This document shows, in pieces, positions 1 through 64,000 of a stretch of 64,000 nt of DNA. The position numbers were made by a program, and so were the translations under genes. Under the pieces are notes generated by a model. The model made no database searches, was not told the DNA's origin, and saw only the letters and a program-made list of their open reading frames with translations. The stretch's first letter is position 1, and each line of letters opens with the position of its first letter. Source of the DNA: Halorubrum trapanicum (GTDB taxonomy: Archaea > Halobacteriota > Halobacteria > Halobacteriales > Haloferacaceae). The stretch is taken from positions 744,001 to 808,000 of the forward strand of contig NZ_AP017569.1 of NCBI RefSeq assembly GCF_002355655.1. Direction: 5' to 3'.

Positions 1-800
1 ACGACGTGGACTTCGTCGAGGAGGAGATGGACCTGTGGCTCGCGGGCATCGTCGACCGCAACTGGGAGGGCGTCGAGCGGCAGTCGCGTTCCCCCGACTT
101 CGACCTCGAAGGGGCGCTCTCGGACATGCTCACGGGCTTCGGCGCGACCGAGCGCGACGTGACCGCGGTCCTGCGCGAACTGGAGTATCCCGACGACCCG
201 AAGGCGTGGGACGACGGCGACCGCGAGGCGCTCGCGCGGGCGGTCCGCCGCCGCACCAAACCCATCGTCGTCGTCGCGAACAAGGTCGACGCGGCGCCGG
301 ACGGCGCGGTCGAGCGCATCCGCGAGGGGACGGACAAACCCGTGATCCCCGCGACCGCCGACGGCGAACTCGCCCTGCGCCGCGCCGCGGAGGCCGGCGT
401 CGTCGACTACGACCCGGGCGACGAGTCGTTCGAGGTCGTCGGCGACGTCTCGGATGACCAGCGCGCCGGCCTCGACGCGCTGCGCGAGTCGATGGCCGAA
501 CACGACGGGACTGGCGTTCAGACGGCCCTGAACGCCGCCGTCTACGACCTGCTCGACCGGATCACGGCCTACCCGGTCCAGGACGCCGGCAAGTGGACCG
601 ACGGGACCGGGAACGTCCTCCCGGACGCGTTCCTGCTGCCTTCGGGGTCGACCCCGCGGGACCTCGCGTACGCGGTCCACTCCGACATCGGCGAGGGGTA
701 CCTCCACGCGGTCGACGCGCGCGCCTCGCGCCGGATCGGCGAGGACCACGAGCTGAGCGAGGGCGACGTGGTCAAGATCGTCTCGACCGCCGGCCCCTGA
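1..800 (+). CDS. YchF/OBG-type translation-associated GTPase, C-terminal part
   Basis: The reading frame is open at the left edge, so the N-terminal P-loop half lies outside the window. The visible part has a G-domain NKVD motif in a VVVANKVD context near residue 95 of the fragment, a helical insert, and a C-terminal TGS-like domain over about the last 80 residues, ending DVVKIVSTA. This order matches the archaeal OBG/YchF family, whose members bind ATP or GTP and associate with ribosomes. The family assignment rests on the NKVD context and the TGS tail. The next gene is convergent and starts 57 bases downstream. Confidence 0.85.
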   Translation, partial: DVDFVEEEMDLWLAGIVDRNWEGVERQSRSPDFDLEGALSDMLTGFGATERDVTAVLRELEYPDDPKAWDDGDREALARAVRRRTKPIVVVANKVDAAPDGAVERIREGTDKPVIPATADGELALRRAAEAGVVDYDPGDESFEVVGDVSDDQRAGLDALRESMAEHDGTGVQTALNAAVYDLLDRITAYPVQDAGKWTDGTGNVLPDAFLLPSGSTPRDLAYAVHSDIGEGYLHAVDARASRRIGEDHELSEGDVVKIVSTAGP

Positions 801-857
801 TCGGGACGAAGCGACGCCCTCTCGGTCCTGCTGGGTCCTTCCGGGCCTCGCCGCCGC

Positions 858-1325
858 TCACTCCAACGGTCGCGCGTACGTCACCTGTTTGGGCTCGAAG
901 CCCGCGTCCCGGTAGAACCGCCGCGCGCCGTCGTTGCCCCACTCGCAGGAGACGGTGAGGTAGTCGCGGTCGGCCTCACGGGCCATCGCCGTCATCCGGT
1001 TCACGACCGCCGTGCCGTACCCCTCGTTCCGGTGGTCCGGGTCGATTTCGAGGTTCACGACGTCGAGGTACCGGCCACGCTCTCGGGAGGGGCGCTCTCC
1101 GGTCTCGACGGTGACGAACCCCACCGTCTCGCCGTCGGCGACGACGAGGTAGTCGGTCGTCGCGGGGTCGTCGAGGTGCGCGCGGAAGCCGTCGTCCGGC
1201 ACCGATCCCGCGTCCTCGTAGACGATCTCGTTTAGCTCTGAGTGCGCCTCCATCGCCGTCGCAAGGTCGTACCACCGTTCGACGAGGGCGTCCAGGTCGC
1301 CCTCGCCGGCTTCGACGAGTTCCAT
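858..1325 (-). CDS. GNAT family N-acetyltransferase
   Basis: This 155-residue protein would acetylate an unknown amine using acetyl-CoA. The acetyl-CoA loop appears as HRNEGYGTAVV after a beta-strand reading VVNLEIDPD, and the family's C-terminal element follows as GARRFYRDAGFEP. I chose the ATG at 1325 (MELVEAGEGD) because it starts directly at the first GNAT strand. The longer frame from 1427 adds a basic, low-complexity stretch that does not look coded. It is convergent with the YchF-type gene, and the substrate cannot be told from sequence. Confidence 0.88.
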   Translation of the reverse strand: MELVEAGEGDLDALVERWYDLATAMEAHSELNEIVYEDAGSVPDDGFRAHLDDPATTDYLVVADGETVGFVTVETGERPSRERGRYLDVVNLEIDPDHRNEGYGTAVVNRMTAMAREADRDYLTVSCEWGNDGARRFYRDAGFEPKQVTYARPLE

Positions 1326-1462
1326 GTCCGCCGGGACGGCGGAGGGTCCCTTCAGCCTTCCCTCGGCGCGGGTCGGCGTCACGTCCGGGAACGCGGCGCG
1401 GCTCCCGCGTGCGACCGATAGGCACATCCCGATCGCCCGAGACGGGCTTGTAGAGAGCGGCC

Positions 1463-2293
1463 ATGCTCGGGCTCGAACACGACTTCCGGATCGTCGACAC
1501 CCGCGCGACCCTCGACCCCGACGAGTCGTCGGTCGCCACCCACGGCCGAGACATCTCGCCGGAGCGGCTGGAGCGCGAGATGCTCCAGGCGGGCATCGTC
1601 CGCGCGGTCGCGAGCCCCGGCCAGCGCGCCGCCGGGCGGAGCTACCTCCGCGCGAACAACGCCGTCGCGCGCCTCTCCATCGACCGGCCGTTCGTCGCGT
1701 TCGCCCGCCTCAACGGCCCGCGCGACCCCGGGACCGGACCGGTGTCGGCGGTCCGGAACCTCCGCGCCGAGCGCGACGACCACCACACCCGGCCGGACGA
1801 CGTCGAGCAGTACTCCTACGACGACCGCTTCCACGGCTTCACGCTGGCGCCCCACGCCGACGGCCTCCCGAACGAGGACGTGCTGGCTCGGCTGGAGGAC
1901 GCGGACCTCCCCCTCTTCGTCCACGCCGGTCGGGAGTTCCCCCCCGAGGCGGTCGAGACGGAGCTGCTCGGCTACGACCTCCCGGTCGTGCTGGGGAGCT
2001 TCGGGGGCTACCCGCTGGACGCCGAGCTGATGAATCAGACGCTGGACCTGTTGGACGACTACGACCGCGTGTACGTCGACACGAGCGCGGTCCGGTACCG
2101 CGAGGTGCTCGAACGCGGCGTGCTGGAACACCCCGACCGCGTCCTCTTCGGCTCCGGCGCGCCCGACGTCCACCCCAACGTCGGCGTGATGGAAGTGCTC
2201 ACCCTCGACGTCTCCGAGGACCTGATGGCCCGCGTGCTGGCGAAGAACCCCGCGCGCCTCGTCCCCGCGCTCGCCGAGGGCGCGGACGTCTGA
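1463..2293 (+). CDS. amidohydrolase-like TIM-barrel protein, metal site degenerate
   Basis: The 276-residue protein has the fold pattern of the amidohydrolase-2 family: an N-terminal strand, a central LPLFVHAGR strand, a late strand VLFGSGAPDVHPN, and a C-terminal helix with KNPARLVP. The HxH metal pair normally found in the first strand is absent (FRIVDTRATL). The late strand has GSGAPD where active members have GSDYP. It may therefore be an inactive or altered member. The start is the ATG at 1463. It lies divergent from the acetyltransferase gene and has no obvious pathway partner. Confidence 0.7.
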   Translation: MLGLEHDFRIVDTRATLDPDESSVATHGRDISPERLEREMLQAGIVRAVASPGQRAAGRSYLRANNAVARLSIDRPFVAFARLNGPRDPGTGPVSAVRNLRAERDDHHTRPDDVEQYSYDDRFHGFTLAPHADGLPNEDVLARLEDADLPLFVHAGREFPPEAVETELLGYDLPVVLGSFGGYPLDAELMNQTLDLLDDYDRVYVDTSAVRYREVLERGVLEHPDRVLFGSGAPDVHPNVGVMEVLTLDVSEDLMARVLAKNPARLVPALAEGADV

Positions 2294-2372
2294 CGACGGG
2301 AACCGCCGCCCGCGGATTCCCCCTCGGCGCCGAAGCGACGGCCACTTGTCGCGTCGCGGCCGACCGACGACA

Positions 2373-2858
2373 ATGAGCGACGAGGACGCGGACGTCCCGC
2401 GGACCCGCGCCGACGATCCCCACGTCGAGGTCGTCCGCGCGGTCGGCCACGAGAACGTCACCGCCGAACACGCGAGCACGTTCGAGCTCACGACCGACGA
2501 CTGGCTCACCCCCGCCGGCGACTGTATCGTCGGCGTCGAGGCGGACCGGACCCCGCGAGACTTCTCCCCCGAGTTCCGCGAGGCGTGTCGGGACGCGGAC
2601 GCGACGGTCGAGGCGACGCTCGTCGTCGACGCCGGCGACGAGACGTACGAGGAGACGATCACCGGCCGCGGCGACCCCGACCTCGCGCTGCTCGACGACC
2701 GCTCGATGGTCGGCCGGACGAGCGGCTACACCGACGACGAGCGGACGATCCTCGTCGACGGCGACGGCGCGGCCGCCGACCTCGACCGCGACCTCGTCGG
2801 CGCGCTGGCCGACGGGGCCGACCTCACGCTTCGGTTGGCGGTCGAGCCCGACGAGTAA
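2373..2858 (+). CDS. DUF371 family protein
   Basis: This is a 161-residue soluble acidic protein. It matches the archaeal DUF371 (COG2090) pattern: a VVRAVGHENVTAEHASTFE opening, a GDCIVGVEAD strand, a central GRGDPDLALLDDRSMVGR segment, and a closing strand followed by a DLTLRLAVE end. Members are widespread in archaea, and I know of no established function. I chose the ATG at 2373 because the frame from 2346 only adds a short basic extension. The gene stands alone between the amidohydrolase-like gene and the MTH865-like gene. Confidence 0.82.
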   Translation: MSDEDADVPRTRADDPHVEVVRAVGHENVTAEHASTFELTTDDWLTPAGDCIVGVEADRTPRDFSPEFREACRDADATVEATLVVDAGDETYEETITGRGDPDLALLDDRSMVGRTSGYTDDERTILVDGDGAAADLDRDLVGALADGADLTLRLAVEPDE

Positions 2859-2971
2859 CTGCCACGCCGGAACCGTCTCAGTCGTCTGCCGCCGTCGCGA
2901 AATTAGACAACCCTAAATGAGTTTACCGTTGTTCCGCAACCCTTTTGCGGGGGTCCCGGGATGAACTGTGT

Positions 2972-3229
2972 ATGAGCGACGTGAAAGCGGAACTCCGCGA
3001 ACAGTTCTTGGAGGCGTTCGGCGGCGCAGACTTCCCCGTCGAGAACCAGATGGACCTCGTCCCCGCGCTGCCGGACGGTCCGGCGACGAAGTTCGAGGCC
3101 GGCGACGTGAGCTTCACCGCGATGGAGATGGCGGCGAAGCTCGGCAGCGAACAGGAGTTCCCCTACGACACCGCCGAGGAGCTCGTCGACGACATCCTCG
3201 ACGGGCTCGAATCGAAAGGAATGATCTGA
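2972..3229 (+). CDS. MTH865-like small protein
   Basis: This 85-residue acidic protein resembles the archaeal MTH865 family: an opening helix ELREQFLEAFGGADFPVEN, a DLVPALPDGPATKFEAGDVSF centre, and a closing helix DTAEELVDDILDGLESKGMI. Family members are small single-domain EF-hand-like folds whose role is unknown. The ATG at 2972 fits the family length, and the in-frame start at 2945 would add nine residues not expected of the family. It is monocistronic. Confidence 0.8.
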   Translation: MSDVKAELREQFLEAFGGADFPVENQMDLVPALPDGPATKFEAGDVSFTAMEMAAKLGSEQEFPYDTAEELVDDILDGLESKGMI

Positions 3230-3336
3230 GACGGCCGACCGACACGGAACTTTTCCGTCGACACTCCGCGCTGTTTTCGGTTCCGTAGCCGACGCGCCGG
3301 CGGGAGGTTGATTACCGCGGAGCCGCTACGGCGGGT

Positions 3337-4092
3337 GTGTTCGCCGAGATCACGAGCCTGGTGCCGCGGTGGGTCCTCTGGGGGGTCGGCCTCGGGATCG
3401 CCGCCACCGGGGTGGTCGCGCTCGCCTTCTACCTCGGCGACCGGTTCGTGCCGGCTCCGGCCGCGTCGGCCGGCCGCCGCGGCGCCGCCGGCGACGAGCG
3501 CCGCCGCCGCGAGATCCGGACGTATCTGACCGCGGCCGGCGAGCGCTTCGCGGAGGACCACGCGTTCGACGGCGTCTCCGTTCCCTTCTACCTTCCCGAG
3601 CGCGGCGTCGCGATCACCTTCGACGCGCACGACTACTTCCGGCTGGAGGGCGAGGGCGTCTACACGGTCCTCTGCGAGCACGAGATGCCCGGCCGCGGGC
3701 TCGGCCGCCGGCTTCCGTTCGACGTCGACGAACCCGACTGGGCGACCGACGAGTCCGGTTCGGGGCGCGACCGCACCGGTCGGTTCGGCGGTGGCGGCTT
3801 CGGGACCGGCCGATCGGCCGGCGCCTCACGGCCGGGCGGCGCCGCCGGCCGCGCCGACCCCGTCGGCGACGCCTTCGACGAGCTCGGCGTCTCGCGCGAC
3901 GCCGACCTCGACGCGGTGAAGGGCGCCTACCGCGAGCGCGTCAAGGAGACGCACCCCGACCAGGGCGGCGACGAGGAGTCGTTCCGGCGCGTCCGCGAGG
4001 CGTACGCGACCGCCCGCAACCACGTCGACGGCGGTCCGGCCGACCGCGACGCGGACCGCCGCCGCGAGCGACAGACCGGGTACGGGCGGTGA
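3337..4092 (+). CDS. membrane-anchored J-domain protein
   Basis: This 251-residue protein has an N-terminal transmembrane helix (about residues 10-32, after a short polar lead), a middle globular region, a Gly/Ser/Arg-rich linker near residues 135-175, and a C-terminal J domain. The J domain carries the HPD tripeptide at residues 206-208 (KETHPDQGG), which is needed to stimulate Hsp70 ATPase. It probably tethers DnaK activity at the membrane. It begins with GTG at 3337. Its stop overlaps the start of the phosphoesterase gene by four bases, so the two are likely cotranscribed. Confidence 0.85.
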   Translation: MFAEITSLVPRWVLWGVGLGIAATGVVALAFYLGDRFVPAPAASAGRRGAAGDERRRREIRTYLTAAGERFAEDHAFDGVSVPFYLPERGVAITFDAHDYFRLEGEGVYTVLCEHEMPGRGLGRRLPFDVDEPDWATDESGSGRDRTGRFGGGGFGTGRSAGASRPGGAAGRADPVGDAFDELGVSRDADLDAVKGAYRERVKETHPDQGGDEESFRRVREAYATARNHVDGGPADRDADRRRERQTGYGR

Positions 4093-4889
4093 CGCGAGCG
4101 GGCGCCGAGGTCGACTCCGCGTTCTCCGACGTCGCCTTCGCGGAGCGCGCGATCTACCTCCCCGCGAACGACGCGCTCGTCGTCGCCGACCTCCACGTCG
4201 GCCGCGGCGAGGCCTCCGCCGTCTCGCTCCCGCTCGGCGAGCGCGCGGACCTGATCGACCGGCTCCGCGACCTCCTCGACCGGTTCGATCCGGCGACGGT
4301 CGTCGTCGCCGGCGACGTCGTCCACACCTTCGACCGGGTCAGCGACAGGGCCCGCGGGGCGCTGGAGGCGCTCCGCGACGCCTGCGACGCACGCGGCGCC
4401 GCCCTCGAACTCGTCGCGGGCAACCACGACGCCGCGCTCGCGGACGCGTGGGACAGTCGGGTCCGCGACGAGTTGGTCCTCGATGAGTCCGGGGACCGGA
4501 CCGCGAGCGACGCGCCCCGGACCGTCGTCTGTCACGGCCACGAGGCGCCCGCGACCGCGGCGGACCGGTACGCGATCGGCCACGTCCACCCGACGATCGA
4601 GATCGAGGGCGACCGCCGCCCCTGCGTCCTCCGCGGCGAGGGGACCTACCGCGGCGCCGACCTCCTCGTGTTGCCCGCGTTCACCCGGCTCGCCCCGGGC
4701 GTGGCCGTCAACGACATGCGGACCGACGCGTTCGACTCCCCGCTCGTCACCGACGCGGACCGACTGGCGCCGGTCGTTATCGACCCCGACGGCGGGGACG
4801 GGCCCGCCGCCGACGCGGGGGGCGGCGCGGGCGACGCCGGAGCGGTCCTCCGGTTCCCGCCCCTCGGCGAGTTCCGCGAGCTGTTGTGA
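4089..4889 (+). CDS. metallophosphoesterase, COG1407-like
   Basis: This 266-residue two-metal phosphoesterase shows all the expected motifs in order: DLHVG near residue 35, GDVVH near 77, GNHD near 114, CHGHEA, and GHVHP near 164. The combination matches the archaeal ICC/COG1407 group, often described as DNA-repair-associated phosphoesterases; the actual substrate is not established here. The GTG start at 4089 overlaps the J-domain stop (GTGA), indicating translational coupling. The long upstream extension of this frame is a shadow of the J-domain gene. The C-terminal third has a Gly/Ala/Asp-rich insertion near residues 235-252. Confidence 0.88.
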   Translation: MTRAGAEVDSAFSDVAFAERAIYLPANDALVVADLHVGRGEASAVSLPLGERADLIDRLRDLLDRFDPATVVVAGDVVHTFDRVSDRARGALEALRDACDARGAALELVAGNHDAALADAWDSRVRDELVLDESGDRTASDAPRTVVCHGHEAPATAADRYAIGHVHPTIEIEGDRRPCVLRGEGTYRGADLLVLPAFTRLAPGVAVNDMRTDAFDSPLVTDADRLAPVVIDPDGGDGPAADAGGGAGDAGAVLRFPPLGEFRELL

Positions 4890-4921
4890 ACGCTTTTGTT
4901 CTGTCGTGCGTACTGTGAGCT

Positions 4922-5119
4922 ATGAACACGGAGAACGCCTGCCTGGGCTGCGGCGAGCCGTTCGACTGGGGCGACGGCGAGTGCCCCGAGTGCGGCTGGG
5001 ACCGCGACGAGTGGGCCGCGAGCGGCCGACACGGGCTGGAGAAGGAGGGGCACGGCGAGCCGGAGGAGGACGGGGAGTCCCGCGGCGGCGGGCTCGGCGG
5101 CCTCGGGCCGATCCGCTGA
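4922..5119 (+). CDS. small zinc-ribbon protein, 65 residues
   Basis: A 65-residue protein with two CxxC knuckles at Cys7/Cys10 and Cys21/Cys24 (CLGC and CPEC), spaced as in a treble-clef or rubredoxin-like zinc ribbon. It is followed by an acidic and Gly-rich tail ending GLGGLGPIR. It begins at an ATG 33 bases after the phosphoesterase stop and may belong to the same unit. Such tiny CPxCG proteins are common in haloarchaea, and most have no assigned job. Confidence 0.75.
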   Translation: MNTENACLGCGEPFDWGDGECPECGWDRDEWAASGRHGLEKEGHGEPEEDGESRGGGLGGLGPIR

Positions 5120-5163
5120 GGCGGGAAGCCGCGAGGGGTCCGACACCGCTCTCGAACCGCGGC

Positions 5164-6075
5164 TCAGTCGTCGCCGCTGAGCGTCCACGTCGAGGTGAAC
5201 TCGTCGACGTCGCCGTCGTACGCCGAGGGACCGTCGCCAGACTGATCGACGTACGACGCGCCGGAGCCGTCCGGGCCGTCGGGGCCGTGGCGCGCGCGGT
5301 GGAGCGCGTCGCAGACTGCGCCCTGTCCGCCCATGTTCACGCTCGCCAGCCGGGAGCGCTTCTGGACCACGTCGAGTCGCTCGGCCGAGATGGGGTCGCC
5401 CTCCGGCGTCAGGAACAGCGTGTCGTCGGGCCCCGTCACGTGGCCGCTCGTCTCGACGCGGTCGAGGTAGTCGGCGACCGGGTCGGCGTCGACGACGACC
5501 GAGAGCCCGCCGAGGTCGACGTGGGCCTCGTCGCCGGCGACCTCGACGTCCGAGCGGTCGAGCGCGACGACCTGTTCCGGGTCGACGCCGGCGTCGAGCA
5601 GCGCGTCGACCGCCTCGCGCTGCGTGGAGACGCGAGCCTTGTCGGCGATGGCCGCGCGCACCTCCGCCACGCCGCCGTCCGCGTCCGGGAAGGTCTCCCC
5701 GAAGGTGTCGCGGGCGTTGACGCCGGTCGTGATCTCGTCGCCGTGCATGTGGTCGCACAGCTCGATCCGCGCCTCGTCGGCCCAGTCGAGCCCCTCGACC
5801 TCGTCGCGGGCGTCGGTCGCCATCATCCACGCGAACGCGGGCGAACACCACGCGGTCGGGAGCGTGAACCGGACCTCGACGCGGTCGCCGTCGACCTCGA
5901 TCGCGTCGACGTAGTCGAGTTCGACGATCGAGCGGGCGAGCTCCGGGTCCTCGACGCGGTCGAGTCGGTCCCTGACCGCCGAGATTCGCTGCGGCTCGCC
6001 GGCCGGGTCGCTCGGGGAGTCGCCGCCGGTGTCGCTCCCGGCGTCGGCCGTCGGGTCCGTGCTGCTCCCCGACAT
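5164..6075 (-). CDS. MIP18/DUF59-type metal-sulfur cluster assembly protein
   Basis: This 303-residue protein has a disordered acidic N-terminus (about 1-30). A DUF59/MIP18-like domain follows (about 30-120) with RLDRVEDPELARSIVELDYV and the conserved Cys context TAWCSPAFAWMM. The long C-terminal region is of unknown fold. Proteins of this type help load iron-sulfur or metal centres. Its ATG overlaps the upstream amidohydrolase stop by one base (TGATG), so the two are translationally coupled. The pairing with that amidohydrolase and the neighbouring alcohol dehydrogenase recalls propane-monooxygenase gene clusters. Confidence 0.75.
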   Translation of the reverse strand: MSGSSTDPTADAGSDTGGDSPSDPAGEPQRISAVRDRLDRVEDPELARSIVELDYVDAIEVDGDRVEVRFTLPTAWCSPAFAWMMATDARDEVEGLDWADEARIELCDHMHGDEITTGVNARDTFGETFPDADGGVAEVRAAIADKARVSTQREAVDALLDAGVDPEQVVALDRSDVEVAGDEAHVDLGGLSVVVDADPVADYLDRVETSGHVTGPDDTLFLTPEGDPISAERLDVVQKRSRLASVNMGGQGAVCDALHRARHGPDGPDGSGASYVDQSGDGPSAYDGDVDEFTSTWTLSGDD

Positions 6076-7136
6076 CAGTCCGCGGCGGCCCCCGCGTCCC
6101 CGCCGTAGTGGGCGCCGAGGTCGAACCGCTCGGTGATGTCGTCGTCGCGGAACTGGCGCTTCTTCTCCTCGATGTCGATGTCGTACAGCTCCGCGACGTT
6201 CTCGCCCATGACCTTCTTCATCGTCTCGACGTCGAGTTCGACCCCGTACTCGTCGCGCTGCTCGTCGGTGAGCTCCGCGTTCATCACCTGGTCGACGAGC
6301 CAGTCGGGGTTCCACAGCGCGTAGTCGGAGCCGAACAGGACCCGGTCCTCGCCGAGCCAGTACAGCAGCTCGCCCATGATCTCGCCGAACTTCCGCGGGC
6401 GGTTCGTCGTCATCGCGGAGGCGACCGCGAGTCCGCCGTACACGTTCGGCTCCTGGGCGGCGATCCAGCAGAAGTCGTCGAGCCGCGGGAGCCCGACGTG
6501 GTTGACGATGAAGTTGAGTTCCGGGAACGACGAGGCTGCGTCGTCGATGTCCTTCACGTCGAACGCGTCGCGGTTGAGCGGGCGGATCGTCGGTCCCTTG
6601 TGGGCGTTGATGTTCTCGATCCCGAGGTCGGCGCACTTCTCTAAGAACTCGAAGGCCTCGTCGCTGTCGAGCCGCCACCCCTTCGACTCGCCGCGCCACT
6701 CGGCGGTGTACAGCTTCACGCCGGGGATGTCGTACTCCTCCTTGAGATGTTCGAGGTATCGGAGTCCCTCCTCGCCGTCGCGCGGGTCGAAGCTCCCGTT
6801 CAAGACGAACCGCTCCGGGTACTCTTCCGCGAGCTCGGCGTTCTGCTCGGTCGTGTTGAACCCCTCGTCGTAGAAGTCGTCGAGGTAGGTCGGCTGGAAG
6901 ATCGCCATGTCGGCGGCCGCGTTCCCGAACAGGTCCTCGGTCATCTTGTCGGCGCCGTAGTGCCGGTACGTGTCGATGTCCCACTGCTTCTCCTCCGGGG
7001 TGAACCCGGTGTGGTAGTCGTAGAAGCACTGGAGGAACTGCTCGCCCCCCTCGTGAATGATGTTCTCCTCCCGCGCGTCCCACAGGTGAACGTGGCCGTC
7101 GATGACGAATATCTCCTCGCCGTCCATCTCGTACAT
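6075..7136 (-). CDS. amidohydrolase family metal-dependent hydrolase
   Basis: This 353-residue TIM-barrel hydrolase keeps the metal-binding residues: HVHLWD near residue 15 (HxH), NAHKGP and NHVGLP in the middle strands, and FGSDYALWNPD late in the barrel. The family includes decarboxylases and hydrolases of the amidohydrolase-2 type; the substrate is unknown. The protein is rich in Asp and Glu. It leads an operon with the MIP18-like gene (one-base overlap) and faces the alcohol dehydrogenase across a 156-base promoter region. The start at 7136 has in-frame alternatives a few codons in. Confidence 0.82.
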   Translation of the reverse strand: MYEMDGEEIFVIDGHVHLWDAREENIIHEGGEQFLQCFYDYHTGFTPEEKQWDIDTYRHYGADKMTEDLFGNAAADMAIFQPTYLDDFYDEGFNTTEQNAELAEEYPERFVLNGSFDPRDGEEGLRYLEHLKEEYDIPGVKLYTAEWRGESKGWRLDSDEAFEFLEKCADLGIENINAHKGPTIRPLNRDAFDVKDIDDAASSFPELNFIVNHVGLPRLDDFCWIAAQEPNVYGGLAVASAMTTNRPRKFGEIMGELLYWLGEDRVLFGSDYALWNPDWLVDQVMNAELTDEQRDEYGVELDVETMKKVMGENVAELYDIDIEEKKRQFRDDDITERFDLGAHYGGDAGAAAD

Positions 7137-7160
7137 ACAAGTTAGCGTGAGTGTTGGTCA

Positions 7161-7174
7161 CATATAACTATAAG
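7161..7174 (-). promoter_or_regulatory. TATA-like promoter element for the amidohydrolase operon
   Basis: On the minus strand this AT-rich stretch reads CTTATAGTTATATG. It ends about 25-38 bases before the ATG at 7136, the usual archaeal TATA position for a very short leader. It is the only AT-rich block in the local GC-rich context. Confidence 0.5.
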
Positions 7175-7189
7175 GATCGTTCAGTATCG

Positions 7190-7202
7190 TTACCAATGGT
7201 AA
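7190..7202. promoter_or_regulatory. candidate operator, 13-base palindrome
   Basis: TTACCAATGGTAA has perfect six-base arms around a single central A. It lies in the shared promoter region of the amidohydrolase operon and the alcohol dehydrogenase, just upstream of the leftward TATA block and about 60 bases before the rightward one. Size and symmetry suit a dimeric winged-helix regulator. No regulator gene is adjacent, so the binding protein is unknown. Confidence 0.45.
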
Positions 7203-7292
7203 GATGAGAGGTCTCGACACGTACGCTGGTCACTCGAACCACGCACATCCGTAACGAATGTTTATGTAGGTGTGTGAAAGAGTGTGAAACAC

Positions 7293-8333
7293 ATGCAAGC
7301 TGCCAGACTCCACGAGTACACCGACGACATGAGCGAGGGGCTCACGATCGACGAGGTAGACCGACCGCACGCGACCGGCGCGAGCGACGTGATCGTCGAG
7401 GTCGAGGGGGCGGGCTGGTGCCAGACTGACAACCACATCATCGAGGGGATGTGGGAGGAGTACGTCCCGCAGGACCTCCCGATGACGCTGGGCCACGAGA
7501 ACGCGGGCACCGTCGTCGAGACGGGCGAGGACGTCGAGATCGTCTCGGAGGGCGACCCGGTGATCTGTCACCCGGTCCAGACCTGCGGCACCTGTCGTCC
7601 CTGCCGGCTCGGCGAGACGATGTACTGCGAGAACGACTCGTTCAACGGGCTCACCGTCGACGGCGGCTTCGCCGAGTACCTCCACACCAGCGAGCGCTCG
7701 GTGATCCCGCTGCCGTCGGGCGTCGAGCCGATAGACATCGCGCCCCACGCGGACGCCGGCATCACCGCGTACCACGCCGCGAAGAAGGCGGTCGCCGACC
7801 TGAACCCGGGCGACCACGCGGTCGTCATCGGCGTCGGCGGCCTCGGCCACATCGGCCTCCAGTGCCTGAACGCCATGAGCGCGGCCCGGATCACCGCGGT
7901 CGACCTGAAGCAGTCCGCCCTGAACCTCGCGGACGGGTACGGAGCCGACCACTTAATAAACCCGAGCGAGGCCGACGTCGCGGCCGAGATCGAGGGGATC
8001 ACCGACGGGACGGGTGCGGCGCAGGTGCTCGACTTCGTCGGCGAGGACGTGACGACCTCGTACGCCCCCGACATCACCGCCGCCGGCGGCGACCACCACA
8101 TCATCGGCTACGGCGGCCACGTCCACGAGCCGGCGCAGGCGCTGGTGAACGGCGAGTTCTCCTTCGTCGGCAACATCGTCGGTCGGTACGCCGAGCTACA
8201 GGAGCTCGTCGCGCTCGTCGAGCAGGGCGACGTCGACCTCCACACCAGCCGGTACGACCTCGGCGAGATCAACACCGTCGCCGAGAAGCTCGAACACCGG
8301 GAGATCGACGGGCGCGCCGTCATCACGCCCTGA
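7293..8333 (+). CDS. zinc-dependent alcohol dehydrogenase, NAD(P)-linked
   Basis: This 346-residue medium-chain dehydrogenase oxidises an alcohol, reducing NAD(P). It shows the catalytic zinc residues (GWCQTDNH and TLGHENAG), a structural-zinc cysteine cluster (CGTCRPCRLGETMYCEND), and the Rossmann motif VIGVGGLGHIGLQ near residue 185. I prefer the ATG at 7293 over the GTG at 7284, because the TATA-like TTTATG at 7260 would place transcription start almost on it. It faces the amidohydrolase/MIP18 operon. In bacteria, dehydrogenases of this kind sit beside those two genes in propane oxidation clusters, but no monooxygenase is present here. Confidence 0.88.
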   Translation: MQAARLHEYTDDMSEGLTIDEVDRPHATGASDVIVEVEGAGWCQTDNHIIEGMWEEYVPQDLPMTLGHENAGTVVETGEDVEIVSEGDPVICHPVQTCGTCRPCRLGETMYCENDSFNGLTVDGGFAEYLHTSERSVIPLPSGVEPIDIAPHADAGITAYHAAKKAVADLNPGDHAVVIGVGGLGHIGLQCLNAMSAARITAVDLKQSALNLADGYGADHLINPSEADVAAEIEGITDGTGAAQVLDFVGEDVTTSYAPDITAAGGDHHIIGYGGHVHEPAQALVNGEFSFVGNIVGRYAELQELVALVEQGDVDLHTSRYDLGEINTVAEKLEHREIDGRAVITP

Positions 8334-8400
8334 GTCGGGCCCGGACGCCGAGCCGCAGTCCACGGAAGATTTTTATCGTTGGTTTCGAACACTCCCGATT

Positions 8401-9798
8401 ATGGAGCGCAGAGCCCTCCTCACGGCGATAGGCGGATCCGCCGTCGCGCTCTCCGGCTGCGTCGGCGAGCCCGGAACGGACCCGGCGGCGAACGGGACCG
8501 ACGGCGGCGCGAACGGGACCGACGGCCAATCGGACGACGGAGACGGGACGAGCCCGTCGCTCGACGTCGAACTCCGAACGGTGCCCCACGTCGTCACCGC
8601 CTACGAGCCGTCGCCGAGCCGCGGGATCGACCCGGACCACGTCGTCCCCGAGTCGGAGGTTCCGGACGCGCTGCGCGACCCGCTCGCCGCCGCGCTCGAC
8701 GGCGGGTTCGAGACCGACGATCCGAGCGACGCGCTGCTGGCCGCGGTCGACGAGTTCCGCGTCTACGACCGCGGCGAGCTGAAGCCGTACGTCGATATCG
8801 ACGGGACGCGCTACGCGTTCGACCCGACGCTCCCGACGTTCACCGCGGAGCTCCTCGACGAGGAGGCCGACGAGTACGACGAGGACCGCGTCCTCCGCGA
8901 GGCGGGACAGCGCGACGACCGCCGCTCCGAGGCGGTCGAGACCTTCGTCGACGCGTTGACCGCGTACGGCCCGAACGTGGCGCGGGGGGAGTACCGACGG
9001 TGCGTCCGCCCGGAGTCGGTCGCCGCGTTCCTCGAGGAGTACGACTACCTGGAGGACGGGCTCGGCGTCTCCCGGATCCGGACGGCCGTCGAGAACGAGG
9101 CCCCGCCGTACGGGATCACGGCGAGCGAACTGACCGACGGCGAGATGTGGGATCGACCGGTCGTCGACGAGTCGACGCTCGCCGACGAGGTCGTCACCTT
9201 CTTCGAGCGCGCGCTGGCCTCGGAACACCGGGCGCCCGCGCTGCCGACGGCGGACCGGAGCCAGCTCTTCGCCGACGACGTGCCGGACGCCTACGAGGAG
9301 TTCGCCGCCGGGCGCGACGAGCCGGTCTACTACCGGATCGACGGGACCGTGTACAGCGTCATCGTCGGCGAGTCGCTGTACGACCGGCTCCCGGTGTCGG
9401 TCTCGGTCGCGACGAGCGAGGACGCGCCCCGCGAGCTCACCCTCACCGTGGCGCCCGAACCCGAGAACGCCGACGGCGACGCCGAGGGGCCGTACACGTT
9501 CACGAGCCGGGGCGCGCTTCCGAGCGCCCTCTGGGTTTTCCACGATGGCGAGCGACGCTCGCTGGAGATCGTGGAGACAGAGGGCGTCGAGGGGCCGCAC
9601 CCGAGCCGCAGCGACGGGCAGGCGTTGGAGTCGCTCACCGCGGGCGGCGAGATGGCGGCGACGTACGCGGTCCCGTCGGACCTGCCCGCGGGGACGTACG
9701 TGGGCCGCGGCCTGTTTTACGTCTCGTGGAACGTTCCGGGGCAGACCCCGAGCGAACACGGGGCGTACCCGTTCGAGGCGGCGATCGCGGTCGAGTGA
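8401..9798 (+). CDS. secreted haloarchaeal lipoprotein of unknown function
   Basis: This 465-residue protein begins with an arginine-containing signal (MERRALLTAIGG) and a lipobox LSGC with Cys20 as the likely lipidated residue. A Gly/Asn/Thr/Asp linker follows (about 25-55), then a large acidic extracellular region with no motif I recognise. The C-terminal third looks like a beta-rich domain (PYTFTSRGALP; AGTYVGRGLFYVSWNVPG). A TATA-like TTTTTATCG lies about 25 bases before the ATG, so the transcript is likely leaderless. It is probably anchored outside the cell membrane. Confidence 0.75.
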   Translation: MERRALLTAIGGSAVALSGCVGEPGTDPAANGTDGGANGTDGQSDDGDGTSPSLDVELRTVPHVVTAYEPSPSRGIDPDHVVPESEVPDALRDPLAAALDGGFETDDPSDALLAAVDEFRVYDRGELKPYVDIDGTRYAFDPTLPTFTAELLDEEADEYDEDRVLREAGQRDDRRSEAVETFVDALTAYGPNVARGEYRRCVRPESVAAFLEEYDYLEDGLGVSRIRTAVENEAPPYGITASELTDGEMWDRPVVDESTLADEVVTFFERALASEHRAPALPTADRSQLFADDVPDAYEEFAAGRDEPVYYRIDGTVYSVIVGESLYDRLPVSVSVATSEDAPRELTLTVAPEPENADGDAEGPYTFTSRGALPSALWVFHDGERRSLEIVETEGVEGPHPSRSDGQALESLTAGGEMAATYAVPSDLPAGTYVGRGLFYVSWNVPGQTPSEHGAYPFEAAIAVE

Positions 9799-9946
9799 GC
9801 GGACCCGGTCCTCCCCCGGCCGACCGAGCGCTCTCGGCGCGCGCGCGGACCGGGACGACCCCGGCGGGGCGGACGCAACTCGGGGAGGCTCAAATCGGCG
9901 CTTCACTCACGGGAAGGCATTTGTCGCCCGTTCGTGATCCCGGCGT

Positions 9947-10399
9947 ATGGACACCTCCGTCTCGTCCGCGTCCGGGCCCGCTCCCTCGCGGCGGTGGTCG
10001 CTTTACGCCGGCGCCTACGCCTTCGGCTGCGGCGCGGCCACGTCGCTCCTCCTGTCCGCCGTCCTGCGCGTCTTCGTTCAGGTGATCGGGCTCCCCGAGT
10101 CGTTCCCCGTCCCCCTCCTCGCGGCGCCGGCCCTCCTCGTCGGCGGCGCGGTCTGGTGGGCGCTCGTCGAGCGCCGGGCGGCGTACACCTACCCCGCCGG
10201 GGTCGCATACGGGGCGCTGACGGCGCTCGGAACCGGACTCTGCTGGACCGCGTTGTTCCTCGTCGTCTGGAGCGTCGACCTGCTCGCTGCCGGACCCACG
10301 CCGCTCCTCGTCGGCCTCGTGGTCGGGGGAACGACGGCCGCCGGGGCGCTGATCGGCCCGCCGCTGATCCTCGTCCGGCGGCGCTACGCGGAGAGGTGA
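9947..10399 (+). CDS. small integral membrane protein
   Basis: A 150-residue hydrophobic protein with about four predicted membrane helices (roughly residues 18-42, 55-75, 82-108 and 110-135), short polar loops, and a basic C-terminal end RRRYAER. It begins with ATG at 9947. I do not recognise a family; many haloarchaea carry similar short multi-pass proteins. The next gene downstream is on the same strand but starts about 50 bases later. Confidence 0.65.
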   Translation: MDTSVSSASGPAPSRRWSLYAGAYAFGCGAATSLLLSAVLRVFVQVIGLPESFPVPLLAAPALLVGGAVWWALVERRAAYTYPAGVAYGALTALGTGLCWTALFLVVWSVDLLAAGPTPLLVGLVVGGTTAAGALIGPPLILVRRRYAER

Positions 10400-10451
10400 G
10401 GCGCGGCCGCGACCGCTAACTCCTTGTGACGCCGGCCCACATCGTTCGCCC

Positions 10452-11618
10452 ATGGACGAGAACGGCGCCGGCGCGGACGCACCCGGCCGTGAGGGTCGGA
10501 CCGATCCCCTCGCCGACGAGGACCTCTACCGCGTGCTCGGCCCGGACGGCAGCCCCCTGCCGGACGCGACGGTCCCGGACCTCTCGGACGAGGCGTTCCG
10601 CGCGATCTACCGCGACCTGGTCGTCACGCGTCGGTTCGACGAGCGCGCGGTGAGCCTCCAGCGGCAGGGCCGGATCGGCACGTACGCGCCCTGCGCGGGC
10701 CAGGAGGGGTCCGCGGTCGGCTCGACGCACGCGCTCGCTGACGACGACCTGATAAGCTACCAGTACCGCGAACACGGGGCGGTCGTCGTCCGCGATCTGC
10801 TCTCGGAGTACCTCCCCTACTGGATGGGCCACGAGTCCGGGACGGAGGCGATCGCCGACGGCAACGTCTTCCCGCTCAACATCGGCATCGCGGCGCACCT
10901 CCCGCACGCGGTCGGCGCCGCGTGGGCGTTCGATTATCAGGACGAGGACCGCGTTGTCGCCTGCCACTTCGGCGACGGCGCGACCAGCGAGGGGGACTTC
11001 CACGAGGCGATGAACTTCGCCGGCGTCTTCGACACCCCGACGCTGTTCTGCTGTCACAACAACGGCTGGGCCATCTCGATCCCGGAGTCGCGACAGACCG
11101 CGAGCGACACGTTCGCCCAGAAGGCGGCCGCATACGGCTTCGAGGGCGTCCGCGTCGACGGGATGGACCCCCTCGCGAGCTACGCGGTCACGCGGGAGGC
11201 GGCCGAGCGAGCTCGCGGTGACGATTCGGGGGACGGCTCGAACGGAGACGACCCGCGCCCCGTCCTCATCGAGTTCGTCGAGTACCGGTTCGGCGCGCAC
11301 ACGACCGCCGACGACCCGACCGCCTACCGCGACCCCGACGACGTGGACCCGTGGCGCGCGCTCGACCCGCTCGACCGGATGGAGGCGTTCCTCCGCGAGA
11401 CCGGCCGGATCGACGACGAGGGCGTCGCGGCGATCCGCGAGGAGGCCGACGACGTCGTCGCCGACGCCATCGACTTCGCGGAGTCGGCCACGGCCGACCC
11501 GGCCGACATGTTCGACTACGCGTACGCCGAGCTCCCGCCCGAGGTCCGCCGCCAGCGCGACGAACTGCTCGCGGCCGTCGAGGAGCACGGCGAGGACGCG
11601 TTCCTGCGCGAGGAGTAG
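10452..11618 (+). CDS. thiamine-diphosphate dehydrogenase E1 alpha subunit
   Basis: This 388-residue protein matches the alpha subunit of pyruvate or branched-chain 2-oxoacid dehydrogenases, which decarboxylate a 2-oxoacid with thiamine diphosphate. The cofactor motif is seen as GDGATSEGDFHEAMNF near residue 174, ending in HNNGWAIS. The substrate-side segment RQGRIGTYAPCAGQEG and the phosphorylation-loop-like RFGAHTTADDPTAYRD are also present. The E1 beta, E2 and E3 genes that usually follow are absent here, so its partner must be encoded elsewhere or it has a different role. Which oxoacid it uses cannot be told. Confidence 0.85.
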   Translation: MDENGAGADAPGREGRTDPLADEDLYRVLGPDGSPLPDATVPDLSDEAFRAIYRDLVVTRRFDERAVSLQRQGRIGTYAPCAGQEGSAVGSTHALADDDLISYQYREHGAVVVRDLLSEYLPYWMGHESGTEAIADGNVFPLNIGIAAHLPHAVGAAWAFDYQDEDRVVACHFGDGATSEGDFHEAMNFAGVFDTPTLFCCHNNGWAISIPESRQTASDTFAQKAAAYGFEGVRVDGMDPLASYAVTREAAERARGDDSGDGSNGDDPRPVLIEFVEYRFGAHTTADDPTAYRDPDDVDPWRALDPLDRMEAFLRETGRIDDEGVAAIREEADDVVADAIDFAESATADPADMFDYAYAELPPEVRRQRDELLAAVEEHGEDAFLREE

Positions 11619-11692
11619 CGGTCGACCGCGAGGCGGTGCCGCCGCGGTCCGAGGACCGGCACGCCTATTGGTCCGCCGAGAGGTGTGCCCGC

Positions 11693-11875
11693 ATGAACGA
11701 CGCCGCCCTCCGGACTCGCCTCGACGCGATCCTCCTCCTGCTGGCGACGAACGCCCTCCTCCTGTTCGGGATCGGCTTCCGGTACGCGAGGGAGACAACG
11801 GTGGGAGTAACCGTCCTCGCCGCGCTCGTCGGGTACGGGCTCGTCCGGGGACGGCGGTCCGGCGCGCTGCCGTGA
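11693..11875 (+). CDS. short two-helix membrane protein
   Basis: A 60-residue protein with two hydrophobic segments (about 11-27 and 36-52) separated by the charged loop FRYARET, with a basic tail RGRRSGALP. The ATG at 11693 is chosen because the upstream part of this frame overlaps the E1-alpha gene in a non-coding-like composition. The function is unknown. It ends close to the convergent oxidoreductase gene. Confidence 0.5.
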   Translation: MNDAALRTRLDAILLLLATNALLLFGIGFRYARETTVGVTVLAALVGYGLVRGRRSGALP

Positions 11876-11905
11876 GAGGCGCCCGGCGCGGTGCCGCCCG
11901 TTCGG

Positions 11906-13228
11906 TTACAGGTGCTCCGCCGCCGCGTCGGCCGCCGTCCGGCCGCTCTCCAAGGCGCCCTGAATCGACGACCACTCCGTGTAGTCGCCGGCGAGGACGA
12001 CCGGCCCCTCCGGGTCGTCGGGGTCCGGGAGGTCGGCGTGGACGCCCGGGGGCTGCGCGAACTGCGCGAACCGGATCCGGTGGACCTCGAGGGTCTGCAG
12101 CCCCTCGAACTGGCGCTCGGGGAACCACGCCGCGAGCGCGTCGCGGACGTCGTCGCGGAGGTTCGTGTCGTCGCGGTCGAGCGCGTCCTCGCCGAGGAAC
12201 GTCGCGGCGAGCAGCGCGCGGTCGTCGGGCGCGTACTCGGGCGCGACCTCCGACATCGGGACCACGGCGTTCGGCGACTCGTCGGCCGCGTTGAGCAGGA
12301 TGCGCTCGCCCGTCTCGAACGGCTCCCCCGCGGGGAGCGCGTACCAGCCGGTGACGTTCGGGACGCCCTCCGTGGGAACCGACTCGACGCCCGTGAGTCG
12401 CCGGGCCTCGGGCGGCGAGGTCGCCACGACGACGGCGTCCGCCTCGCGGGTCGCGCCGTCCGCGAGTTCGACGGTCGCGCCGTCGGCGTCGGCGGAGCCG
12501 GACCGGAAGGGGATCCGGCCCTGTCCCGCGATCCGGACGGACTCCACGTCCTCGCCCGTCTCGATGTCGACCCCGGCCTTCCGGGCGCGGTCGGCGAGCG
12601 CGGCGGGAAGCGCGGCCATCCCCTCGGCGGGGACGCCGATCGACCCGCGCCCCATCGCGCGGAACGTGTACTCGAAGACGTGCTTCGAGGTCGAGAGGGT
12701 GCGGTCGAGGGTGATCCCACCGTAGAACGGCTCCACGAAGTTCTCGACGTAGTCATCGGCGAACCCCCAGTCGCGCAGGTACTCGCGGATCGGCGCGTCC
12801 GGCCCGGCGAAGAACGCGTCCTCGTCGCGGTTCGCGAGGTCGTACCGGAGCGCGAGCGTCCGGAGTTTGTCTGAGAAGGACACCTCGTCGTTCAAAAGCG
12901 AGGGGAGCGCGGAGAGCGGGTCGCGCAGGGGGTCGCCGAGGGTCGAGCGCGACCCCGGCCGACAGATCGTCGCGCCGGGGGCGAACGTCCGGAGGTCGAG
13001 GGCGTCGAGCCCGTCGGCGCCGAGTTCGCGCTCGACGGCGGGGTAGCCCGAGAAGAGGACCTGGAAGCCGCGGTCGAGGGTGAAGCCGTCGACCGTCTCC
13101 GTGCGCACCCGGCCGCCGACCTCGGGCCGTCGCTCGTACAGCGTCACGTTCGCGCCCGCCTCGGCGAGCCGCGTCGCCGCGACGAGCCCCGCCAGCCCGC
13201 CGCCGACGACCGTGGCGTCTCCGTTCAT
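11906..13228 (-). CDS. FAD-dependent oxidoreductase, amine oxidase / desaturase-like
   Basis: A 440-residue flavoprotein with the N-terminal dinucleotide-binding motif VVGGGLAGLVAATRLAEAG at about residues 7-25, followed by LYERRPEVGGRVRT, which is typical of the amine-oxidase/phytoene-desaturase superfamily. A C-terminal FAD contact appears as VVLAGDYTEWSSIQGALESG. That end resembles plant-type desaturase-like proteins more than CrtI. The substrate is unknown. The ATG at 13228 has a TATA-like element (CTTATAAACC on the minus strand) about 25 bases upstream, indicating a leaderless transcript. Confidence 0.8.
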   Translation of the reverse strand: MNGDATVVGGGLAGLVAATRLAEAGANVTLYERRPEVGGRVRTETVDGFTLDRGFQVLFSGYPAVERELGADGLDALDLRTFAPGATICRPGSRSTLGDPLRDPLSALPSLLNDEVSFSDKLRTLALRYDLANRDEDAFFAGPDAPIREYLRDWGFADDYVENFVEPFYGGITLDRTLSTSKHVFEYTFRAMGRGSIGVPAEGMAALPAALADRARKAGVDIETGEDVESVRIAGQGRIPFRSGSADADGATVELADGATREADAVVVATSPPEARRLTGVESVPTEGVPNVTGWYALPAGEPFETGERILLNAADESPNAVVPMSEVAPEYAPDDRALLAATFLGEDALDRDDTNLRDDVRDALAAWFPERQFEGLQTLEVHRIRFAQFAQPPGVHADLPDPDDPEGPVVLAGDYTEWSSIQGALESGRTAADAAAEHL

Positions 13229-13326
13229 ACGTCGAGTATCGGGTCGCGGGTTTATAAGCGGCGGCGAGATCGGCTCGCGGAGGTCGCGGTGACCACGCTT
13301 TTCTCGGGGCCGCGAGATCTTCACGC

Positions 13327-13887
13327 GTGGATCGAGTCGCACTCGCCCGGTGGCTGTCGCTCGCCCTCGTCCCGCTCGGCGTCTGGCTATCCGTCAGCGG
13401 TTCGAACGCGGGAGCCCAGCTCGGCGTGCCGGTCGTCCTGTTCGGACTGGCCGGGTTCAGGCTGTCGGACCGGCTGTTCGACCCGGACGCCGCGTCGTCG
13501 TGGGGTTCCATCGACGCGAGAGCCGCGGACCTCTTCCAGCTCGGCGCCGCGTTCCTGGTGTTTGCGTTTCTCACTGTTGTTTTGGGCGGGTTCGAATCTC
13601 TCTCGGCCGTCGGCGCGTCCCTCCGGTCTCCGGGGGCGTCCGTCCTCGTCGCCGTCGTCGCCGGGGCGGTTCTCGGCGGCGGGCTGACGGCTCTTACGTA
13701 CCGATGGGGGCGGCTTCGAGCCGTGAGCCGGACGGTCTGGTTCCGAGCGTTCGGCGGTGCCGCCACGTTCGGGACGTACCTCGCGCTCCTCGTCGCGGCG
13801 CCCTCGTCTGCGTTCCTGTACGCCGCGGTGTACGCGCTCGGTCAGTTGATCGCGCTCTTCCGACTGCCACCCTCCTCGCAGTGGTGA
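13327..13887 (+). CDS. integral membrane protein of unknown function
   Basis: A 186-residue protein starting with GTG at 13327, with about five or six hydrophobic stretches (near residues 8-25, 33-48, 70-90, 100-120, 140-160 and 160-180). No conserved polar motif is visible. It is divergent from the FAD oxidoreductase. Structured repeat copy 1 begins about 60 bases after its stop. Confidence 0.6.
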   Translation: MDRVALARWLSLALVPLGVWLSVSGSNAGAQLGVPVVLFGLAGFRLSDRLFDPDAASSWGSIDARAADLFQLGAAFLVFAFLTVVLGGFESLSAVGASLRSPGASVLVAVVAGAVLGGGLTALTYRWGRLRAVSRTVWFRAFGGAATFGTYLALLVAAPSSAFLYAAVYALGQLIALFRLPPSSQW

Positions 13888-13946
13888 TGTATCGGAACCG
13901 GTGAGCGGTCCGGACTCGGTTCCGTCGTGCGAGCGGATTCTCCTCT

Positions 13947-14212
13947 TTATAAACAGACGGCCGACGCGAACGCCCACGAAGCCCCAGCCGCGAGGCGGGC
14001 GCAGGCGACGCAAGCACTGGAAGGAGCGAACGAAGTGAGCGACTGAAGCGCGCAGCGAGCGTGCGCCCGCCTCGCGGCTGCCCCTTCGAGCCCCGCCCCG
14101 CACAGCACCGCAGCCTCACGCCTCCCCAGCCTCGTCGGCCTCCCTCCGGTCGGCCGACTCCCTCGCGCGTGCGACTCGCGCCCTGCGGGCGCTCGTCGGC
14201 ACGCGCCACCGC
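13947..14212 (+). repeat. structured dispersed element, copy 1 (candidate ncRNA; hairpin interior inverted)
   Basis: First of four related intergenic elements. A TATA-like TTATAAA at 13947 precedes the block CGAAGCCCCAGCC. Hairpin 1 has perfect 19-base arms (13985-14003 and 14062-14080) around a 58-base interior. Hairpin 2 pairs 14134-14140 with 14152-14158. Hairpin 3 pairs 14165-14172 with 14199-14206 and encloses 14078-type GC arms at 14178-14183 and 14187-14192. Shared single-strand blocks are CCCCAGCC, TGCCCCTT, CCCCAGCCTCGTCG and CGCGCCACCGC. Unlike the other copies it has only one TATA box, and its hairpin-1 interior runs in the opposite orientation. No gene is seen in the rest of 13888-14288. 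Confidence 0.8.
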
Positions 14213-14288
14213 GTTGTCGTGGTGTCAGTCCGCCGGCGGCCCGTCCCGGAGTGCGAAGCGATTAGTCGCCGCCGCCGCAACGTTCGGT

Positions 14289-15536
14289 ATGGCTGATTTC
14301 GAGACCACGCCGGCGTTTCGGGGTTTAAAAAGTCGGGCGTCGGGGCGCGTCCACGAGACCGCCGACGCGGCGGCGATCGACGACGACGAGCGGGCGCGCG
14401 GCCTCGACCCGGTGTACGACTACGACGCGGTCGATCCGGACGACCTGTTCGACCCCGCCGCGCGCGGAGGGAGCGGCGACGCCCGGACCGCGCCCGCGAC
14501 GGCGCGGGGACACTGGCGGTTCGACGCGCTCCTTCCCTTCCCGGCCGATGACGCGCTCACCGCGGGCGAGGGCAGCACGCCGCTCGTGGCTACCGAGCGG
14601 CTCGCCGAGGAGCTCGACGTCGACGCCGTGTACGTCAAAGACGAGGGCCGGAACCCGACCGGGACCGTCCTCGACCGCGGTCTCTCGGTGGCGGTGACCG
14701 CGACGGCGAAGCGGGCGGCGACCGGGGCCGACGTCGAGCCGCTCGTCTGCGCCAGCCCGGGCAACGCCGGGCAGTCGATGGCGGCGTACGCGGGCCGCGC
14801 GGACCTGCGCTCGTACGCGTTCGTCCCCTCGCGCTGTGCGTTCTCGAACAAGTCGATGACGAACGTCCACGGCGGCGAGATGCGCGTGGTCGGCGGGCGC
14901 TTCCCCGACGCGGCCGCCGCGGTCGACGAGCAGCTGGAGACCGACTACACCGACCTCGGCGAGTTCGCGACGCCGTACCGCCACGAGGGCGCGAAGACCG
15001 TCGCGTTCGAGCTCGTCGCCGACCTCGGCGACGCGCCGGACGTCGTCGTGGTCCCGACCGGCTCCGGCGAGGTCGTCGCCGGCATTTATAAGGGGTTCTC
15101 GGAGTTGGAGCGGGTCGGCGCGATCGACGGCACGCCGAGGGTCGTCGCCGCGCAGGCGTCGGGCTGCGCTCCGATCGCGGCCGCGGTCGAGCGCGGCCTC
15201 GACGAGCCCGAGCCGTGGGGGACGCCGGACACCATCTGCGGCGAACTGGAGATCCCTGACCCCGCGGGCGGCGCCGCGGCCGTCGAGGCGGTCACGGAGA
15301 GCGGCGGGACCGCCGTCGGCGTCGACGACGACGACATCTTGGCGAGCGCGGTCGCCGTCGCACAGAACGAGGTCGTCGAGGTTGGCGCGGCGGGCGGCGC
15401 GGCTCCCGCCGGCGCGTGGGCGCTCGCCGAGGAGGACTTCTTCGACGGCGACGAGACCGTCGTCCTGCTCAACAGCGACGCCGGTCTGAAGACGCCGGAC
15501 ATCCTGCGCAGCCACCTGATGGGCCAGGGTATTTAA
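14289..15536 (+). CDS. threonine-synthase-like fold-type II PLP-family protein lacking the Schiff-base lysine
   Basis: This 415-residue protein has the fold of threonine synthase and related beta-family PLP enzymes: an N-terminal region, then VKDEGRNPTGT near residue 118, a phosphate-binding-type CASPGNAGQSMAAYAG near 157, and VVVPTGSGEVVAGIYKG near 258. In active family members the NPTG segment continues S-F-K-D-R, with the lysine holding PLP. Here it reads NPTGTVLDRG, with leucine in place of lysine. It may be catalytically inactive or use another residue. The start at 14289 follows repeat copy 1. A second, normal threonine synthase would be expected elsewhere. Confidence 0.78.
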   Translation: MADFETTPAFRGLKSRASGRVHETADAAAIDDDERARGLDPVYDYDAVDPDDLFDPAARGGSGDARTAPATARGHWRFDALLPFPADDALTAGEGSTPLVATERLAEELDVDAVYVKDEGRNPTGTVLDRGLSVAVTATAKRAATGADVEPLVCASPGNAGQSMAAYAGRADLRSYAFVPSRCAFSNKSMTNVHGGEMRVVGGRFPDAAAAVDEQLETDYTDLGEFATPYRHEGAKTVAFELVADLGDAPDVVVVPTGSGEVVAGIYKGFSELERVGAIDGTPRVVAAQASGCAPIAAAVERGLDEPEPWGTPDTICGELEIPDPAGGAAAVEAVTESGGTAVGVDDDDILASAVAVAQNEVVEVGAAGGAAPAGAWALAEEDFFDGDETVVLLNSDAGLKTPDILRSHLMGQGI

Positions 15537-15584
15537 AAGGAAACCGCCGATCCGGGCCGGTGTCGAATCCGCGACGGGTTCGAC

Positions 15585-16856
15585 TCAGTCTCGCCGCGCG
15601 AGCAGCCCGGTCCCGAGCAGCGCGAGCGCGGCCGCGACGGCGCCGAAGCCGGGCGACTCCGCGCCCGTGTTCCCGTCGCTTCCGTCGCCGTCGCTCTCGT
15701 TCCCGTCCGCGGCCGTCAGCTCCGTCTCGTTCCCGTCCTCGCCGTCGGTCGACGAGCCGTCGTCCGAGCCGTCGGACGCGTCACCGTCGCCCGACGAGTC
15801 GCCGTCCGCCGAGGAGTCTCCGTCGGTCGAGCCGTCGGTCGACTCGCTGCCCTCGCTCCGGAGTTCGACCACCGCGTTCGACAGCGTCGTCGTGGACTCG
15901 ATCACGCTGCGCGGCGCCGGCTGGTTGAGGTAGTTCGTGTTCATCACGACGTAGCTGTCCTCGACGCCCGCGGTCGTGCTGGCGTACGGCTCCTGCTCGA
16001 GGATGGCGGCCTCGGAGTCGGTGACTAAGATCAGCTCGGGGTCCGTCTCCAGGATCACCTCGTCGGAGAGCTGCGGGTACCCCGAGCCGACGTCGGCGGC
16101 GACGTTCTCGGTCCCGCCGACGTTCATGATCGCGTCGATGAAGGTGTTGTTCGCCGCGACGTAGCCGCCGCCGAGGGGGTACAGCGCGGCCGGGCGGTCG
16201 ACGTCGGCCGTCCGCTCCTCGGCGGCGTCGACCGCGTCGTACATCTCCTCGTTGGTCTCCGCGGCGGCGTCGCACGCGCCGACGAGCCGGCCGATCGTCT
16301 CCGTCTTCTCGGCGATGTCCTCGACGGAGGTCGCCGCCGGGAAGTGGTACACGGTCAGCCCCTGCTCGCGGAGCGGCTCGACGTCCGCCGCCGAGGCGTT
16401 CGGCGCCAGCACGAGGTCGGGCTCGGTGGCGACGACGCGCTCGACGCTCGCGCCGAACTCGGCGGAGACGTTCGCGCGCTCCTCGGCGCCGTCGAGGTAG
16501 AAGGCGAACTGGCTCACGCCGACGACGCGGTCCTGCTCGCCGAGCTCCCACAGCGTCTGCGCGGCCGACGGGTTGATCGTCGTGATCCGCTCGGGACGCT
16601 CCTCCAGCGTCACCGTCTCGCCGGTGGCGTCGGTCGCGCTGAACGGGAACCCGCAGGCGCCGTCGGTCTGTGCGAGGCCGGTCCCCGTCGCGCCCGCGGC
16701 GCCGACCGACCCCCCCGCGCCCGCCGTCGGCTGCGCGCTCGCAGTCGGTCCGTCAGTCGATATCGTCGGCTGTGCGCCCGCGACCGTCCCGGCGACGCCG
16801 CCGATCAGGGCGGTCGTCACAAGCACGGCCATCGCGATCGCGAAGCTGTTTCGCAT
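15585..16856 (-). CDS. btuF: BtuF-type ABC transporter substrate-binding protein, PGF-CTERM anchored
   Basis: A 423-residue secreted binding protein of the corrinoid/iron-chelate group. It has an N-terminal signal peptide (about 1-29), then a periplasmic-binding-like domain with [32 protein letters not shown], and a C-terminal lobe ending near residue 320. A long Ser/Asp/Gly-rich linker (about 325-395) leads to a PGF-CTERM signal ([18 protein letters not shown], then LARRD), which archaea use to attach proteins to a lipid anchor. It is divergent from the permease and ATPase genes with only 62 bases between, so promoters are shared. Cobalamin as ligand is inferred from family and gene context. 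Confidence 0.85.
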
Positions 16857-16918
16857 CGGATCGACGACCGGCCTCGTCCAATAAGTATTTACCTACTACA
16901 AGTTGTGTTGGAGTACGC

Positions 16919-18085
16919 ATGCGACCCTGGGTGCGGTCGGCGGCGTGGTCGGCGGCGGGAGCCGCGCTGCTCGCGGTCGTCGTCGTCGGCAGCGCCGCGA
17001 TCGGACCGGTTCGAATCCCGCCGGAGACCGTGCTGAAGTCGGTGTTGAACGCGCTCGCGGTACCGGCGGGGATCGAGACGAGCGCGGGCGGCGTCGGCCC
17101 GCTGCCGATACCCGGCGTCGGTCCCCTCACGATCCCGGGCGTCGACCTCGCGTTCGCCTCGCCGTTCGCGTATCCCGTCGACTCCGTCCACCAGCAGATC
17201 GTCGTGGGCGTGCGGCTCCCGCGGATCCTGCTCGCCGCGCTCGTCGGCTTCGCGCTCGCGGCCGCCGGCACGGTGATGCAGGGGTTCTTCCGCAACCCGA
17301 TGGCGGACCCGTCGATCATCGGCGTCTCCTCGGGGGCGGCGGTCGGCGCGGTCGCGTTCATCGTCTTCCCCGTCGCGCTCTCGACGACCGTCGCGCTCCC
17401 GCTCGTCGGCCCCGTCGAGGTCGCGCTCTCGCGGGGTACCGGGACCAGCCTCTTCGCGTTCGTCGGCGCGCTCGTCGCCGCCTTCAGCGTGTACGCGATC
17501 GCGACGCGAGGCGGTCGGACCCCAGTCGCGACCCTCCTCTTGGCCGGTGTCGCGGTCCAGACGTTCCTCGGCGCGGTCGTCTCGTACCTCCAGCTGCAGG
17601 CCGGCGAGTCGCTCCGACAGATCGTCGCGTGGCTGATGGGCCACCTCTCGGGCGCCGCGTGGAGCGAAGTCGCCGTCACCGCCGCCGTCGTGCCGCCGCT
17701 CTTTCTCGTGCTGCTCGCGTACGCCCGCGACCTCAACGTCCTCCTGCTCGGCGAGGAGGAGGCGCGCGGGCTCGGCATCGCCGTGGAGCGCACGAAGCGC
17801 GTGCTGCTCGCTGCCTCGGCGCTCGTCACGGCCGCCGGCGTCGCGTTCGCCGGCGTGATCGGGTTCGTCGGGCTCATCATCCCGCACATGCTCCGGCTCG
17901 TCGTCGGCCCGGATCACCGGGTGCTGCTCCCGTCGGCAGCGCTCGCCGGCGGTACCTTCCTCGTCGCGGCCGACACGGTCGCACGCTCCGCGCCCGCGGA
18001 GTACCCGGTCGGGATCATCACCGCCGCGGTCGGCGCGCCCTTCTTCGTCTACCTGCTCGTGACCCGAGAGGTGACGGAACTGTGA
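16919..18085 (+). CDS. btuC: BtuC-type ABC transporter permease
   Basis: A 388-residue FecCD-family permease with about ten hydrophobic segments. It shows the family signature [19 protein letters not shown] near residue 117, the ATPase-coupling region around [16 protein letters not shown], and [22 protein letters not shown] near residue 310. It forms the membrane channel for corrinoid or siderophore import. The ATG at 16919 is chosen because the upstream part of this frame shadows the btuF gene. Its stop overlaps the ATPase GTG start by four bases. A loop with repeated [13 protein letters not shown]-like sequence (about residues 58-75) replaces the usual short first loop. Confidence 0.9.
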
Positions 18086-19389
18086 GCGCCGACCGCCCCG
18101 AGGAGGTCCGGGAGTCCCCCGACGACGACGTGCGGTCGGCCGCGAACGGCCCGGCGTCGCTCCCCGACACGGCGCTCTCGTTCGGCGACGCGCCGCTCCT
18201 GTCGGCCGCTGACGTGGCCGTCTCGTTCGGCGACCTCGACGTCGTCTCCGGCGTCGACCTCCGGGTCGAGCCCGGCTCGCTCGTCGGCCTCGTCGGCCCC
18301 AACGGCGCCGGCAAGACCACTGTGCTGCGCGCGGTGACCGGCGCGGTCGAGCCGGACGCGGGGACCGTCGAGATCGGCGGCGACCCGGCCGCGTCGCTGT
18401 CGGCCAAGCAGGTGGGCCGGCGCGTCGCGAGCGTCCCGCAGGCGACGAACCTCGCGTTCGACTTCCGCGTGCGCCACGTCGTCGAGATGGGCCGGACGCC
18501 GCACCTCGGTCGCTTCGACGCGCACGGCGTCGAGGACGACGCCGCGGTCGACGCCGCGATGGCCGCGGCCGACGTCGAGCGCTTCGCGGACCGGTCTATC
18601 ACCGAGGTCTCCGGGGGCGAGCGCCAGCGCGTGCTGCTCGCCCGGGCCTTAGCGCAGGCGGCCCCGCTCCTCCTCCTCGACGAGCCGACCGCGAGCCTCG
18701 ACGTGAACCACGCGGTCGAGACGCTCGAACTGGTCCGCGAGTTCGTCGACGACGGCGACCGGGGCGCGATCGCCGCGATCCACGACCTCGACGCCGCCGC
18801 ACGCTACTGCGACGAGGTCGTCGTCCTCGCGAACGGCGGCGTCCGGGCCGCCGGCCCCCCCGAGTCGGTGCTGTCCGCCTCGACCGTCGGCGCGGCCTTC
18901 GACGCGGAGGCGTTCGTCGGCCGCGACCCGGCGACGGGGACGCCGGCGGTGACTGCGTTCCCGCACAGCGACGTCGAGCCCCGCCGCGTCCACGTGATCG
19001 GCACGGGCCGGCCGACCGCGCGCGTCGTCGCCCGGTTGGCCGCCGCGGGCCACGAGCCGTCGGTCGGCGTGGTCCCCCCGGGCGACGCGGCCGCGGGCGC
19101 CGCCGCTGACGCGGGAGCGACCGCCGTGACGGCCCCGCCGTTCGAGGCGCCCTCCGAGGCGACGCTCGCGGCGGCACGCGAGCTCGCGGCCGACGCGGAC
19201 GCGACGCTCGCGGTCGGGACCGAGCGCTCGGGCGACGGGGCGGACGGCCCGACCGCGGACGGCCCGACCGCTGACGGTCCGAACGCCGAGGTGGCCGCGG
19301 CCGCGGACCGAGTCGTTCCGGTCTCGGCCGACGTCGGCGGGGGGGAACTACTCGACGCGGTCGCGGCCGCGACCGCGGACGGCGAGTGA
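18082..19389 (+). CDS. btuD: BtuD-type ABC ATPase with C-terminal extension
   Basis: A 435-residue ATPase that powers the adjacent permease. After an acidic leader, the Walker A motif GPNGAGKTT lies near residue 75. The signature motif [15 protein letters not shown] (about 174) and Walker [13 protein letters not shown] (about 195) follow. Residues from about 305 to 435 form an extra domain, starting [21 protein letters not shown], which resembles a nucleotide-binding Rossmann strand-helix unit. It also carries a short Ala-Asp-Gly-Pro-Thr repeat. The extension recurs in haloarchaeal B12-type ATPases, to my knowledge, but its role is unclear. GTG start, translationally coupled to btuC. Confidence 0.88.
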
Positions 19390-19453
19390 GTTCTCGCCCT
19401 CCCGCCGCCCGCGAAGCGTCACCGTTTATTCGCTCGCCCGCGTCCCTCCGACG

Positions 19454-20449
19454 ATGAGCGTTCCCTGCGTCGCCGTCGACCGCGAGCGCGGCGAGAGCGT
19501 CCGGAGCCGGCTCGCCGACGCCGACGCCCTCGACGGCGACCATCAGATCGCGGTCGAGGACGACACGATCTACATCCCCGTCTCCGCCCGCGACCGAGTG
19601 CCCGCCGACCTCGCGGACCGGATCGTCGAGCGCGACGCCGCGGCGCGGGACCGCCCGACGACGCCCGCGGAGATCCTCGGCTACGAGCCCTCCCTGGAGC
19701 GGCTGGGCGACATCGTCATAATCGACGAGGACGACGACGAGCGCGCCCGCGAGATCGCCGACGCCGTGATGGCCGCCGATCTCCCCTGCGACACCGTCCT
19801 CAACCGCGCGTCGCCGATCGAGGGCGAACTGCGGGTCCGCCGGTGGGACGTGCTCGCCGGGAACGGTACCGAGACCGTCCACCGCGAGTACGGCCACGAG
19901 TTCCTGCTGGACGTCGCCGAGGTGTACTTCTCGCCGCGGCTCGCGACCGAGCGCCACCGCGTGGTCGAGGGGGTCGAACCCGGGGAGTCGGCGGTCGACA
20001 TGTTCGCCGGCGTGGGGCCGTACGCGGTCCCGATGGCCTCTCGCGGCGCCGACGTGGTCGCCTGCGACCTCAACGAGCGCGCCGTCGAGTACCTCCGCGA
20101 GAACGCCGAGCGCAACGGCGTCGCGGAGCGGGTGACCGCGGTCGCGGGGGACGCCCGCGAGCTCGCCGACGAGTACGCCGACACGGCCGACCGCCTCGTG
20201 ATGAACCTCCCGCACTCCGCCGAGGAGTTCTTGGAGACCGCCGTCGCGCTCGCGGGCGACGACTGCGTGATTCACTACTACGACATCCAACACGAGGACG
20301 ACCCGTTCGGGCCGGGGCGGCGCGCGATCGAGGCGGCCGCCGGCGATGACTACGCGGTCGAGGTCGAGACCGAGCGCGTCGTCCGGTCGTACGCCCCCCA
20401 CGAGTACAACGTCTGTCTCGACGTGCGCCTGACGCGCGTCGAGGACTGA
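19454..20449 (+). CDS. trm5: tRNA (guanine37-N1)-methyltransferase, archaeal Trm5 type
   Basis: This 331-residue enzyme would methylate G37 next to the tRNA anticodon using S-adenosylmethionine, which prevents frameshifting. Visible motifs are VYFSPRLATERHRV before the methyltransferase domain, the SAM-binding VDMFAGVGPYAVPMA near residue 180, the ACDLNERAVEYL strand, and the catalytic NLPHSAEEFL near residue 249. The N-terminal D1/D2 region is of the short archaeal kind. A strong hairpin 45 bases after the stop probably ends the transcript. Confidence 0.93.
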   Translation: MSVPCVAVDRERGESVRSRLADADALDGDHQIAVEDDTIYIPVSARDRVPADLADRIVERDAAARDRPTTPAEILGYEPSLERLGDIVIIDEDDDERAREIADAVMAADLPCDTVLNRASPIEGELRVRRWDVLAGNGTETVHREYGHEFLLDVAEVYFSPRLATERHRVVEGVEPGESAVDMFAGVGPYAVPMASRGADVVACDLNERAVEYLRENAERNGVAERVTAVAGDARELADEYADTADRLVMNLPHSAEEFLETAVALAGDDCVIHYYDIQHEDDPFGPGRRAIEAAAGDDYAVEVETERVVRSYAPHEYNVCLDVRLTRVED

Positions 20450-20493
20450 TTCCGGGCGCGTCGCTCGCGAGGAGACGTCGAGACAGCGAGAAC

Positions 20494-20529
20494 GCCGCGC
20501 CGCCCCGAGGGGGGTCGGGGCGGCGCGGC
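20494..20529 (+). terminator. GC-rich 15-base-pair hairpin after trm5
   Basis: A perfect inverted repeat: GCCGCGCCGCCCCGA pairs with TCGGGGCGGCGCGGC across a six-G loop. Its place 45 bases after the trm5 stop suggests a transcription end or mRNA stability element. No T-run follows, so an intrinsic terminator of the usual archaeal kind is uncertain. Confidence 0.5.
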
Positions 20530-21001
20530 CGGGGCCCGTCACATGACAAGCGGTCGCGGCGGCGGTCTCGGACCAGAGGCGATTCTGCGCTTGGCGCGTC
20601 GGAGACGCGTTTCACACGGTAGCCGCGACGGAACGCTGATGGGGATGACGGCCGCGCCGAGTCGCCGTGGGGGTGACGACCGGCGAGGCTATCGCCGCCC
20701 GGTACGGGCTTCGACCGGGCACGCACCGCCGGGGGATTCGATCCCCGCCGTCTCGGCGCGCGGGCGGTGTCATCACACTCAGATTGAAGTCCGAACACGT
20801 ATTTAGTCTTTTTCCTTATACACCTGTATTGTGTTCCGATTTCTTGTGCGTATCTGAATAGAAATCGAGTGTATTCACGACGCACGTCCGGTTAGTATCG
20901 GAATAATTCGCCGGCTTCGGTGCGCGACTCGGCCCGTCGGATCGCCGCTCCGTCCCCGTTTCGGAACCCTTATTTTTCCGTCCGGGAAACGAAGTATGCG
21001 T
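20530..21001. other. intergenic region without a recognised gene
   Basis: About 470 bases between the trm5 hairpin and tRNA-Thr. Short open frames exist but lack coding composition. A small hairpin GGGGAT-TCG-ATCCCC lies near 20733. The stretch from about 20790 to 20910 is markedly AT-richer than its surroundings and contains several TATA-like sequences. The last part (TTATTTTTCC near 20970) probably serves as tRNA promoter. Confidence 0.5.
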
Positions 21002-21074
21002 GCCGGAGTAGCTCAGCTGGCAGAGCGATTCCTTCGTAAGGAATAGGTCGGGGGTTCAAATCCCCCCTCCGGCT
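21002..21074 (+). tRNA. tRNA-Thr (anticodon CGT)
   Basis: A 73-base cloverleaf: acceptor arms GCCGGAG and CTCCGGC, D stem GCTC/GAGC, anticodon stem ATTCC/GGAAT with loop TTCGTAA giving anticodon CGT, and T stem GGGGG/CCCCC with loop TTCAAAT. The discriminator base is T. It has no intron and no encoded CCA. It reads ACG threonine codons, which are common in this genome. Confidence 0.95.
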
Positions 21075-21245
21075 CTTCTGACCGAACGCCGCAAACCGGA
21101 GAGCCTTGCCCGCCGCGTTGTCGCTACTTTCGTCCCCTCGATCGACCGATTCCGATCGTTCGGTCACCTCCTCGCGCGAAGCAGTTTATATTATCCAAAC
21201 AATATTAGGCGTGTGATTATCTGCCACGGACGCATATCGGTTAAT

Positions 21246-21377
21246 ATGCGACCAAAATACGACTGCGACGGAGAAGAAGTGTACGAGTGTTTCGAATGCG
21301 GTCGGCGGACCGGCTCGCCCGGCGAGTGCGAGTGCGGGGGTGAACTGCTCCACATCGGCCGCTCCCGGGACCTGTGA
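21246..21377 (+). CDS. tiny zinc-ribbon (rubrerythrin-like domain) protein, 43 residues
   Basis: A 43-residue protein. Cys7 lies upstream, CFEC is at residues 15-18, and CEC near residues 28-30 sits in a GECECGGEL knuckle; this is the metal-knuckle pattern of the small haloarchaeal rubrerythrin-like/DUF7129 proteins. Predicted ligands are Cys15, Cys18, Cys28 and Cys30, an unusual C-x-C second pair. A TATA-like TTTATATTA at 21185 gives a short leader, and a small hairpin overlaps the start codon. The function is unknown. Confidence 0.7.
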   Translation: MRPKYDCDGEEVYECFECGRRTGSPGECECGGELLHIGRSRDL

Positions 21378-21434
21378 GTCGGGTCGAACAGAATCGGATC
21401 GAACAGAATCGGCCGCGGACCGCCGTCGGTCCGG

Positions 21435-22709
21435 TCAGTCGTTGCTAGCGTCGCGCTCGTCGCTCTCGCTCGTCCCGCCGCTCTCCCCGTCGCCGTTCTC
21501 GTCGTCGCCTCCGTCGCCGTCCTCGCCCGCGTCCGCCTCGGGGTCGTAGTCGGGCAGCGAGAGGACGTTCTCGCGGCCCAGTCGGAAGCCGTCGAGGTCG
21601 CCCTCGTCGCGCAGCCCCGTCACCACCTGACTCGTCTTCGCGGCGGTCCAGTCTAACTCCTCGGCCACCTGCTTCTGTTTCATCCGCCCGCCCTCCGACT
21701 CGATCAGCCGAAGCACCTGCTCCTCGTTGCTCAACAGGTCGCCGTCGACGGGCGCCGCCTCGTCCGACCCGCTCTCCGATTCGCCGGCGGCGTTCGCGTC
21801 GTCGCCGTCGGACTCCGGCCCGTCGCTCGCGGCCGCGCCGGCGCCCGCAGCGCCCGCCGCCTCCGCGGTCGCGTCGCTCTCGGTCGCGGGGTCTCCGCCA
21901 CCGCCCGCGGCGACTCCCGCTTCCTCGCCGTCCCCGTCGTCCCGCCGACGGTAAACGACGGCGCCGCCGGCGACGACGAGGACGGCGAAGAGCGCGACGA
22001 GTCCGGCCGCCGGGAACCCGGAGAGCGGCCCCGCGGGCGCGACCGAGATCCGCGGCTGGCCGGCCGAGAAGTCGACCGGCCCGTTCCAGACGACGGACCG
22101 CTCGCGCACCTCGCTGGGATCCGGCGTCGTCTCCGCGAGGCGATACCCCTCCGGCCACGAGACGATGAGCGACGAGGAGTCGTCTAAGAACAGCCCGTCG
22201 ACCGCGTCGCCGACGCGCAGCCGGTCGCCGTCGACGGCGGCGAAGTTCGTCCACTCGAACCGGTAGGTCAACACGCCGTACGCCTGCGGGAGTTCGCGCC
22301 GCTCGGCGGTGACGGTCGCGTTCGAGATCGTCATGTTGCGGCCCGTCGCCGACTCGGCGGTCTCGGCGGTCGAGGCCATCCGGTCGCGGAATCGGGTCGT
22401 GTACGCCTCCGTGTCGTTCGCCACGTCCGCGCGGAGCTGTTCGAACGCCCGCTCCTCTTCGTCGGTCGCGAGGCGGATCCGGTACTCGACGGTCCACTCC
22501 GCGTCGCCGTCGGGCTGGACGGCGACCTCCAGCGACACGTCGTCCGGTTCGACGTCCATCTGGGCGAAGCCGCCCTCGAACGGGACCGCGCCCGCGCCGC
22601 CTGCGCCGAGCGCGAGACCGACGGCTCCGAGGAGGGCGAGAACGGCGAGGAAGATCGGCGCTCGCTGCACAGACTGATTCACACGGACGGCCGGTAAATT
22701 CCTTCCCAT
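21435..22709 (-). CDS. membrane-anchored winged-helix protein with extracellular domain
   Basis: This 424-residue protein has an N-terminal signal/membrane segment (about 17-38) and an extracellular beta-rich domain to about residue 225 (for example VEYRIRLATDEEERAFEQL). A transmembrane helix follows near 230-250, then YRRRDD, a Gly/Ala/Asp-rich linker, and an intracellular winged helix near 325-390 with SNEEQVLRLIESEGGRMKQK and DWTAAKTSQVVTGLRDEG. The layout matches haloarchaeal proteins with DUF7345/DUF7343-type domains, thought to be membrane-bound regulators. Target genes are unknown. It is followed on the same strand side by another secreted protein gene. Confidence 0.82.
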   Translation of the reverse strand: MGRNLPAVRVNQSVQRAPIFLAVLALLGAVGLALGAGGAGAVPFEGGFAQMDVEPDDVSLEVAVQPDGDAEWTVEYRIRLATDEEERAFEQLRADVANDTEAYTTRFRDRMASTAETAESATGRNMTISNATVTAERRELPQAYGVLTYRFEWTNFAAVDGDRLRVGDAVDGLFLDDSSSLIVSWPEGYRLAETTPDPSEVRERSVVWNGPVDFSAGQPRISVAPAGPLSGFPAAGLVALFAVLVVAGGAVVYRRRDDGDGEEAGVAAGGGGDPATESDATAEAAGAAGAGAAASDGPESDGDDANAAGESESGSDEAAPVDGDLLSNEEQVLRLIESEGGRMKQKQVAEELDWTAAKTSQVVTGLRDEGDLDGFRLGRENVLSLPDYDPEADAGEDGDGGDDENGDGESGGTSESDERDASND

Positions 22710-22778
22710 CCGGGACGGGATCGGCCCGCGGGCGCGGGTCGGCTCGCGTCGGGAGCGGCGCTCACGGCGCGGCGCGGA

Positions 22779-23894
22779 TCACGCAGCGATGCGCGAGAGA
22801 CTCCCGGCGACCGTCGCCGGAGCGCCCGCCGCACCGTCGGGCGTCGGGGCGTCCGCGTCGTCGGTCGAATCGTTCCCGTCGGGACCGCCGTCGCTCGGAC
22901 CGGCTCCGCTCGGACCGCCGTCGCTCTCGGACCCGGTTCCGGAGTCGACAGGCGGGCCGGTCGACGCGTTGCCGGATCCGTTGTCAGTGGCGTTCCCGGA
23001 CGCCGGCGGGGTAAACGGATTCGACCGGTTCACGTCACCAGTCTCCGGCCCGTTCACGCTCCCCGCACCCGGCGGTCCGGCGGACCCGTTATCGGAACCA
23101 CCGAGCGACCCGTTTCCCGGGTCCGCTCCCGGTGGTCCGATCGATCCGTTCGACGCTCCCGGCGCTCCCCCGAATCCGTCTCCCGGACCGCCACCGCGCG
23201 ATCCCTCGCCGGGCGGCCCCGCGTCGCCGGGCGGGCCGCGTTCGGTCCCGTTCTCGGGCGGCCCCCGGCGTTCCGGACCGACCGGCCCCCCGACGCCCTC
23301 GCCGGCCACGCCGCGGGCGATGGCGGCGACCTCGGGGCCGCTGAGCTCGTTCGCGCGCTCGCGCAGCGTCGCCAGCCGCTCCTCGTCGACGCCCGTCTCA
23401 TTGCGGACGGCGGCCGGGAGTTCGGCGGCCGCCCTCGCGCTCCGGTTCAGCGTCCGGGAGAGCGTCTCGATCCGGGCGGTCGTCGTCGCCATCCGCGCGG
23501 CGTACTCCCCCTGACTCAACTCGCCGGCCGCGCGGCGCTCGCGCAGTTCCTGCTGTCGCGCTTCGAGTTCCGCGAGCCGCTCTTCGGTCCGGTTCAGCCG
23601 CTCCGCCACGACGGCGGCGCGGCTCTCGTTGGTCTCGGACCGTCGAAGCGCGACCTCGAACGCCCGCGACTCGACCTCGCCCTCGATCTCGGCGCCCTGG
23701 ACGCCGACGACCCCGGCGAGCCGCTCGCCGGGGCTGAGGTCGAGCGTCTCGTTCGCGGCGCCCGAGTTCGCACCGCTCCCGTTGGGCGCGTCGGTCTGTG
23801 CGGTCACCACTCCCGCCGGCGCGGCGGCGGCGGCCCCCGCGATCACCACCGCGGCGACGGCCGCGACGACGAGGCTTGCAATCCATCGATTCAT
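22779..23894 (-). CDS. secreted coiled-coil protein with Gly/Pro-rich tail
   Basis: A 371-residue exported protein with a signal peptide (about 1-33). A DUF7096-like helical region (about 45-190) includes a coiled coil reading RLNRTEERLAELEARQQEL. A long Gly/Pro/Asn/Ser-rich tail (about 195-355) carries collagen-like GPP and NGS segments. The NxS/T sites in the tail are possible N-glycosylation sites. It ends with a short hydrophobic segment. The function is unknown; the neighbouring membrane-bound winged-helix protein is also a cell-surface protein. The family name is a resemblance from memory. Confidence 0.7.
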   Translation of the reverse strand: MNRWIASLVVAAVAAVVIAGAAAAAPAGVVTAQTDAPNGSGANSGAANETLDLSPGERLAGVVGVQGAEIEGEVESRAFEVALRRSETNESRAAVVAERLNRTEERLAELEARQQELRERRAAGELSQGEYAARMATTTARIETLSRTLNRSARAAAELPAAVRNETGVDEERLATLRERANELSGPEVAAIARGVAGEGVGGPVGPERRGPPENGTERGPPGDAGPPGEGSRGGGPGDGFGGAPGASNGSIGPPGADPGNGSLGGSDNGSAGPPGAGSVNGPETGDVNRSNPFTPPASGNATDNGSGNASTGPPVDSGTGSESDGGPSGAGPSDGGPDGNDSTDDADAPTPDGAAGAPATVAGSLSRIAA

Positions 23895-23988
23895 TACCTG
23901 CGTGTCCGCACTCCGTCCCTATATACCCGAAACTCCGTTAAGCCGGATCAACGCGGATTAATCGCACGACGTGACGGGGCGTCGGGGG

Positions 23989-25464
23989 TCAGTACGTCTT
24001 CGCGAAGTAGGCGGTCCGCTCGGCGGCCTCGTCGCACATCGCGCAGGTCTCGCCGTGGTCCCCGTCGGCGAGGGGGTCCTCGTCCTCGAACGGGACCATC
24101 ACGATCTCGGCGGCCAGCGGCTCCTTGATCGGCTCCTCGCAGGCCTCGTCGCCGCACCACGGCGCCTTCACGTAGCCGCCGTGCTGGCCGAGCGTGCCGA
24201 GGATATCGGCGCGGTCGTCGGCCTCGCGCACGCCGTCGTCGAGGGTCTCCTCGGCGGTCGCGTACAGCTTGGCGTAGATCTCGTCGAAGTGGTCGCGGAC
24301 CGTGTCGGCGACGCCGTCGCGGTCGACCGTGACGCTCTCCCCGTCGGGGCGGTGGACGAGCGTCAGCTCCTCGTCGTCCACCTCGTGGGGGCCGATCTCG
24401 ATTCGGAGCGGGATCCCGTTCAGCTCGTGTTCGTTGAACTTGAAGCCGGGATTGCGCTCGTCGCGGTCGTCGAGCTCGACGCGGATCCCGGCCTCGTCGA
24501 GCTCGTCGACCACGCCCTCGGCGTAGTCGAGCACGTCGTCTTTCGTGTCCTCCTGCCAGATGGGGACGACGACGACCTGCGTGGGCGCGACCGTGTGCGG
24601 CAGGACGAGCCCCTGCTCGTCGGAGTGGGTCATGATCAGCGCGCCCAGCGCGCGCCACGAGAGGCCCCACGAGGTGGTGTGGGCGGTCCGCTCCTCCTCG
24701 TCCTCGTCGGAGTAGGTGATGTCGAACGCCTCCGCGAACGACTGGCCGAGGTGGTGGGAGGTGCCGGCCTGGACCGACTTCCCGTCGGGCATCAGCGCCT
24801 CGACGGTCGTCGTCGTGTCCGCGCCGGGGAACTTGTCGTGGTCCGGCTTCTGGCCCTTCAGGACCGGGAGCGCCAGCAGGTCCTCGTAGACGGACTCGTA
24901 CTGGTCGAGCCGCGTCATCGTCTCCTCCCACGCGTCCTCGCTCGTCGCGTGCGCGGTGTGGCCCTCCTGCCAGAGGAACTCCTTCGTGCGGAAGAACGGC
25001 TTCGTCTCGGTCGCCTCCCACCGGACGACGGAGCACCACTGGTTCACGCGCAGCGGGAGGTCGCGGTGGCTGCGGACCCACTGCGAGATGTACGGCGTGA
25101 TGATCGACTCGGAGGTGGGGCGGACGGCGAGCCGCTCTTCGAGCTCCTTGTTGCCCGCCTCGTCGACCCACGCGACCTCGGGGTCGAACCCCTCGACGAT
25201 GTCCTTCTCTCGTTCGAGGTACGACTCGGGGATGAAGAGGGGGAAGTAGGCGTTCTGGACGCCGGTGTCCTTGAACTTCGCGTCGAGGAACCCCTGGAGC
25301 CGCTCCCAGACCGCGTACGCCCGCGGACGGGTGACGATGAAGCCGCTCATCCCCTCGGGTCCGTAGTCTGCGAGGCCCGCCTTCTGTACGACCTCGGCGT
25401 ACCACTCGCCGGTGTTGTGCGTCTTGGACTCGGTGATCCCGAGTTCCTGGTCGTCGTCGCTCAT
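23989..25464 (-). CDS. proS: prolyl-tRNA synthetase, archaeal/eukaryotic type
   Basis: A 491-residue class II synthetase that charges tRNA-Pro. Motif 2 appears as FRTKEFLWQEGHTAHAT near residue 157. An LAVRPTSESIITPYISQWV segment sits just before it, and motif 3 lies later near LPHTVAPTQVVVVPIWQE. The C-terminal zinc-binding part has CGDEACEEP and CAMCDEA, and the protein ends in tyrosine, as is typical of the archaeal form. It is convergent with nothing essential and lies just downstream of the Nudix gene's divergent start. Confidence 0.96.
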   Translation of the reverse strand: MSDDDQELGITESKTHNTGEWYAEVVQKAGLADYGPEGMSGFIVTRPRAYAVWERLQGFLDAKFKDTGVQNAYFPLFIPESYLEREKDIVEGFDPEVAWVDEAGNKELEERLAVRPTSESIITPYISQWVRSHRDLPLRVNQWCSVVRWEATETKPFFRTKEFLWQEGHTAHATSEDAWEETMTRLDQYESVYEDLLALPVLKGQKPDHDKFPGADTTTTVEALMPDGKSVQAGTSHHLGQSFAEAFDITYSDEDEEERTAHTTSWGLSWRALGALIMTHSDEQGLVLPHTVAPTQVVVVPIWQEDTKDDVLDYAEGVVDELDEAGIRVELDDRDERNPGFKFNEHELNGIPLRIEIGPHEVDDEELTLVHRPDGESVTVDRDGVADTVRDHFDEIYAKLYATAEETLDDGVREADDRADILGTLGQHGGYVKAPWCGDEACEEPIKEPLAAEIVMVPFEDEDPLADGDHGETCAMCDEAAERTAYFAKTY

Positions 25465-25603
25465 TACTCTCGAAAGCGGGTGTCGCGGGCTTAAAAGGTC
25501 CGAACCCGAGCGCCGCGGCGCCCCGAATCACCGTCGAGCGTTCACGTCCCGCACCGACGGAATCCGCGGAAACGTTAACCGCCTCGCGTCGCCAAACTCG
25601 GCC

Positions 25604-26203
25604 ATGGACCTGTCGGGGCTGCGCCGACACGCGCCGCAGTCGCTCGCCGGCCGGCGGGAGGCCGCGGTGCTGGCGCCGGTGATCGCGCGCGACGGCGAGG
25701 CCCACCTGCTGTTCACCAAGCGCGCCGCGCACCTCGGCGAACACCCCGGACAGATGAGCTTCCCCGGCGGCGGCCGCGAGCCGATCGACCGAACGCTGAC
25801 GGACACCGCGTTACGCGAGGCCGACGAGGAGGTCGGCATGCGCCCGACGGAGGTCGACGTGGTCGGCCGGCTCGACGACACGCGCACGTCGAGCAAGTAC
25901 GCGGTCCGCCCGTTCGTCGGCGTCGCGCCCGACCGCGAGTACGTCCCGGACGAGTCGGAGGTCGCGGAGGTGGCGATCCTCGCCGTCGACGCGCTCACCG
26001 ATCCCGCGAACTACGAGTCGGAGCGCCGCGTCGACCACCCGGAGTACGGCGACCACCGCGTCCACTACTTCCACGTCGGCGGCTACACCGTCTGGGGCGT
26101 GACGGGCCGGATGGTCGTCCAGCTGCTGGAGCGGACGACCGACTGGCGCGCGCCCGCCGAACCGGACCGCGTGGTCGGCGCGGACGCCGAGCTGCCGATC
26201 TGA
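25604..26203 (+). CDS. Nudix hydrolase, coenzyme A pyrophosphatase-like
   Basis: A 199-residue Nudix enzyme. The CoA-type signature LLFTKRAAHLGEHPGQMSF is followed by the Nudix box spanning GGGREPIDRTLTDTAL and READEEVGM, with the catalytic READEE present. This predicts cleavage of coenzyme A or its derivatives to 4'-phosphopantetheine and an adenosine bisphosphate. The ATG at 25604 fits the family length; the upstream part of the frame is outside the coding composition. The gene is divergent from proS and directly precedes the promoter array of repeat copy 2. Confidence 0.88.
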   Translation: MDLSGLRRHAPQSLAGRREAAVLAPVIARDGEAHLLFTKRAAHLGEHPGQMSFPGGGREPIDRTLTDTALREADEEVGMRPTEVDVVGRLDDTRTSSKYAVRPFVGVAPDREYVPDESEVAEVAILAVDALTDPANYESERRVDHPEYGDHRVHYFHVGGYTVWGVTGRMVVQLLERTTDWRAPAEPDRVVGADAELPI

Positions 26204-26228
26204 GTTGTATATCCCGTGGGTCGTTCTC

Positions 26229-26388
26229 TTATAAATAACTGGCAGTAGATCGGCGGCGAGCAGTGCCAAACTCTCAGCCGCTCCCTTATAAATGGCTAAC
26301 AGTGGGACGGCGGCGAACACCGCCAAAGCCCCAGCCGCTCGCTTATAAACTGCTACGTACGGATCGATCACGAACACCGCCAAAGCCC
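26229..26388 (+). repeat. tandem 57-base TATA-bearing units, copy 2 array
   Basis: TTATAAA occurs at 26229, 26286 and 26343, exactly 57 bases apart. In each unit the TATA box is followed by about 20 variable bases, then a conserved block (GAACACCGCCAAAGCCCCAGCCG in units 2-3, degenerate in unit 1) whose start lies at the expected archaeal transcription start distance. The third unit runs straight into the hairpin core. The pattern looks like three stacked promoters with repeated start regions. Confidence 0.75.
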
Positions 26389-26640
26389 CAGCCGCGAGGA
26401 CGGCGCACGCTCGCTGCGCGCTTCGGTCGTTCGCTTCGCTCACTCCCTCCAGTGCTTGCGTCGCCTGCGCCGTCCTCGCGCCTGCCCCTTTGAGTCCCAC
26501 CCGCACGGCACCGCACAGCACCTCACGCCTCCCCAGCCTCGTCGGCGGCCCTCCGCTTCGCTCCGGACCGCCGACTCCCTCGCGCGTGCTCCTCGCGGCC
26601 TCCGCTTCGCTCCGGCCGCTCGCAGGCACGCGCCACCGCC
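26389..26640 (+). ncRNA. structured dispersed element, copy 2 core (candidate ncRNA)
   Basis: Hairpin 1 pairs 26389-26407 with 26466-26484 (18 of 19 positions) around a 58-base interior. Hairpin 2 pairs GTCGGCGG at 26541 with CCGCCGAC at 26568. Hairpin 3 pairs GCGCGTGC at 26582 with GCACGCGC at 26626, enclosing GCGGCC/GGCCGC. Stem sequences differ from copy 1 but remain complementary, while unpaired blocks are the same. Downstream are TTTATAA at about 26644 and the palindrome TATTTAAATA near 26676. Expression as RNA is inferred. Confidence 0.65.
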
Positions 26641-26767
26641 GAGATTTATAAGCGATGCTCGTCACCGTTCTCGGCTATTTAAATATCGGATCGCTCGCGG
26701 TTCGGCGAAAAGCGACGGTCGTGCCGGATCCTGCGGACCTTTGTCGCTGGCGCGGTCACTCGGTGGT

Positions 26768-27826
26768 ATGCCACGCGAGTTCGACTTCGACTTCGACCTG
26801 CTCCGAGAGCTGACCGAGGCCCGCGGCGTCCCCGGCTACGAGGACGACGTCCGCGAGATCGTCCGCCGCGAGTTCGCCGAGAGCGTCGACCGCGTCCGGA
26901 GCGACGCGATGGGCAACGTCGTCGGCACGATCGAGGGCGACTCGGACTACTCGGTCGCCGTCGCCGCCCACATGGACGAGATCGGGTTCATGGTCCGCCA
27001 CGTCACCGACGAGGGGTTCGTCCAGGTCGACCCGCTCGGCGGGTTCGACGCCCGTGTGCTGCGCGCGCAGCGCGTCACCGTCCACGGCGACGAGGACTTC
27101 ACGGGCGTCATCGGATCCGTCCCGCCGCACACGCTCACGGAGGAGCAGCAGGAGAAAGACGACGAGGTGAAAGACGTCTTCATCGACCTCGGCCGCGACG
27201 CCGAGGCGGTCGAGGAGTTGGTGAGCGTCGGCGACCTCGTCACCCTCGACCAGACGACGACGCGCATGGGCGACCGGATCACGGGGAAGGCGCTCGACGA
27301 CCGGATCTGCCTGTTCGCGATGCTGGAGGCCGCCCGCCGGATCGAGGATCCTGAGGTGACGATCCACTTCGCCGCGACCGTCCAAGAGGAGGTCGGGCTC
27401 CGCGGCGCGCGGGCGCTCGGCGTCGACGTCGACCCGGACCTCGCGGTCGCCTTAGACGTCACCGTCGCCAACGACGTGCCCCAGATCGGCGACCCGGCCG
27501 ACGCCGTCACCGAACTGGGCGAGGGGACGGCGGTGAAGCTGAAGGACTCCTCGGTGATCACCAGCCCGAAGGTTCACCGTCGGCTCACCGAGGTCGCCGA
27601 GGACCAAGAGATCGACCACCAGCACGAGGTGCTGCCCGCGGGCGGCACCGACACCGCGGGGTTCCAGCACACGGCGGGCGCGAAGCCCGTCGGGGCCATC
27701 TCGATCCCGACGCGGTACCTCCACACGGTCACCGAGACCGCCGACGGCGGCGACGTCGAGGCGACGATCGACCTGCTGACGGCCTTCTTGGAGTCCGAGA
27801 CGGGCGAACACGATTACACGCTCTGA
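26768..27826 (+). CDS. M42 family metallopeptidase (TET-type aminopeptidase)
   Basis: A 352-residue two-metal aminopeptidase of the M42 family, members of which form hollow tetrahedral dodecamers that degrade peptides released by the proteasome. Conserved residues are seen in order: VAAHMDEIG near residue 66 (metal His and Asp), GKALDDRICL near 176 (bridging Asp), TVQEEVGLRGARA near 206 (catalytic Glu pair), ALDVT near 233, AGGTDTAGFQ near 292, and RYLHTVTE near 317 (last His ligand). The ATG at 26768 lies after repeat copy 2. The specificity, glutamyl or general, is not decidable. Confidence 0.9.
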   Translation: MPREFDFDFDLLRELTEARGVPGYEDDVREIVRREFAESVDRVRSDAMGNVVGTIEGDSDYSVAVAAHMDEIGFMVRHVTDEGFVQVDPLGGFDARVLRAQRVTVHGDEDFTGVIGSVPPHTLTEEQQEKDDEVKDVFIDLGRDAEAVEELVSVGDLVTLDQTTTRMGDRITGKALDDRICLFAMLEAARRIEDPEVTIHFAATVQEEVGLRGARALGVDVDPDLAVALDVTVANDVPQIGDPADAVTELGEGTAVKLKDSSVITSPKVHRRLTEVAEDQEIDHQHEVLPAGGTDTAGFQHTAGAKPVGAISIPTRYLHTVTETADGGDVEATIDLLTAFLESETGEHDYTL

Positions 27827-27858
27827 ACGGGTACTCCGTCGCCCCGCCGTGTCCGAGA

Positions 27859-29160
27859 TCAGTCGTCGCCGGGGACGGCCCCGCCCGGATCCCGGCGAGC
27901 GCGGTGAGCCCCCCGCGCCTGCCACGCGAAGCCCGTGGTCGCGAACGCGATGAACCCGGCCGCGAGCAGGAACCCCGTCTCGGTGGTCGTCCAGTCCATC
28001 GTGGTACCGACCAGCACGGGCCCGACGACCTGCCCGACCTTCCACGAGACGGAGCGTAAGCTCATCGCGCTGGCGACGGAGTCGTACGCCTCGCCCTCGC
28101 TGACGAACAGCGACATGCTCGCCGGCAGCCGGATCGAGTCGGCGATCCCGAGCAGCGAGTAGGCGCCGAACAGCACGAAGAAGGCCCCGCCGAGCGTCTG
28201 CGAGTCCCCGAGGTACGAGGCGGTGACGGGCGACAGCGTCCCCTCGAAGTACGCCGCGAGCGGGATGACCGCGGTGCCGACGCCGTACAGGAGCGCGCCG
28301 ACCGCGACGAACAGGTAGGTGCGCTCGTAGCGGTCGGTGAGGTCGCCGACGAACCCCTGCGTGAGCGCCTTCGTCAGCTTCCCGCCCGCCATGATCCAAC
28401 CGATCGCGAACGCGGAGATGCCGAACGACGTCCGCGCGTAGATGGGGAGGAAGATGATCACCGCCATCTTGCCGACGCTGAAGGTAAACCGGAAGAAGAC
28501 GAGCGCGCGCAACATCGGGAGGCCGAGCAGCGACCGGAACGTCTCGATCCCGCCCGCGTCCTCCGGGCTCTTCCGGCCGCCGGGGTTGTCGCGGAGGAAC
28601 GCGAAGACGAGCGCGAACGCCGCGAGCGTGACGACGGTCAAGACGAGGTACGTCTCGGAGAAGCCGTAGGCGTAGAGGAGGTAGCCGCCGACCAGGTCGC
28701 CCGCGAGCGACGAGACGGAGGCGAACTGGTTGTACGAGCCGAGCCACCGCCCCCGCTCGTCGTCGGGGCTGATCTCGCCGATCACCGTCGCGCCCGTGAT
28801 CCAGAGGACGCTCGCGCCGAGCCCCTGGACCATCCGCACGAGGATGATGTGGACCGAGCTGTCGACCAGCGCGAAGCCGACGAAGACGGCGACGTTGATC
28901 AGGAACCCGCCGAGCAGCCACCGCTTCGCGTTGCCGGTGTCCACCTTCCGACCCAGCGGGAGGACGATGACCAGCTGGACGATCGCGAAGGCGGTGCCGA
29001 AGAGTCCCTCGACGAACCCGGTGGTGCCGAACAGGTCCGCGTACAGCGCCAGCGCGATGAGGATCGTCGAGTACGCCTGGCTACGGGCGAACGCGGTCCC
29101 GGCGAGCGCCGCGAACTCCCGGTCCCCGAGCAGCCGTACCGAGTTGCCGAACTGGGACAC
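27859..29160 (-). CDS. major facilitator superfamily transporter
   Basis: This 433-residue protein has about twelve hydrophobic segments in two halves. The loop 2-3 family motif appears as LPLGRKVDTGNAKRWLLGG, and the first half continues with LVRMVQGLGASVLWITG near residue 110. A second matching loop, FVGDLTDRYERTYLF, lies in the second half near residue 280. The pattern fits a drug or metabolite exporter of the DHA1 kind, but the substrate cannot be told. It is convergent with the M42 peptidase and ends 32 bases from it. Confidence 0.88.
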   Translation of the reverse strand: MSQFGNSVRLLGDREFAALAGTAFARSQAYSTILIALALYADLFGTTGFVEGLFGTAFAIVQLVIVLPLGRKVDTGNAKRWLLGGFLINVAVFVGFALVDSSVHIILVRMVQGLGASVLWITGATVIGEISPDDERGRWLGSYNQFASVSSLAGDLVGGYLLYAYGFSETYLVLTVVTLAAFALVFAFLRDNPGGRKSPEDAGGIETFRSLLGLPMLRALVFFRFTFSVGKMAVIIFLPIYARTSFGISAFAIGWIMAGGKLTKALTQGFVGDLTDRYERTYLFVAVGALLYGVGTAVIPLAAYFEGTLSPVTASYLGDSQTLGGAFFVLFGAYSLLGIADSIRLPASMSLFVSEGEAYDSVASAMSLRSVSWKVGQVVGPVLVGTTMDWTTTETGFLLAAGFIAFATTGFAWQARGAHRARRDPGGAVPGDD

Positions 29161-29353
29161 GGTCGTCTCTGATCCGAGTCAAGGGGAGCCCGAAAAAAAA
29201 GCGCCGTCGATCCGGCGGTCCGCGTGGGGTTATCGTTTCAAGCGGGCGAGACGCGAGTCGGGCGCGACGCCGACCCGCGACGAGCGGCGTTCCAGCGTCG
29301 AAATAATGGCCGGTTAATTCATACGAGAGTGTATACAATTCCGGCTACATCGC

Positions 29354-30238
29354 ATGCGTCGTCGACAGTACGTGCGAGCGCTCGGCCTCGGCGGTGCCGC
29401 CTCGCTGGCCGGCTGTGCGAACCGGACCGCGGAGAGCCCGCCCGACCTCGGCTCGCTGACGCTCGCCACCGCCACGACGGCGTACGACAGCGGGCTGCTG
29501 CCCGTCCTGAACCGAGGGTACGCCGACCAGTTCGGCGCGGGGGTGGAGTCGGTCGTGCGCGGGACGGGGGCCTCACTCCGCACCGCCCGGGACGGCGACT
29601 GCGACGTCGTGCTCGTCCACGCCCGCCCGCTTGAAGACGAGTTCATCCGCGCCGGACACGGGATCAATCGACGCCGGGTGATGGTCAACGACTTCCTAGT
29701 TGTCGGGCCGCCCGACGACCCCGCGGGCGTCGCCGGAAAAGATCCCCTGTCGGCGTTCAAAGCCATCGCCGACGCGGGGGCGAGGTTCCTGTCGCGGGGC
29801 GATCGGTCGGGAACGCACATCCGGGAGCGCCGGATCTGGGACGAGGCGGGGGTCGATCCCGGCGGCGAGTGGTACCTCGAGACCGGTCAGGGGATGGGCG
29901 ACACGCTGACGATCGCTCGGCAGTCGGGCGCCTACACCCTCGTCGACCGCGGCACCTTCCTCGCCGTGGGCGGCGACGGCACTCTGGCGCGGCACGTCGA
30001 CTTCGGGATCGACGACCCGCCACCGCTGCTCCGAAACGAGTACGCCGTCATCCCGGTCAATCCCGCCCGACACGACGCAGGGTACGCGCTCGCCATGTCC
30101 TACGTCGGCTACCTCACCGGCCCCGGACAGTCGCGGATCGAGGAGTTCCGGGTCGACGGGGAGCGGGCGTTCCGACCGCTCGCCCGCTCGGCCCAACCCG
30201 CGTTCGAGCAGTACGTCCCGAGCGACTGGCCGGAGTAG
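29354..30238 (+). CDS. TupA-like tungstate/molybdate-type substrate-binding lipoprotein
   Basis: A 294-residue binding protein with a twin-arginine-type signal and lipobox SLAGC (Cys21). The TupA pattern is visible: LATATTAYDSGLLP near residue 38, a DVVLVHARPLEDEF segment, VNDFLVVGPPDDPAG, the oxyanion-binding SRGDRSGTHIRER near residue 153, and WYLETGQGMGDTL. In bacteria such proteins deliver tungstate to an ABC permease and ATPase. Neither gene is next to it here. The family fit is good; the exact anion is inferred. Confidence 0.8.
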   Translation: MRRRQYVRALGLGGAASLAGCANRTAESPPDLGSLTLATATTAYDSGLLPVLNRGYADQFGAGVESVVRGTGASLRTARDGDCDVVLVHARPLEDEFIRAGHGINRRRVMVNDFLVVGPPDDPAGVAGKDPLSAFKAIADAGARFLSRGDRSGTHIRERRIWDEAGVDPGGEWYLETGQGMGDTLTIARQSGAYTLVDRGTFLAVGGDGTLARHVDFGIDDPPPLLRNEYAVIPVNPARHDAGYALAMSYVGYLTGPGQSRIEEFRVDGERAFRPLARSAQPAFEQYVPSDWPE

Positions 30239-30286
30239 GAGTGCGGGCGACGGCGGTCCCGGGGTTAGCGCCCTGGCTCGCCGGTA

Positions 30287-31891
30287 TCAGTCGTGTCGGA
30301 AGCAGCGCGACCCGGTGAACGCCATCGCCATGTCGCGCTCGTCGGCCGCGGCGATCACGTCCTCGTCGTTGACGGAGCCGCCCGGCTGGATCACGGCCTC
30401 GATGCCGGCGTCGGCCGCCTCCTCGACCGCGTCCGGGAACGGGAAGAAAGCGTCCGAGGCCATCACGGCGCCCTCGGCGGACTTGCCCTCGGCGTCCTTC
30501 TCGGCCTTCATCGCCGCGAGCGTCACGGCGTCGACGCGGGACACCTGCCCCATCCCGACGCCGACCGTCTCGGTGCCGGTCGCGAAGAGGATGCCGTTCG
30601 ACTTCACGTGTTTCAGCGTCTTCCACGCGAACAGCATCGTCTCGACCTGCTCGTCGGTCGGCTCGCGCTCGCTGACGACCTCCAGGCCGTCGGCGGTCGG
30701 GGACTGCCGGTCGCGCTCCTGGACGAGGCGGCCGCCGACGATGGGCTTCTCGGTGAACCGCTCGGAGAAGCGGTCGTCGCCATCGCCGAGCGGGCCGACG
30801 TCGAGCACGCGGAGGTTCTTCTTCTCGCGGAGCACGTCGAGCGCGCTGTCGGTGTAGCCGGGCGCGACGACGACCTCCTTGAACGAGTCGGCGACCGCGG
30901 TGGCGGTGTCGGCGTCGCACTCGCGGTTGAGGGCGACGATGCCGCCGAAGGCGGACTTCGCGTCGGTGCGCAGCGCGCGGTCGTACGCGTCCGCGAGGTC
31001 GGACCCGACCGCGCAGCCGGCGGGGTTCGTGTGCTTGATCACCGCGGCCGCCGGCTCGTCGAACTCCTTGACGAGGTCGAGCGCGGCGTCGGCGTCGTTG
31101 TAGTTGTTGTACCCCATCCCCTTCGCGCCGGGGTTCAGCTGGTCGGCGTCGACGACGCTCGCCTCCTCGCAGCCGTCGTCGACGTACAGGGCGGCGTCCT
31201 GATGCGGGTTCTCGCCGTACCGGAGCGTGTCGGTGCGCTCCTCCGAGACGAACCGCCGCTCCGGGAAGTCGCCGCCCACGTCGCCCTCGACCGCGACGCC
31301 GACGGGCTCGCCGTCGGCGTTCCGCTCGACCGTCACCCGGTCCTCGGCGAACCAGCGGACCGCCCGCGGGTACGCCGTGAACTCGGCCTCGCGGAGGACG
31401 CGCGCCTTCAGCGAGTCGGCGTCGTCGTCCTCGTACACCGGGATCGGCTCCTGCGTGACGACCGGGCCGGCGTCGACCTCCTCGGTGACGACGTGGACCG
31501 TACAGCCTGTCGTCCGGACGCCGGCGTCGAGGACCTGCTCGTGGGCGTCCGTGCCGGGGAACGCCGGGAGCAGCGACGGGTGGACGTTCAGCGTCGTCGG
31601 GACGGCGTCGAGGAACTCGTCGGTGAGCACGCGCATGTAGCCGTCGAGGCAGACGAGGTCGACGTCGTAGTCCGACAGGCGCTCGACGATGCGGCGCTCG
31701 TGCGACTCGCGCGACTCGCCCTCGTCGCGCTCGACGACCTCGGTCGGGATCCGGCGCTCGGTCGCGGCCCCTAACACGGGCGCCTGCTCGCGGTTCGTCA
31801 GGACGACCGACAGCTCCGCGCCCCCGGGCGCGGCGTCGGCGATGTGTCTGAGGTTCCGTCCCCGGTTGCTCGCGAGTCCCGCGATCTTCAT
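30287..31891 (-). CDS. PurN-AICAR transformylase fusion (purine synthesis)
   Basis: A 534-residue fusion. Residues about 1-190 are a glycinamide ribonucleotide transformylase, with the catalytic NVHPSLLPAFPGTDAHEQV and VTEEVDAGPVV segments. Residues about 215-534 are an AICAR transformylase like the C-terminal part of PurH, with TLRYGENPHQDAAL, KHTNPAGCAVG, KSAFGGIVALN and the late AFFPFPDAVE. The PurH cyclohydrolase domain is missing, as expected in haloarchaea that use PurO for that last step. Both halves use formyl-tetrahydrofolate. It is divergent from purB, grouping two purine genes. Confidence 0.92.
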   Translation of the reverse strand: MKIAGLASNRGRNLRHIADAAPGGAELSVVLTNREQAPVLGAATERRIPTEVVERDEGESRESHERRIVERLSDYDVDLVCLDGYMRVLTDEFLDAVPTTLNVHPSLLPAFPGTDAHEQVLDAGVRTTGCTVHVVTEEVDAGPVVTQEPIPVYEDDDADSLKARVLREAEFTAYPRAVRWFAEDRVTVERNADGEPVGVAVEGDVGGDFPERRFVSEERTDTLRYGENPHQDAALYVDDGCEEASVVDADQLNPGAKGMGYNNYNDADAALDLVKEFDEPAAAVIKHTNPAGCAVGSDLADAYDRALRTDAKSAFGGIVALNRECDADTATAVADSFKEVVVAPGYTDSALDVLREKKNLRVLDVGPLGDGDDRFSERFTEKPIVGGRLVQERDRQSPTADGLEVVSEREPTDEQVETMLFAWKTLKHVKSNGILFATGTETVGVGMGQVSRVDAVTLAAMKAEKDAEGKSAEGAVMASDAFFPFPDAVEEAADAGIEAVIQPGGSVNDEDVIAAADERDMAMAFTGSRCFRHD

Positions 31892-32058
31892 ACGCGAACG
31901 TCCGACCGATCGGGTATATCGATTGCGGTCCGCGCCGCGGTTGTGTACACGTCTGCGGATCGGAACGGGCGATCGACGCGCTTCGAGGCGGCTACGGATC
32001 CACGTCCGTGCGACGCCTCATCGACACGCTTTTGCTGGCGCCGTGGGCAGTCGCGGAC

Positions 32059-33561
32059 ATGACCGACGACTCCGAACCGGCGGCCGACGACTCCGAACCG
32101 ACGGGCGACGACGCCATCGCCGGCCTGTCGCGCTCGGACCCGCTCGCAGCCGTCTCCCCCCTCGACGGGCGGTACGCCGGCCGGACGGCACCGCTGTCCC
32201 CGTACGCGAGCGAGGCCGCGCTGATGCGCGCCCGGACTCGCGTCGAGGTCGAGTACCTGATCGCGCTGGCGGGCCTCGACGCGACCCCTGTCGGCTTCGA
32301 CGAGGCGACCGAGACCGCGCTGCGCGGCGTCTACAGGGATTTCGACGCCGAGGACGCGCGGCTGATCAAGGCGCTGGAGACCGAGGGCGGCGCGGGGTAC
32401 GACGCGACCAACCACGACGTGAAGGCGGTCGAGTACTTCCTCCGCGTCCGGCTGGCGGAGGTCGCCGATGGCGGGGCGGACGGGGACGCCGCCGCCCCGC
32501 TCGACGACGCCGAGTCGCTGTTCCCGTGGATCCACTTCGGGCTCACCAGCGAGGACGTGAACAACCTCGCGCACCGGCTCCTCGTCAAGCGCGCGGTGAG
32601 CGAGGTGATCGTTCCCGCGGTCCGCGAGGTGCGCGACGCCCTCGTCGAACTGGCGCACGAACACCGAGCCACGCCGATGCTGGCGCGCACGCACGGCCAG
32701 CCCGCGACGCCGACCACGTTCGGCAAGGAGATGGCGGTGTACGCGGCGCGGCTCGGCCGCGCGCTCGGGCGGATCGTCGTCGCGAACGAGGACCTCTCCG
32801 GCAAGCTCGCGGGCGCCTCCGGCACCTTCGCCGCCCACGAGGCCGCCTACCCCGACGTCGACTGGCGGGCGTTCTCGGAGTCGTTCGTCCGTGACCTCGA
32901 CCTCGAACACACCGCGCTCGCGACGCAGGTGAACCCCTGCGACGACCTCGCGGCGCTGTTCGACGCGCTTCGCGGCGTCAACGACGTCCTCCTCGATCTG
33001 GACCTCGACGCGTGGCTGTACGTCTCCGACCGCTACCTCGGGCAGGAGGCCGTCGAGGGCGAGACGGGGTCGTCGACGATGCCCCACAAGGTGAACCCGA
33101 TCGACTTCGAGAACAGCGAGGGGAACCTCTCGAAGGCGAACTCGGACCTGACGTTCCTCGCCGACTACGTGACGACCTCGCGGCTCCAGCGCGACCTCTC
33201 CGACTCCACGGTCAAGCGCAACGTCGGCGCCGCCTTAGCGCACTGCCTGATCGGCTACTCGAAGGCCGCGGACGGCCTCGCCAAGGTCGTCCCGAACGAG
33301 GCGGTCATGCGCGAGGAGCTGGACGCGACCCCCGAGGTTATCGGCGAGGCGGTCCAGACGGTCCTGCGCCGCGAGGGCGACACCGAGGCGTACGAGCGCG
33401 TGAAGGCGCTCTCGCGCGGCCGGTCGGTGACGCTCGACGACTTCCGCGACCTCTTCGACGACCTCGACGTCGACGAGGCGGTCCGCGCGGAGCTGAAGGC
33501 ACTGACGCCGGCCGGCTACACCGGCGTCGCCGAGGAGCTCGTCGACGAGATCGACGCATAG
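32059..33561 (+). CDS. purB: adenylosuccinate lyase
   Basis: A 500-residue lyase of the fumarase superfamily that works twice in purine synthesis (SAICAR to AICAR, and adenylosuccinate to AMP, each releasing fumarate). The signature GSSTMPHKVNPIDFEN is near residue 335. Other conserved blocks are SPLDGRYAGRTAPLSPYASE near the N-terminus, WIHFGLTSEDVNN with the catalytic-site Thr-Ser, and ARTHGQPATPTTFGKE. The ATG at 32059 gives an acidic leader of about 35 residues. The upstream in-frame start at 32008 is less likely. It is divergent from the PurN fusion. Confidence 0.95.
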   Translation: MTDDSEPAADDSEPTGDDAIAGLSRSDPLAAVSPLDGRYAGRTAPLSPYASEAALMRARTRVEVEYLIALAGLDATPVGFDEATETALRGVYRDFDAEDARLIKALETEGGAGYDATNHDVKAVEYFLRVRLAEVADGGADGDAAAPLDDAESLFPWIHFGLTSEDVNNLAHRLLVKRAVSEVIVPAVREVRDALVELAHEHRATPMLARTHGQPATPTTFGKEMAVYAARLGRALGRIVVANEDLSGKLAGASGTFAAHEAAYPDVDWRAFSESFVRDLDLEHTALATQVNPCDDLAALFDALRGVNDVLLDLDLDAWLYVSDRYLGQEAVEGETGSSTMPHKVNPIDFENSEGNLSKANSDLTFLADYVTTSRLQRDLSDSTVKRNVGAALAHCLIGYSKAADGLAKVVPNEAVMREELDATPEVIGEAVQTVLRREGDTEAYERVKALSRGRSVTLDDFRDLFDDLDVDEAVRAELKALTPAGYTGVAEELVDEIDA

Positions 33562-33771
33562 CGGGAACGACGCGTACCGAGAACGACTCAGCGCGTCGAA
33601 CGGCTCCCGGGAGAACCAAACGAGCGCGTCAGAGAGGAGCCCGTAGCGGTCTGCTTTTCGGATGTATTTTCGTTCGAACCAGCGAGTCCCTGAACGGTGC
33701 CACCTGATCGGTCAGTGATAATTCACACGGCGCCAAAAGAAGTTTATCACTCGCAGTATCAGTCGTGATCG

Positions 33772-34083
33772 ATGCCCTCCGAAGACGACGAGACGACGTA
33801 CTCGATGTTCGGCAACGACGCGGCCAACGAGTTGGGCCGACCCGCGGACGACGACCGCGTAGACCCAGACGCGGCGGGGCTCGGCGACGGCGAGGACGGC
33901 TGTCCGAAGTGCGGCGACACCGAGACGGAGACCGACGAGATCGCCACCAGCGGCACGGGCCTCACCAAGATGTTCGACGTCCAGAACCGGAAGTTCGTCG
34001 TCGTCTCCTGCGCAGAGTGCGGCTACTCCGAGCTGTACAAGGGGCAGTCGTCCGGGAACGCGATCGACTTCTTCCTCGGGTGA
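33772..34083 (+). CDS. zinc-ribbon nucleic-acid-binding-type protein (PF09855-like)
   Basis: A 103-residue protein with an acidic leader (1-45) and a zinc ribbon: CPKCGDTETETDEIATSG near residue 44, then FDVQNRKFVVVSCAECGYSELYKG near 66-90. The spacing matches the family of Zn-ribbon proteins once called DUF2082. Members occur across bacteria and archaea without a firm function. A TTTATCA near 33742 suggests a leaderless transcript. The start is ATG at 33772. Confidence 0.82.
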   Translation: MPSEDDETTYSMFGNDAANELGRPADDDRVDPDAAGLGDGEDGCPKCGDTETETDEIATSGTGLTKMFDVQNRKFVVVSCAECGYSELYKGQSSGNAIDFFLG

Positions 34084-34132
34084 GTCGCCGGGAGAGCGAC
34101 CGATTTTTGTCGGACGCGGAACCAGTCGCGGT

Positions 34133-35041
34133 ATGGTCTCCCTCCGACCGCTCGCAGCCCTCCCCGTCGTCGGCGTCGTCGCCGACGCGCGCACGTATCG
34201 TCACCTGCTGTACCTGCTGATCGCGGTTCCGCTGGGGTTCCTCTATTCGGGAATCGGGTCGTTCGCGCTCGTGTTCGGACTCGTCTTCTCGGTCGTCCTC
34301 GTCGGAGTCGGCCTCTTGGTCGCGGCCGTCGTCGGCTCGCGGCTCGTCGCCGGGCTCGAACGCTGGCTGGCGAACCGTCTGCTCGGGACCGATCTGGCCG
34401 CGCCGGACGACCTCCGCGCCGCCGCGGACGACGGCGACGCGGGCGCGGTCGCGACGGTTCGCGCCTACCTCGCGGCGCCGTCGACGTGGCGCGGGCTCGG
34501 GTTCCTCTCGCTGAAGTTCTGGGTCACGGTAGTGGCGTTCGCGCCGCTCGCCGTCCTCGCGCAGGCGCTCTCGCTCGTCGCCGCCCCGGTCCGGTACCCC
34601 TACTCGACGCAGTTCGGCGAGGTGAACGGCGAGCCAGCGGTGTGGGCGATCGACACCGCGCCCGAGGCGGCGCTCGCGGCGGGACTCGGTGTCGCCGGAC
34701 TCCTCGTCGGCCTCCACCTGACGAACCTGATCGCGAGCGGCGCCCGCCTGATGGCCGAAGCGTTGCTCGGCGACGACGCCGAGAGCGACGCCGAGCCGGC
34801 CGGCGACGACGGCGGTGCGGAGAGCGGCGCCGAGCGCGTCACCGTCGACGGCGACGCGGCCGATCGCGAGGGCGATGCCGGCCGGAACCGCGACGGCGAC
34901 CGCGATTCGGAGGAAGGGAACGAGTCGGGTGAGGGGTCCGACTCCGACTCCGACGCCGACGGCTTCGAGTTCGACGCGGACCCCGCCGACTCCGACGCGA
35001 GCCCCCGCGATCCCGACGCGGACCGGGACGAACGCGACTGA
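34133..35041 (+). CDS. membrane protein with acidic C-terminal tail
   Basis: A 302-residue protein with about four hydrophobic helices (roughly residues 26-48, 50-74, 122-150 and 180-202) and a helical domain between the second and third. From about residue 210 it becomes a long disordered tail rich in Asp, Ser, Gly and Glu. It is predicted to sit in the cell membrane with the tail in the cytoplasm or outside. The family is unknown, though the sensor-like layout (membrane core plus acidic tail) is frequent in haloarchaea. Confidence 0.65.
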   Translation: MVSLRPLAALPVVGVVADARTYRHLLYLLIAVPLGFLYSGIGSFALVFGLVFSVVLVGVGLLVAAVVGSRLVAGLERWLANRLLGTDLAAPDDLRAAADDGDAGAVATVRAYLAAPSTWRGLGFLSLKFWVTVVAFAPLAVLAQALSLVAAPVRYPYSTQFGEVNGEPAVWAIDTAPEAALAAGLGVAGLLVGLHLTNLIASGARLMAEALLGDDAESDAEPAGDDGGAESGAERVTVDGDAADREGDAGRNRDGDRDSEEGNESGEGSDSDSDADGFEFDADPADSDASPRDPDADRDERD

Positions 35042-35083
35042 GCCGCCCGGAGCGCTTATTCGCTTCCGACCGTCAGGACGGAC

Positions 35084-35785
35084 ATGGCGCCGACGCTCGT
35101 GAGCGCGGCCGTGGGGGCGCTGCTCGCGGCCGCGCTGCTGGGGGACGCCTTCGACCGGCGCGCGGTCGCGGTCGTCGTCGCGGCCGCGCTCGCTCCCTCC
35201 CTCGACGCGGCCGCGAGCCTCGCCGTGCCGGGCGCGACGAACGCCCTCCTCCACGCGGTCTGGGTGCCCCTTCTCGTCGGCGGACTGCTGTACTGGGACG
35301 CGACGCTGCGATCGTCGTCGGCCCTCCGCGAGCGGTGGGGTCCGCGCGGCGTGCGAGTCGCGTGGGTCGCGCTCGCGTCGTTCGTCGTCGCGGGGATCGG
35401 GTCGGCGCTGTTCGCCGGCGAGGGCGCGGCGCTCCTCTACCCGCTGGAGGACGCGCGCTACGTCGTCCGCGGGCGGCTCGTGTTCTCGACGCGGGAAGGG
35501 GTCGTCCAGACGTTCGTCGCGCCGGACGCGGAGGGACCGGGGATCCTGCCGTTAGCGCGCGTCGGCGGGGCGGTCGCCGACCCGGTCGCCTCGTGGGTGA
35601 ACCCCGACGGGCGCCCCGGCCTCGACCCGGGCGCCGACCGGGAGGTCAGGCTCGTCGACGGCGGGTGGCAGCTGGTCGTCGTCGCCGCCGCGGCCGCGAC
35701 GCTCGCGGTCCGGTTCCGGGGGCGCGGCGGGAGCGGGGCGACGGACGGCGGGGACGCGGCGACGGACGGCGAGGTGAGCCGCTGA
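35084..35785 (+). CDS. DUF457-like membrane protein, degenerate paralogue
   Basis: A 233-residue multi-pass protein related to the next gene: both share a GALLxAAxLLGxxxDRRA-like start, an R-x-x-G-V/A-x-V-A-W-V-A-L segment and a F/Y-S-T-x-x-G-V/F-VQTFV motif. The next gene belongs to the LexA-binding/YdjM-type hydrolase group, which has conserved His residues. Those histidines are lost here (ASFVVAGIGSALF where the neighbour has FVHVFAHVAID). It is likely a duplicate that no longer binds metal. It ends on the base before the next gene begins, suggesting cotranscription. Confidence 0.65.
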   Translation: MAPTLVSAAVGALLAAALLGDAFDRRAVAVVVAAALAPSLDAAASLAVPGATNALLHAVWVPLLVGGLLYWDATLRSSSALRERWGPRGVRVAWVALASFVVAGIGSALFAGEGAALLYPLEDARYVVRGRLVFSTREGVVQTFVAPDAEGPGILPLARVGGAVADPVASWVNPDGRPGLDPGADREVRLVDGGWQLVVVAAAAATLAVRFRGRGGSGATDGGDAATDGEVSR

Positions 35786-36463
35786 ATGCCCTCGACTGTC
35801 GTCCACGCCGGGTTCGCGCTGCTGCTCGCGGCGGGGCTGCTCGGGGCGTACTACGACCGGCGGGCGCTCGCGGTCCTGCTCGTCGTCCTCGTGATACCGG
35901 AGGCGGACAGCTTCCTCGGGCTGGTCATGGACGGCGCGCACCGCACCGTCGGCCACAACTTCGTCCTCCCCGCGGTCGCCGCGCTGGCGCTGTACTACGA
36001 CACGCGGGCCCGGGAGGAGTCGTGGATCCGCCGGCGGCTCTCGCCGCGGTGGGTCGCGGTCGCGTGGGTCGCCCTCTTCGTCCACGTCTTCGCGCACGTC
36101 GCGATCGACTGGACCCACCTCGACGGAGTGAACGCGTTCTGGCCGCTCCGCGACCGCTTTTTCGCCCTCGACGGGGAGATTCTCTACTCGACCGCCGACG
36201 GGTTCGTCCAGACGTTCGTCGACGTGCGGATCGACCCCGACACCGGGACGCGGACGGTGGACGCGGGGGCCGGCGGCACCAGCGAGTCGGTCCACGTCAG
36301 CAACCCGGTCCAGCCGCGAGACCCGGACGTCGACGTCGAGGAGCCGGTGGACCGGCGGTTCCCGATCGCGAACAGCGGGTGGCGGCTCTACCTGATCGGG
36401 CTGGGGCTGTTCGCGCTCGGCGCCCGACGGCTCCAGGGGGACGGCCTCGGGGAGGACGCCTGA
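35786..36463 (+). CDS. membrane-bound metal-dependent hydrolase, YdjM/DUF457-like
   Basis: A 225-residue protein with about four membrane helices. The family's histidines are visible: MPSTVVHAGFALLL at the N-terminus, AHRTVGHNFVLP near residue 50, and FVHVFAHVAIDWTHLDG near residue 96-112. This resembles the YdjM/DUF457 group of putative inner-membrane hydrolases. The start codon directly follows the stop of the degenerate paralogue. The substrate is unknown. The C-terminal half has an extra region (about 145-200) not found in short family members. Confidence 0.72.
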   Translation: MPSTVVHAGFALLLAAGLLGAYYDRRALAVLLVVLVIPEADSFLGLVMDGAHRTVGHNFVLPAVAALALYYDTRAREESWIRRRLSPRWVAVAWVALFVHVFAHVAIDWTHLDGVNAFWPLRDRFFALDGEILYSTADGFVQTFVDVRIDPDTGTRTVDAGAGGTSESVHVSNPVQPRDPDVDVEEPVDRRFPIANSGWRLYLIGLGLFALGARRLQGDGLGEDA

Positions 36464-36566
36464 CGGGTTCAGGACGACGTCCGCCGGGCGGGGAAGCCGC
36501 CCGACTGCGGGGTCCCTAACGTGGTAGACCGCAGGGTAAACCGCTCCGGACACGTAGTCGGCGGTG

Positions 36567-38168
36567 ATGTCCACCCAACCGGACGCGGGACCGTCGGGGG
36601 CAGACGAACCGCTGGCCGGGGAGTCGATCGCGGTCGTCGGCGCCGGCTTCGGCGGGCTCTCCGCGGCCTGCTACCTCGCCGACGCGGGGGCGGACGTGAC
36701 CGTCTTCGAGCGCAACGACCACCCCGGCGGGTACGCCGGGCGGATCGAGCGCGACGGGTTCCGGATCGACACCGGCCCCTCGTGGTACCTCATGCCGGAG
36801 GTGTTCGACCGGTTCTTCGAGCACTTCGGGCGGTCGACCGACGACTACTACGACCTCGTCGAGTTGGACCCGCTGTACGAGGTGATCTGGAAGGACGGCG
36901 ACCGCGCGTCGATGCCGGCCGACCGAGAGGGACAGAAGGCGCTGTTCGAGTCCTACGAGGCGGGCGCGGGGGAGACCCTGGACGACTACCTCGAAGACGC
37001 CGCGGAGGCGTACGAGCTCGGGATGGACCGGTTCGTCTACCCGAGCCGGTCGCGGCTGCGCGACATGGTCGACGCCGACGTGTTCCGGTCCGGGCGGGCC
37101 CTGCCGAAGCTCCGCGAGATGGACGCGTACGTCGGCGACTACTTCGACAGCGAGAAGCTCCGGCAGATCGCCGAGTACAAGCTCGTCTTCCTCGGCGGCT
37201 CGCCGTACAACACGCCGGCCATCTACACGCTGATGAGCCACGTCGACATGAACCTCGGCGTCTACCACCCGGTCGGGGGGATCGCGAGCGTCGTCGACGC
37301 GATGGCCGACCTCGCGCGCGAACTCGGCGTCTCGATCCGGACGAGCGAGCCGGTGACCGCGATCGAGCCGTCGGTTCCGGCCGCGAAGCCGACGTTCGCC
37401 GTCGAGACGGAGCGGCGCGGGGGGGACGGTGACCCGGCCGCGACGGCGTCGAGCGACCGCTTCGACCGCGTGGTCGCGAACGCGGCCCCGCCGCACGTCG
37501 AACACGACCTCCTCCCGGAGGGGACCGTCGACCGCGAGTCGTACTGGGAGTCGCGGACGTACGCGCCCTCGGCGTACCTCGCGTACCTCGGCGTCGAGGG
37601 CGACGTGGACTTAGACCACCACACGCTGGTGTTCCCGACCGACTGGCGGCCGCACTTCGACGCCATCTTCGACGACCCCGCGTGGCCCGACGACCCCGCG
37701 TACTACGTCCATGTCCCCTCGAAGACGGACCCGGAGGCGGCGCCCGACGGCCACGAGGCCGTCTTCCTTCTCGTCCCGCTGGCGGCCGGGCTGGAGGACG
37801 ACCCGGAGACGCGCGAGCGGTTCCGCGACCTGGTGTTCGACGACCTCGCCGAGCACGCCGGCGTCGACTTCCGCGACCGGATCGTCTTCGAGGAGACCGC
37901 GTGCGTCTCCGACTTCCGGCGGCGGTTCAACGCGCCGCGCGGCACCGCGCTGGCGCTGTCGCACACGCTCGGACAGACGGGGCCGCTCCGGCCCTCGCAC
38001 CGCGCGCCGGGCGTCGACGGGCTCTACTACGTCGGCGCGTACACCAACCCCGGCATCGGGATGCCGATGTGCCTGCTCAGCGGCGAACACGTCGCCGACG
38101 CCGTCGTCGAGGACGCGACCGGCGGCGGCGTGCTCCCGTCGGTCGTCCCGACGTCGACGCTGCGGTGA
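36567..38168 (+). CDS. crtI: phytoene desaturase-type carotenoid oxidoreductase
   Basis: A 533-residue CrtI-family flavoprotein that adds double bonds to carotenoid precursors such as phytoene, acting at the membrane. The FAD-binding VVGAGFGGLSAACYLADAG is near residue 25, followed by FERNDHPGGYAGRIERDG and TGPSWYLMPEVFDRFF. The family C-terminal signature GLYYVGAYTNPGIGMPMCL is near residue 490. I prefer the ATG at 36567 to the GTG three bases before. Haloarchaea have several CrtI paralogues (phytoene desaturase, CrtD), so the exact step is inferred. Other carotenoid genes are not adjacent. Confidence 0.88.
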   Translation: MSTQPDAGPSGADEPLAGESIAVVGAGFGGLSAACYLADAGADVTVFERNDHPGGYAGRIERDGFRIDTGPSWYLMPEVFDRFFEHFGRSTDDYYDLVELDPLYEVIWKDGDRASMPADREGQKALFESYEAGAGETLDDYLEDAAEAYELGMDRFVYPSRSRLRDMVDADVFRSGRALPKLREMDAYVGDYFDSEKLRQIAEYKLVFLGGSPYNTPAIYTLMSHVDMNLGVYHPVGGIASVVDAMADLARELGVSIRTSEPVTAIEPSVPAAKPTFAVETERRGGDGDPAATASSDRFDRVVANAAPPHVEHDLLPEGTVDRESYWESRTYAPSAYLAYLGVEGDVDLDHHTLVFPTDWRPHFDAIFDDPAWPDDPAYYVHVPSKTDPEAAPDGHEAVFLLVPLAAGLEDDPETRERFRDLVFDDLAEHAGVDFRDRIVFEETACVSDFRRRFNAPRGTALALSHTLGQTGPLRPSHRAPGVDGLYYVGAYTNPGIGMPMCLLSGEHVADAVVEDATGGGVLPSVVPTSTLR

Positions 38169-38238
38169 CCGGCCCGCCCACGTGACCGACGGCTGAAACG
38201 AACGTTATCCGTGTCCGGTTCCGAGGGGAAGACGACCG

Positions 38239-39771
38239 ATGCGTAACGCAAGCGCCGTCGCCGCCGTCGCGCTGCTCGTGGTACTCGCCGGCTGCGGCGG
38301 GCTCGGCGGGGAGATATCCGGGCCCCTCGGAGCGCCGTCGCCGTCGATCGAGTCCGTCGACGCGCCGGAGTCGCTCGGCCACGACGAGCGGGCGACGGTC
38401 GAGGCGACGGTTCGGTGGGAGGGGCTCGCGGACGACGGCGACGACGCCGCGGGCGGGGGGTCGGCGAATGCGAACGCGACGCTCGACCCGGTCCGGGTGA
38501 CGGTCCGCGTCGGCGACGCGACGCTGCTCGCGGAGAACCGGTCCGTCCCGGCGAACGGGTCGATGACGGTGACGGCCGCGGTCGACGCCGCGGCGCTCGA
38601 CCCGGGCGAACACGAGATCAGGGTGACCGTCGGCGAGGCGACGGCGACCCGCGCCGTCGTCGTCGAGGAGGCGCGGCCGGCGACGTTCGCGGTCTCGGAC
38701 GTCGAGGTCCCCGAGAGCGTGGCGTACGGCGAGGACCTCACCGTCACGGCGACCGTGGCGAACGAGGGCGACTTAGCGGGTGACCAGACCGTCCGGATCC
38801 GGTACGGGACCGGCGCGAGCGCGAACCGGACGGTCGCGCTCGACGGCGGCGCGGAGGGGGCGGTGTCCGTCACGTTCGCGGACGTGCGGCTCGACGGCGG
38901 CGACTACCCGGTCGTCGTGACGACCGCGAACCGGACGCGGGAGCGGGCCGTCTCGGTGATCCACCCGAGCCCGTACGGGAAGACGACGCTCGACCTGTAC
39001 GTCGACGACGAGGCGGTCGACCGGAACGTCTCCGGGGTCGTCGCGTCCGCGACGGGATTCTGGGAGCGAACCGACGAGCGCTACCTCGGCTACCCGGTCG
39101 AGTACGAGCGCGTCGACGACGCGGACGACGCGGACGTCGTCCTCCGGTTCGAGCGCGTCGAGCGGTGCGGCGTGGAGGAGACCAACGAGACGCGGTACTT
39201 CGGCTGCGCGGACCTCCTCGTCGACGAGCCGCGGACGCCGATGACCGCGACCGTCGACCCCCGGATCTCCGACGCGGAGATGAACGCGACGATCATCCAC
39301 GAGCTCGGCCACGTTCAGGGGCTCGAACACGGGGAGGGGCCCGCGGGGCTGATGGCCGCGACGAGCACGCTCGCGACGCACCAGCCGGTGAAGGTCCACC
39401 TGCGCGCCGACGACGGCGCGGTCACGGGCCCCGTCGAGGACGAGGTGGCCGCCACGCTCGACTACTTCGCGGCGCGCGACGATGTCACCGGGAGCGACCG
39501 GTTCGCGTGGGAGTTCGTCGACAGCGCGCGGGACGCGCACATCCAGATCACCTACGACGAGCGCGGCGACGTCTGCTTCGCCGACGGCGGCGGCTCCTGT
39601 ACGGTCGACGGCGAGTACTACGGGCAGGAGGACGTGCGGCTGGAGGCGCTAGACGAGGAGGTCGTCGCGTGGCACGTCGGCGCGTCGCTGGCGCCGGTGC
39701 TGTTAGCGGAGGTGCCGCCGGAGTTGACTGGCGACGCGGAGCGGGGTGAGCGGGAGGCGTGGCCGGAGTAA
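38239..39771 (+). CDS. lipoprotein with CARDB-like domains and a metzincin-type protease domain
   Basis: A 510-residue exported protein with lipobox VLAGC (Cys19). Two beta-sandwich CARDB-like repeats follow (about 30-140 and 140-235), each with a VTATVANEGDLAGDQTV-type pattern. From about residue 245 lies a zinc-protease domain: HELGHVQGLEH at residues 354-364 gives the extended HExxHxxGxxH site, and GLMAA shortly after supplies the methionine turn. This fits a matrixin-like cell-surface protease. A cysteine-flanked loop near 455 may be disulfide-bonded. The substrate is unknown. Confidence 0.8.
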   Translation: MRNASAVAAVALLVVLAGCGGLGGEISGPLGAPSPSIESVDAPESLGHDERATVEATVRWEGLADDGDDAAGGGSANANATLDPVRVTVRVGDATLLAENRSVPANGSMTVTAAVDAAALDPGEHEIRVTVGEATATRAVVVEEARPATFAVSDVEVPESVAYGEDLTVTATVANEGDLAGDQTVRIRYGTGASANRTVALDGGAEGAVSVTFADVRLDGGDYPVVVTTANRTRERAVSVIHPSPYGKTTLDLYVDDEAVDRNVSGVVASATGFWERTDERYLGYPVEYERVDDADDADVVLRFERVERCGVEETNETRYFGCADLLVDEPRTPMTATVDPRISDAEMNATIIHELGHVQGLEHGEGPAGLMAATSTLATHQPVKVHLRADDGAVTGPVEDEVAATLDYFAARDDVTGSDRFAWEFVDSARDAHIQITYDERGDVCFADGGGSCTVDGEYYGQEDVRLEALDEEVVAWHVGASLAPVLLAEVPPELTGDAERGEREAWPE

Positions 39772-39989
39772 GGCGGGAGAGTGCGGTACGACAAATTAGG
39801 CGTCCTGCGAGCGGAGTGACCGGAGCGAGGATCCGGCAGCCGATTTGATCGGTGGTCGGCATTTTTTGGCTACTGGTCCGTCTCGGTCTGGGAAAATCTC
39901 AGCCGCTCGCTTGCGTAGGTCCATAACCGAAGACGGGGCCACGTCACAGCGAAATGACACGCAGCCAGATCCTCGCAGTCAGCCAAGAG
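39772..39989. other. intergenic region with a fragment of the 57-base unit
   Basis: No gene is seen. Near 39893-39912 the sequence AAAATCTCAGCCGCTCGCTT closely matches the 3' end of the tandem units found at 26.2, 47.4 and 50.3 kb, but no TATA box or hairpin follows it. Earlier, a GGAGCGAGGATCCGGCAGCC stretch followed by ATTTTTTGG resembles haloarchaeal gene-border sequences. The fragment may mark an old recombination edge of the restriction island. Confidence 0.4.
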
Positions 39990-39997
39990 TATAAATA
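39990..39997 (+). promoter_or_regulatory. TATA box of the restriction-modification operon
   Basis: TATAAATA lies about 27 bases before the base expected to start transcription. That start would fall near 40018, so the first usable ATG on the transcript is at 40028 rather than 40001. It is the only strong AT-rich block in the upstream 100 bases. Confidence 0.6.
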
Positions 39998-40027
39998 GCG
40001 ATGCAGCGAACTGCCGTTCAACGAAAC

Positions 40028-43000
40028 ATGTCTGTTCGGACCTCGATCGAGCCCCTCCAGTCTATCGAAAACGGTGGGGATGTCATCAGTTATCTGCTCG
40101 AATCAGACGGGATGAACTACGGGTCGTACGTCGAGGTTCCGAACGGCATCCAACGGAATCGAGGTCGAAACGACTGGTACGAGGCACATCTCGTCGACGC
40201 CGACGGCGACGGCGTTATCCGGTACATCGAACTCGAACGGTCAGACGATACGGCGTCGTTCAGCGACCTGAAGCAACAGCTGAAGCGTCACGGGAGTCCG
40301 ATCGACGAACTGTTTACCGTGATCGCATACCGGACCGGACCGGATCCGCTCACGAGTCCGGTGGACGACGGTCTCACATTCCTCTTCATCGACGAGCAGC
40401 TCTCGTCGGAAGACGTCGAAGTCACCTTCGACCTCAAGTACTTCACCGTCAAGCGGTTCGGCGTCGAGCCGGCGTATATCGACTTTCTCGGTGAGCTGTC
40501 CGTCGGGTCGGGGCAGGGCCGAACGAGCCTCGAACGAGACGTCGAGGACGTGTTCTCGATCCGAGAGATCACGCGGAGCTTCTACGAGGAGTTCGGGGAA
40601 ATCTTCCGGGGGACGCTACAGGACGCGATTCACGACCTCGAAGATCCGGACGAGAACCTCAACGCCTACACGCGCACGGTCGTCAACCGCGTGCTGTTCC
40701 TCATGTTCATCGAGGAGAAGGGATGGCTCGACGGCGACGTCGACTACGTCGAGAACCGGTACGAAGCCGCAAAGGGGGACCCGGACAAACACCTCTATCA
40801 CGACCTCTTCGAGCCGCTGTTCTTCGAGGCGCTCTCGAACACCGATACGACCGACGACGAGTTCCTCGGTCGGATTCCCTTCTTGAACGGCGGGCTCTTC
40901 GAGCGGAGCCACATCGAGGAGGACGTCACAATCGACGAGGCGTTCTTCGACGCGCTGTTGGATCCCGAGGAGGACGAGTCGGGCGAGCCGAAGGGGTTCC
41001 TCCGTCGGTACAAGATCTCGCTGCGGGAGTCGAATCCGAGCGAGCAGGAGCTGGTGGTCGACCCGGAGTTCATCGGGCGCATCTTCGAGATGTTCATGCA
41101 GGAGGACGAGCGCTCGGAGGTGGGCGCGTTCTACACGCCGAAGCCGATCACGGCGTACATGACGAAGAACGCGCTCAAACAGCACCTCTTACAGCAAACT
41201 GACCTCACCCACGATCAGGTCGTTTCGCTCGTGAGCGACCACGCGGCGCCGGAGTCGCTGACGCCGGCGCAGGCGGACGCGGTCGACGACGCGCTGCGGT
41301 CGGCGAGCGTGCTCGACCCGGCCGTGGGGAGCGGGGCGTTCATCATCGCGATGTTAGAGGAGCTCGTCGCCGTCGCGGAGGCGGTCGACGACGCTCGCGA
41401 CGACTCCGAGGCGACGGACCGGTTCGAGCGGAAAGAGGAGTTCATCGCGGACAACCTCTACGGGGTCGACATCGACGCCGGCGGGATCGAGCTGTGCAAG
41501 TTTCGGGTGTGGCTCCACCTGATGCAGGACCTGAACGTCTCCCACGAGGAGTTCCTTGACCGGAACGACGAGCTCGCTCTCCCCAACCTCGGATTCAAGT
41601 TCTTCGTCGGTAACAGCCTCGTCGGCGAGCACGACCCCACGCGAATCGACGTCGGGTCGTATCAGGAGACGCTCACCGGCGGCCTCGAATCGACGCTGGA
41701 CGAGATCCACGAGACGCGCAGCGAGTTCCTGACCGCCCACGGCGACGAGAAGGACGACCTCGGCGAGCGCCTCGAAGACCTGACCGGCCAGTTGGAGACC
41801 CAACTCGCGGTCAAGGGCGGCGACGACTGGATGAACGAGGTCGCCGAGGAGACGGGGTCGACGTTCGCGTGGACGTCGAAGATTCCGGAGGTCATCTTGG
41901 ACGGCGGCTTCGACATCGTGATCGGGAATCCACCGTACGAGGGGCAGTCACAGCAGGATTACCTGACAGAACTAGCAAACTTCTACGATTCGAAGTATGA
42001 CTTTTATAATAGAATAGATGGTATGCGTTATGACTTATATCAGAAATTCATAATTCGCGGATGGGAACTAACGCACGAAGATGGAGTCTTCTCTTACATA
42101 ACAAGTGACACTTTCCGGACAATTGGATCCAAGCAGCCGACGCGTGAGCTTCTCTTATCAAACCAGCTACAGGACTTGGTACTTGCAAATCCAGATACAT
42201 TTGATGCTTCAGTACGTCCTGCGATATTTACTCTCAAGAAAACGTCATCAGAAAGCGATTCGGTATTTGCATACATAGACGCATCTGAGACTGGTATAGA
42301 AAATTATCGAAGCTTAATAACTGGTATATTACCAGGCCTCGACTCGGTCAACTTCGAAGAGAAACCAACTGATCAACTACAATTAGATACATCTGCGCAT
42401 GGATATGCTGTCTCAAGTAAGGTATTCAATAACACATTAAAGAAATCGCTGTTTATACCTAACACAGCAAATATGAAGATATATTCTGACTATATGTCTA
42501 ATATAAATTCACTCGTCGAGGAGTGGAGAAATGAGATATATGATACAGATGCTCTCGAAGAAAGTCTGGATCAAATTCGTGACACCCACGTGGAGGAATT
42601 AGAACCAGGCGATACATCCATCCTAGGGTTGTTAACTTACGGTGGAGTTGGACTCGTAACCGGAAACAATGACGAATTTCTAGCATACGTTGATGGATGT
42701 AATTCCGCACAGAGAGTAAAAGAAAGAAATACAGATTCGTTCGATTATGTAGAGAAGAACGAAGAACAATACAAATGGATGAGTAGAGTAATCAAACCAA
42801 GTCATATTCTGAATCCTGAACAATTAACCAAGAATGAGCGTCTTAACGGCGTGGACTCTGGCACATATGGGGATAAAGTGTGGGTCCCATACGAGAAAGG
42901 ATCAGACAAGGAAGATATTTACTATAAAGAAATATCAATTTATCTTCGGTGGACGAAGAAGTCTCTCAAACGAATTAAGGAAAATCGTAATGGGCGGCTC

Positions 43001-43420
43001 CGTGATCCCAGATATTATTTCCAAGAAGGGCTCTTCGCCTCTCGCGGTGGTACTGGGGAGTATAAAATAAAGGCGCGTTACGTGAACAACTCTGTTGTTG
43101 ATACTAGCGGTGTTCTCATGCTCCCAATTGGTGATCAAATCTCTCCAAAATATCTTCTAGGGATCCTCAATTCAAATTTCTGTAAGTACTTGCTGGACAA
43201 CTTTATAAACCATACAGTTAATGTACAGGCAAGCGACATGCGGAATATTCCAATTCCTATACCTGCGAAAAACGAGAGAGATGAACTCGTTTCACTAGTT
43301 GATGACGCAATCCAAGCTAAGAAAGACGAAGGAAACAATTCCTTCAACGAGATTCAGGAGAAGATCGATAAACAAGTTCAGGACATCTTTGGAATTGAAG
43401 CAGAATACAACCCCATTTGA
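40028..43420 (+). CDS. Eco57I-type DNA adenine methylase with target-recognition domain
   Basis: A 1130-residue modification protein that would methylate adenine and read the DNA target. Its N-terminal region carries RVLFLMFIEEKGWLDGD near 230, then VGAFYTPKPITAYM. The SAM-binding motif DPAVGSGAFIIAM lies near 438, NLYGVDIDAGGIELCKF near 478, and the catalytic NPPYEG near 635. The C-terminal half (about 640-1130) is a TaqI/Eco57I-like recognition region. GC drops abruptly after NPPY and stays low to the end. The next gene starts at its stop codon (TGATG). The upstream ATG at 40001 is possible but lies before the predicted transcript start. Confidence 0.88.
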   Translation: MSVRTSIEPLQSIENGGDVISYLLESDGMNYGSYVEVPNGIQRNRGRNDWYEAHLVDADGDGVIRYIELERSDDTASFSDLKQQLKRHGSPIDELFTVIAYRTGPDPLTSPVDDGLTFLFIDEQLSSEDVEVTFDLKYFTVKRFGVEPAYIDFLGELSVGSGQGRTSLERDVEDVFSIREITRSFYEEFGEIFRGTLQDAIHDLEDPDENLNAYTRTVVNRVLFLMFIEEKGWLDGDVDYVENRYEAAKGDPDKHLYHDLFEPLFFEALSNTDTTDDEFLGRIPFLNGGLFERSHIEEDVTIDEAFFDALLDPEEDESGEPKGFLRRYKISLRESNPSEQELVVDPEFIGRIFEMFMQEDERSEVGAFYTPKPITAYMTKNALKQHLLQQTDLTHDQVVSLVSDHAAPESLTPAQADAVDDALRSASVLDPAVGSGAFIIAMLEELVAVAEAVDDARDDSEATDRFERKEEFIADNLYGVDIDAGGIELCKFRVWLHLMQDLNVSHEEFLDRNDELALPNLGFKFFVGNSLVGEHDPTRIDVGSYQETLTGGLESTLDEIHETRSEFLTAHGDEKDDLGERLEDLTGQLETQLAVKGGDDWMNEVAEETGSTFAWTSKIPEVILDGGFDIVIGNPPYEGQSQQDYLTELANFYDSKYDFYNRIDGMRYDLYQKFIIRGWELTHEDGVFSYITSDTFRTIGSKQPTRELLLSNQLQDLVLANPDTFDASVRPAIFTLKKTSSESDSVFAYIDASETGIENYRSLITGILPGLDSVNFEEKPTDQLQLDTSAHGYAVSSKVFNNTLKKSLFIPNTANMKIYSDYMSNINSLVEEWRNEIYDTDALEESLDQIRDTHVEELEPGDTSILGLLTYGGVGLVTGNNDEFLAYVDGCNSAQRVKERNTDSFDYVEKNEEQYKWMSRVIKPSHILNPEQLTKNERLNGVDSGTYGDKVWVPYEKGSDKEDIYYKEISIYLRWTKKSLKRIKENRNGRLRDPRYYFQEGLFASRGGTGEYKIKARYVNNSVVDTSGVLMLPIGDQISPKYLLGILNSNFCKYLLDNFINHTVNVQASDMRNIPIPIPAKNERDELVSLVDDAIQAKKDEGNNSFNEIQEKIDKQVQDIFGIEAEYNPI

Positions 43421-46400
43421 TGACTGAAGATCAGGGAAGCGTAGACGACATTGACTGGTCCGACTACTCCGACGTCCTCGATAATCGGAACTACGACGTT
43501 GCCGACCGGGCCAACATCCTCGCACGCGAGGCCGACACCGTCAAAATCGCCGTCGGCTACTTCTTCCTCGGCGGCTTCGATCTTTTAAAAGAGAACCTCC
43601 GCGGCGTCGACAACGTCGAAATCCTCGTCGGCACCGACACCGACCAGCGCACCATCGAGGAGTTGGAGCGCGGGTTCACCGACGACCTCGACGAGTACGA
43701 CAAAGCCGAGGCCGAAGACGGAATCGGCCGCCTCTACGAACTCATCCAAGAGGAGAAGGTCAACGTGCGCGTGTACGACGACGCGCGCTTCCACCCGAAA
43801 CTCTACCTGTTCAGGGACCCCGCCGGCTCGCCCGACCTCGGCCACGCGATCATCGGCTCCTCGAACCTCTCGCCCAGCGGCCTCCGGGGCAACGTCGAAC
43901 TCAACGTCGAGAAGAAGGACAACGCCACGATCCGGTATCTGGAAGAGTGGTTCGACGACATCTGGGGCGAGGCCAGCGAGTTCGACACCGACCTGATGAC
44001 CGCCGCCATCGAGCGCTCGCAGTTCGGCGATGACCTCCCCGACCTCGACGAGAGCGACGACGGAGACGACGAGGACGACACCGAGGTCGACGCCGTCGAG
44101 ACCATCTCGCCCTACGAGGCGACGAAGCGCTTCATCGTCGAGCAGTTCGATCGCGACGTCCGCGAGGGAACCCTCCTCGAAGACATTTCCGGCGACTACG
44201 AGGAACAGCTCACCGCCTTCCAGCAGGACGCGTTCCGCGCCGCGCGCCGCCCGCTGGAGAAGTACAACGGCGTCGTCCTCGCGGACAGCGTCGGCCTCGG
44301 CAAGTCGTACATCGGCGCGCCGCTCGTTCAGGACGCCACGACGTCCCGCGACGAGGTGCTGATCATCGCGCCGAACCGCCTCAAGCCGATGTGGAAGCGC
44401 GAACTCCTCGACGCCGAGACAGGCGAGTTCCCCACGACCGCCGATAAGACGTTTATCAGCTTCAACAAGCTCTCTCGGCTCTCCGAGAGTGAGATACAGC
44501 GGTTCCGGGGCGTGGACGTTGTGCTTGTCGACGAGGCGCACAACCTCCGGAACACGGGCACGCAGCGCTACGACAAGCTCCAGTCGATCGGGCGGCAGGG
44601 GAAGAAGTTCGTGATGCTCACCGCCACGCCGATCCACAACTCCGTCCGCGACGTGGACAACCTGATCAAGGTGTTCGCCGACGACGACGACTTCGACATC
44701 GAACTCGGCGGGATGTCGCCCAGCGAGATCTTCAAGGAGTACGACCGGCTCTCCGGCAACACCGAAGAGGACGAGGAGACGACGGGGGAGTCGCGCCGCC
44801 TCTCGGAACTCGAAACTCGGATCGAGTCGATAATGCGCGAAGTGATCATCTCGCGCGACCGGAAGTACATCCTCGACAACTACGACGACATCACGATCGG
44901 CGGCCGGCAGATCAGCGTCCCCGAGCGACAGCCCCGTCTGATAACTCCGGACGACCCGCGCCTCGACGAACTGTACAGCGACATCGTTGACGCTGTGATC
45001 GGCACGGACGAGTTCGAGGACTCCGGGCTCAACATCCCGTACGTCAGCGCGGACCGCTACGACGCAGACGGCGACGAGAAAGAGGAGCTGATCATCGAGT
45101 ATCAGAACGCGAGCATCCTGATGCTCATCAACCTCCTCAAGCGGCTTGAGAGCAGCCTCGCGGCCTTCGAGGACTCCGTCGACCGGCTCATGGAACGCGA
45201 GCGAATCACCCGGCACATCGCGACGGGCGACTTAGAGGACGCCGACGCTCGACATGACGCCGTCGAACAGATTCGGGACACGTTCGACGAGGACTTCACG
45301 CGAGACATCGACTTCGAGGACGTCGCCGAAGCGATCACGCAAGTGAGTCCCGACAAGCGCGAGGAGATCGTCGCGGACATCGAGGAGGACCTCGCCGTTC
45401 TCGAACGGATCAGAGAACAGGCCCGAGACGCACTCCAAACCGACGAGGGAGGCCGAACGAGGGACGCGAAAGCCGAGCGGCTTCGGTTACTGATCGATCG
45501 GGAACTCACCGGCGAGAAGGTGATCCTCTTCAGTCAGTACGTGCCGACGGTCACGCACCTCTTCGAGCAGGTCACCGGCGAAAATCCGGCCCACACGCAA
45601 GTTGCGACCATTGGCGAAGGGCCGGGGGGTCCGACCGTCGGCTATGTACACGGCGGAAGCGGGTACAGCGAGCGCATTGTCGAGCAGTTCGCACCGGAAG
45701 CACAAGACGCAGATGTCGGCGAAAACGAGGAGATAGACATCCTCCTCGCCACCGACGTGCTCGGCGTCGGACAGAACCTCCAGGACGCGCGCGTCCTCGT
45801 CAACTACGATCTACACTGGAATCCGATGAAGATGGAGCAGCGGATCGGCCGGATCGACCGCATCACGACGAGACACGACGCGCTCTGGATCTACAACTTC
45901 GCACCGACCGGCGATCTGCGGAGGCAGTTGGGACTTATCGAGCGGATCGAAGAGAAGATCCGAGATATCGCCAGTACATTCGGACACGCAGCACCCATTT
46001 TAGACAGTGCCGAAGAACAGGTACACAAGACGCTTATCACCTACGAGCGTCTCGAAGACGGTGGAGACGAGTTCGGTGACGAGCGGTTAGAAGGGATCGG
46101 GTCCAAGTACGACGATCTCAGAAACACGGTTCGATCGTTCTGTGAGGAAAACGAGGTCGGTATCGAGGAACTTCGAAAAACCCGAGAGATCGTCGATTCG
46201 CGCGCTGAGCCACAACACTTCACCACACCGGGGAAATCTAACGACTACGTCACACTCACACATCTCGAACACAGTAGTGGCCGCACAGAGTGGCGCACGA
46301 CCGTGTTCGATTCGGATCGACTACAACGAGCGATGATCGGCGGACAAGCGATATTCACCCAGTTCCCTCGACTCGAAACAGATGACGTACAGGTCTTTGA

Positions 46401-46821
46401 AACGATAGCGTCCTCGGATACGACTCGACACGCGATCCCGGAAGACGACCTCGACGAGCTGCGTGATTTCACCGAGGAATTAGGGAATCCAAGCACTTGG
46501 GAGAACGACATCCTAAGCCGGCAGACCGGTCAAAGCGATGTCATCACGAACATCAGGCAGCTATGCCGGAGCTTAGCGGAAAGCGATGAGGATATCAGCG
46601 ACAAAGCTGCTGAGATCGTGGACTTATTGCACGAACGCGAGATGAGCGATTGGGCCGAAAATCAGTTGCGAACGATCTACCGTCGCCGTCGTCGGTATGG
46701 AACCAATGGCACAGTTCAGCGACTCCATCATAAACTAACGGAAGAGATCGAACTCGTTGATCCCGAGACTGTGAGCGGAACCGACGTCGCGCTCGCAGGA
46801 CAGCTCTCCCCGGAAGAATAG
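43420..46821 (+). CDS. PLD-like nuclease fused to SNF2-type helicase
   Basis: This 1133-residue protein begins with a phospholipase-D-type domain (about 30-200): HPKLYLF near residue 126 and GSSNLSPSGL near 148 form an HKD-type active site. The helicase domain follows: LADSVGLGKSYIG (Walker A, about 290), VLVDEAHNLRNTG (motif II, about 370), VMLTATPIHNSVRD (motif III, about 405), then ILFSQYVPTVTHLF (about 706) and NYDLHWNPMKMEQRIGRIDR (motif VI, about 810). It probably cuts and translocates on unmodified DNA. It is translationally coupled to the methylase by a one-base overlap. The pairing is a restriction-type module; the complete family name is uncertain. Confidence 0.87.
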   Translation: MTEDQGSVDDIDWSDYSDVLDNRNYDVADRANILAREADTVKIAVGYFFLGGFDLLKENLRGVDNVEILVGTDTDQRTIEELERGFTDDLDEYDKAEAEDGIGRLYELIQEEKVNVRVYDDARFHPKLYLFRDPAGSPDLGHAIIGSSNLSPSGLRGNVELNVEKKDNATIRYLEEWFDDIWGEASEFDTDLMTAAIERSQFGDDLPDLDESDDGDDEDDTEVDAVETISPYEATKRFIVEQFDRDVREGTLLEDISGDYEEQLTAFQQDAFRAARRPLEKYNGVVLADSVGLGKSYIGAPLVQDATTSRDEVLIIAPNRLKPMWKRELLDAETGEFPTTADKTFISFNKLSRLSESEIQRFRGVDVVLVDEAHNLRNTGTQRYDKLQSIGRQGKKFVMLTATPIHNSVRDVDNLIKVFADDDDFDIELGGMSPSEIFKEYDRLSGNTEEDEETTGESRRLSELETRIESIMREVIISRDRKYILDNYDDITIGGRQISVPERQPRLITPDDPRLDELYSDIVDAVIGTDEFEDSGLNIPYVSADRYDADGDEKEELIIEYQNASILMLINLLKRLESSLAAFEDSVDRLMERERITRHIATGDLEDADARHDAVEQIRDTFDEDFTRDIDFEDVAEAITQVSPDKREEIVADIEEDLAVLERIREQARDALQTDEGGRTRDAKAERLRLLIDRELTGEKVILFSQYVPTVTHLFEQVTGENPAHTQVATIGEGPGGPTVGYVHGGSGYSERIVEQFAPEAQDADVGENEEIDILLATDVLGVGQNLQDARVLVNYDLHWNPMKMEQRIGRIDRITTRHDALWIYNFAPTGDLRRQLGLIERIEEKIRDIASTFGHAAPILDSAEEQVHKTLITYERLEDGGDEFGDERLEGIGSKYDDLRNTVRSFCEENEVGIEELRKTREIVDSRAEPQHFTTPGKSNDYVTLTHLEHSSGRTEWRTTVFDSDRLQRAMIGGQAIFTQFPRLETDDVQVFETIASSDTTRHAIPEDDLDELRDFTEELGNPSTWENDILSRQTGQSDVITNIRQLCRSLAESDEDISDKAAEIVDLLHEREMSDWAENQLRTIYRRRRRYGTNGTVQRLHHKLTEEIELVDPETVSGTDVALAGQLSPEE

Positions 46822-46823
46822 CC

Positions 46824-47384
46824 TGTACAGGTCACTACGAGGACGGCCCAGACCTCCCCGACGTCGGGCTCTTCCAGCCGAGCGAGTCGAACGTTCTCGA
46901 CGCGACGACCGAGGAGTACGAGAAGCTCCGCGTCAGCGACGTGCGCGCCGAGCGCGACGGGACGAGCGTCACGATCTCCGCGACGGCGCGGTACAAGCCG
47001 GAGGACGAAGACGCCCACGAGACCGACACGTACGGCTACACCGAGACGGAGTTCGTCGAGGCGTTCACGCTCGTCGACTGCTCGGAGGCGGAGGCCGCGC
47101 TCGTCGCCGCGTTCGTCCCGGTCGCGGTCGGCGACGAGATCGCGGGCTTCCGCGACAACGCCACCAAGACGAACTCGCTCGTCGACCGCCTGAAGGCGAT
47201 CACGCTGCCCGACCCCGACGACGTGGCCGACGACCTCCGGCGCTACGTCGAGACGAAGGCACGCGCCGACGAACTCGACGCGAAGATCGCGGAGACGGAC
47301 CGCCTCATCGACGAGATCGTCTACGAGCTCTACGACCTGACCGAAGAGGAGATCGAGATCGTCGAAGAGGCGGTCGCGGAGTAG
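46824..47384 (+). pseudogene. C-terminal remnant of an Eco57I-type methylase
   Basis: An open frame of about 187 codons without its own good start directly follows the helicase. The translation contains PDLPDVGLFQPSESNVL, later DNATKTNSLVDRLKAI, then AKIAETDRLIDEIVYELYDL and TEEEIEIVEE. The last part matches the usual C-terminal end of PglX/Eco57I-type methylases (ETDxLIDxIVYxLYxLTxEEI). It is GC-rich, unlike the AT-rich end of the intact methylase upstream. A methionine codon GTG at 46941 could restart translation, but the most likely reading is a decayed leftover of an older methylase at this locus. Confidence 0.7.
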
Positions 47385-47422
47385 GGGGCGTCGACGCGAT
47401 CGAGCGGAGCGAGGTCGCGCTT

Positions 47423-47579
47423 TTATAAGTGGGCGGCGTTGCCGCGGTGAACTCTTCCAAAGCCCCAGCCGCTCGCTTATAAATGATCGACCATTGAGCG
47501 ACCGTAAACACCGCCAAAGCCCCAGCCGCTCGCTTATAAATGATCGACCATTGAGCGACCGTAAACACCGCCAAAGCCC
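47423..47579 (+). repeat. tandem TATA-bearing units, copy 3 array
   Basis: TATA boxes lie at 47423 (TTATAAG), 47477 and 47534 (both TTATAAATGATCGACC). The last two units are 57 bases long and identical for about 50 bases, which points to recent duplication; the first is 54 bases and more diverged. Each ends with CCAAAGCCCCAGCCG. The array follows the methylase remnant by about 40 bases and leads into the hairpin core. Confidence 0.75.
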
Positions 47580-47893
47580 CAGCCGCGAGGGCTCGGTGCG
47601 CTCGCTGTCGTTCGAGACGCCGAAGGCGTCTCGTGATGACGAGAGAGCTTCGCTCTCTCGAACCACGCGCCTCGGTGCTTACGTCGCGCGCCTTCGCCCT
47701 CGCGGCAGCGTGGCGCTACGCGCCACGGGCAGCCGGCGGCTCCGCCGCCGGCGACTGCCCCTTTGAGTCCCGCCCCGCACCGCACAGCACCTCACACCTC
47801 CCCAGCCTCGTCGCTGGCGGCGGCCGCCGCCAGCGACTCCCTCGCACCGTCGGTTCGCGGCCTGACGGCCGCTCACCGGGGCGCGCCACCGCC
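47580..47893 (+). ncRNA. structured dispersed element, copy 3 core (candidate ncRNA, expanded)
   Basis: Hairpin 1 pairs GCCGCGAGGGC at 47582 with GCCCTCGCGGC at 47696 around a 103-base interior unrelated to the other copies. Inside or just after are four small hairpins with 8-9 base pairs and three-base loops: 47613-47633, 47640-47660, 47709-47727 and 47732-47752. Hairpin 2 is a perfect 28-base palindrome, 47810-47837. Hairpin 3 pairs GCGGCC at 47857 with GGCCGC at 47867. Shared blocks TGCCCCTTTGAG and CCCCAGCCTCGTCG are kept. Downstream lie TTTATAA (47900) and TATTTAAATA (47931). No gene is seen in the remainder up to 48157. Confidence 0.62.
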
Positions 47894-48157
47894 TAGTTCT
47901 TTATAAACAATCGTCGCCTCCGCTCACGACTATTTAAATATCGAATCGCTGTCGCCGACCGCCAACAACTACTCCCATTATCGCTCACCGCTACTCCTGT
48001 ACTGAGCGACAGGACCGGTCGGACGCGACCGAGCGAAGCGAGGGCGCGCCGATTTGGTCGAGCGTGTTCCGCGAGCGCTCGCTTACTGCCCCGCGTCGCC
48101 CCGCCGACCCGTCACGGTCCGAGAATACTTGTGATCGCCGCGGCAACTGTCGCGCGT

Positions 48158-48322
48158 ATGCCGACGACGAACGTCGCCTGTCCGAACTGCGGCGAAGACA
48201 CCCGTGGCACGCTTCCGGAAAAGGGCGCGAAGATCACCGGCGTATCGCGCAACATCAGCACGTACAACTTCACCACGTCGTGCTCGAACTGCGGCTTCAA
48301 ATTCTCGATCGGCGCGGAGTGA
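48158..48322 (+). CDS. tiny zinc-ribbon protein, 54 residues
   Basis: A 54-residue protein with two CPxCG-type knuckles: CPNCGEDTRG near residue 8 and CSNCGFKFSIG near residue 42. Four cysteines likely hold one zinc. The middle (ISTYNFTTS) is polar. The ATG at 48158 is preferred over an in-frame upstream start. One base separates its stop from the next gene, so the two are probably one unit. The function is unknown; similar small proteins are common in haloarchaea. Confidence 0.72.
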   Translation: MPTTNVACPNCGEDTRGTLPEKGAKITGVSRNISTYNFTTSCSNCGFKFSIGAE

Positions 48323-48323
48323 G

Positions 48324-48647
48324 ATGCTCGACCCCCACCTCAGCGAGAAGATCCGGACCGCGAGCGACTACCAGCTGACGATGGCCGAGGCGGAGCTGAA
48401 AAGCTCTGCCCAGACGCCGTTCGTCACGGATGCGCTCGACCAGATACGGCGCGAGAAGATGTCTCGTGAACCCGTGCCCGGAGAGGAGTATCAGCCCGAT
48501 CCGGACCCGGGATTCGATCCCTCGTCGAGCGGGACCGCCGACAACGGCGACTCGGACGAGACGCTCACGGCGGTGCTCAGGTCCGAGCTGCGCGACGAGA
48601 CCGTCGACGACACCCGCGACGAGACTGTCGACGACACGCGCGGGTAG
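48324..48647 (+). CDS. small acidic protein of unknown function, 107 residues
   Basis: A 107-residue protein with an N-terminal helical part (MLDPHLSEKIRTASDYQL; later TPFVTDALDQIRREKM), a Pro/Asp-rich linker, and a C-terminal acidic end with the direct repeat DETVDDTR twice. It starts one base after the tiny zinc-ribbon gene, which suggests translational coupling. No family is recognised. The tandem repeat at the end could be slippage-prone. Confidence 0.55.
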   Translation: MLDPHLSEKIRTASDYQLTMAEAELKSSAQTPFVTDALDQIRREKMSREPVPGEEYQPDPDPGFDPSSSGTADNGDSDETLTAVLRSELRDETVDDTRDETVDDTRG

Positions 48648-48671
48648 TCGGGACCAAGGCGAGTCGGTCGC

Positions 48672-48992
48672 CTACTCCCGGTATGCCGCTTCGAGTTCCT
48701 CGGTGAAGTAGACGTACCGGCGTTCGACGCGTTCGAACTCCGTTCCGGGGATGGCGAGCGAATCGTCTATGGAACTGCTGTCGCGCACGATCTCCTCGAC
48801 CCGCTCGGTGGTGACAAGCCCCTTCGCTTCCAAGCGCTCGATGGCCGTTTCGGCGGTTCCGTCGCCCCCGAGAATCCGGAGTTCTTCGGCGGACAGGCCC
48901 TCCTCGGTCATGAACTCGAACGTGTCCCGCTCGATGACCTCGCCCACCGCTACGACTTCCTCGACGAGCCGTTCCTCGGCGTCGGTCAACAC
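48672..48992 (-). CDS. small helical winged-helix-like protein
   Basis: A 106-residue acidic protein. Its centre reads MTEEGLSAEELRILGGDGTA followed by AIERLEAKGLVTTERVEEIV, a helix-turn-helix-like arrangement (helix, turn, recognition-like helix, then strand-forming RRYVYFTEELEAAYRE). It could be a small DNA-binding or adaptor protein, but this is from pattern only. It converges with the preceding pair of small genes. Confidence 0.5.
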   Translation of the reverse strand: MLTDAEERLVEEVVAVGEVIERDTFEFMTEEGLSAEELRILGGDGTAETAIERLEAKGLVTTERVEEIVRDSSSIDDSLAIPGTEFERVERRYVYFTEELEAAYRE

Positions 48993-49164
48993 GGTCGACT
49001 GGGCGTCTCTCGCGATTCCACTTTAGCGTTCGTCCGCGCGGGCCTGGGAGGTACATCTCGCTGATACAGAGACAAGGGGCTCGCGATCAGCAGAGCCAAG
49101 GAGACACCAACGACTCCGGTACGAAGAAACGGTTGGACGTTCGACGAGTGGGGCCGCAGCCGGA

Positions 49165-49269
49165 TCAGGACTTGAATTTGTTCCCGCAGTTCAAACACTT
49201 TCTCCCGCTCCTCAGGGTAAGTCCTTTCGTATCCTGACTACCACAACGCGGGCATACTGGATACCCCAT
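49165..49269 (-). CDS. 34-residue zinc-ribbon microprotein
   Basis: This 34-residue protein starts at ATG 49269 and stops at 49165. It has CPRCGSQDTKG (Cys6, Cys9) and CLNCGNKFKS (Cys25, Cys28), the two-knuckle pattern of haloarchaeal zinc-finger microproteins. It also resembles the N-terminal zinc ribbons of transposases and transcription factors, but no such gene follows. A TATA-like TTTTATT (49294-49300, minus strand) lies 25 bases before the start, so the transcript would be leaderless. The real promoter supports expression. Confidence 0.6.
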   Translation of the reverse strand: MGYPVCPRCGSQDTKGLTLRSGRKCLNCGNKFKS

Positions 49270-49447
49270 AGGCCAAATGAAATATGAGATACAATAAAAG
49301 CACTCTCGAATACCGGAACGTGTCCGCTGTCGTTTGAGAACGACGGCTACGAGAGAGCAATCGGAGTGGACTCGCGGGGGTCCCGCGAGCGAACGGAGTG
49401 AGCGAGTGGGACCACGCGAGGGAATGAGGCGACCGGAGGGAGCCGAA

Positions 49448-49519
49448 TGGACTCGCGGGGATTTGAACCCCGGGCCTTCCCCGTGCCAGGGGGATGATCT
49501 ACCACTGATCTACGAGCCC
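49448..49519 (-). tRNA. tRNA-Ala (anticodon GGC)
   Basis: A 72-base cloverleaf on the minus strand: acceptor GGGCTCG with CGAGTCC (one G-U pair), D stem GATC/GATC, anticodon stem TCCCC/GGGGA with loop CTGGCAC giving anticodon GGC, and T stem CGGGG/CCCCG with loop TTCAAAT. The discriminator is A. No intron is seen. It decodes GCC, a dominant alanine codon in this genome. Confidence 0.93.
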
Positions 49520-49599
49520 GCGAACGCATTCGTTCGTTCCGCGGTGAATATCTTAAGGGCTTCGAATCGCGGACCGACGGGGTCGCGCTCCACCCGCGC

Positions 49600-50172
49600 T
49601 CAGATCCGGTCGGAGTCGACGTACACGTCGAGGTCGACGTCCCGCGTCGACCCCTCTAAGTCCTGAACCGCGCGCTCGACGACGCGCTCGGCCTCGTCTC
49701 TGATCAGCGGGATCGCCTTCTTCAACACCCAGTCGAACGAGACCAGCCGCGGGAGGTCGAGCGCGTCAGAGCTGGCCGACCCGGGGTCGAACGCGACTTC
49801 GAGCGCGACCTCGCAGGGGGCGTCGTCGGTCGCGTCCGCGTCCGCGTCTGCGTCGTCGTCGTCGTTTTCGTCGCCCTCGACGCTCTCGGGCGGCGTCACT
49901 CGCCAACAGCCGCCGGCGTCGATGTCCTTCGTGATCTCCCAGTCGATCCGCTCGGGCGGCTCGACGCCGGTCACCTCCGAGCGGGCGGTGTAGGAAATCT
50001 TCCACCACGCGAACGTGAGCGCGTACTGGGTCCCGGGGCCGCCGTCGCCGGTGACGGTTCGGACCTCTCGGAGGTACTCGGAGTAGTTCGCGTACCGCGG
50101 GAAATCGAGCAGGAACTCGTACACCGCTTCCGGATCGGCGTACACCTCCGTACTCACGACGAGTTCGTCCAC
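49600..50172 (-). CDS. SRPBCC (START-like) ligand-binding protein
   Basis: A 190-residue protein of the SRPBCC fold, which forms a cavity for lipids, quinones or cyclic compounds. The N-terminal signature VSTEVYADPEAVYEFLLDFPRYA is followed by YLREVRTVTGDGGPGTQYALTF and a strand ERIDWEITKDIDAGGCWRV. A run of Asp residues (about 100-118) interrupts the fold. The C-terminal helix is VLKKAIPLIRDEAERVVERAV. This resembles coenzyme Q-binding (Coq10-like) proteins, but the ligand is unknown. It lies between tRNA-Ala and repeat copy 4. Confidence 0.75.
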   Translation of the reverse strand: MDELVVSTEVYADPEAVYEFLLDFPRYANYSEYLREVRTVTGDGGPGTQYALTFAWWKISYTARSEVTGVEPPERIDWEITKDIDAGGCWRVTPPESVEGDENDDDDADADADATDDAPCEVALEVAFDPGSASSDALDLPRLVSFDWVLKKAIPLIRDEAERVVERAVQDLEGSTRDVDLDVYVDSDRI

Positions 50173-50266
50173 GTACCCGAGTTCGCGCGGCGCTTATTAA
50201 ACGGACCGGCGACGGTACTCGTTCAATATCTCTGTGGTGGTCGCTATCCCGGCCTCGACCGCTCGG

Positions 50267-50426
50267 GTATAAATGGCTGGTCGCGGAGCGACGACGAACA
50301 CCGCCAAAGCCCCAGCTGCTCGCTTATAAATGGTCGACGGTGGATCGGCGGCAAACACCGCCAAAGCCCCAGCCGCTCGCTTATAAATAGCTGATCGCAG
50401 CTCGACGGAGAATACCGCCAAAGCCC
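50267..50426 (+). repeat. tandem 57-base TATA-bearing units, copy 4 array
   Basis: TATA boxes lie at 50267 (GTATAAA), 50324 and 50381 (TTATAAA), 57 bases apart. The variable part of each unit differs, while AACACCGCCAAAGCCCCAG is kept in the first two units and ATACCGCCAAAGCCCCAG in the third. As in copies 2 and 3 there are three units, the third leading into the hairpin core. The downstream half of each unit carries the candidate transcription start. Confidence 0.75.
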
Positions 50427-50752
50427 CAGCCGGGAGGGCGGCGCACGCTCGCTGCGCGCTTCAGTCGCTCACTCCGTTCGCTCCTTCCAGTGCTTGCGTC
50501 GCCTGCGCCGCCCTCCCGGCTGCCCCTTTGCGTCCCGCCCCTCCGGAAGACGTTCCTGCTCGCTTCGCTGCGCGGGCTGCGACTTCCGTGCTCCCGCTCG
50601 CTTCGCTCGCGGGAACGCACAGCAACCGCACCTCACACCTCCCCAGCCTCGTCGGGCGCGTCTTCGGGCTCCCTTCGGTCGCCCTCGTCGCGCCCGACTC
50701 CCTCGCGCGTGCGACTCGCGCCCTCCGGGCGCTCGTCGGCACGCGCCACCGC
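50427..50752 (+). ncRNA. structured dispersed element, copy 4 core (candidate ncRNA)
   Basis: Hairpin 1 has perfect 19-base arms (50427-50445 and 50504-50522) around a 58-base interior. Its interior equals the reverse complement of the copy 1 interior at 57 of 58 positions. Hairpin 2 pairs GTCGGGCGCG at 50651 with CGCGCCCGAC at 50689. Hairpin 3 pairs GCGCGTGC at 50705 with GCACGCGC at 50739 and encloses GCGCCC/GGGCGC. A stretch unique to this copy (about 50540-50630) holds extra small hairpins near 50610-50625. A TTTATAA follows at about 50764. Nothing else is seen up to the exporter gene. Confidence 0.65.
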
Positions 50753-50862
50753 ACTCGGTTGTTCTTTATAAGTGATCAGCGGGTCGAGTACCGCGATCGT
50801 CGGAACCCGGAACGGGCCGCCGAAGCCGCCGGATACATGGGGCCTCCGGCGCTCGTACGCCT

Positions 50863-52989
50863 ATGGCTGCCGACGAGCGCAACGCCTTCGAAGTGTACCG
50901 CGATCGGGTGGATCGGCCCCTTGGCCGACTGTTCCGCGAGTACGGGGCCTCGGAGGCCCACTGGCTCGTGATCGGGATGGCCGCCAACGTCGTCGCCCGC
51001 GTCGCGGGGCTGATCCCGCCGGTCGTCCTCGGCGTCGCCATCGACGCCGTCTTCACCGGCTCCGGCCCCTACACGCTCCCGATAGTCCCCGACGCGTGGC
51101 TCCCCACCGAGGCGGGCGCACAGTTCCGCCTCTCGGTGCTGCTCATCTTCGGGTCGTTCATCGTGACGGGCGTGTTCACGTACGTCTACGGCATCGCCGC
51201 GAACAACTTCGCGCACCGCGTGATGCACGCGGTCCGCACCGACTCCTTCGACCAGATGCAGCGGCTCGACATGACCTTCTTCGACGACAAACAGACCGGC
51301 GAGGTCATGTCCGTCCTCAACAACGACGCCTCGAACCTGGAGGTCTTCTTAGACAACGCCCTCCAGAACTCCGCGCGCCTCGGCGTGATGCTCGTGGGAA
51401 TCGCGGGCGTCCTCGTCTACTACAACTACGAGCTCGCGGTCGTCACGCTCGCCGCGGTCCCGCTCATGTTCCTCTTCACGCTCTGGTTCATGCGCGCGGT
51501 CGAGCCGCGGTACGTCGCGCAGCGCTCCGTCGTCGGCGACCTGAACACCGCGCTCGAAAACGCACTCTCGGGCGTCGAGCTGGTGAAGACCTCCAACACG
51601 GAGGCCCACGAGAGCGAGCGCGTCGAGGACGCCTCGTTCTCGTACTTCAAGCGCACGATGTCGATCCTCCGGCTCAACTACGTCTACCGGCCCGGGATGG
51701 AGCTGCTCGCCGGACTGGCGTTCGCCGCCACCTTCGCGGTCGGCGGCTTCTGGCTCGCGAACGGCCCGCCGGGCCCGTTCACGACCGAGCTGACGGTCGG
51801 GACGTTCGTCACCTTCGTCCTCCTCACCCAGCAGTTCGTCGCCCCGCTCGCGGAGGTGTCGAACATCATCGACCAGTACGAGAACGCCAAGGCCTCCTGC
51901 GAGCGCGTGTTCGGCCTGCGCGACATCCCGGTCCGCATCGAGGACGACGACGACGCGATCGAACTCGGCGGCGGGGGCCGGGGCGGCGGCGGCGACGGAG
52001 CGGCCGCCGACGGCGGAAGCGGCCCTGACGGCGGCAGCGGCTCGGGCGACGACGGCGCGACCGCCGACCACGGCGGCGTCGCCGGCGCCGTCGAGTACGA
52101 CGACGTCTCGTTCGCGTACCCGGAGAACGCCCTCGTCGACCCCGAGGACGCCGACGAGGAGGTCCTCAGCGGCGTCTCCTTTACGGCCGACCCCGGCGAC
52201 ACCGTCGCGCTCGTCGGTCCGACGGGCGCCGGCAAGTCGACGCTACTGAAGCTCCTCCTCCGGCTGTACGACGTCACCGACGGCGCCATCCGGGTCGACG
52301 GCCACGACGTCCGCGACGTAACCGTCGAGAGCCTCCGCTCGTCGGTCGGCTACGTCGCGCAGGACACGACGCTGTTCGACGGCACCATCGCCGAGAACAT
52401 CCGCTACGGGCGGTTCACGCGGATCGACGAGGACGGCGACGAGGGCGACAGCCTCGACGAGGACGAGGTCCGCGAGCGGGTTATCGAGGCCGCGAAGGCC
52501 GCGGAGGCCCACGAGTTCATCGCCTCCCTGCCGAACGGCTACGAGACGCGAATCGGCGAGCGCGGCGTGAAGCTCTCGGGCGGGCAGCGCCAGCGGCTCG
52601 CCATCGCACGGGTCGTGCTTCAGGACCCCGCAATCTTGATCCTCGACGAGGCGACCTCGGCGGTCGACACGGAGACGGAGATGCTGATCCAGCGCTCGCT
52701 CGACCGCCTCGCGGCCGACCGGACCACCTTCGTCATCGCGCACCGCCTCTCGACGGTCACCGACGCCGACACCGCGCTCGTGTTGGAGGACGGCGAGGTC
52801 GTCGAGCGCGGCACCCACGACGAGCTGCTCGCCGCGGACGGCCTCTACGCGAAGCTGTGGGGCGTTCAGGCCGGCGAGATAGACGAGCTACCGGAGGAGT
52901 TCGTCGAGCGCGCCCGCGAGCGCCACGTCGACCGCGCGGTCGAGCGGGCAACCGCGGAGAGCGAGGTCGACTCGGAGACGCTCGACTGA
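50863..52989 (+). CDS. ABC transporter, fused permease and ATPase (exporter type)
   Basis: A 708-residue half-transporter. The permease part (about 1-330) has about six membrane helices with a VMHAVRTDSFDQMQRLDMTF coupling region. A Gly/Asp-rich linker (about 365-405) separates it from the ATPase, which shows Walker A LVGPTGAGKST near residue 455, the Q-loop VGYVAQDTTLFDGTIAENIR, signature LSGGQRQRLAIARV near 572, and Walker B ILILDEATSA. The ATPase is of the drug, peptide or lipid exporter kind. The substrate is unknown. The long disordered linker is unusual. The gene has an ATG at 50863 after repeat copy 4. Confidence 0.92.
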   Translation: MAADERNAFEVYRDRVDRPLGRLFREYGASEAHWLVIGMAANVVARVAGLIPPVVLGVAIDAVFTGSGPYTLPIVPDAWLPTEAGAQFRLSVLLIFGSFIVTGVFTYVYGIAANNFAHRVMHAVRTDSFDQMQRLDMTFFDDKQTGEVMSVLNNDASNLEVFLDNALQNSARLGVMLVGIAGVLVYYNYELAVVTLAAVPLMFLFTLWFMRAVEPRYVAQRSVVGDLNTALENALSGVELVKTSNTEAHESERVEDASFSYFKRTMSILRLNYVYRPGMELLAGLAFAATFAVGGFWLANGPPGPFTTELTVGTFVTFVLLTQQFVAPLAEVSNIIDQYENAKASCERVFGLRDIPVRIEDDDDAIELGGGGRGGGGDGAAADGGSGPDGGSGSGDDGATADHGGVAGAVEYDDVSFAYPENALVDPEDADEEVLSGVSFTADPGDTVALVGPTGAGKSTLLKLLLRLYDVTDGAIRVDGHDVRDVTVESLRSSVGYVAQDTTLFDGTIAENIRYGRFTRIDEDGDEGDSLDEDEVRERVIEAAKAAEAHEFIASLPNGYETRIGERGVKLSGGQRQRLAIARVVLQDPAILILDEATSAVDTETEMLIQRSLDRLAADRTTFVIAHRLSTVTDADTALVLEDGEVVERGTHDELLAADGLYAKLWGVQAGEIDELPEEFVERARERHVDRAVERATAESEVDSETLD

Positions 52990-53013
52990 CGGCGGGCGGC
53001 TTTTTTCAGACCT

Positions 53014-56000
53014 TCAGTCGTCGCTCGACGCCTGTCCGGTCGCGTCGGCGTCGGCGTCCGGCACCGCGGCGGCGGGCGCGGGCGGCTCCTCGCGGACGTC
53101 GGCGCCCTTGCCCTCCGCGATGACCTCCGCGTACGCGTCGGGGAAGACGCGGACGAAGTCGTCGAGCGCGGCCTCCCAGTCGTCGAGCAGGTCGGCCGCG
53201 CGCTCGCTGTCGGTGTACGCGCGGTGGTTCTCGATGAGGCGGCGGAGCATCCGCTCGTCGGAGTCGTCGAGCGTCTCGGAGACCGACACCATCCCGCGGT
53301 TGACGCGGTCGTCGAGGCGGTCGTCGGGGTCGTATACGTACGCGACGCCGCCGGACATCCCGGCCGCGAAGTTGCGCCCCGTGTCGCCGAGGACGGCGAC
53401 GACGCCGCCGGTCATGTACTCGCAGCCGTGGTCGCCGACGCCCTCGACGACCGCCCGGACCCCGGAGTTGCGGACGCCGAACCGCTCGCCCGCGACGCCG
53501 TTGACGTACATCTCGCCCGCGGTGGCGCCGTACAGACAGACGTTGCCCGCGACGACGTTCTCGGTCGGGTCGTACGCCGCTTCCGGAGGCGTGTCGATCA
53601 CGATGCGGCCGCCGGAGAGCCCCTTGCCGACGTAGTCGTTGGCGGCGCCAGACAGCTCCATCGTGATCCCGGGCGCGAGGAACGCGCCGAAGCTCTGTCC
53701 CGCCTCGCCGTCGAACCGGCAGGAGACCGTGTCGTCCGGGAGCCCCTCGCCGCCGTGCTCGGAGACGACGCGGTTCGAGAGCGTCGCGCCGACCGCGCGG
53801 TCGACGTTTCTGATGTCGCGGGTGAGCGCGACCGGCGCGCCGTCCTCGATGGCGGGCGCGGCCTCGTCGATGAGGTCCCAGTCGAGCAGGTCGTCGATGC
53901 CGTCGTGGGCCTGCTCGCGGACCTTCGTGCGGGCCTCGCCGGCGGGCTCGGCGATGACCGCCGAGAGGTCGAGGTGCTTCGCCTTCTCGTGGTCGGTCTC
54001 CCGCTGCGTGAGCAGCTCGGGGCGGCCGATGAACTCCTCGAGCTCGGTGTACCCCTGCTCGGCCATGATCTCCCGCAGCTCCTGGGCGATGAACGTCATG
54101 TAGTTGATGACGTGGTCCGGCTGGCCGGGGAACCGCTGCCGGAGGTCCTCGCGCTGGGTGGCGACGCCCACCGGGCAGGTGTTCTCGTGGCACTGCCGGG
54201 CCATCACGCAGCCCGACGTGACGAGCGACGCGGTCCCGAAGACGTACTCCTCGGCGCCGAGCGCGGCCGCGACCGCCACGTCGCGACCGGTCCGCAGGCC
54301 GCCGTCCGCGGAGACGCGAATCCGGTCGCGCAGGCCGGTGGCGCGGAGCATCTGGTTCGCCTCCGCGAGCCCCAGCTCCCACGGCAGGCCGGCGTTCTTG
54401 ATCGAGGTCTTCGGTGACGCGCCGGTGCCGCCGTCGTGGCCGGAGACGTGGACGACGTCGGCGTTCGCCTTCGCGACCCCGGCCGCGATGGTGCCAATTC
54501 CCGCCTCCGAGACCAGCTTCACGTTGACGTCGGCCTCGGGGCTCGCGGCCTTCAGGTCGAAGATGAGCTGCTTGAGGTCTTCGATCGAGTAGATGTCGTG
54601 CTGGGGCGGCGGCGAGATGAGCCCGACGCCGGGGGTCGAACACCGCACGTGCGCGATCATCTCGTTGACCTTCTTCCCGGGGAGGTGGCCGCCCTCGCCG
54701 GGCTTCGACCCCTGCGCCATCTTGATCTGGAGCTCCTCCGCGCTCGCGAGGTACTCCGAGGTGACGCCGAAGCGCCCCGAGGCGACCTGCTTGACCGTAC
54801 ACTCCTTCTCGGTGTCGAACCGCTCCGGGGGCTCGCCGCCCTCGCCGGTGTTCGACTTCGCGCCGAGCCGGTTCATCGCGACCGCGTTGTTCTCGTGGGC
54901 CTCCGGCGAAATGCTCCCGAGGCTCATCGCGGCCGTCGAGAAGCGCTCGACGATCGACTCGACGGGCTCGACCTCCTCGACCGGGACCGGGTCGCGGTCG
55001 GAGTCGAACTCCAGGAGGCCGCGCAGCGACTGCAGCTCCTCGGTCTGGTCGTTCACCAGCTCGGCGAACTCGCGGTACTGCTCGTAGTCGCCGCCGCGGA
55101 CCGCCTGCTGGAGCGTGCCGACCGTCTGGGGGTTCCAGCCGTGCTTCACGCCCGAGGAACGGTGCTCGTACTCGCCGATCGTCTCCAGTTCGGGGTCCGC
55201 GCCGAACGCCATCGCGTGGCGCGTGCGGAGGTCGTCTTCGATCTGTTCGACCCCGATTCCCTCGGTGCGGATCTCGGTCCCCTCGAAGTACTCGGCGACG
55301 AACTCGGAGTCGAGCCCGACCGCCTCGAAGATCTGGGCGCCCTGGTACGACTCCATCGTCGAGATGCCCATCTTCGCCATCGTCTTGAGGAGGCCGTCCT
55401 CCAGCGCGTGCCGGTACGCCGCGAGCGCCTCCTCCTCGTCGGCGCCGTCCGGGCCGGCGACCACGTCGGCGATGGACGCGTACGCGAGGTACGGATCGAT
55501 CGCGTCCGCGCCGTAGCCGACGAGCGTCGCGATGTGGTGAACCTCGTGCGGCTCACCGGACTCGACGACGACGCCCGCGCGGTTGCGGAGCCCCTTGCGG
55601 ACGAGGTGGTGGTGGACCGCGCCGGTCGCGAGCAGGCTCGGCACCGCGAGCCGGTCCGGACCGACCCCGCGGTCAGAGAGGACGACGGCGTCGGCGCCGT
55701 CCTCGATGGCCGCCGCGGCGTCCTCGCGGACCCGGGTGACGGCGTCGACGAGCGAGCCGTCGCGGTCGTAGGTGACGTCGACGGTCACGGAGGTGAACGA
55801 GGGGCCGTCGGCGGTTCCGTCGTCGCTTTCGCGGCGATCGCCCGGACTCCGCTCGCCCGGCCCAGGGAGGTCGCGGAGCGCCGCCGTCTCGGCGTCGGTC
55901 AGGACCGGCGTGTCGGCGACGATCTGCTCGGCGTGTTCGGGCGTCTCGTCGAGGAGGTTGCGCTGGTTGCCGATGCGCGTCTCCAGCGAGGTGACGAGCT

Positions 56001-57765
56001 CCTCGCGGATGTAGTCGATCGGCGGGTTCGACACCTGCGCGAACAGCTGCTTGAAGTAGGTGAAGAGGGGGCGGTCGACGTCGGCCAGCACGGACAGCGG
56101 CGTGTCGTCGCCCATCGAGCCGACCGGGTCCTTCCCGTCCTTCGCCATCGGTTCCACGAGGTGGTTCAGCGAGTCGGTCGTGTAGCCGAACGCGGCCTGG
56201 TGGGCGCGGACGGTGGGTTCCGCCTCGTCCGTCTCGCCGTCCGCCTCGTCCGTCTCGCCGTCCGCCTCGTCCGTCTCGCCGTCCGCCTCGGCGACCTCGT
56301 CGGCGTCGACCCCGGCCGCGACGCCGTCCTCGTCGGTGAGCGCGTCGAGTTCGACCTGGCCGTCCTCGACCCACTCGCCGTACTTCTCGTCGGTGAGCTC
56401 CTCGAACACCTCGTCGTCGGGGACGATGCGGCCCGCCTCGGGGTCGGCGACGAAGATCTCGCCGGGCTGGAGCCGACCGCGGCGCCGCACGTCGGCGGGC
56501 TCGGTGGGGAGCGCGCCCACCTCGCTGCCGACGACGAGGCGGTCGTCCGTCGTCACCTCGTAGCGGCACGGGCGGAGCCCGTTGCGGTCCAAGACGCCGG
56601 CGACCCGCTCGCCGTCGAAGCCGATGACGAGGGCCGGACCGTCCCACGGCTCGACGAGCGAGGCGTGGTAGTCGTAGAAGTCGGCGCGGTCGTCGTCCAT
56701 CAGGTCGTCGCCGCGGAACGCCTCCGGGATCAGCATCCGGAGCGCGTGCGGGAGGTCGCGGTCGGTCTGGAGCAGGAGTTCGAGCGCGTTGTCGACGCTC
56801 GCGGTGTCCGACTGGTTCGGGTCGTCGATCACCGGCTTGATCGTGTCGAGCTCGGCCCCGAACGCCGGGTGTTCGAGGTCGTTCTCGCGGGCCCGCATCC
56901 AGTTGACGTTCCCGCGGATCGTGTTGAACTCGCCGTTGTGGACGATGTTGCGGTACGGGTGCGCGAGGTGCCACGCGCCGAGCGTGTTCGTCGAGAACCG
57001 CGCGTGGACCAAGGCGACGTGGCTCGCGAACCGCTCGTCCGTCAGGTCCGGGTAGTAGCCGTCGAGCTGCGAGCCCTTCAGCAGGCCCTTGTAGACGACG
57101 CGCTGGCGGTCGAGCGAACAGACGTAGAAGCGGCCGGCGCCGTCGACGTCGGACACGGCGTTCTCGATCTCGCGACGGGCGGCGTACAGCGCGCGGTCGA
57201 ACCCGAGCAGGTCGGGGTCGACGTCGTCGGACCGGTCCGCCTCGCTGGTGAACCGCTGGGCGAGCCCCGCGCCGTCCACGGGCGCGACGAACACCTGCGA
57301 CACCTCGGGCTCCGAGTCGAGCGCCGTGGCGCCGAGGTCGCTGTTATCGGTGGGAACGGAGCGCCACGCGAGCACTTCCAGCCCGTAGACCGCGCACACC
57401 TCGGCGATGACGTCGTGTATCTCGGCCTGAACGCCCGGTTCGGGCGGCATGAACACGGAGCCGACCGCGTACTCCTCGGGGAGGTCGGCGTCGACGACCT
57501 CGCGGAAGAACTCGTCGGGGCGCGCGACCATGATCCCCGCGCCGTCGCCGGTGTTCTCCTCCGCGCCCGTCGTCCCGCGGTGTTCGAGATTCTCGAGCAG
57601 TTCGACCGCGTCCGTGACTGCCTCGTGCGACGGCGCGCCGTCGAGGTCGACGACTCCCCCGATGCCGCAGTTCGATCGGTCGTCCGTCGGCGCCGCGAGC
57701 CCCCCCTCCTGACCCGAGGACTCCGAGTCGCGTACGCCCCGGGTGGTACTACGTGACTTGGTCAT
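53014..57765 (-). CDS. gltB: glutamate synthase large subunit
   Basis: This 1583-residue enzyme makes two glutamates from glutamine and 2-oxoglutarate using reducing power. A 32-residue lead is removed so that Cys33 (NCGIGGVV) becomes the N-terminal glutaminase nucleophile. The amidotransferase domain (about 33-440) is followed by the central and FMN domains (with KMGISTMESYQGAQIFEAVG near 795), the 3Fe-4S cysteines CVMARQCHENTCP near 1185, and the C-terminal beta-helix. The protein contains an inserted acidic repeat (about 490-520). I chose the ATG at 57765; the upstream frame start at 57828 lies before the predicted transcription start. Confidence 0.94.
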   Translation of the reverse strand: MTKSRSTTRGVRDSESSGQEGGLAAPTDDRSNCGIGGVVDLDGAPSHEAVTDAVELLENLEHRGTTGAEENTGDGAGIMVARPDEFFREVVDADLPEEYAVGSVFMPPEPGVQAEIHDVIAEVCAVYGLEVLAWRSVPTDNSDLGATALDSEPEVSQVFVAPVDGAGLAQRFTSEADRSDDVDPDLLGFDRALYAARREIENAVSDVDGAGRFYVCSLDRQRVVYKGLLKGSQLDGYYPDLTDERFASHVALVHARFSTNTLGAWHLAHPYRNIVHNGEFNTIRGNVNWMRARENDLEHPAFGAELDTIKPVIDDPNQSDTASVDNALELLLQTDRDLPHALRMLIPEAFRGDDLMDDDRADFYDYHASLVEPWDGPALVIGFDGERVAGVLDRNGLRPCRYEVTTDDRLVVGSEVGALPTEPADVRRRGRLQPGEIFVADPEAGRIVPDDEVFEELTDEKYGEWVEDGQVELDALTDEDGVAAGVDADEVAEADGETDEADGETDEADGETDEAEPTVRAHQAAFGYTTDSLNHLVEPMAKDGKDPVGSMGDDTPLSVLADVDRPLFTYFKQLFAQVSNPPIDYIREELVTSLETRIGNQRNLLDETPEHAEQIVADTPVLTDAETAALRDLPGPGERSPGDRRESDDGTADGPSFTSVTVDVTYDRDGSLVDAVTRVREDAAAAIEDGADAVVLSDRGVGPDRLAVPSLLATGAVHHHLVRKGLRNRAGVVVESGEPHEVHHIATLVGYGADAIDPYLAYASIADVVAGPDGADEEEALAAYRHALEDGLLKTMAKMGISTMESYQGAQIFEAVGLDSEFVAEYFEGTEIRTEGIGVEQIEDDLRTRHAMAFGADPELETIGEYEHRSSGVKHGWNPQTVGTLQQAVRGGDYEQYREFAELVNDQTEELQSLRGLLEFDSDRDPVPVEEVEPVESIVERFSTAAMSLGSISPEAHENNAVAMNRLGAKSNTGEGGEPPERFDTEKECTVKQVASGRFGVTSEYLASAEELQIKMAQGSKPGEGGHLPGKKVNEMIAHVRCSTPGVGLISPPPQHDIYSIEDLKQLIFDLKAASPEADVNVKLVSEAGIGTIAAGVAKANADVVHVSGHDGGTGASPKTSIKNAGLPWELGLAEANQMLRATGLRDRIRVSADGGLRTGRDVAVAAALGAEEYVFGTASLVTSGCVMARQCHENTCPVGVATQREDLRQRFPGQPDHVINYMTFIAQELREIMAEQGYTELEEFIGRPELLTQRETDHEKAKHLDLSAVIAEPAGEARTKVREQAHDGIDDLLDWDLIDEAAPAIEDGAPVALTRDIRNVDRAVGATLSNRVVSEHGGEGLPDDTVSCRFDGEAGQSFGAFLAPGITMELSGAANDYVGKGLSGGRIVIDTPPEAAYDPTENVVAGNVCLYGATAGEMYVNGVAGERFGVRNSGVRAVVEGVGDHGCEYMTGGVVAVLGDTGRNFAAGMSGGVAYVYDPDDRLDDRVNRGMVSVSETLDDSDERMLRRLIENHRAYTDSERAADLLDDWEAALDDFVRVFPDAYAEVIAEGKGADVREEPPAPAAAVPDADADATGQASSDD
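56221..56290 (-). repeat. 21-base tandem repeat inside gltB
   Basis: Three direct copies of a 21-base unit encode the heptapeptide ADGETDE in tandem, in an acidic stretch between the glutaminase and central domains. The repeat is in frame, so loss or gain of units would only change linker length. Confidence 0.8.
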
Positions 57766-57837
57766 ACACTCGCGTACGAGTGAACAGTTAAAGGTATGAC
57801 CCTGATAGGGGTAGGATCCATCGTACACACATTAGGG

Positions 57838-57844
57838 AATATAA
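57838..57844 (-). promoter_or_regulatory. TATA-like element for gltB
   Basis: On the minus strand the sequence reads TTATATT. It would place transcription start near 57815, about 50 bases before the ATG at 57765, giving a short leader. This supports the ATG at 57765 over the in-frame start at 57828, which would lie upstream of the transcript. Confidence 0.45.
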
Positions 57845-57997
57845 GGTAATTATTCATCACGGGTGGTGACAAGATCACACACCACGGGATCGATCAGGAG
57901 TTCCCCGCTTCGGAGCCACAGATTGACGTGTTATCCCAGGATCTACCGTGTGCGTCTCACAGATCTCGATCTGAGTGGTAGAACGTCCAGTCGAGAG

Positions 57998-58165
57998 CTA
58001 CCCTTCGAGGGGGACGAACGAGCCGTTGATGTCCCACTCGTGGATACAGTAGACGTTGCCGGGCTCGTCCGCGATCCGCCACCCGTCGGCCTCGTCGTCC
58101 CACCGCTCCTCGCGCCCGCACAGCTCGCACGTGCGCTCCTTCGGCGGTGTGATGGTCACGCTCAT
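57998..58165 (-). CDS. HEWD family small zinc protein
   Basis: A 55-residue protein with CELCGRE near residue 12 and the conserved CIHEWDINGSF near residue 41, the sequence that names the haloarchaeal HEWD family. The cysteines and histidine probably hold a metal. The ATG at 58165 is used because the longer frame adds an atypical N-terminal part. The function is unknown. It lies between gltB and the large surface protein, with its own start. Confidence 0.78.
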   Translation of the reverse strand: MSVTITPPKERTCELCGREERWDDEADGWRIADEPGNVYCIHEWDINGSFVPLEG

Positions 58166-58277
58166 ACCCGAGCGAACGGCACCGGCGAGCAAAAGGATAC
58201 CGGCGATCGGCGGCGAGTGACCGCACGCGGTGACACCCGATCGGGCGGCGACTTCCGGATCGACCGCGCCATCGCGA

Positions 58278-61200
58278 TCACGACCCGCGTCCACGACGCC
58301 GAGCGAGCAGCGACGCGCCCATCACCGCCGCGAGCGACGCGACGGCGTCGAAGCCGGGGAGGTCGTACGCGGTCGATCGGATCGGCGCCTCGTCGTACCC
58401 GAGGTCGCTCGCGTCGGCCTCGTCCGCGGACCGATCGCTCGCCGCGGACGGATCTCCCGGTTCGGCAGAGTCGGGAGACGCGGTTGACGTCCCGCCGTCG
58501 CCCTCACTCCCGGCGTCGTCGCCGGGCCGCCCGTCGGTCGGACGGGACCCGTCCGCCGCGGCACCGTTCGATCCGCGTTCCGGCCCGCCGGTACCGACGA
58601 GCTCCGGTGGCCCCGCAGACGGCGGGATCGCCGTGTCCCCCGGAGCGATCGTGATACCCATCCCCGGACGAGGCCCCGATCGGTCGGCGTCCGACGCGGG
58701 CGGCCCTTCGGGCAAACCCGAACCGCCCGCGTCGGTGACGTTACCGGTGCCGGCCGAGCCGGCGGGACCGACGGCCCCTCCGGATCCGCTCGGACCGCCG
58801 GTCGAACCGCCACCGGTCGAATCGCCGCTGGCGGCCGAACCGCCGCCGGCGATCGAACCGGAACCGTCCACCGCCCCGGGTGAGCCCGACACCTCCGAAT
58901 CGATGGACGAGCCCGCTTCGGTCGAGTCGTCGTCGGTCGCCGCGTCCGTACCCCCGTTCGTCGGATCGGCGGCGCCGTAGGTCAGATCAGTCGTCGCGCG
59001 GTGCCGGTCGTCGGCCGCGGTCCGACGCAGTCGGTCGTCGTCGACCCGGAACCCGGCCTCGAACGTCGCGCCGGGTTCGGGGAGCGTCTCGGTACCGAAC
59101 GCGCGCTCGCCGTCGGCGACGAGGTACAGCCCCTCTCGGTCGAGGTGGACCGCGGATTCGTTCGGTGTTCGACCGAGCGCGTCGCCGTCGGTGGACTCGT
59201 TGCCGTCGTCCGTCTCCGTCGGCGCCACTCCGAACGAGAGGCCGTCGAGGCGGTCGAGGTCCGCACCTCGCTCCAGCGACGCGTTCGCGGCCGCCGGCAG
59301 GCCCGTCAGCCCGGTCGCGTTCACGGCGTACACGACGGTGTCGTTCGCGGTCGCGGTCGTCGCGGGCGTGAGCGTTCCGTCGGCGATCGCCCCTCTGACC
59401 GCGGTCGCGTTCCCGAAACCGCCGGGAGCGACCGCCCGAGTGGTGTACGCGGTCAAGTTGCCCGTCGAGCGAGGTTCAACGGTGACCGTCGCGGTGTCGT
59501 TGGCGACCTCGGTGCCGTGCTCCGACCGCAGCGTGAGGTCGTACGTCCCGGGCGAGAGCGGAGCGGTATCTCCAGTGACCGATTCGACGCCGATTCCGGA
59601 CCCGGTCGTGACGAACTCCGATGGGGATTCGGGCGAGACGTACGTGTTGACCGTGACTGGTGTCGGACCCGTTTCGGTGGTTGTCAGTTCGAGTGTTGTA
59701 GTGGTATTATTACTCGTATTAGAGAATATCAGCTCCAAGTCTGGTACACGATGAGACAGAGAGATTCTGATATGATTTCCAGACATAGCTTGGTTTGAGA
59801 TATCGCTTAGGGAGATTTCTTTTCTCTCGTCTCCAATAATCTGGAAATTTTCTGAGTTTCCCCTTCTTGAGTGAATATAGTATGTACCGGAAGAGAGCAG
59901 TGACGTATTATACCCGACTTGATCTGAATTATTTAATCGAGTTCCCACAGACACTACGCGAGTCGTGTTGTCCTCGTTTAGTCTGTGTAACTCAACTCCT
60001 TCCGCATTTAGAGAAGAATTAAAATTGACCATTTGACCAGAGTATACAGGTTTTTCCAGTGATTGATTGCGCTTAATTTGAACACCCTCTGAGCTGGATC
60101 CATTTGTGCGGATAGAGTCTATTGAGATCACGCCAGCATCTGCGACACCATCAGAAACAAAGTGCTTATTTAGATCAGAGTTTCGTAATAGTTCAGAATC
60201 TTTTGGAGAAATCCAATCTCCAACGCTATGTCCACGTGCTAGCTGTATGGCCGCCGCATAGCGATTACTTCGGAGAATACCACTTTTATCACTTGTAGTA
60301 TTAAAATAGAGTTTAACATCTTTATTCCATCCAGTTAGAACTCTTGAATTAGCAACAACCTCGTTATGTCGGATATATCTAGTTGAATTGACAGGATATA
60401 ATGAAACCAAAAATGGGGTTTCGTCCGCAATTGTATCAGAAACTTTAGCGCTAGGGACTGTGATACTATCTGATTGTGGGTTTTCATATGAAAGATTAGC
60501 AAACTCAATACCAGCATTTACTATCCGTCCTTTATCTGCTGACAACGCTGAATCGGTCATGTTAGTAGGAAGAAAGTCTCCAATACCGTGATCAGAAGTC
60601 CCGGAAGTAGAGTTCGCAATCAGAAATCCTCTAACGTCACCCCCCGGGTAGGATGTACCAACAGAAACGGTTTCTTTTGTCTTAAGCACACTTTTGGGGA
60701 GTTGTCGGATTCCAATTATTTCATTGTTATCTCCACGTGTAATGAAAAGAGTTGAGTTTGTGTTGCCGCTGAGATCGCTAACCGTTATGCCGATAGTTGT
60801 TCGAATGTCTCTGTGTAGTTGAGGAGAACCAGTTGCTTGATCATGAATCTCAATTGAACCATCAATTATATTGAATGAATCTGTACTCTTTGCCTCCGTG
60901 GCTTCTGTAGAAGAATAATCAGTGCCATTTGTAATAGTGATATTATAATCCAAATTGATTGATTTCTGAGCATTACTTGTATCTATTCCGGATATTTGAG
61001 CGGAGTCAATCTGTATTGAGCGGGGTGATCCATTTGGACGTATAGTTGCTGTTAGAAGCTCTCTATTCGCAGATTCTACCAGGGTAGTATTAATTACAGA
61101 CCCATTTTGAATATCTATAATGGACAATGAGGCTGAGGATGTGTTGACCCCTCTTGACTCAATACTACCTAAATTCACATATAATCTGATTTTGCTGGCG

Positions 61201-61421
61201 GTGTTTGTCTGGTTTGAGAGTAATATTTCAATATTGCTGATATTTTGTCTAGATTTGTCTATTCGAATAGGGTTTGGGTTACCAGTTTCATTTAAAATAG
61301 GTTTGTAATCGTGAGTTTGAGCTCCGACTGTGCTCACTCCCAATAATAGAACAACAGCACCCACCACGACACAGATCACGATACCGGCCCACAGCCATCG
61401 AAGCGATCGCGTCTGGATCAT
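58278..61421 (-). CDS. large PGF-CTERM surface glycoprotein (BGTF-like), mosaic gene
   Basis: A 1047-residue exported protein. A signal peptide (about 1-35) is followed by a long Asn/Ser/Thr-rich region (about 36-570) with many NxS/T sites, including a BGTF-like module (YSGQMVNFNSSLNAEGVELH to LLSSGTYYIHSRRG). From about residue 570 the composition changes to the usual acidic, Gly/Asp-rich haloarchaeal type, with a strand-rich domain (about 600-830) and a Ser/Gly-rich stalk (about 840-1000). The end carries a PGF-CTERM signal (LPGFDAVASLAAVMGAS then LLARRR). The N-terminal half is AT-rich, the C-terminal half GC-rich. It is likely a lipid-anchored cell-surface protein. Confidence 0.8.
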   Translation of the reverse strand: MIQTRSLRWLWAGIVICVVVGAVVLLLGVSTVGAQTHDYKPILNETGNPNPIRIDKSRQNISNIEILLSNQTNTASKIRLYVNLGSIESRGVNTSSASLSIIDIQNGSVINTTLVESANRELLTATIRPNGSPRSIQIDSAQISGIDTSNAQKSINLDYNITITNGTDYSSTEATEAKSTDSFNIIDGSIEIHDQATGSPQLHRDIRTTIGITVSDLSGNTNSTLFITRGDNNEIIGIRQLPKSVLKTKETVSVGTSYPGGDVRGFLIANSTSGTSDHGIGDFLPTNMTDSALSADKGRIVNAGIEFANLSYENPQSDSITVPSAKVSDTIADETPFLVSLYPVNSTRYIRHNEVVANSRVLTGWNKDVKLYFNTTSDKSGILRSNRYAAAIQLARGHSVGDWISPKDSELLRNSDLNKHFVSDGVADAGVISIDSIRTNGSSSEGVQIKRNQSLEKPVYSGQMVNFNSSLNAEGVELHRLNEDNTTRVVSVGTRLNNSDQVGYNTSLLSSGTYYIHSRRGNSENFQIIGDERKEISLSDISNQAMSGNHIRISLSHRVPDLELIFSNTSNNTTTTLELTTTETGPTPVTVNTYVSPESPSEFVTTGSGIGVESVTGDTAPLSPGTYDLTLRSEHGTEVANDTATVTVEPRSTGNLTAYTTRAVAPGGFGNATAVRGAIADGTLTPATTATANDTVVYAVNATGLTGLPAAANASLERGADLDRLDGLSFGVAPTETDDGNESTDGDALGRTPNESAVHLDREGLYLVADGERAFGTETLPEPGATFEAGFRVDDDRLRRTAADDRHRATTDLTYGAADPTNGGTDAATDDDSTEAGSSIDSEVSGSPGAVDGSGSIAGGGSAASGDSTGGGSTGGPSGSGGAVGPAGSAGTGNVTDAGGSGLPEGPPASDADRSGPRPGMGITIAPGDTAIPPSAGPPELVGTGGPERGSNGAAADGSRPTDGRPGDDAGSEGDGGTSTASPDSAEPGDPSAASDRSADEADASDLGYDEAPIRSTAYDLPGFDAVASLAAVMGASLLARRRGRGS

Positions 61422-61540
61422 AGCGAACGAGCCACGGATGCCAGAGCGATCGCTCTCGGGGCAGCGCGACGTCGGTAGTCGGCCCGGCCCGGCGAAGCGG
61501 CTCTTGTCACACCGCGGGATCTCTCACTCGGGTCGATCGC

Positions 61541-61560
61541 TTATAAATGGCTTACGGACG
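61541..61560 (+). promoter_or_regulatory. solo TATA block resembling the 57-base units
   Basis: TCGCTTATAAATGGCT matches the start of the tandem units at 26286 and 50324 at nearly every base. The later conserved block (AACACCGCCAAAGCCCC) does not follow, and no hairpin core is present. It may be a fragment of the dispersed element or a plain TATA box. The rest of 61422-61693 shows no gene. Confidence 0.35.
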
Positions 61561-61693
61561 TGAAAGCTTCCGTTCGGAGAAATAATCGCAAGACTGCGGC
61601 ACCGCATGAAGGAGTGATACAAGCTGGTTCACCGGAGTGAATCCGGAAAAGGACCGAGCGGAAGGGCGGGAACTGAGTGGTCGCCGAAGCCGG

Positions 61694-62377
61694 TCAGTGT
61701 TCGACTGCTTCCATCATCGCGAGCAGCTGTTCGGACTGATCGACCTGGACCGGATGGAGTCCCACCAGCGCGATCACGTCCTCGCTGTCCGCGTCGGCCG
61801 CTTGGTGTTGGACGGTCGCGAGATAGAGGAAGACGGGGATGTCCTCGACGGACCCGCTCTGCCCGTTCGAGCCTTCGACGTCGGCGCTGACCGTCGTCTC
61901 GAACTTCGAGACGGTCGTCTCCTTGCCGAGGATCGTCCGGGTCTGCTCGCCGCGCGACTCGATATCGTCCGTCTGGATGTCGGCGTTGCCGCCGCCGACG
62001 CCCTGCTGAGTGACTTGGTTGAGGAGCTGGCGGATGAGGTCCGCACCCTCCACTCGGACGAGGGGATTGACCGACTGGCCGGCGACCGAGGCGTTCGGCG
62101 TGCTCGCCACGAACAGCGCCGACTGGGTCGTCGGGTTGACGTACCGGGCGATCCACGTCGTCGCCGTTACCCTCGCGTTCACGCCCGTGACGTTGAACTC
62201 GCGGTCGATGCTGAACGACTCCGGCTCCTGTCCGTTGTACTCGGAGTCGGCGTACGCGCTCTCAGGGACGCGCGCCGGTTCCGCGTCGAACTCGTAGCTC
62301 CCGTCCTGGCCGGCGCAGCCGGCGACCGCGACGGACGCCGAGGCGGCCACGGCTGCGAGCAGTCCACGTCGTTTCAT
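61694..62377 (-). CDS. DUF6517-like lipoprotein
   Basis: A 227-residue lipoprotein with a twin-arginine-like start (MKRRGLLAAVAASASVAVAG) and lipobox Cys21. The rest is a soluble domain with SFSIDREFNVTGVNARVTAT, YVNPTTQSALFVASTPNASV, and VPVFLYLATVQHQAAD-like strands, which resembles haloarchaeal DUF6517 proteins as I recall them. The ATG at 62377 is used because upstream in-frame codons do not look like a signal sequence. It is divergent from a membrane protein gene. The function is unknown. Confidence 0.7.
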   Translation of the reverse strand: MKRRGLLAAVAASASVAVAGCAGQDGSYEFDAEPARVPESAYADSEYNGQEPESFSIDREFNVTGVNARVTATTWIARYVNPTTQSALFVASTPNASVAGQSVNPLVRVEGADLIRQLLNQVTQQGVGGGNADIQTDDIESRGEQTRTILGKETTVSKFETTVSADVEGSNGQSGSVEDIPVFLYLATVQHQAADADSEDVIALVGLHPVQVDQSEQLLAMMEAVEH

Positions 62378-62490
62378 GTGTTCTGGTAGGTCTGCACAGT
62401 TCTTTAAGCCTATCGACGCGTCTATTAGTCGCGAGAACCCCGCAGCCGAAGGCACAAAGTTCACGTCGGGCCGCGCGCGACGTGAGGCAA

Positions 62491-63258
62491 ATGGAACGTC
62501 GAGGACAAACCGGGCTGGTGGAAGCGCTCTTCTTAGACGTGGTTCGCCTCCACGAGACGTGGATGGAGGTGGTCTTCCCGCGGCAGCTCGACCCGAGCGC
62601 CGTCCTCGGGAAGTGGAAGCCCGAGACGACCGTCCAGTCGGTCGGCTACTACCTCTGGGCGGTGCTGGGCGCGCCGCTCGTCGCGGTCGCGTACCCGCTC
62701 CTGCTCGTCGGGTTCGCCACGCGCTACTACGCGGCGAAGCTCGACTCCGCGGTCACCCGCATCGGCGTCGCCGGCGCCGTGCTCGTCGCCGCCGTCGTCT
62801 GGGGGACGCTGACGGTGATCACGCACCTCCAACTCCCGTTCGACGCGGTGATCGCGGTCGGCGCCGCCAGCACGGTGGCGGTCGTCTCGGCCGCGCTCGC
62901 GGCCGGCTTCTCGAAGGTCGGCGGGCGGTTCGTCAGCGTCCTGCTCGCGTACCCGTTCGCGATGACGGCGCTGTTCTTACCGCCGGTCGTCGCCGCGCTC
63001 GTCACGCCGACGCTGGAGGAACTAATCTTACCGCCGAGCTACGAGCTGGCGCGGTGGATCCTCGACACGTTCCTCTCGGTGGGCGGGATCAACGAGGCGC
63101 TCCGCGGCGCGTTCGACCTGGAGACGTTCGGCGAGCAGTGGGGGCTCCCCGGGCTCGGCTACGTGCTGATGTGGATCGGCATCTCGGTGCCGCTCGGGTG
63201 GTTCCTCGGCCTGCTCGTCGCGCTGGCGAACCTGATCCGGCCGACCGACGACGCCTGA
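62491..63258 (+). CDS. multi-pass membrane protein of unknown function
   Basis: A 255-residue protein. After a short polar lead (MERRGQTGLVEALFLDVVRL) it has about five hydrophobic stretches (near residues 48-70, 82-104, 110-135, 145-175 and 222-245). The amphipathic segment LDPSAVLGKWKPETT precedes the first. The ATG at 62491 is preferred to the GTG at 62482. Its gene is divergent from the DUF6517-like lipoprotein, and the pair may be linked. No family is recognised. Confidence 0.6.
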   Translation: MERRGQTGLVEALFLDVVRLHETWMEVVFPRQLDPSAVLGKWKPETTVQSVGYYLWAVLGAPLVAVAYPLLLVGFATRYYAAKLDSAVTRIGVAGAVLVAAVVWGTLTVITHLQLPFDAVIAVGAASTVAVVSAALAAGFSKVGGRFVSVLLAYPFAMTALFLPPVVAALVTPTLEELILPPSYELARWILDTFLSVGGINEALRGAFDLETFGEQWGLPGLGYVLMWIGISVPLGWFLGLLVALANLIRPTDDA

Positions 63259-63272
63259 TTCGGTCGGTTCAC

Positions 63273-63326
63273 TCCTCGGAATCGTACTACTCTTCGGAAT
63301 CGTACTACTCTTCGGAATCGTACTTC
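63273..63326. repeat. 18-base tandem repeat, three units
   Basis: Three units of TCYTCGGAATCGTACTAC (the third ends TTC) lie head to tail. On the minus strand they encode KYDSEE followed by a stop in the first unit. The next units repeat TAC-GAT-TCC-GAA-GAG with TAG or TGA between, so the coding sequence of the HNH-like gene ends within the repeat. The repeat is prone to length change. Confidence 0.75.
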
Positions 63327-63814
63327 TCGCTGGCCGATTCGAACGCCGACGCCGAGCGCTCCGTCTCCCGCCGGCGCTCGCGTTCCGCGATCGCCTCGGG
63401 GGCCGGACTCGCGTCGTCGTCGATCCGAGCGATCGACTTGTGGACCTTCGCGTGACACCAGCGACAGAGGCCGACCGTGATCTCGTGAGCGTCGTCGCCG
63501 CCGTACGAGAGGTGATGCTCCTCCACGAGCGGCCGCGAGTCGTCGTGGGCCAGTCGCACGTCGTCCAGTCCGCACCGGGAGCAGGCCTTCGCGTCCGTCG
63601 TGGACCGATAGTGCGGGCACGCGTGCCACTCGCGGTCGGGGCCGACGTGACAGTCGTATCCGTCAACGCGTCGGGCGGCCGCGAACTCGGGGTCGTGTCC
63701 CGCGCGCGTGAGCGCGGAGCGGCACCGGCCGTCGTCGGTGAGGTGGTCGCAGACGCCGGCGACCGCGTACGGGTCGTCGACGCCGACGGGAGTCCCGTCG
63801 GGAGTGCGCTCCAT
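63305..63814 (-). CDS. HNH-like nuclease-type protein
   Basis: A 169-residue protein. An N-terminal cysteine/histidine-rich part (CDHLTDDGRC; DCHVGPDREWHACPHY) precedes the nuclease-like core: CSRCGLDDVRLAH, then VEEHHLSYGGDDAHEITVG and LCRWCHAKVHKSIARI. The CxxC/HH/CxxCH arrangement matches HNH endonucleases, where the histidines hold the catalytic metal. The C-terminus is highly charged and ends in the 18-base repeat. I use the ATG at 63814. Whether it still cuts DNA is unknown. Confidence 0.7.
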   Translation of the reverse strand: MERTPDGTPVGVDDPYAVAGVCDHLTDDGRCRSALTRAGHDPEFAAARRVDGYDCHVGPDREWHACPHYRSTTDAKACSRCGLDDVRLAHDDSRPLVEEHHLSYGGDDAHEITVGLCRWCHAKVHKSIARIDDDASPAPEAIAERERRRETERSASAFESASEKYDSEE

Positions 63815-63909
63815 ACCGGCCGGTGGGGGCGGACTCACTTCAATTCGGTCGGCCGGAGCGGGGAGACGCGAGAGGTGCGGGTGGGGGGAGATGCGGGAGG
63901 CGCGGCCAG

Positions 63910-64000
63910 TTAGACGAGGCTGGCGCCGTCGAAGTCAGTGCGGCCGTAGTCGACGTCGAGCAGGCGGAGGAGGGTGGGCGCGACGTCGAGGAGGTCGGCG
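63910..64000 (-). CDS. sulfatase/alkaline phosphatase-like protein, C-terminal end
   Basis: The frame is open to the right edge. The visible translation is ADLLDVAPTLLRLLDVDYG followed by RTDFDGASLV and a stop. The DVAPTLLRLL and DGASLV segments resemble the C-terminal end of sulfatases and phosphonate/phosphodiesterase hydrolases of the alkaline-phosphatase superfamily, which commonly end with D-x-x-P-T-L-L-x-L and G-x-S-L. Only about 29 residues are visible, so the exact family is not decidable. Confidence 0.55.
   Translation of the reverse strand, partial: ADLLDVAPTLLRLLDVDYGRTDFDGASLV

What the first reader, a model, noticed from the sequence alone, without database searches (positions are those of the whole stretch)
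41935..43420. Recognition half of the methylase is abruptly AT-rich
Seen directly: GC is high up to the NPPY motif at about 41935, then long AT-rich stretches appear to the stop codon, after which the helicase gene is GC-rich again. The break falls at the border between catalytic and target-recognition regions. Inference: the recognition domain was swapped in from a lower-GC source, changing the DNA target while keeping the catalytic part.
Basis: partly seen in the sequence, partly recalled or inferred. Interest (0 to 1): 0.6.

Follow-up and report, generated by a model that had tools for sequence, protein, structure and literature searches.

The report
Swapped DNA-recognition half of archaeal methylase
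In a salt-loving archaeon (genus Halorubrum), a DNA-methylating defence enzyme has had its DNA-recognising half replaced by one from a lower-GC relative, leaving the flanking enzyme core and partner helicase in place; this probably changed which DNA sequence it marks, by a kind of exchange already known in bacteria.

Summary
GC falls from 0.62 to 0.40 and GC3 from 0.86 to 0.38 inside one intact 1,139-codon methyltransferase (MTase) gene, at 41957-41966. It recovers at about 43457, just inside the partner gene, a PLD-nuclease/Snf2-helicase fusion.

The swap interpretation is supported by phylogeny. Before motif IV the protein is 92% identical to the H. californiense orthologue at the same chromosomal place, and 76% to that of G384 from another family. 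Over the recognition domain this reverses: 36% and 71%. The helicase follows the N-half. AU tests reject each tree on the other half. The exchanged block runs from about 41929-41963 to 43445-43473.

Two corrections. The 5' junction lies at or just after NPPY, inside the catalytic domain, so motif V-VIII sequence moved too. Relatives show a milder recognition-half AT bias (28 of 30 homologues, mean GC3 change -0.11), so composition alone would be weak evidence; the window's -0.48 is the most extreme.

Other relatives have also exchanged recognition domains (95% N-half, 47% recognition domain). This is a well-resolved archaeal case of a known process, target-recognition-domain exchange by recombination at conserved motifs. 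A changed DNA target is likely but untested.

The parts
40001..41938 (+). MTase N-terminal half and catalytic core through motif IV (SAM motif DPAVGSG at residue 439, NPPY at 643); resident Halorubrum lineage
   Evidence: 92% identical to H. californiense; GC3 0.86; Eco57I / N6_Mtase / MmeI_Mtase domains
41929..41963 (+). 5' recombination junction, at or just after the NPPY codons; composition break 41957-41966
   Evidence: maxchi2 410 versus permutation maximum 18 (2000 permutations), break 41938/41941; two-break fit range 41929-41963; composition change point
41964..42250 (+). Rest of the catalytic domain after motif IV (about residues 655-750), carried in with the imported block
   Evidence: 85% to L003, 68% to H. 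californiense; AU rejects the N-half tree here (p 0.001)
42251..43420 (+). Target recognition half (residues 751-1139; TaqI_C-like 979-1085), AT-rich, imported
   Evidence: GC 0.40, GC3 0.38, 71% to L003, 36% to H. californiense
43445..43473 (+). 3' recombination junction, at the first conserved patch (DWSxYSDVLDNR) of the downstream helicase
   Evidence: two-break fit, 2-lnL range 43445-43473; composition recovers at 43457
43420..46821 (+). Partner gene: N-terminal PLD (HKD-type) nuclease plus Snf2-type helicase, starting by a TGATG overlap with the MTase stop; resident lineage
   Evidence: PLDc_2, Helicase_C, SNF2, PADLOC 'HKD+Snf2' 281.7 bits; 92.5% to H. californiense over residues 1-840; HPKLYLF...GSSN, Walker A, DEAH and motif VI present

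Best explanation
The gene is a mosaic made by homologous recombination. A two-gene restriction-like defence unit (m6A methyltransferase with a C-terminal recognition domain, plus a PLD-nuclease/Snf2-helicase) already sat at this chromosomal site in the common ancestor of this Halorubrum and H. californiense. Later a DNA segment of about 1.5 kb from a lower-GC haloarchaeal relative of the same system (recognition type as in L003/G384) recombined in, crossing over within the conserved DNA around the NPPY motif on one side and the conserved start of the helicase gene on the other. The catalytic core up to motif IV and the nuclease-helicase were kept; the post-motif-IV part of the catalytic domain and the whole recognition domain were replaced. 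Shown: mosaic structure, junctions, which relatives each part resembles, and composition. Inferred: that the DNA target changed, that the window's genome rather than H. californiense is the main recipient, the direction and age of transfer, and that the unit works as a defence system.
For: Composition break and its size. Reversed identity pattern: win-L004 92/68/36% and win-L003 76/85/71% for N / mid / TRD. AU tests: N tree on C half p 3e-5, C tree on N half p 2.7e-4, helicase rejects the C-type trees (p below 1e-48) and accepts the N tree (p 0.46). Recombination test on 1,067 informative sites, chi2 410 versus permutation maximum 18; two-break model gains 293 lnL units over no break. N-half DNA (88.9%) and helicase DNA (86.4%) diverge from H. 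californiense about as much as flanking chromosome (mostly 85-92%), while most of the block (42137-43452) gives no aligned blastn match, so the flanks are vertical and only the block is exchanged. The block lacks the GC3 of about 0.9 that both Halorubrum N-halves show, so it is recent in this lineage. No second copy in the same genome, so it came from outside.
Against: The donor itself is not found; the best sampled recognition domain is 71% identical, so the source is an unsampled relative. Only seven full-length members of this family (window included) were found. The 30 homologues checked show a general mild GC drop after motif IV, so part of the composition signal is not specific to this event. 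H. californiense may also have changed its recognition domain, so the number of events is unresolved.
Confidence: 0.9

Rival explanations
1. No exchange: the recognition half evolves fast under diversifying selection and is AT-rich for functional reasons.
For: 28 of 30 haloarchaeal homologues have lower GC3 after motif IV, mean -0.11; recognition domains are the most divergent part in all pairs.
Against: Fast evolution lowers identity to everyone equally. It cannot make the window closest to L003 in one half and closest to H. californiense in the other. The well-aligned post-motif-IV stretch alone rejects the N tree. Third-position GC of 0.38 is not simply an amino-acid effect. L004 and L006 have recognition halves at GC3 0.78 and 0.73.
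Confidence: 0.03
2. The exchange happened in the H. californiense lineage: the window keeps the ancestral recognition half shared with L003, and H. californiense replaced its own.
For: win-L003 recognition identity (71%) is not far from their N-half identity (76%); H. californiense recognition groups with L005/L033.
Against: The window's N-half has GC3 0.86 but its recognition half 0.38; a block inherited alongside the N-half since the split should have drifted with it. The mid region is closer to L003 (85%) than the N-half is (76%), opposite to what shared vertical descent gives. H. californiense's recognition half (GC3 0.78) looks more native.
Confidence: 0.1
3. Assembly or binning chimera.
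For: None seen; reads were not available.
Against: One intact reading frame across both junctions, alignable to relatives over its whole length, on a 2.8-Mb contig of a 99.6% complete, 0.2% contaminated genome.
Confidence: 0.02

Closest known systems
Target-recognition-domain movement between methyltransferase genes (described for Helicobacter pylori Type I S and Type III Mod genes; PMC3983042, PMC3077401)
   Same: Recognition domain moves while the catalytic part stays; [quoted passage not shown] Here the 5' junction sits at such a motif (NPPY).
   Different: Archaeal; an Eco57I/TaqI_C-like MTase with C-terminal TRD, not Type I S or Type III Mod; the 3' junction lies in the next gene (helicase); exchange between haloarchaeal families; target motifs not measured.
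HKD-nuclease + Snf2 helicase effectors, as in Type-2 BREX-related systems (PMC12839542)
   Same: Helicase with N-terminal PLD/HKD-type nuclease encoded with an N6-adenine MTase.
   Different: No DUF499 ATPase anywhere in this genome; the MTase has a C-terminal TRD, whereas the paper says BR systems have the TRD nested in the MTase core; no other gene is conserved beside the pair in all seven loci.
BREX PglX (PMC11341690)
   Same: Gamma-type m6A MTase domain followed by C-terminal recognition part; weak family hits.
   Different: 134 bits against a 500-bit cut-off for BREX-1 PglX.
M.BseCI (PDB 7qw5)
   Same: Only sequence-level PDB relative; matches from NPPY through about 100 residues of catalytic domain, plus a weak C-terminal match.
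   Different: 585-residue chain without the long N-terminal extension.

Membership tests
TRD exchange by homologous recombination (domain movement between orthologues) | Catalytic and recognition parts have conflicting phylogenies | tested here: met
   AU tests; identity matrices
TRD exchange by homologous recombination (domain movement between orthologues) | Junctions lie in sequence conserved between donor and recipient | tested here: met
   5' at or just after NPPY, 3' at DWSxYSDVLDNR of the helicase
TRD exchange by homologous recombination (domain movement between orthologues) | DNA target differs after exchange | not testable with these tools
   Needs methylome data
Eco57I-like gamma N6-adenine DNA methyltransferase | SAM motif, NPPY motif, Eco57I and TaqI_C-type domains | tested here: met
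   Eco57I 5.6e-26 over its cut-off; DPAVGSG and NPPY present; TaqI_C 22.6 bits, just under its 26.5 cut-off
Type IIG restriction enzyme (nuclease fused to MTase) | N-terminal endonuclease domain in the same chain | tested here: inconclusive
   No nuclease domain found by Pfam in residues 1-180; two loose pattern hits; structure model too poor to judge (mean pLDDT 45)
DUF499-centred BREX-related system (Type-2 BR) | DUF499 ATPase component | tested here: not met
   No PF04465 match in the whole genome
BREX type 1 | PglX MTase above family cut-off | tested here: not met
   134 bits versus 500
DISARM class 1 | DrmD helicase above family cut-off | tested here: not met
   155 bits versus 610

The most novel reading that the evidence does not exclude
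Haloarchaeal Eco57I-like methylases draw recognition halves continually from a lower-GC gene pool, faster than they adapt to host composition. The almost universal GC3 drop after motif IV (28 of 30 homologues) would then be the footprint of this traffic, with the window's gene the freshest example.
Probability: 0.25. Interest if true: 0.6.

Novelty: new member of a known kind. Interest (0 to 1): 0.4.

Why it matters
It is a cleanly resolved natural chimera of an archaeal methylase: both junctions are placed to within about 30 bases, at conserved sequence, with an orthologue carrying a different recognition half at the same chromosomal site in a sister species. It gives a natural design for recombining recognition domains, and predicts that two closely related strains differ in methylation motif because of one 1.5-kb exchange. 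It also warns that GC shifts inside such genes are partly a general trend and need phylogenetic support.

Tried and rejected
Structure prediction of the MTase from seven sequences gave mean pLDDT 45 and was not used. Viral contigs searched with the recognition half and with the N-half gave no relative; the family alignment gave one 25% match covering only residues 123-709. Phage and plasmid records held no close donor; the only full-length plasmid hit was Natrinema versiforme at 54%. The single genome-contig scan returned only H. californiense. An intragenomic silent copy as donor was rejected: no second copy in the genome. The downstream 3' remnant (46824-47384) was considered as a discarded recognition end of this gene and rejected: it is 94% identical to the tail of a different, 1,387-codon gene elsewhere in the genome. 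A third conserved operon gene was looked for and not found. The founding paper on TRD movement between non-orthologous genes is not held, so its claim is cited through PMC3983042.

Full report
What is there. The window lies in a 3.08-Mb haloarchaeal genome of the genus Halorubrum. At 40001-43420 (+) is one intact reading frame of 1,139 codons with Eco57I (5.6e-26), N6_Mtase and MmeI_Mtase matches, a sub-threshold TaqI_C-like match at residues 979-1085, the SAM motif DPAVGSG at residue 439 and NPPY at 643. Its stop overlaps the start of a 1,133-codon gene (43420-46821) with an N-terminal PLD domain and an Snf2-type helicase; PADLOC names the architecture HKD+Snf2.

The observation. A change-point fit places the break at 41958 (all bases) or 41966 (third positions), GC 0.623 to 0.400, GC3 0.864 to 0.381; with both genes the AT-rich block is 41957-43457. 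No other candidate ORF scanned in the window has so large a GC3 step.

Relatives. Searches of genus, family, two other families and a sample of the class gave six full-length relatives: L004 (H. californiense, also L032), L003, L005, L006 (on a Natrinema versiforme plasmid), L007 and L033. All have the helicase directly downstream.

The mosaic. In residues 1-640 the window is 91.9% identical to L004 and 76.3% to L003; in 655-750, 67.7% and 85.4%; in 751-1139, 36.0% and 70.7%. Maximum-likelihood trees give (window, L004) for the N-half and the helicase, and (window, L003) for the C-half; AU tests reject the N tree on the C half (p 3.2e-5), the C tree on the N half (p 2.7e-4) and all C-type trees on the helicase. 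At 1,067 sites separating L003 from L004 the best break is 41938/41941, chi2 410 against at most 18 in 2,000 permutations. A two-break model over both genes gives 41929-41963 and 43445-43473, with 78% L003-like sites inside and 19% outside.

Why the block is the newcomer. The surrounding chromosome is collinear with H. californiense from about 32.5 to 55.4 kb, with 80-92% DNA identity in the main segments; the N-half (88.9%) and helicase (86.4%) fit that range, while 42137-43452 gives no aligned match. Both Halorubrum N-halves have GC3 of 0.86-0.91, but the window's recognition half has 0.38, near L003's 0.46. This points to import into the window's lineage, though an additional change in H. 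californiense is not excluded.

Function versus composition. So a mild AT bias is a general tendency and composition alone is weak; the phylogeny decides. Homologues were chosen as best hits and are related, so they are not independent.

Where the junction falls. It is not at the catalytic/recognition border. The Eco57I domain match continues to residue 723, and the only PDB relative, M.BseCI, aligns from NPPY through roughly 100 further residues. The swap therefore carries the post-motif-IV part of the catalytic domain, plus the first 13-15 codons of the helicase.

Repeated exchange. L005 and L033 are 94.7% identical in the N-half and 47.5% in the recognition domain; L003 and L005, 89.0% and 44.8%. 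Recognition-domain replacement is thus probably recurrent in this family, though the breakpoints in those pairs look less sharp and fast divergence is harder to exclude there.

How it probably works (inference). The MTase marks self DNA at a motif set by its C-terminal domain; the PLD-helicase attacks unmarked DNA. Exchanging the recognition block changes the motif while keeping core and effector. How the effector would follow the new motif (through the MTase's own recognition domain, or by sensing unmethylated sites) is not known. This resembles TRD movement described in H. [quoted passage not shown] The pair resembles the MTase plus HKD-helicase of Type-2 BREX-related systems (PMC12839542), but DUF499 is absent from the genome, so it is not filed there.

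Noticed in passing
46824-47384 (+), similarity continuing to 47607: A 186-residue open fragment starting 3 bases after the helicase stop is 94% identical to the last 184 residues of a 1,387-codon Eco57I-like gene elsewhere in the same genome (G000:C1:1970824-1971375); DNA identity 90% over 774 bases, running past the stop. It is absent from H. californiense.
   Followed up: partly
L060 (10.4-14.8 kb), L061 (5.0-7.4 kb), L059, L062: In several Halorubrum genomes two or three partial copies of the same 3' tail lie within a few kb of each other, as if alternative 3' ends of a type IIG-like gene were stored side by side; possible silent recognition cassettes.
   Followed up: partly
58278-61421 (-): A second gene with an intragenic composition break: a 1,047-codon secreted-looking protein, N-terminal part at about 40% GC and C-terminal part at about 70%, break near 59.7 kb.
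   Followed up: no
45958-46821: The last quarter of the helicase has a milder GC3 drop (about 0.85 to 0.58) and lower identity to H. californiense (83% versus 92%), but is still closest to it.
   Followed up: partly
L003-L031, L033: 28 of 30 haloarchaeal Eco57I-like methylases have lower GC3 after motif IV than before it; the cause is not explained.
   Followed up: partly
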